Below, piece after piece: positions 1-10,907 of a stretch of 10,907 bases of DNA. Each line of letters starts with the position of its first letter. Positions within the stretch are counted from its first letter, which is position 1. The notes beneath the pieces were generated by a model. The model saw nothing but the letters and a program-made list of their open reading frames with translations. It did not search any database and was not told the DNA's origin. This DNA is from an uncultured Clostridia bacterium. GTDB taxonomy: Bacteria > Bacillota > Clostridia > Christensenellales > Borkfalkiaceae. The DNA lies in assembly GCA_947177825.1 (NCBI GenBank), contig CAMWWA010000029.1, positions 1-10,907 on the forward strand, given 5' to 3'. The position numbers and the translations under genes were made by a program.

Positions 1-137
1 TGGTGCGCAACGTGGTTGCTCCCATGCCCGTTGACGACGGAAGGGTGTTCGACGTAGGCGGCTTCTACAAGCCCGCAGACCCCGTAAACGACGGCATTGA
101 AAATCTGCTCGGTGACGAAGCGGACAAAAAAGACTAA
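1..137 (+). CDS. 3' end of an unrecognised protein (partial)
   Basis: Only the last 44 codons are inside the window. The open frame begins at base 3 and ends with TAA at 135-137; the other two + frames are closed by stops within the first 60 bases. The visible tail contains VFDVGGFYKPADP followed by a charged, probably disordered end (EADKKD). I do not recognise the family. That it is a real gene end is supported by the strong terminator starting seven bases after the stop. Its function cannot be inferred from this fragment. Confidence 0.6.
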   Translation, partial: VRNVVAPMPVDDGRVFDVGGFYKPADPVNDGIENLLGDEADKKD

Positions 138-143
138 ATAAAG

Positions 144-173
144 AAAGCCCCGCGGCAACCGCCGCGGGGCTTT
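144..173. terminator. Bidirectional intrinsic terminator between convergent genes
   Basis: A perfect GC-rich inverted repeat pairs 146-156 (AGCCCCGCGGC) with 161-171 around an AACC loop, and can be extended by two A-T pairs to 144-173. On the + strand it is followed by TTTTT at 171-175. On the - strand the transcript continues into TTTCTTTATTT. It lies between the + strand stop at 137 and the - strand stop at 182, so it probably terminates both converging transcripts. Confidence 0.92.
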
Positions 174-181
174 TTCAATAT

Positions 182-913
182 TTATTTTACTTTCTTTTCG
201 GGTAAAAATTTCCAATACCGCACGGGCATATAGCCCTTCATCTGCTTAATATGCGGCCGGCTTGCAATGTTGACCGAATTGTAATATTGCCTCCACAAAT
301 TTTCAAAATACGCCTCGTATTCCGAAAGGTAAATATCGGCGGAATCGGCGTAGGTTATCACGATTTCATTACCGTCAAACAGAGCCGCCCTCTTGCGCTT
401 GACGTCGTGAATAACGAATTTTTTACTCGAAAAGCGCGCGGCAAAGTGCCGCGCAAGAATGTCGGTAATATCGTTGTCGGGAGAGTAGGGGGCGTAAAGC
501 ACGCCGTCGGCATTCTCCATAAACCGCAACAAGCCCTTCAGCCTGTGCACCTCGTAGAAAACGCGCGTGCGTATTTCGGTCATCTCGATTACGACGGGGT
601 TGGCAAGCATTGCGCGCACCGCGCCCTTGTGCGCTACAATGAGCTTTATATATTCGAACGCCACGTTTTCTTTAAGCGCGTGATTGCTCCTTAAAAGCAG
701 GCTTATATCTTCCTCCGCGCCGCCGTCAAGCTCGTTCAGCTTTGCCCGTACGCGCGCGGCTTTCTGCCCGTCCGTCGCAACGTCCTTAACCTCGAAACCC
801 AGTCCGAGCTGAACGCTCCGCTCCGAGGTAATAATGCAGTCCCTGTCGTTGTAGGCTTCGAACACCGCCGTGTAAAAACTTTCTTCCGTGCCGTCCACAA
901 TGTAATACGTCAT
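182..913 (-). CDS. DUF4130 protein, partner of the radical SAM DNA-repair protein (TIGR03915-like)
   Basis: A 243-residue protein of the DUF4130 family (TIGR03915, 'probable DNA metabolism protein'). Recognisable family blocks are EVHRLKGLLRF in the middle, LARHFAARF and FVIHDVKRKRAALFDG after it, and a C-terminal block with LWRQYYNSVNIASRPH and a YMPVRYWKFLPE ending. No signal peptide or membrane segment is apparent, so it should be cytoplasmic. The ATG at 911-913 overlaps the TGA of the upstream radical SAM gene (ATGA), with a GGGTG just before it, so the two are translationally coupled. In many genomes this domain is fused to a uracil-DNA-glycosylase-like domain. Here it stands alone, and the length leaves no room for a glycosylase. 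The family has no established enzymatic activity; a role in DNA modification or repair is inferred from its constant pairing with the radical SAM protein. Confidence 0.88.
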   Translation of the reverse strand: MTYYIVDGTEESFYTAVFEAYNDRDCIITSERSVQLGLGFEVKDVATDGQKAARVRAKLNELDGGAEEDISLLLRSNHALKENVAFEYIKLIVAHKGAVRAMLANPVVIEMTEIRTRVFYEVHRLKGLLRFMENADGVLYAPYSPDNDITDILARHFAARFSSKKFVIHDVKRKRAALFDGNEIVITYADSADIYLSEYEAYFENLWRQYYNSVNIASRPHIKQMKGYMPVRYWKFLPEKKVK

Positions 914-2172
914 ATTTCACCCGTGAGGGCGCTCAACGCAACCGAAGGGGAGGAAAACATACTCAGCTGTTGCTCGTTCTCCCTGATTCCGTCCAGAAGC
1001 AGTGCGGCTTTAACGGCGTTTCCGCTCTCCAAGCCGTAAAATTTGCCCTTACAGGTAATAAAGTGCTTCGCCCTCTTAAGTATTATGCGCATTTTTGCAA
1101 GATTATCAAAGTCCAGCGCACCGAATCTTCTCGCCTGAATAATGCGGTAGGCGCTCTTCGCGCCGATTCCCGGCACGCGCAAAAGCGTTTCCAGCGGCGC
1201 CGTGTTGATTTCCACGGGGAAGAGGTGCATATTGCGCATAGCCCAGGCGCATTTGGGGTCGAAGTCGAGGGGGAGGTTGTCGCCCTCGCCGCATATCTCG
1301 CCGACGTCAAAGCCGTAAAAGCGTATAAGCCAGTCCGCCTGGTAAAGGCGGTGCTCCCTCAAAAGTCCCGCGCCCACCGTAGGCAGTTTGGGGCTTTCCA
1401 CCACGGGAACGTAGGAGGAGTAGTAAACCCTTTTTAGCCCTATCTTTCTGTACAGGGCTTCGGTAAGGCGCAGAATCTGTCCGTCGCTTTCGGGCGAAGC
1501 GCCTATAATCATCTGCGTGGTCTGCCCGGCGGGTATGACCATACCCTTGCCCCTGCGCACCTTGTTTTCTTTGTCGTAAATCTGCGCGGTGCTCAGCTTT
1601 TTCATGGGCAGCAAAAGGCTTTCCTTGGTCTTTTGGGGCGCAAGCAGTTTAAGCGACTTTTCGCTGGGCAGTTCTACGTTAAAACTCATTCTGTCAACGT
1701 ACTTTGCGGCGCGCATAATAATCTCGTCGTCGGCGTGAGGAATGCCCTTTAAGTGTATATATCCGTTAAAATTATACACCTTGCGCAGCTTAACGACCGT
1801 CTCGCACAGCAGCTCCATGGTGCGGTTTGGCGTGTCGAAAACCGCGGAGGAGAGGAACAGCCCCTCGATATAGTTGCGCATATAAAAATTTATGGTGAGA
1901 TTGCAAATCTCGTCGGGAGTAACGCTCGCCCTTCTGACGTCCGCGCTGCGCCTGTTGGGGCAGTATTCGCAGTCGTAAAGGCACTCGTTGCTCATTAAAA
2001 TTTTCAGAAGGGATATACATCTTCCGTCGGGGGTAAAGGAGTGGCATATCCCGCCGACGGAAGAATTCCCGAGCCCGCCCTTCGTGTTCTCCCGTTTAGA
2101 CCCCGAAGAGGAGCAGGAAACGTCGTACTTGGCGCTTTCGGTTAAAATTGTAAGTCTTTCGGCGTCCAACAT
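910..2172 (-). CDS. Putative DNA modification/repair radical SAM protein (TIGR03916-like)
   Basis: A 420-residue radical SAM protein. The CxxxCxxC cluster motif (C64, C68, C71, in ECLYDCEYC) would bind the [4Fe-4S] cluster that cleaves S-adenosylmethionine. Family hallmarks before it are KYDVSCSSSGSKR (C20) and GICHSFTPDGRCISLLKIL (C43, C52); these extra cysteines look family-typical and their role is unknown to me. Near the C-terminus, about residues 322-350, a helix-hairpin-helix (LLRVPGIGAKSAYRII) is the kind of element that binds DNA backbone. The ATG at 2172 is preceded by GAGGT (2182-2186 on the - strand) with nine bases of spacing, which supports this start. It is the first gene of a two-gene operon, overlapping the DUF4130 gene by four bases. 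A sigma-A promoter and an SOS-like operator lie directly upstream. The DNA substrate and reaction are not known for the family; the repair assignment is an inference from the HhH, the partner gene and the predicted SOS control. Confidence 0.9.
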   Translation of the reverse strand: MLDAERLTILTESAKYDVSCSSSGSKRENTKGGLGNSSVGGICHSFTPDGRCISLLKILMSNECLYDCEYCPNRRSADVRRASVTPDEICNLTINFYMRNYIEGLFLSSAVFDTPNRTMELLCETVVKLRKVYNFNGYIHLKGIPHADDEIIMRAAKYVDRMSFNVELPSEKSLKLLAPQKTKESLLLPMKKLSTAQIYDKENKVRRGKGMVIPAGQTTQMIIGASPESDGQILRLTEALYRKIGLKRVYYSSYVPVVESPKLPTVGAGLLREHRLYQADWLIRFYGFDVGEICGEGDNLPLDFDPKCAWAMRNMHLFPVEINTAPLETLLRVPGIGAKSAYRIIQARRFGALDFDNLAKMRIILKRAKHFITCKGKFYGLESGNAVKAALLLDGIRENEQQLSMFSSPSVALSALTGEI

Positions 2173-2181
2173 ACTTCGCTT

Positions 2182-2186
2182 ACCTC
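2182..2186 (-). promoter_or_regulatory. Ribosome binding site of the radical SAM gene
   Basis: GAGGT on the - strand, nine bases before the ATG at 2172. It fixes the start of the radical SAM protein and is one of the few clear Shine-Dalgarno sites in the window. Confidence 0.75.
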
Positions 2187-2222
2187 AACAAATCCGCACG
2201 GAAAACCCGTTCTTTTCCGTAA

Positions 2223-2236
2223 CGAACAAATGTTTG
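2223..2236. promoter_or_regulatory. LexA/SOS-like operator box
   Basis: CGAACAAATGTTTG on the + strand is a near-palindrome that matches the Gram-positive LexA (DinR) consensus CGAACRNRYGTTYC at 13 of 14 positions. Read in the direction of the radical SAM gene, it starts seven bases after the -10 hexamer and so covers the predicted transcription start, an ideal place for repression. A similar sequence occurs in the uvrB leader. The match is direct; LexA binding is inferred, and the lexA gene is not in the window. Confidence 0.8.
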
Positions 2237-2243
2237 TATTGAT

Positions 2244-2272
2244 ATAATATCACTAAAAAACGCGCCTGTCAA
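2244..2272 (-). promoter_or_regulatory. Sigma-A promoter of the radical SAM/DUF4130 operon
   Basis: On the - strand, a perfect -35 TTGACA (2272-2267) is separated by exactly 17 bases from -10 TATTAT (2249-2244). The start is predicted near 2237, inside the SOS-like box, leaving a leader of about 65 bases before the ATG at 2172. Confidence 0.85.
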
Positions 2273-2326
2273 CCGCTTTTTCGGAAATTTTATTAAAAGT
2301 TTCACTCATTTTTCATAATCCGCCCA

Positions 2327-2355
2327 TTGTCGTTTGCCTCTAAGCGGTTTATAAT
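2327..2355 (+). promoter_or_regulatory. Promoter of the two-component operon
   Basis: -35 TTGTCG (2327-2332, 4 of 6 consensus) is followed after 17 bases by a perfect -10 TATAAT (2350-2355). A second TATAAT follows directly at 2356-2361. The predicted start near 2362 gives a short leader of about 28 bases. Confidence 0.7.
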
Positions 2356-2375
2356 TATAATAAGGATAAGAAAAC

Positions 2376-2380
2376 GGGAG
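2376..2380 (+). promoter_or_regulatory. Ribosome binding site of the response regulator
   Basis: GGGAG, nine bases before the ATG at 2390. It decides between this start and the upstream in-frame TTG. Confidence 0.75.
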
Positions 2381-2389
2381 CCGGAAATT

Positions 2390-3055
2390 ATGAAAGTTCT
2401 GATTGTCGACGACGAGGATATGATTCGCAACGTGCTTAAGGAGTACGTTGAGTTCGAGGGTAACGAGGCGTACGAAGCCGCCGACGGAATGGAGGCGGTG
2501 CGCATGTGCAGGGAGGGCGATTTCGACGTCATTTTAATGGACGTTATGATGCCCCGCCTGGACGGCTTTTCCGCCGTCAAGGAAATAAAAAAATTCAAGG
2601 ACATTCCCGTCATAATGCTCTCCGCGCGCGGCGAGGAGTACGACAAGCTTTTCGGCTTCGAGATAGGCGTGGACGACTACGTGACAAAGCCTTTCTCGCC
2701 CAAGGAGGTCATGGCGAGAATAAACGTCGTAACCAAGCGCAGAAAGCAGAAGGAAGAGACGGGCGATATCGTCACGTTCGAGGGGCTGACCGTAGATTTC
2801 GCGGGGCGCAACGTATTCGTTGACGGCGACAAAGTCGACTTAACGCCCAAGGAATACGAAATTTTGTTTTACTTTATAAAGAACAAGGGCATTGCTTTGA
2901 CGCGCGAAAAGCTTTTGTACGACGTGTGGGGCTTCGATTTCTACGGCGACGACCGCACGGTGGATACGCACATAAAGATGCTGCGCGCAAATTTAAAGCA
3001 GTACCGCAAATTCATAGTTACTTTAAGAGGTGTCGGATATAAGTTCGAAGTCTGA
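2390..3055 (+). CDS. OmpR/PhoB-family response regulator
   Basis: A 221-residue DNA-binding response regulator. The N-terminal receiver domain (about 1-120) has the acidic pocket D7-D8, phospho-acceptor D51 in LMDVMMPRLDG, S78 in the switch position and K100 in the VTKPF motif. The C-terminal winged helix (about 128-221) shows the OmpR-type pattern LTPKEYEILFYF, a VDTHIKMLR recognition helix and the RGVGYKFEV end. The ATG at 2390 is chosen because the protein then begins MKVLIVDDE as the family does, and GGGAG at 2376-2380 lies nine bases upstream. A longer reading from TTG at 2327 would begin inside the promoter. The histidine kinase gene follows with a 26-base overlap. Target genes cannot be read from the sequence; it may regulate its own promoter. 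Confidence 0.95.
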   Translation: MKVLIVDDEDMIRNVLKEYVEFEGNEAYEAADGMEAVRMCREGDFDVILMDVMMPRLDGFSAVKEIKKFKDIPVIMLSARGEEYDKLFGFEIGVDDYVTKPFSPKEVMARINVVTKRRKQKEETGDIVTFEGLTVDFAGRNVFVDGDKVDLTPKEYEILFYFIKNKGIALTREKLLYDVWGFDFYGDDRTVDTHIKMLRANLKQYRKFIVTLRGVGYKFEV

Positions 3056-4505
3056 AAGGGCGCCCGAAGGTAACCCTAAGCGCCCCAAGCAACTTAAACT
3101 TAAAAGAATAAACAGCACGACCACTATTCTGTGGAGGTATTTCGCCTTTTTCGCGCTGGGCGTCATAACCGTAATAGCGCTTGTCTGTTACGGTATTTTG
3201 GGCAACACTATAATGACTCAGGAAAAGCGGCGCGTGCGCTCCGTGGGCGAGGATATGGCGCTTACCGTAAGCGACGTCCGCGTGCCCGAATCGCTTATCG
3301 TGCAGAAGATTGCCGACTATTCGCTTACCGACGGCGTGGACGTTTTTATATTCTCTCTCGACGGGGGCGTGCTTGCGGGTGCCGCCGTTCAGCCCGAAAA
3401 GCTTGAGTCGCTATACGCATCAATCAACGCGAAAACGGGCGAGTGGGAGGACGGAAAGAAAGCCGAGTTTTCCTCGCGCGAAGGCAACAAGACGACTTTC
3501 AACTACGCCGCGTGCGTGCGTTTACGCGGTCAGGAGCCGTGCAAGCTGCTCGTCCGCTACCCAGTGTCGCACATTGCGGAGGCGATAAACCAGATTAAAA
3601 TTTACGTGCTGATAGTGTCGCTCGCCGCGTTTTTAATTGCCTTTTTCATTTCCTTCTCGCTTGCGAACAAGCTGTCCGGTCCCATAAGAAATATTTCGGG
3701 CACGGCGAAAAAGCTTGCCGCCGGCGATTACGACGTTCAGTTCAATTCCGCCGAGTACGCCGAAATCGCAACCCTTTCGGACACGCTCAACTATATGAAG
3801 GACGAGATTAAAAAGAGCGACCAGTTCCAGAAGGAGCTGCTTGCCAACGTTTCGCACGACTTGAAAACGCCGCTGACCATGATTAAGGCGTACGCCTCTA
3901 TGATACAGGAAATTTCGGGCGACGACCCCGAAAAGAGGGCAAAGCACCTGCAGGTAATTATCGACGAATCCGACCGTCTCACGGGTTTGGTAAACGATAT
4001 TTTAAGCACTTCCAAGATAACCGCGGGGCTCGACCAGCTAAATAAAAAGGTGTTCAATCTGACCGAGCTTTTATACGGCGTAATAAACAAATTCAGCTAT
4101 CTGCAGGAAACGCAGGGCTACAATATAATGGTGGACGTGGAGTCCAACCTGTACACATTAGCCGACGAGGAGCAGATTTACCAGGTCATTTACAACCTTA
4201 TTTCAAACGCCGTAAACTACACGGGAGAGGACAAGACGGTTTACGTTTCCCTTAAATTCGACGCGGAGGAGCAACGCATTAAATTTGCCGTGCGCGACAC
4301 GGGCAAGGGCATTGCCGAAGACGAGCTTGCCCACATCTGGGACAGGTATTACCGCAGCAAGGACAGCCACCTGCGCCCCGTCAAGGGCACGGGACTTGGC
4401 TTGAATATAGTCAAGGTTATTCTGCAAAAGCACGCCTTCAATTTCGGTGTGAACACCGAGCTGGGAGAGGGGTCGGTTTTCTTCGTTGACCTTCCGCTAG
4501 CTTAG
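3030..4505 (+). CDS. Membrane sensor histidine kinase, HAMP-HisKA-HATPase_c
   Basis: A 491-residue sensor kinase, the expected partner of the upstream regulator. A basic cytoplasmic N-terminus (about 1-36) precedes TM1 (about 37-57). An extracytoplasmic sensor region of about 130 residues, whose fold I do not recognise, runs to TM2 (about 192-213). HAMP follows (about 214-266), then the HisKA domain with phosphorylated H276 in NVSHDLKTPL, and a HATPase_c domain with N-box YNLISNAVNYT (N393), G1 box DTGKG (from D423) and G2 box GTGLG (453-457). All residues needed for kinase activity are present. The start is GTG at 3030, inside the end of the regulator gene in another frame; it is the only standard in-frame start between the preceding in-frame stop (3024-3026) and TM1. 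No spaced ribosome binding site is seen, so translation probably depends on coupling. The signal is unknown. Confidence 0.93.
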   Translation: MSDISSKSERAPEGNPKRPKQLKLKRINSTTTILWRYFAFFALGVITVIALVCYGILGNTIMTQEKRRVRSVGEDMALTVSDVRVPESLIVQKIADYSLTDGVDVFIFSLDGGVLAGAAVQPEKLESLYASINAKTGEWEDGKKAEFSSREGNKTTFNYAACVRLRGQEPCKLLVRYPVSHIAEAINQIKIYVLIVSLAAFLIAFFISFSLANKLSGPIRNISGTAKKLAAGDYDVQFNSAEYAEIATLSDTLNYMKDEIKKSDQFQKELLANVSHDLKTPLTMIKAYASMIQEISGDDPEKRAKHLQVIIDESDRLTGLVNDILSTSKITAGLDQLNKKVFNLTELLYGVINKFSYLQETQGYNIMVDVESNLYTLADEEQIYQVIYNLISNAVNYTGEDKTVYVSLKFDAEEQRIKFAVRDTGKGIAEDELAHIWDRYYRSKDSHLRPVKGTGLGLNIVKVILQKHAFNFGVNTELGEGSVFFVDLPLA

Positions 4506-4535
4506 CTTCTAAGCCGAGGTGGAGAGGTAGTAATT

Positions 4536-4579
4536 AAATAAATCAACCGAGGGTAACGCCCTCGGTTGATTTATTTTTT
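4536..4579 (+). terminator. Intrinsic terminator of the two-component operon
   Basis: A perfect 18-base inverted repeat pairs 4536-4553 with 4559-4576 around a five-base loop (TAACG), with GAGGG/CCCTC at the top of the stem and a T run to 4579. It begins 30 bases after the kinase stop. The downstream arm also contains the predicted -35 element of tcdA. Confidence 0.92.
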
Positions 4580-4594
4580 GCGCGGTGTTATAAT
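4566..4594 (+). promoter_or_regulatory. Promoter of tcdA, probably giving a leaderless mRNA
   Basis: -35 TTGATT (4566-4571) lies in the descending arm of the preceding terminator. After 17 bases comes a perfect -10 TATAAT (4589-4594) with the extended TGT motif at 4586-4588. The ATG of tcdA begins only seven bases after the end of the -10 box, where the transcription start is expected. No Shine-Dalgarno sequence is present. Confidence 0.72.
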
Positions 4595-4600
4595 GCGGTT

Positions 4601-5299
4601 ATGCAGGAAGAGTTTAAAAGAAGCGCCCTTATGCTGGGCGAAGATGCAATCGGTAAACTTTCAAAGTGCCGCGTAGCCGTGTTCGGGCTGGGCGGCGTTG
4701 GCGGTTACGTCGTAGAAGCGCTTGCGCGCGGCGGCGTTGGCGCGCTCGATTTAACCGACGGCGACAAGGTTTCAGTCACAAATATCAACCGCCAGATTCT
4801 GGCTTTGCAGAATACCGTCGGCGAGTATAAGGCGGAGGCGGCAAAGCGGCGCGTTTTGGATATAAATCCGCATATATGCGCGGTCGCCCGCAATATTTAC
4901 TTTGACGGCACAACGCAAAACGACTTCGATTTCACCGCATACGACTACGTAGTGGACGCAATCGACAGCGTGACTTCCAAGCTGCTTCTTGCCGAGCTGT
5001 GCCAAAAGGCGGGCACGCCGCTCATATCCTGTATGGGCACGGGCAACAAGCTTAACCCCATGGCGTTCAAGGTTGCGGATATTTCGCAAACTTCGGTCTG
5101 TCCGCTGGCGCGCGTAATGCGCAGGGAGCTAAAAAAACGCGGCGTCGAAAAACTCAAAGTAGTCTATTCTGAAGAAACTCCGCACCGCTTAGACAGTGCG
5201 GAGGAGGACGCGCGCGTTCCCGGCTCGGTGTCCTTCGTTCCGTCTGCCGCAGGGCTCTTAATCGCCGCAACCGTCATAAAGGAGCTGCTCGGTATTTAA
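4601..5299 (+). CDS. tcdA: tRNA threonylcarbamoyladenosine dehydratase (TcdA/CsdL)
   Basis: A 232-residue E1-like enzyme of the ThiF/MoeB superfamily. TcdA uses ATP to convert t6A37 of ANN-decoding tRNAs to the cyclic form ct6A in the cytoplasm. The nucleotide-binding loop is GLGGVG (29-34). The E1-type block D53-x-D55 followed by NINRQ (61-65) and an AIDSVTSK segment is present, as are the blocks that separate TcdA from ThiF and MoeB: a MGTGNKLNP segment, CPLARVMRR (167-175), VVYSEE and a PGSVSFVPSAAGL end. No zinc CxxC pairs of the MoeB type are seen. Length is typical for TcdA. No SufE/CsdE-like partner or sulfur-transfer gene is adjacent. It is a single-gene unit with its own promoter; the ATG at 4601 has no ribosome binding site, which fits leaderless translation. 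Confidence 0.88.
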   Translation: MQEEFKRSALMLGEDAIGKLSKCRVAVFGLGGVGGYVVEALARGGVGALDLTDGDKVSVTNINRQILALQNTVGEYKAEAAKRRVLDINPHICAVARNIYFDGTTQNDFDFTAYDYVVDAIDSVTSKLLLAELCQKAGTPLISCMGTGNKLNPMAFKVADISQTSVCPLARVMRRELKKRGVEKLKVVYSEETPHRLDSAEEDARVPGSVSFVPSAAGLLIAATVIKELLGI

Positions 5300-5351
5300 C
5301 GCGGTTACAAATTCTTCCATTTAAATTTTAAAACTTTCGTCAATAATTTAT

Positions 5352-5380
5352 TTGCTTTTTTTTAAAGCTGGTTTTATAAT
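5352..5380 (+). promoter_or_regulatory. Promoter of the uvrBA operon
   Basis: A perfect -10 TATAAT (5375-5380) lies 17 bases after a weak -35 TTGCTT (5352-5357). The start is predicted near 5387, giving a leader of about 32 bases to the uvrB ATG. The leader holds the SOS-like box. Confidence 0.6.
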
Positions 5381-5394
5381 TAAACAAGACTAAA

Positions 5395-5408
5395 AAAACT
5401 TTTGTTCA
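5395..5408. promoter_or_regulatory. Candidate LexA/SOS-like box upstream of uvrB
   Basis: AAAACTTTTGTTCA keeps the AAC-N4-GTT core of the Gram-positive SOS box with one intact GTTC half and a degenerate other half. Read toward its gene it is identical at 11 of 14 positions to the box of the radical SAM operon (CAAACATTTGTTCG). It lies 14 bases after the -10 element, in the leader. UvrB is a classic SOS gene in Bacillus, which supports the call, but the half-site is weak and the region is A/T-rich. Confidence 0.5.
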
Positions 5409-5418
5409 CTTTCCGAAA

Positions 5419-7386
<1,968 letters not shown>

Positions 7387-7392
7387 ATAGAT

Positions 7393-10206
7393 ATGAAAGA
7401 AGAAATTTTTGTCAAAGGTGCAAAGGAAAACAATTTAAAAAATATCGACGTTCACATTCCGCGCAACAAGCTCACGGTTTTTACGGGGCTTTCGGGCAGC
7501 GGTAAATCGACGCTCGCTTTCGACACCATCTTTGCCGAGGGGCAGAGGCGGTATATCGAAAGCCTTTCGTCGTACGCGCGGCAGTTCCTCGGTCAGATGG
7601 AAAAGCCCGACGTCGAGCTTATCGACGGGCTTTCCCCCGCAATTTCAATCGACCAGAAAACGACGTCGCACAACCCGCGTTCGACGGTCGGCACGGTCAC
7701 GGAAATTTACGACTATTTCCGTCTGCTGTTCGCGCGCGTGGGCGTTCCACACTGTCCCGAGTGCGGCAGGGAGATAAGGCGGCAGTCGGTGGACGAAATC
7801 GCCGATAAGGTTATGCTTATGCCCGCCGGCAGCAAGATTATGGTCGAAGCCCCCGTCGTCCGCGGCAAAAAGGGCGAGTTCGTAAAGGAGCTTGCCTCCT
7901 ACAAAAAGAGCGGTTACGGCAGGGTAAAGATTGACGGCTCTGTCTACGACCTGCAGGAGGATATCCGCCTTGAAAAGAATATCCGCCACAATATCTCGGT
8001 AATAGTAGACAGGCTGGTAGTCAAGGAGGGCGTTTTAAAGCGCCTTACGGACAGCCTGGAAAGCGCGCTCAAGCTCGCCGACGGACTCGTTATCATCGAC
8101 TGTGAAGGCAAGGAGGATTTGTATTCCACCAAGTACGCCTGCCCCGACTGCGGTATATCCTTGGAAGAAATCGAACCCAGACTATTCTCGTTCAACACCC
8201 CGTGGGGCGCGTGCCCCGAGTGTTCGGGACTGGGCTTCAAGCAGATAATCGACCCCGACCTCATATGCCCCGACAAGAGCAAGTCTTTGCGCGACGGCGC
8301 CATTAAAATTAGCGGCTGGAATCTGGACAGCTCGGCAATGACTCAGATGTATCTAACTTCGCTTTCCAAGGTCTACGGCTTCTCGCTGGACGTTCCCGTA
8401 AGCGAGTTGCCCGACGGCGTATACGATATGCTCATGTACGGCAACGGCGGCGAAAAGATTGATTTGCAGTACAACGCTCACCGCTTTTCGGGCAGCTACA
8501 AGACCGCGTGGGAAGGCTTTGCCGCCAACCTGCAGCGCCGCTACAACCAGACAAGTTCGGATAGCGTTAAGTGGGATATAGAGCGGTATATGCGCACGTC
8601 GGACTGTCCCTGCTGTCACGGCAAACGCCTTAAAAAGGAGGCGCTTGCGGTCACAGTCGGCGGCAGAAACATAGCCGAAATATGCGATATGTCGGTGGAG
8701 GATTTAAGGGCGTTTTCCGACTTTTCATTCTTCTCGCCCACCGAGCATATGATAGCCGACAATATCATAAAGGAAATCAACAACCGCATATCGTTTCTGG
8801 AAAACGTGGGGCTGGGCTATTTAACGCTTTCGCGTTCGGCGGCAACCCTTTCGGGCGGCGAGAGCCAGCGTATACGCCTTGCAACGCAGATAGGCAGCGC
8901 GCTTACGGGCGTTTTATATATTCTGGACGAGCCGTCCATAGGTCTGCACCAGCGCGACAACCAGAAGCTTTTGAATTCGTTAAAGGGCTTGCGCGATTTG
9001 GGCAACACGCTCATAGTGGTGGAGCACGACGAGGACACCATTAAGGCGGCGGACTATATCGTGGACATAGGTCCAAAGGCTGGCGTGCACGGCGGCGAGG
9101 TGGTCGCGTGCGGCACGCAGGAGGACATTATGGCGCAGCCGCTGTCCATTACGGGCGACTTCCTTGCAGGGCGCAGGAGCATAAAGGTACCCGAAAGGCG
9201 CGCGGAAAGCGACGGCAGATTTTTCAAGGTTTGCGGTTGCCGCCAGAACAATTTGAAGGGCATAGACGTGCAGTTCCCCGTCGGGCTTATAACCTCGGTT
9301 ACGGGCGTTTCGGGAAGCGGCAAGTCCAGCCTTGTCAACGAAATTTTATATCCCTATCTCGCCAACAAATTAAACGGTGCGCGCAAAAAGCTCGGCAATG
9401 CGGAAGGGTACGAAGGCATCGAATATTTCGATAAAGTCATCGCCATCGACCAGCAGCCGATTGGCAGAACGCCGCGCAGCAACCCCGCAACGTATACGGG
9501 CGTATTCACTCTGATACGCGACCTTTTCGCCGCCACGCCCGACGCCAAGGAGAGGGGATACAAGAGCGGCAGATTTTCGTTCAACGTCGCGGGCGGCAGG
9601 TGCGAGCACTGTCAGGGCGACGGCATTTTGCAGATAGCAATGCACTTCCTGCCCGACATCTTCGTTCCGTGCGAGGTGTGCGGCGGCAAGCGCTACAACA
9701 GGGAAACGCTGGAGGTCAAGTACAAGGGCAAATCCATTTCGGACGTGCTGGATATGACCATAGACGAGGCGGCGGAATTTTTCGCGCCCGTCACTGCAAT
9801 ATACAACAAGTTAAAGACGCTGGTGGACGTTGGCTTGGGCTATATCAAGCTCGGGCAGAGCGCGACCACGCTTTCGGGCGGTGAGGCGCAGAGAGTAAAG
9901 CTTGCAACCGAGCTAAGTAAGCGCGGCACGGGCAAGACGGTATATATCCTCGACGAGCCGACGACGGGACTGCATACCTACGACGTAGAAAAGCTGGTCA
10001 ATATCCTTGCGCGGCTGCGCGACGGCGGCAACACGGTGGTGGTAATCGAGCACAACCTGGACGTCATAAAGACCTCCGACTGGATTATAGATTTGGGACC
10101 GGAAGGGGGCGACAGGGGCGGCACGCTTATTGCCTGCGGCACGCCCGAGCAGGTTGCCGAGTGTGAAAACAGTTATACGGGACAGTTCTTAAAAGATATT
10201 TTGTAA
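7393..10206 (+). CDS. uvrA: Excinuclease ABC subunit A
   Basis: A 937-residue UvrA, the damage-sensing ABC ATPase of nucleotide excision repair. Both nucleotide-binding modules are complete: Walker A1 GLSGSGKS (32-39), signature LSGGE (486-490) and Walker B D512-E513; Walker A2 GVSGSGKS (638-645), signature LSGGE (827-831) and Walker B starting at D854. Two four-cysteine zinc modules are visible at C250/C253/C274/C277 and C737/C740/C760/C763. Another CPEC pair near residue 120 and a CPCC near the middle are also present. The ATG lies six bases after the uvrB stop with no ribosome binding site, so it is probably translated by coupling within a uvrBA operon. The length and motifs indicate an intact housekeeping UvrA, not a resistance-type UvrA2 paralogue. 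Confidence 0.98.
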   Translation: MKEEIFVKGAKENNLKNIDVHIPRNKLTVFTGLSGSGKSTLAFDTIFAEGQRRYIESLSSYARQFLGQMEKPDVELIDGLSPAISIDQKTTSHNPRSTVGTVTEIYDYFRLLFARVGVPHCPECGREIRRQSVDEIADKVMLMPAGSKIMVEAPVVRGKKGEFVKELASYKKSGYGRVKIDGSVYDLQEDIRLEKNIRHNISVIVDRLVVKEGVLKRLTDSLESALKLADGLVIIDCEGKEDLYSTKYACPDCGISLEEIEPRLFSFNTPWGACPECSGLGFKQIIDPDLICPDKSKSLRDGAIKISGWNLDSSAMTQMYLTSLSKVYGFSLDVPVSELPDGVYDMLMYGNGGEKIDLQYNAHRFSGSYKTAWEGFAANLQRRYNQTSSDSVKWDIERYMRTSDCPCCHGKRLKKEALAVTVGGRNIAEICDMSVEDLRAFSDFSFFSPTEHMIADNIIKEINNRISFLENVGLGYLTLSRSAATLSGGESQRIRLATQIGSALTGVLYILDEPSIGLHQRDNQKLLNSLKGLRDLGNTLIVVEHDEDTIKAADYIVDIGPKAGVHGGEVVACGTQEDIMAQPLSITGDFLAGRRSIKVPERRAESDGRFFKVCGCRQNNLKGIDVQFPVGLITSVTGVSGSGKSSLVNEILYPYLANKLNGARKKLGNAEGYEGIEYFDKVIAIDQQPIGRTPRSNPATYTGVFTLIRDLFAATPDAKERGYKSGRFSFNVAGGRCEHCQGDGILQIAMHFLPDIFVPCEVCGGKRYNRETLEVKYKGKSISDVLDMTIDEAAEFFAPVTAIYNKLKTLVDVGLGYIKLGQSATTLSGGEAQRVKLATELSKRGTGKTVYILDEPTTGLHTYDVEKLVNILARLRDGGNTVVVIEHNLDVIKTSDWIIDLGPEGGDRGGTLIACGTPEQVAECENSYTGQFLKDIL

Positions 10207-10227
10207 AACTAATAAAATTTATGAAAT

Positions 10228-10259
10228 GGCGGCGGAGCCTATCAGCTCCGCCGCCGTTT
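10228..10259 (+). terminator. Hairpin after uvrA, probable terminator with a poor T-tract
   Basis: A perfect 11-base inverted repeat pairs 10228-10238 (GGCGGCGGAGC) with 10245-10255 around a CTATCA loop, 21 bases after the uvrA stop. Only GTTT follows, so it may be a leaky terminator or an mRNA-stabilising hairpin. Confidence 0.6.
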
Positions 10260-10320
10260 GCGCGCTTAACAAAATAAAGCACTTTTGAATACTTTGATAG
10301 TACGGTAAAAAATCTATTTA

Positions 10321-10327
10321 AAGGAAG
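10321..10327 (+). promoter_or_regulatory. Ribosome binding site of the ferritin-like gene
   Basis: AAGGAAG, ten bases before the ATG at 10338. I see no convincing sigma-A promoter between the uvrA hairpin and this site. Confidence 0.7.
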
Positions 10328-10337
10328 TGCTCTTTAT

Positions 10338-10847
10338 ATGCCGAAACCTCTCATTGCGGAAGGGGGCTATCCCTCGCTCAAGGACCTACAATGCGACGCC
10401 TACGCCGCGCGGATAATTTCCTCAGCATACGCCACCTCGGCCGGCGAATTAAACGCTACGCTGCAGTATATCTACCATTCAATCAGCTTTTCCTGCAATA
10501 ACGACGAAAAGCGCGCGGAGCTTTTAAAGAGCATTGCCATAGCCGAAATGCGCCACCTCGACCTGCTGGGCGAGGCTTTGATACGCCTGGGCGCGCCGCC
10601 CGTTTACAGCTTTGCGCCGCCCGCGCACTACAACTTTTATTCAACCAAATTCGTCGCCTATTCGCGGTCGCTCCGCAATATGATAGAGGACGACATAATG
10701 GGCGAAAAGTACGCCATATACGGCTACGAGCGTATGCTGCCGCGCCTTAAAAACGACACGTTGCGCGCGCTTATCTGCCGCATACTCGAAGACGAGCACC
10801 TGCATCTGGAAACTCTTAAATCGAGCTTGGAGGGACTATCCTGTTGA
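10338..10847 (+). CDS. Ferritin-like diiron-domain protein (rubrerythrin/bacterioferritin-like)
   Basis: A 169-residue, probably cytoplasmic, all-helical protein with the ligand pattern of a four-helix diiron bundle: E37 in helix 1, E70-x-x-H73 in helix 2 (AEMRHLDLLGE), E117 or E123 in helix 3, and E151-x-x-H154 in helix 4 (LEDEHLHLE). The paired ExxH motifs match rubrerythrin and ferritin-like families. There is no rubredoxin-type C-terminal CxxC module, so it is not a complete rubrerythrin. Similar small proteins in Clostridia are annotated as ferritin-like, bacterioferritin or manganese-catalase-like. Likely roles are iron handling or peroxide/oxygen defence, but substrate and metal (Fe or Mn) cannot be settled here. 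The start is supported by AAGGAAG upstream. Its TGA overlaps the -35 box of the next gene. Confidence 0.75.
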   Translation: MPKPLIAEGGYPSLKDLQCDAYAARIISSAYATSAGELNATLQYIYHSISFSCNNDEKRAELLKSIAIAEMRHLDLLGEALIRLGAPPVYSFAPPAHYNFYSTKFVAYSRSLRNMIEDDIMGEKYAIYGYERMLPRLKNDTLRALICRILEDEHLHLETLKSSLEGLSC

Positions 10848-10872
10848 CATAAACGCCAATAAGATGTAAAAT
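10844..10872 (+). promoter_or_regulatory. Promoter of the right-edge flavoprotein gene
   Basis: A perfect -35 TTGACA (10844-10849) overlaps the stop codon of the ferritin-like gene. After 17 bases comes -10 TAAAAT (10867-10872). The next gene's ATG begins seven bases after the -10 box, at the expected transcription start, so its mRNA may be leaderless. Confidence 0.78.
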
Positions 10873-10878
10873 TACGAT

Positions 10879-10907
10879 ATGCAAAAATACGATGTCGCCG
10901 TAATAGG
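10879..10907 (+). CDS. N-terminus of a probable FAD/NAD(P)-binding oxidoreductase (partial)
   Basis: Only the first ten codons are present, reading MQKYDVAVIG, with the last codon cut after GG. The hydrophobic strand ending in G is the typical opening of a Rossmann dinucleotide-binding fold (xYDVxVIGxGxxG), as in thioredoxin reductases, dihydrolipoamide dehydrogenases and other flavin oxidoreductases. The gene has its own strong promoter immediately upstream and no ribosome binding site. The specific enzyme cannot be named from this fragment. Confidence 0.6.

Follow-up and report, generated by a model that had tools for sequence, protein, structure and literature searches.

The window, i.e., the whole analysed stretch of 10,907 nucleotides, is contig C29 of a gut-bacterial assembly of 1.34 Mb in 210 contigs, which is 82.6% complete. 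It carries on its minus strand a two-gene operon, consisting of the gene for a radical SAM protein of family TIGR03916 (positions 910..2172, 420 aa; 579 bits against a curated cut-off of 343.5) and that for a TIGR03915/DUF4130 protein (182..913, 243 aa; 183 bits against a cut-off of 112, and 138.5 bits for PF13566), which overlap by 4 nt and are followed by an intrinsic-terminator-like hairpin detected by a terminator scan on the same strand (144..173). The TIGR03916 protein contains a CX3CX2C motif at residues 64-71, whose cysteines C64, C68, and C71 are invariant in the seven sequences compared, and a helix-hairpin-helix (HhH) at about residues 320-350 (PF12836, 28.2 bits; cut-off 27); its score of 29.3 bits with the PF04055 Radical_SAM model lies just under the cut-off of 29.5. 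No uracil-DNA glycosylase domain was detected in the TIGR03915 partner, for which Pfam returned only DUF4130 and NCBIfam only TIGR03915, and no sequence match to either protein was obtained among solved structures. A possible likeness of the DUF4130 model (182-913) to DHH-type proteins (PAP phosphatase, RecJ, Cdc45) was seen over residues 1-203. Among the matches listed, the closest relatives with a genus name belong to Candidatus Coproplasma (74-80% identity of the TIGR03916 proteins), one near locus (77%) is labelled as an uncultured Christensenella sp., and Candidatus Borkfalkia, Scatosoma, and Gallimonas are more distant named relatives; in a sample of the phylum, 47 of 199 genomes (own included) contain TIGR03916 above the cut-off. 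The divergent plus strand encodes an OmpR-type response regulator (2390), followed by a histidine kinase, a ThiF/TcdA-like protein, uvrB (5419..7386; TIGR00631, 1017 bits), and uvrA (7393..10206; TIGR00630, 1415 bits).

As stated in the original prediction, the operon is preceded by a near-consensus sigma-70-type promoter on the minus strand (2244..2272), in which TTGACA starts at 2272 and is separated by a 17-nt spacer from a TATTAT ending at 2244. It matches the consensus at 11 of 12 positions, has a TG in front of the -10, and shares the best score with one other among the 15 promoter-like sites of the window. The palindrome said to sit on its predicted start was also recovered: the candidate LexA operator CGAACAAATGTTTG (2223..2236, no strand assigned) contains a 12-nt core, GAACAAATGTTT, at 2224-2235, and because the first base of this core lies 8 nt past the -10, the operator would span about +1 to +14 of the transcript. 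The core conforms to the RAAC-N4-GTTY dyad of Gram-positive-type LexA operators; the LexA dyad of B. subtilis is GAAC-N4-GTTC. A match to the LexA consensus at 13 of 14 positions had been claimed, which is overstated: CGAACAAATGTTTG agrees with CGAAC-N4-GTTCG at 9 of the 10 defined positions, and its dyad is symmetric in 5 of 7 pairs. The motif by itself is weak evidence, since its counts in the window are chance-like and no enrichment is seen genome-wide: CGAACNNNNGTTYG with one mismatch allowed occurs four times in the window against 2.2 expected, a number reached in 48 of 200 shuffles; RAACAWAYGTTY matches the 1.34-Mb assembly 3 times against 11 for the reversed control pattern, a further assembly-wide count gave 6 against 32 for the reversed pattern, and over ten genomes 192 matches were counted against 270. 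It is the position of the box and its conservation in relatives that make it more than chance.

No match to LexA_DNA_bind or Peptidase_S24 was found in the source assembly at its 82.6% completeness. Because it shows no lexA, a LexA matrix was derived from the lexA promoters of genus mates, 27 of 28 of which have a LexA_DNA_bind match. These promoters were read for 23 of the 27 LexA-positive mates, and all 23 contain the genus lexA consensus RAACNNNYGTTTG at about 90 nt or less from the first possible start codon; the sites were chosen by the pattern RAACNNNYGTTY, after TIGR03916 promoters and three lexA promoters had been inspected. The matrix was built from these 23 sites only and holds no TIGR03916 site. 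Scanned over the window, it ranks the box at 2223-2236 first with 15.3 bits, which is less than the lowest leave-one-out score of a lexA site (17.6 bits), followed by a runner-up of 9.5 bits. Across the genus, the best match per locus falls at the TIGR03916 promoter in 30 of 30 loci, these being the top-scoring 30 among 55 TIGR03916-containing genomes, own included. A direct sequence comparison also showed that the 13-mer GAACAAATGTTTG recurs without change in the C. difficile operators of lexA and recA presented in PMC4234289, where promoter fragments of both genes bound LexA in SPR. The genus consensus shares the RAAC-N4-GTTY dyad and departs from CGAAC-N4-GTTCG.

Other candidate LexA targets were found in the window and beyond. 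The second-best match of the window, AAACTTTTGTTC (5396..5407, no strand assigned), lies directly before uvrB and may be a weaker LexA box. Among the uvrB upstreams of 30 of the 61 genus genomes, a set without our own, 17 contain the strict core, nine a one-mismatch form, and three none, while one was too short; the boxes recur across the genus, with varying spacing to uvrB. The motif also precedes genes for a Y-family polymerase in two loci, one confirmed by Pfam (L179) and one judged by like sequence (L188). A 14-mer identical to CGAACAAATGTTTG is present at L023:1501-1514, on contig C65 of our own assembly, before a small gene (1542-1943) whose product of about 130 aa belongs to no Pfam or NCBIfam family. 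A like small gene, with the likeness judged by eye, stands behind a like box in seven of seven relatives whose sites were followed, which makes it a candidate for a new SOS gene. The core is absent from all 30 genus recA upstreams (shuffle mean, 0.74), taken from 30 of 55 genus genomes with a RecA match, own included, as 320-nt stretches that include 20 nt of recA itself, three of them being shorter (230, 211, and, for our own, 102 nt). Our own recA (L084, contig C171) shows a matrix match of 14.1 bits, ATACAAAAGGTT, shortly before the start and without the dyad core, and three other recA upstreams without the core reach 13.5, 11.0, and 8.4 bits; on account of these matches, weak LexA control of recA may exist. 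Stretches similar to ATACAAAAGGTT were also seen in some relatives. On contig C43 of the same assembly, AAACAAATGTTT (L087:1501-1512) stands immediately ahead of the -35 in a strong promoter-like site; no same-strand ORF of at least 60 aa follows this site directly, and Rfam gave no match. A scan with RAACNNNYGTTTG, in which sites were listed for seven of nine relatives and mainly AT-centred sites were followed, led to 36 examined regions, eight of which are without a matrix match of at least 13 bits. Several matches lie inside genes or before no gene, and others precede helicase, CoiA-like, and DUF6883 genes, which are not claimed as targets.

The arrangement of box and promoter is nearly constant within the genus: the spacing from the -10 to the box is 8 nt in 26 of the 30 loci and never leaves the range of 5-9 nt, while the distances between box and ATG range from 26 to 183 nt. 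In three of these loci, another box is located 45-47 nt upstream. As the box is located between two divergent genes, it might instead serve the OmpR-type response regulator at 2390, and the start of such a regulator is indeed found at most 900 nt upstream in 26 of 28 testable genus loci. In the two others (L032, L047), however, the box is present although no such regulator was seen nearby, and it is the -10 of the TIGR03916 promoter to which the 8-nt spacing is held, and its -35 which is overlapped in sister genera, whereas the closest promoter-like site of the regulator (2327-2355) is about 90 nt away from the box. We therefore consider an operator for the regulator rather than the TIGR03916 operon to be very improbable.

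Conservation extends to the family, where the core RAACNNNNGTTY was found upstream of TIGR03916 in 76 of 79 loci, whereas shuffled sequences averaged 3.4 and never exceeded 8. These loci are the best 80 of 580, minus one dropped for having no upstream sequence, and contain at least 100 nt upstream. A slightly narrower form of the core occurred in 42 of 1387 control windows; the shuffles, which preserve dinucleotides, replaced control windows (0/1380) that overlapped heavily and were judged unreliable. The LexA matrix has its best match of the whole locus at the TIGR03916 promoter in 70 of the 79 family loci. The genus and family counts are not independent, because the loci L205-L234 and those of the genus share some genomes. 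In the phylum sample, RAACNNNNGTTY occurs within about 280 nt upstream of TIGR03916 in 34 of the 46 genomes other than our own (shuffle mean, 0.97; maximum, 5) and is absent from this range in the other 12; searching the core-less upstreams for an alternative shared motif turned up at most some 9-mers that were AT-rich, resembled a -10, or came from the start region, along with a few unremarkable words, and in places nothing at all. The box is thus conserved at all three levels, including 30 of 30 genus loci with our own among them. The loose motif counts in the window and the unenriched genome-wide counts would agree with a chance palindrome beside a promoter, but the frequencies in family and phylum far from their shuffle means, together with the fixed place of the box in the genus, leave this reading with a negligible probability.

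The position of the box relative to the promoter differs between near and distant relatives. Among the distant family loci with the core (n = 47, from sister genera, 62-70% protein identity), the box overlaps the -35 in 44 (GAACAAATGTTTGAC...), is found 4-10 nt past the -10 in five, and fits neither layout in one, whereas in the nearer family loci with the core it follows the -10 in 29 of 29, and lies additionally on the -35 in five. The operator was therefore retained although its location with respect to the promoter changed, and as judged from these sequences, this shift perhaps passed through an ancestor with two boxes. Two LexA-type boxes spaced 41-48 nt apart were observed at the TIGR03916 promoters of L213, L214, L216, L252, L260, L276, L280, and L284, which possibly represent the ancestral layout; other loci have two boxes at different distances.

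The presence of the box at TIGR03916 also coincides with that at lexA: both genes carry it in 32 genomes of the phylum sample, only lexA in four, only TIGR03916 in one, and neither in three, the remainder consisting of two genomes without a LexA match and without the box and four in which lexA was unread (Fisher p = 8e-4 for 42 genomes, uncorrected for relatedness). The two TIGR03916-containing genomes without a LexA_DNA_bind match are G286 (L302) and G398 (L312), and the box is likewise absent there. These data bear on whether the box may belong to another repressor that shares the RAAC-GTTY half-sites, with LexA being uninvolved. Such a repressor would be in line with the lack of a LexA match in our own assembly, the departure of the genus consensus from CGAAC-N4-GTTCG, and the core-less recA, but it would have to account for the motif in every genus lexA promoter that was read, the identical 13-mer in the LexA-bound promoters of C. 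difficile covered by PMC4234289, the boxes before uvrB and the Y-family polymerase, and the joint occurrence with the lexA box across the phylum. It is accordingly regarded as unlikely, if somewhat less so than the two preceding alternatives. A chance match, an operator of the divergent regulator, and an unrelated repressor were thus all rejected on the evidence from conservation, spacing, and lexA promoters.

We are therefore highly confident, as far as sequence comparison can tell, that the box at 2223-2236 represents a LexA operator at the predicted start site of the TIGR03916-TIGR03915 transcript; the operon would be repressed until DNA damage occurs. The SOS control proposed in the original prediction is supported by the matrix derived from lexA and by conservation at the promoters, and LexA control of the gene pair appears very likely. 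In the mechanism that we infer, a LexA dimer bound at about +1 to +14 from the predicted start site would block the start or the promoter clearance of RNA polymerase in the undamaged cell. DNA damage would then induce the operon by RecA-stimulated self-cleavage of LexA, which would free the near-consensus promoter and allow the radical-SAM/HhH protein and its DUF4130 partner to be made, whose enzymatic job would probably be DNA repair or base modification.

Downstream of the start, the 5' leader is predicted to fold into a hairpin (2192..2227, minus strand) whose stem has 14 pairs and a single bulge and whose loop region contains CGGGU. Its base extends into the operator, and its inner part (2197-2221) was flagged by the terminator scan as well. 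Among the genus leaders of at least 60 nt, CGGGT is present in 20 of 21 and CGTGT in one. The motif follows the box start by 25-29 nt in 20 leaders and by 36 nt in one, and neither version occurs in the nine short leaders of 26-41 nt. A second collection of 29 near loci gave the same picture, with the motif in 20 of 21 long leaders (all but L207) and in none of eight short ones. In distant loci, CGGGT is no feature of the leader, as only L277 contains it, and there within the promoter spacer. In the ViennaRNA folds, 19 of the 21 genus leaders have the motif within a closed loop; the mean z is -2.1 against mononucleotide shuffles, with a z of +1.7 for the leader of L055. RNAalifold applied to the leader alignment detected no hairpin, its four base pairs falling within the operator; since the stems are out of register, the arms were permuted instead of aligned. 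With the 12-nt operator excluded, the true arm pairs of all 31 distinct motif leaders (of 41) reach a mean of -11.39 kcal/mol, compared to -7.44 kcal/mol (sd 0.36) for permuted pairs, and none of 2000 permutations attains the true value. A first set of 26 leaders, which omitted L036, L052, L055, and several near loci, all restored in the set of 31, had given -10.97 against -6.85 kcal/mol, again with 0 of 2000. As the true arm pairs beat all permutations, the stems covary in most leaders with the loop being retained, the exceptions being L032, L043, and L055, whose own arm folds no better than more than half of the other arms. The conservation of the loop is partly built into the choice of the leader set, while the covariation is not.

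CGGGT is missing at that place from ten leaders belonging to other LexA-type targets, namely the small gene and the polymerase, and CGGGA stands at a similar position in the leader of the small gene from our own assembly. Elsewhere, a loose form of the hairpin was matched 41 times in 633 kb on both strands, with at least two of these matches being TIGR03916 leaders. Rfam gave no matches at the gathering threshold in the window, L087, and L023, and none at E values up to 1 in window positions 2100-2420 and L087 1150-1560. In L029, L033, L039, L041, and L046, an apparent second leader hairpin with CTCCTTT in the loop, noticed by eye, follows the CGGGU hairpin and precedes the start codon. The arguments are about evenly balanced for a control in two layers, in which LexA would act at the start and the previously undescribed CGGGU hairpin of long leaders, nearly constant in its distance from the start, would be read by a protein or small RNA, setting for the repair enzymes their translation or stability once SOS is induced.

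Although widespread, the TIGR03916-TIGR03915 gene pair is little studied, and its family names go no further than a putative role in DNA repair or modification. An operator of the LexA type that is kept across genus, family, and phylum despite promoter change adds regulatory evidence for a DNA-damage role that is independent of domain names, and indicates the condition for a first phenotype or substrate test of the gene pair. For a lineage represented here mainly by metagenome assemblies, it also provides an outline of the LexA regulon. In our literature search, neither the names TIGR03916 and TIGR03915 nor any text joining the SOS response and Borkfalkiaceae were found, DUF4130 was named in one paper, and the terms "Radical SAM" and "DUF4130" are absent from the main text of the report on the C. 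difficile LexA regulon (PMC4234289). What appears to be new, as not found in print, is the lineage and the breadth within the phylum, the partner consisting of DUF4130 alone, the moved operator, and the covarying CGGGU leader hairpin, which was compared with Rfam only.

TIGR03916 is presumably covered by COG4277. The repair role of the pair had been thought to be assigned by domain logic only, which does not hold, because SOS control of the related COG1573-COG4277 operon has already been published: according to the pertinent passages of PMC8565304, LexA control with two motifs is predicted for this base-excision-repair operon in Bacteroidetes, and its SOS control is cited for Verrucomicrobia and Alphaproteobacteria as well. 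The principle is therefore known from the Bacteroidetes operon, which resembles the one described here in consisting of two genes, in its inferred LexA control, and, if our assignment is correct, in encoding a COG4277 protein. As far as these passages tell, the two systems differ in the partner, which is a uracil-DNA glycosylase (COG1573) in Bacteroidetes and TIGR03915/DUF4130 alone here, and in the LexA motifs, which are GGA-N5-TCC and CTAA-N5-TTAG there, compared to RAAC-N4-GTTY here. The C. difficile LexA regulon, in the parts of PMC4234289 considered, is similar in its 13-mer GAACAAATGTTTG and in uvrBA, a target there and a likely one here, but differs in recA, which is a LexA target in C. 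difficile, whereas the core is found in none of the 30 recA upstreams of the genus. Finally, the core SOS regulon of Gram-positive bacteria, as outlined in passages of PMC8565304 and PMC7739468, includes splB and an unnamed "radical SAM protein," which the passages of PMC7739468 leave unspecified. The operon studied here would resemble them as a further case of a radical SAM DNA-repair gene under LexA, and is set apart from splB by the HhH domain of TIGR03916 and its DUF4130 partner.
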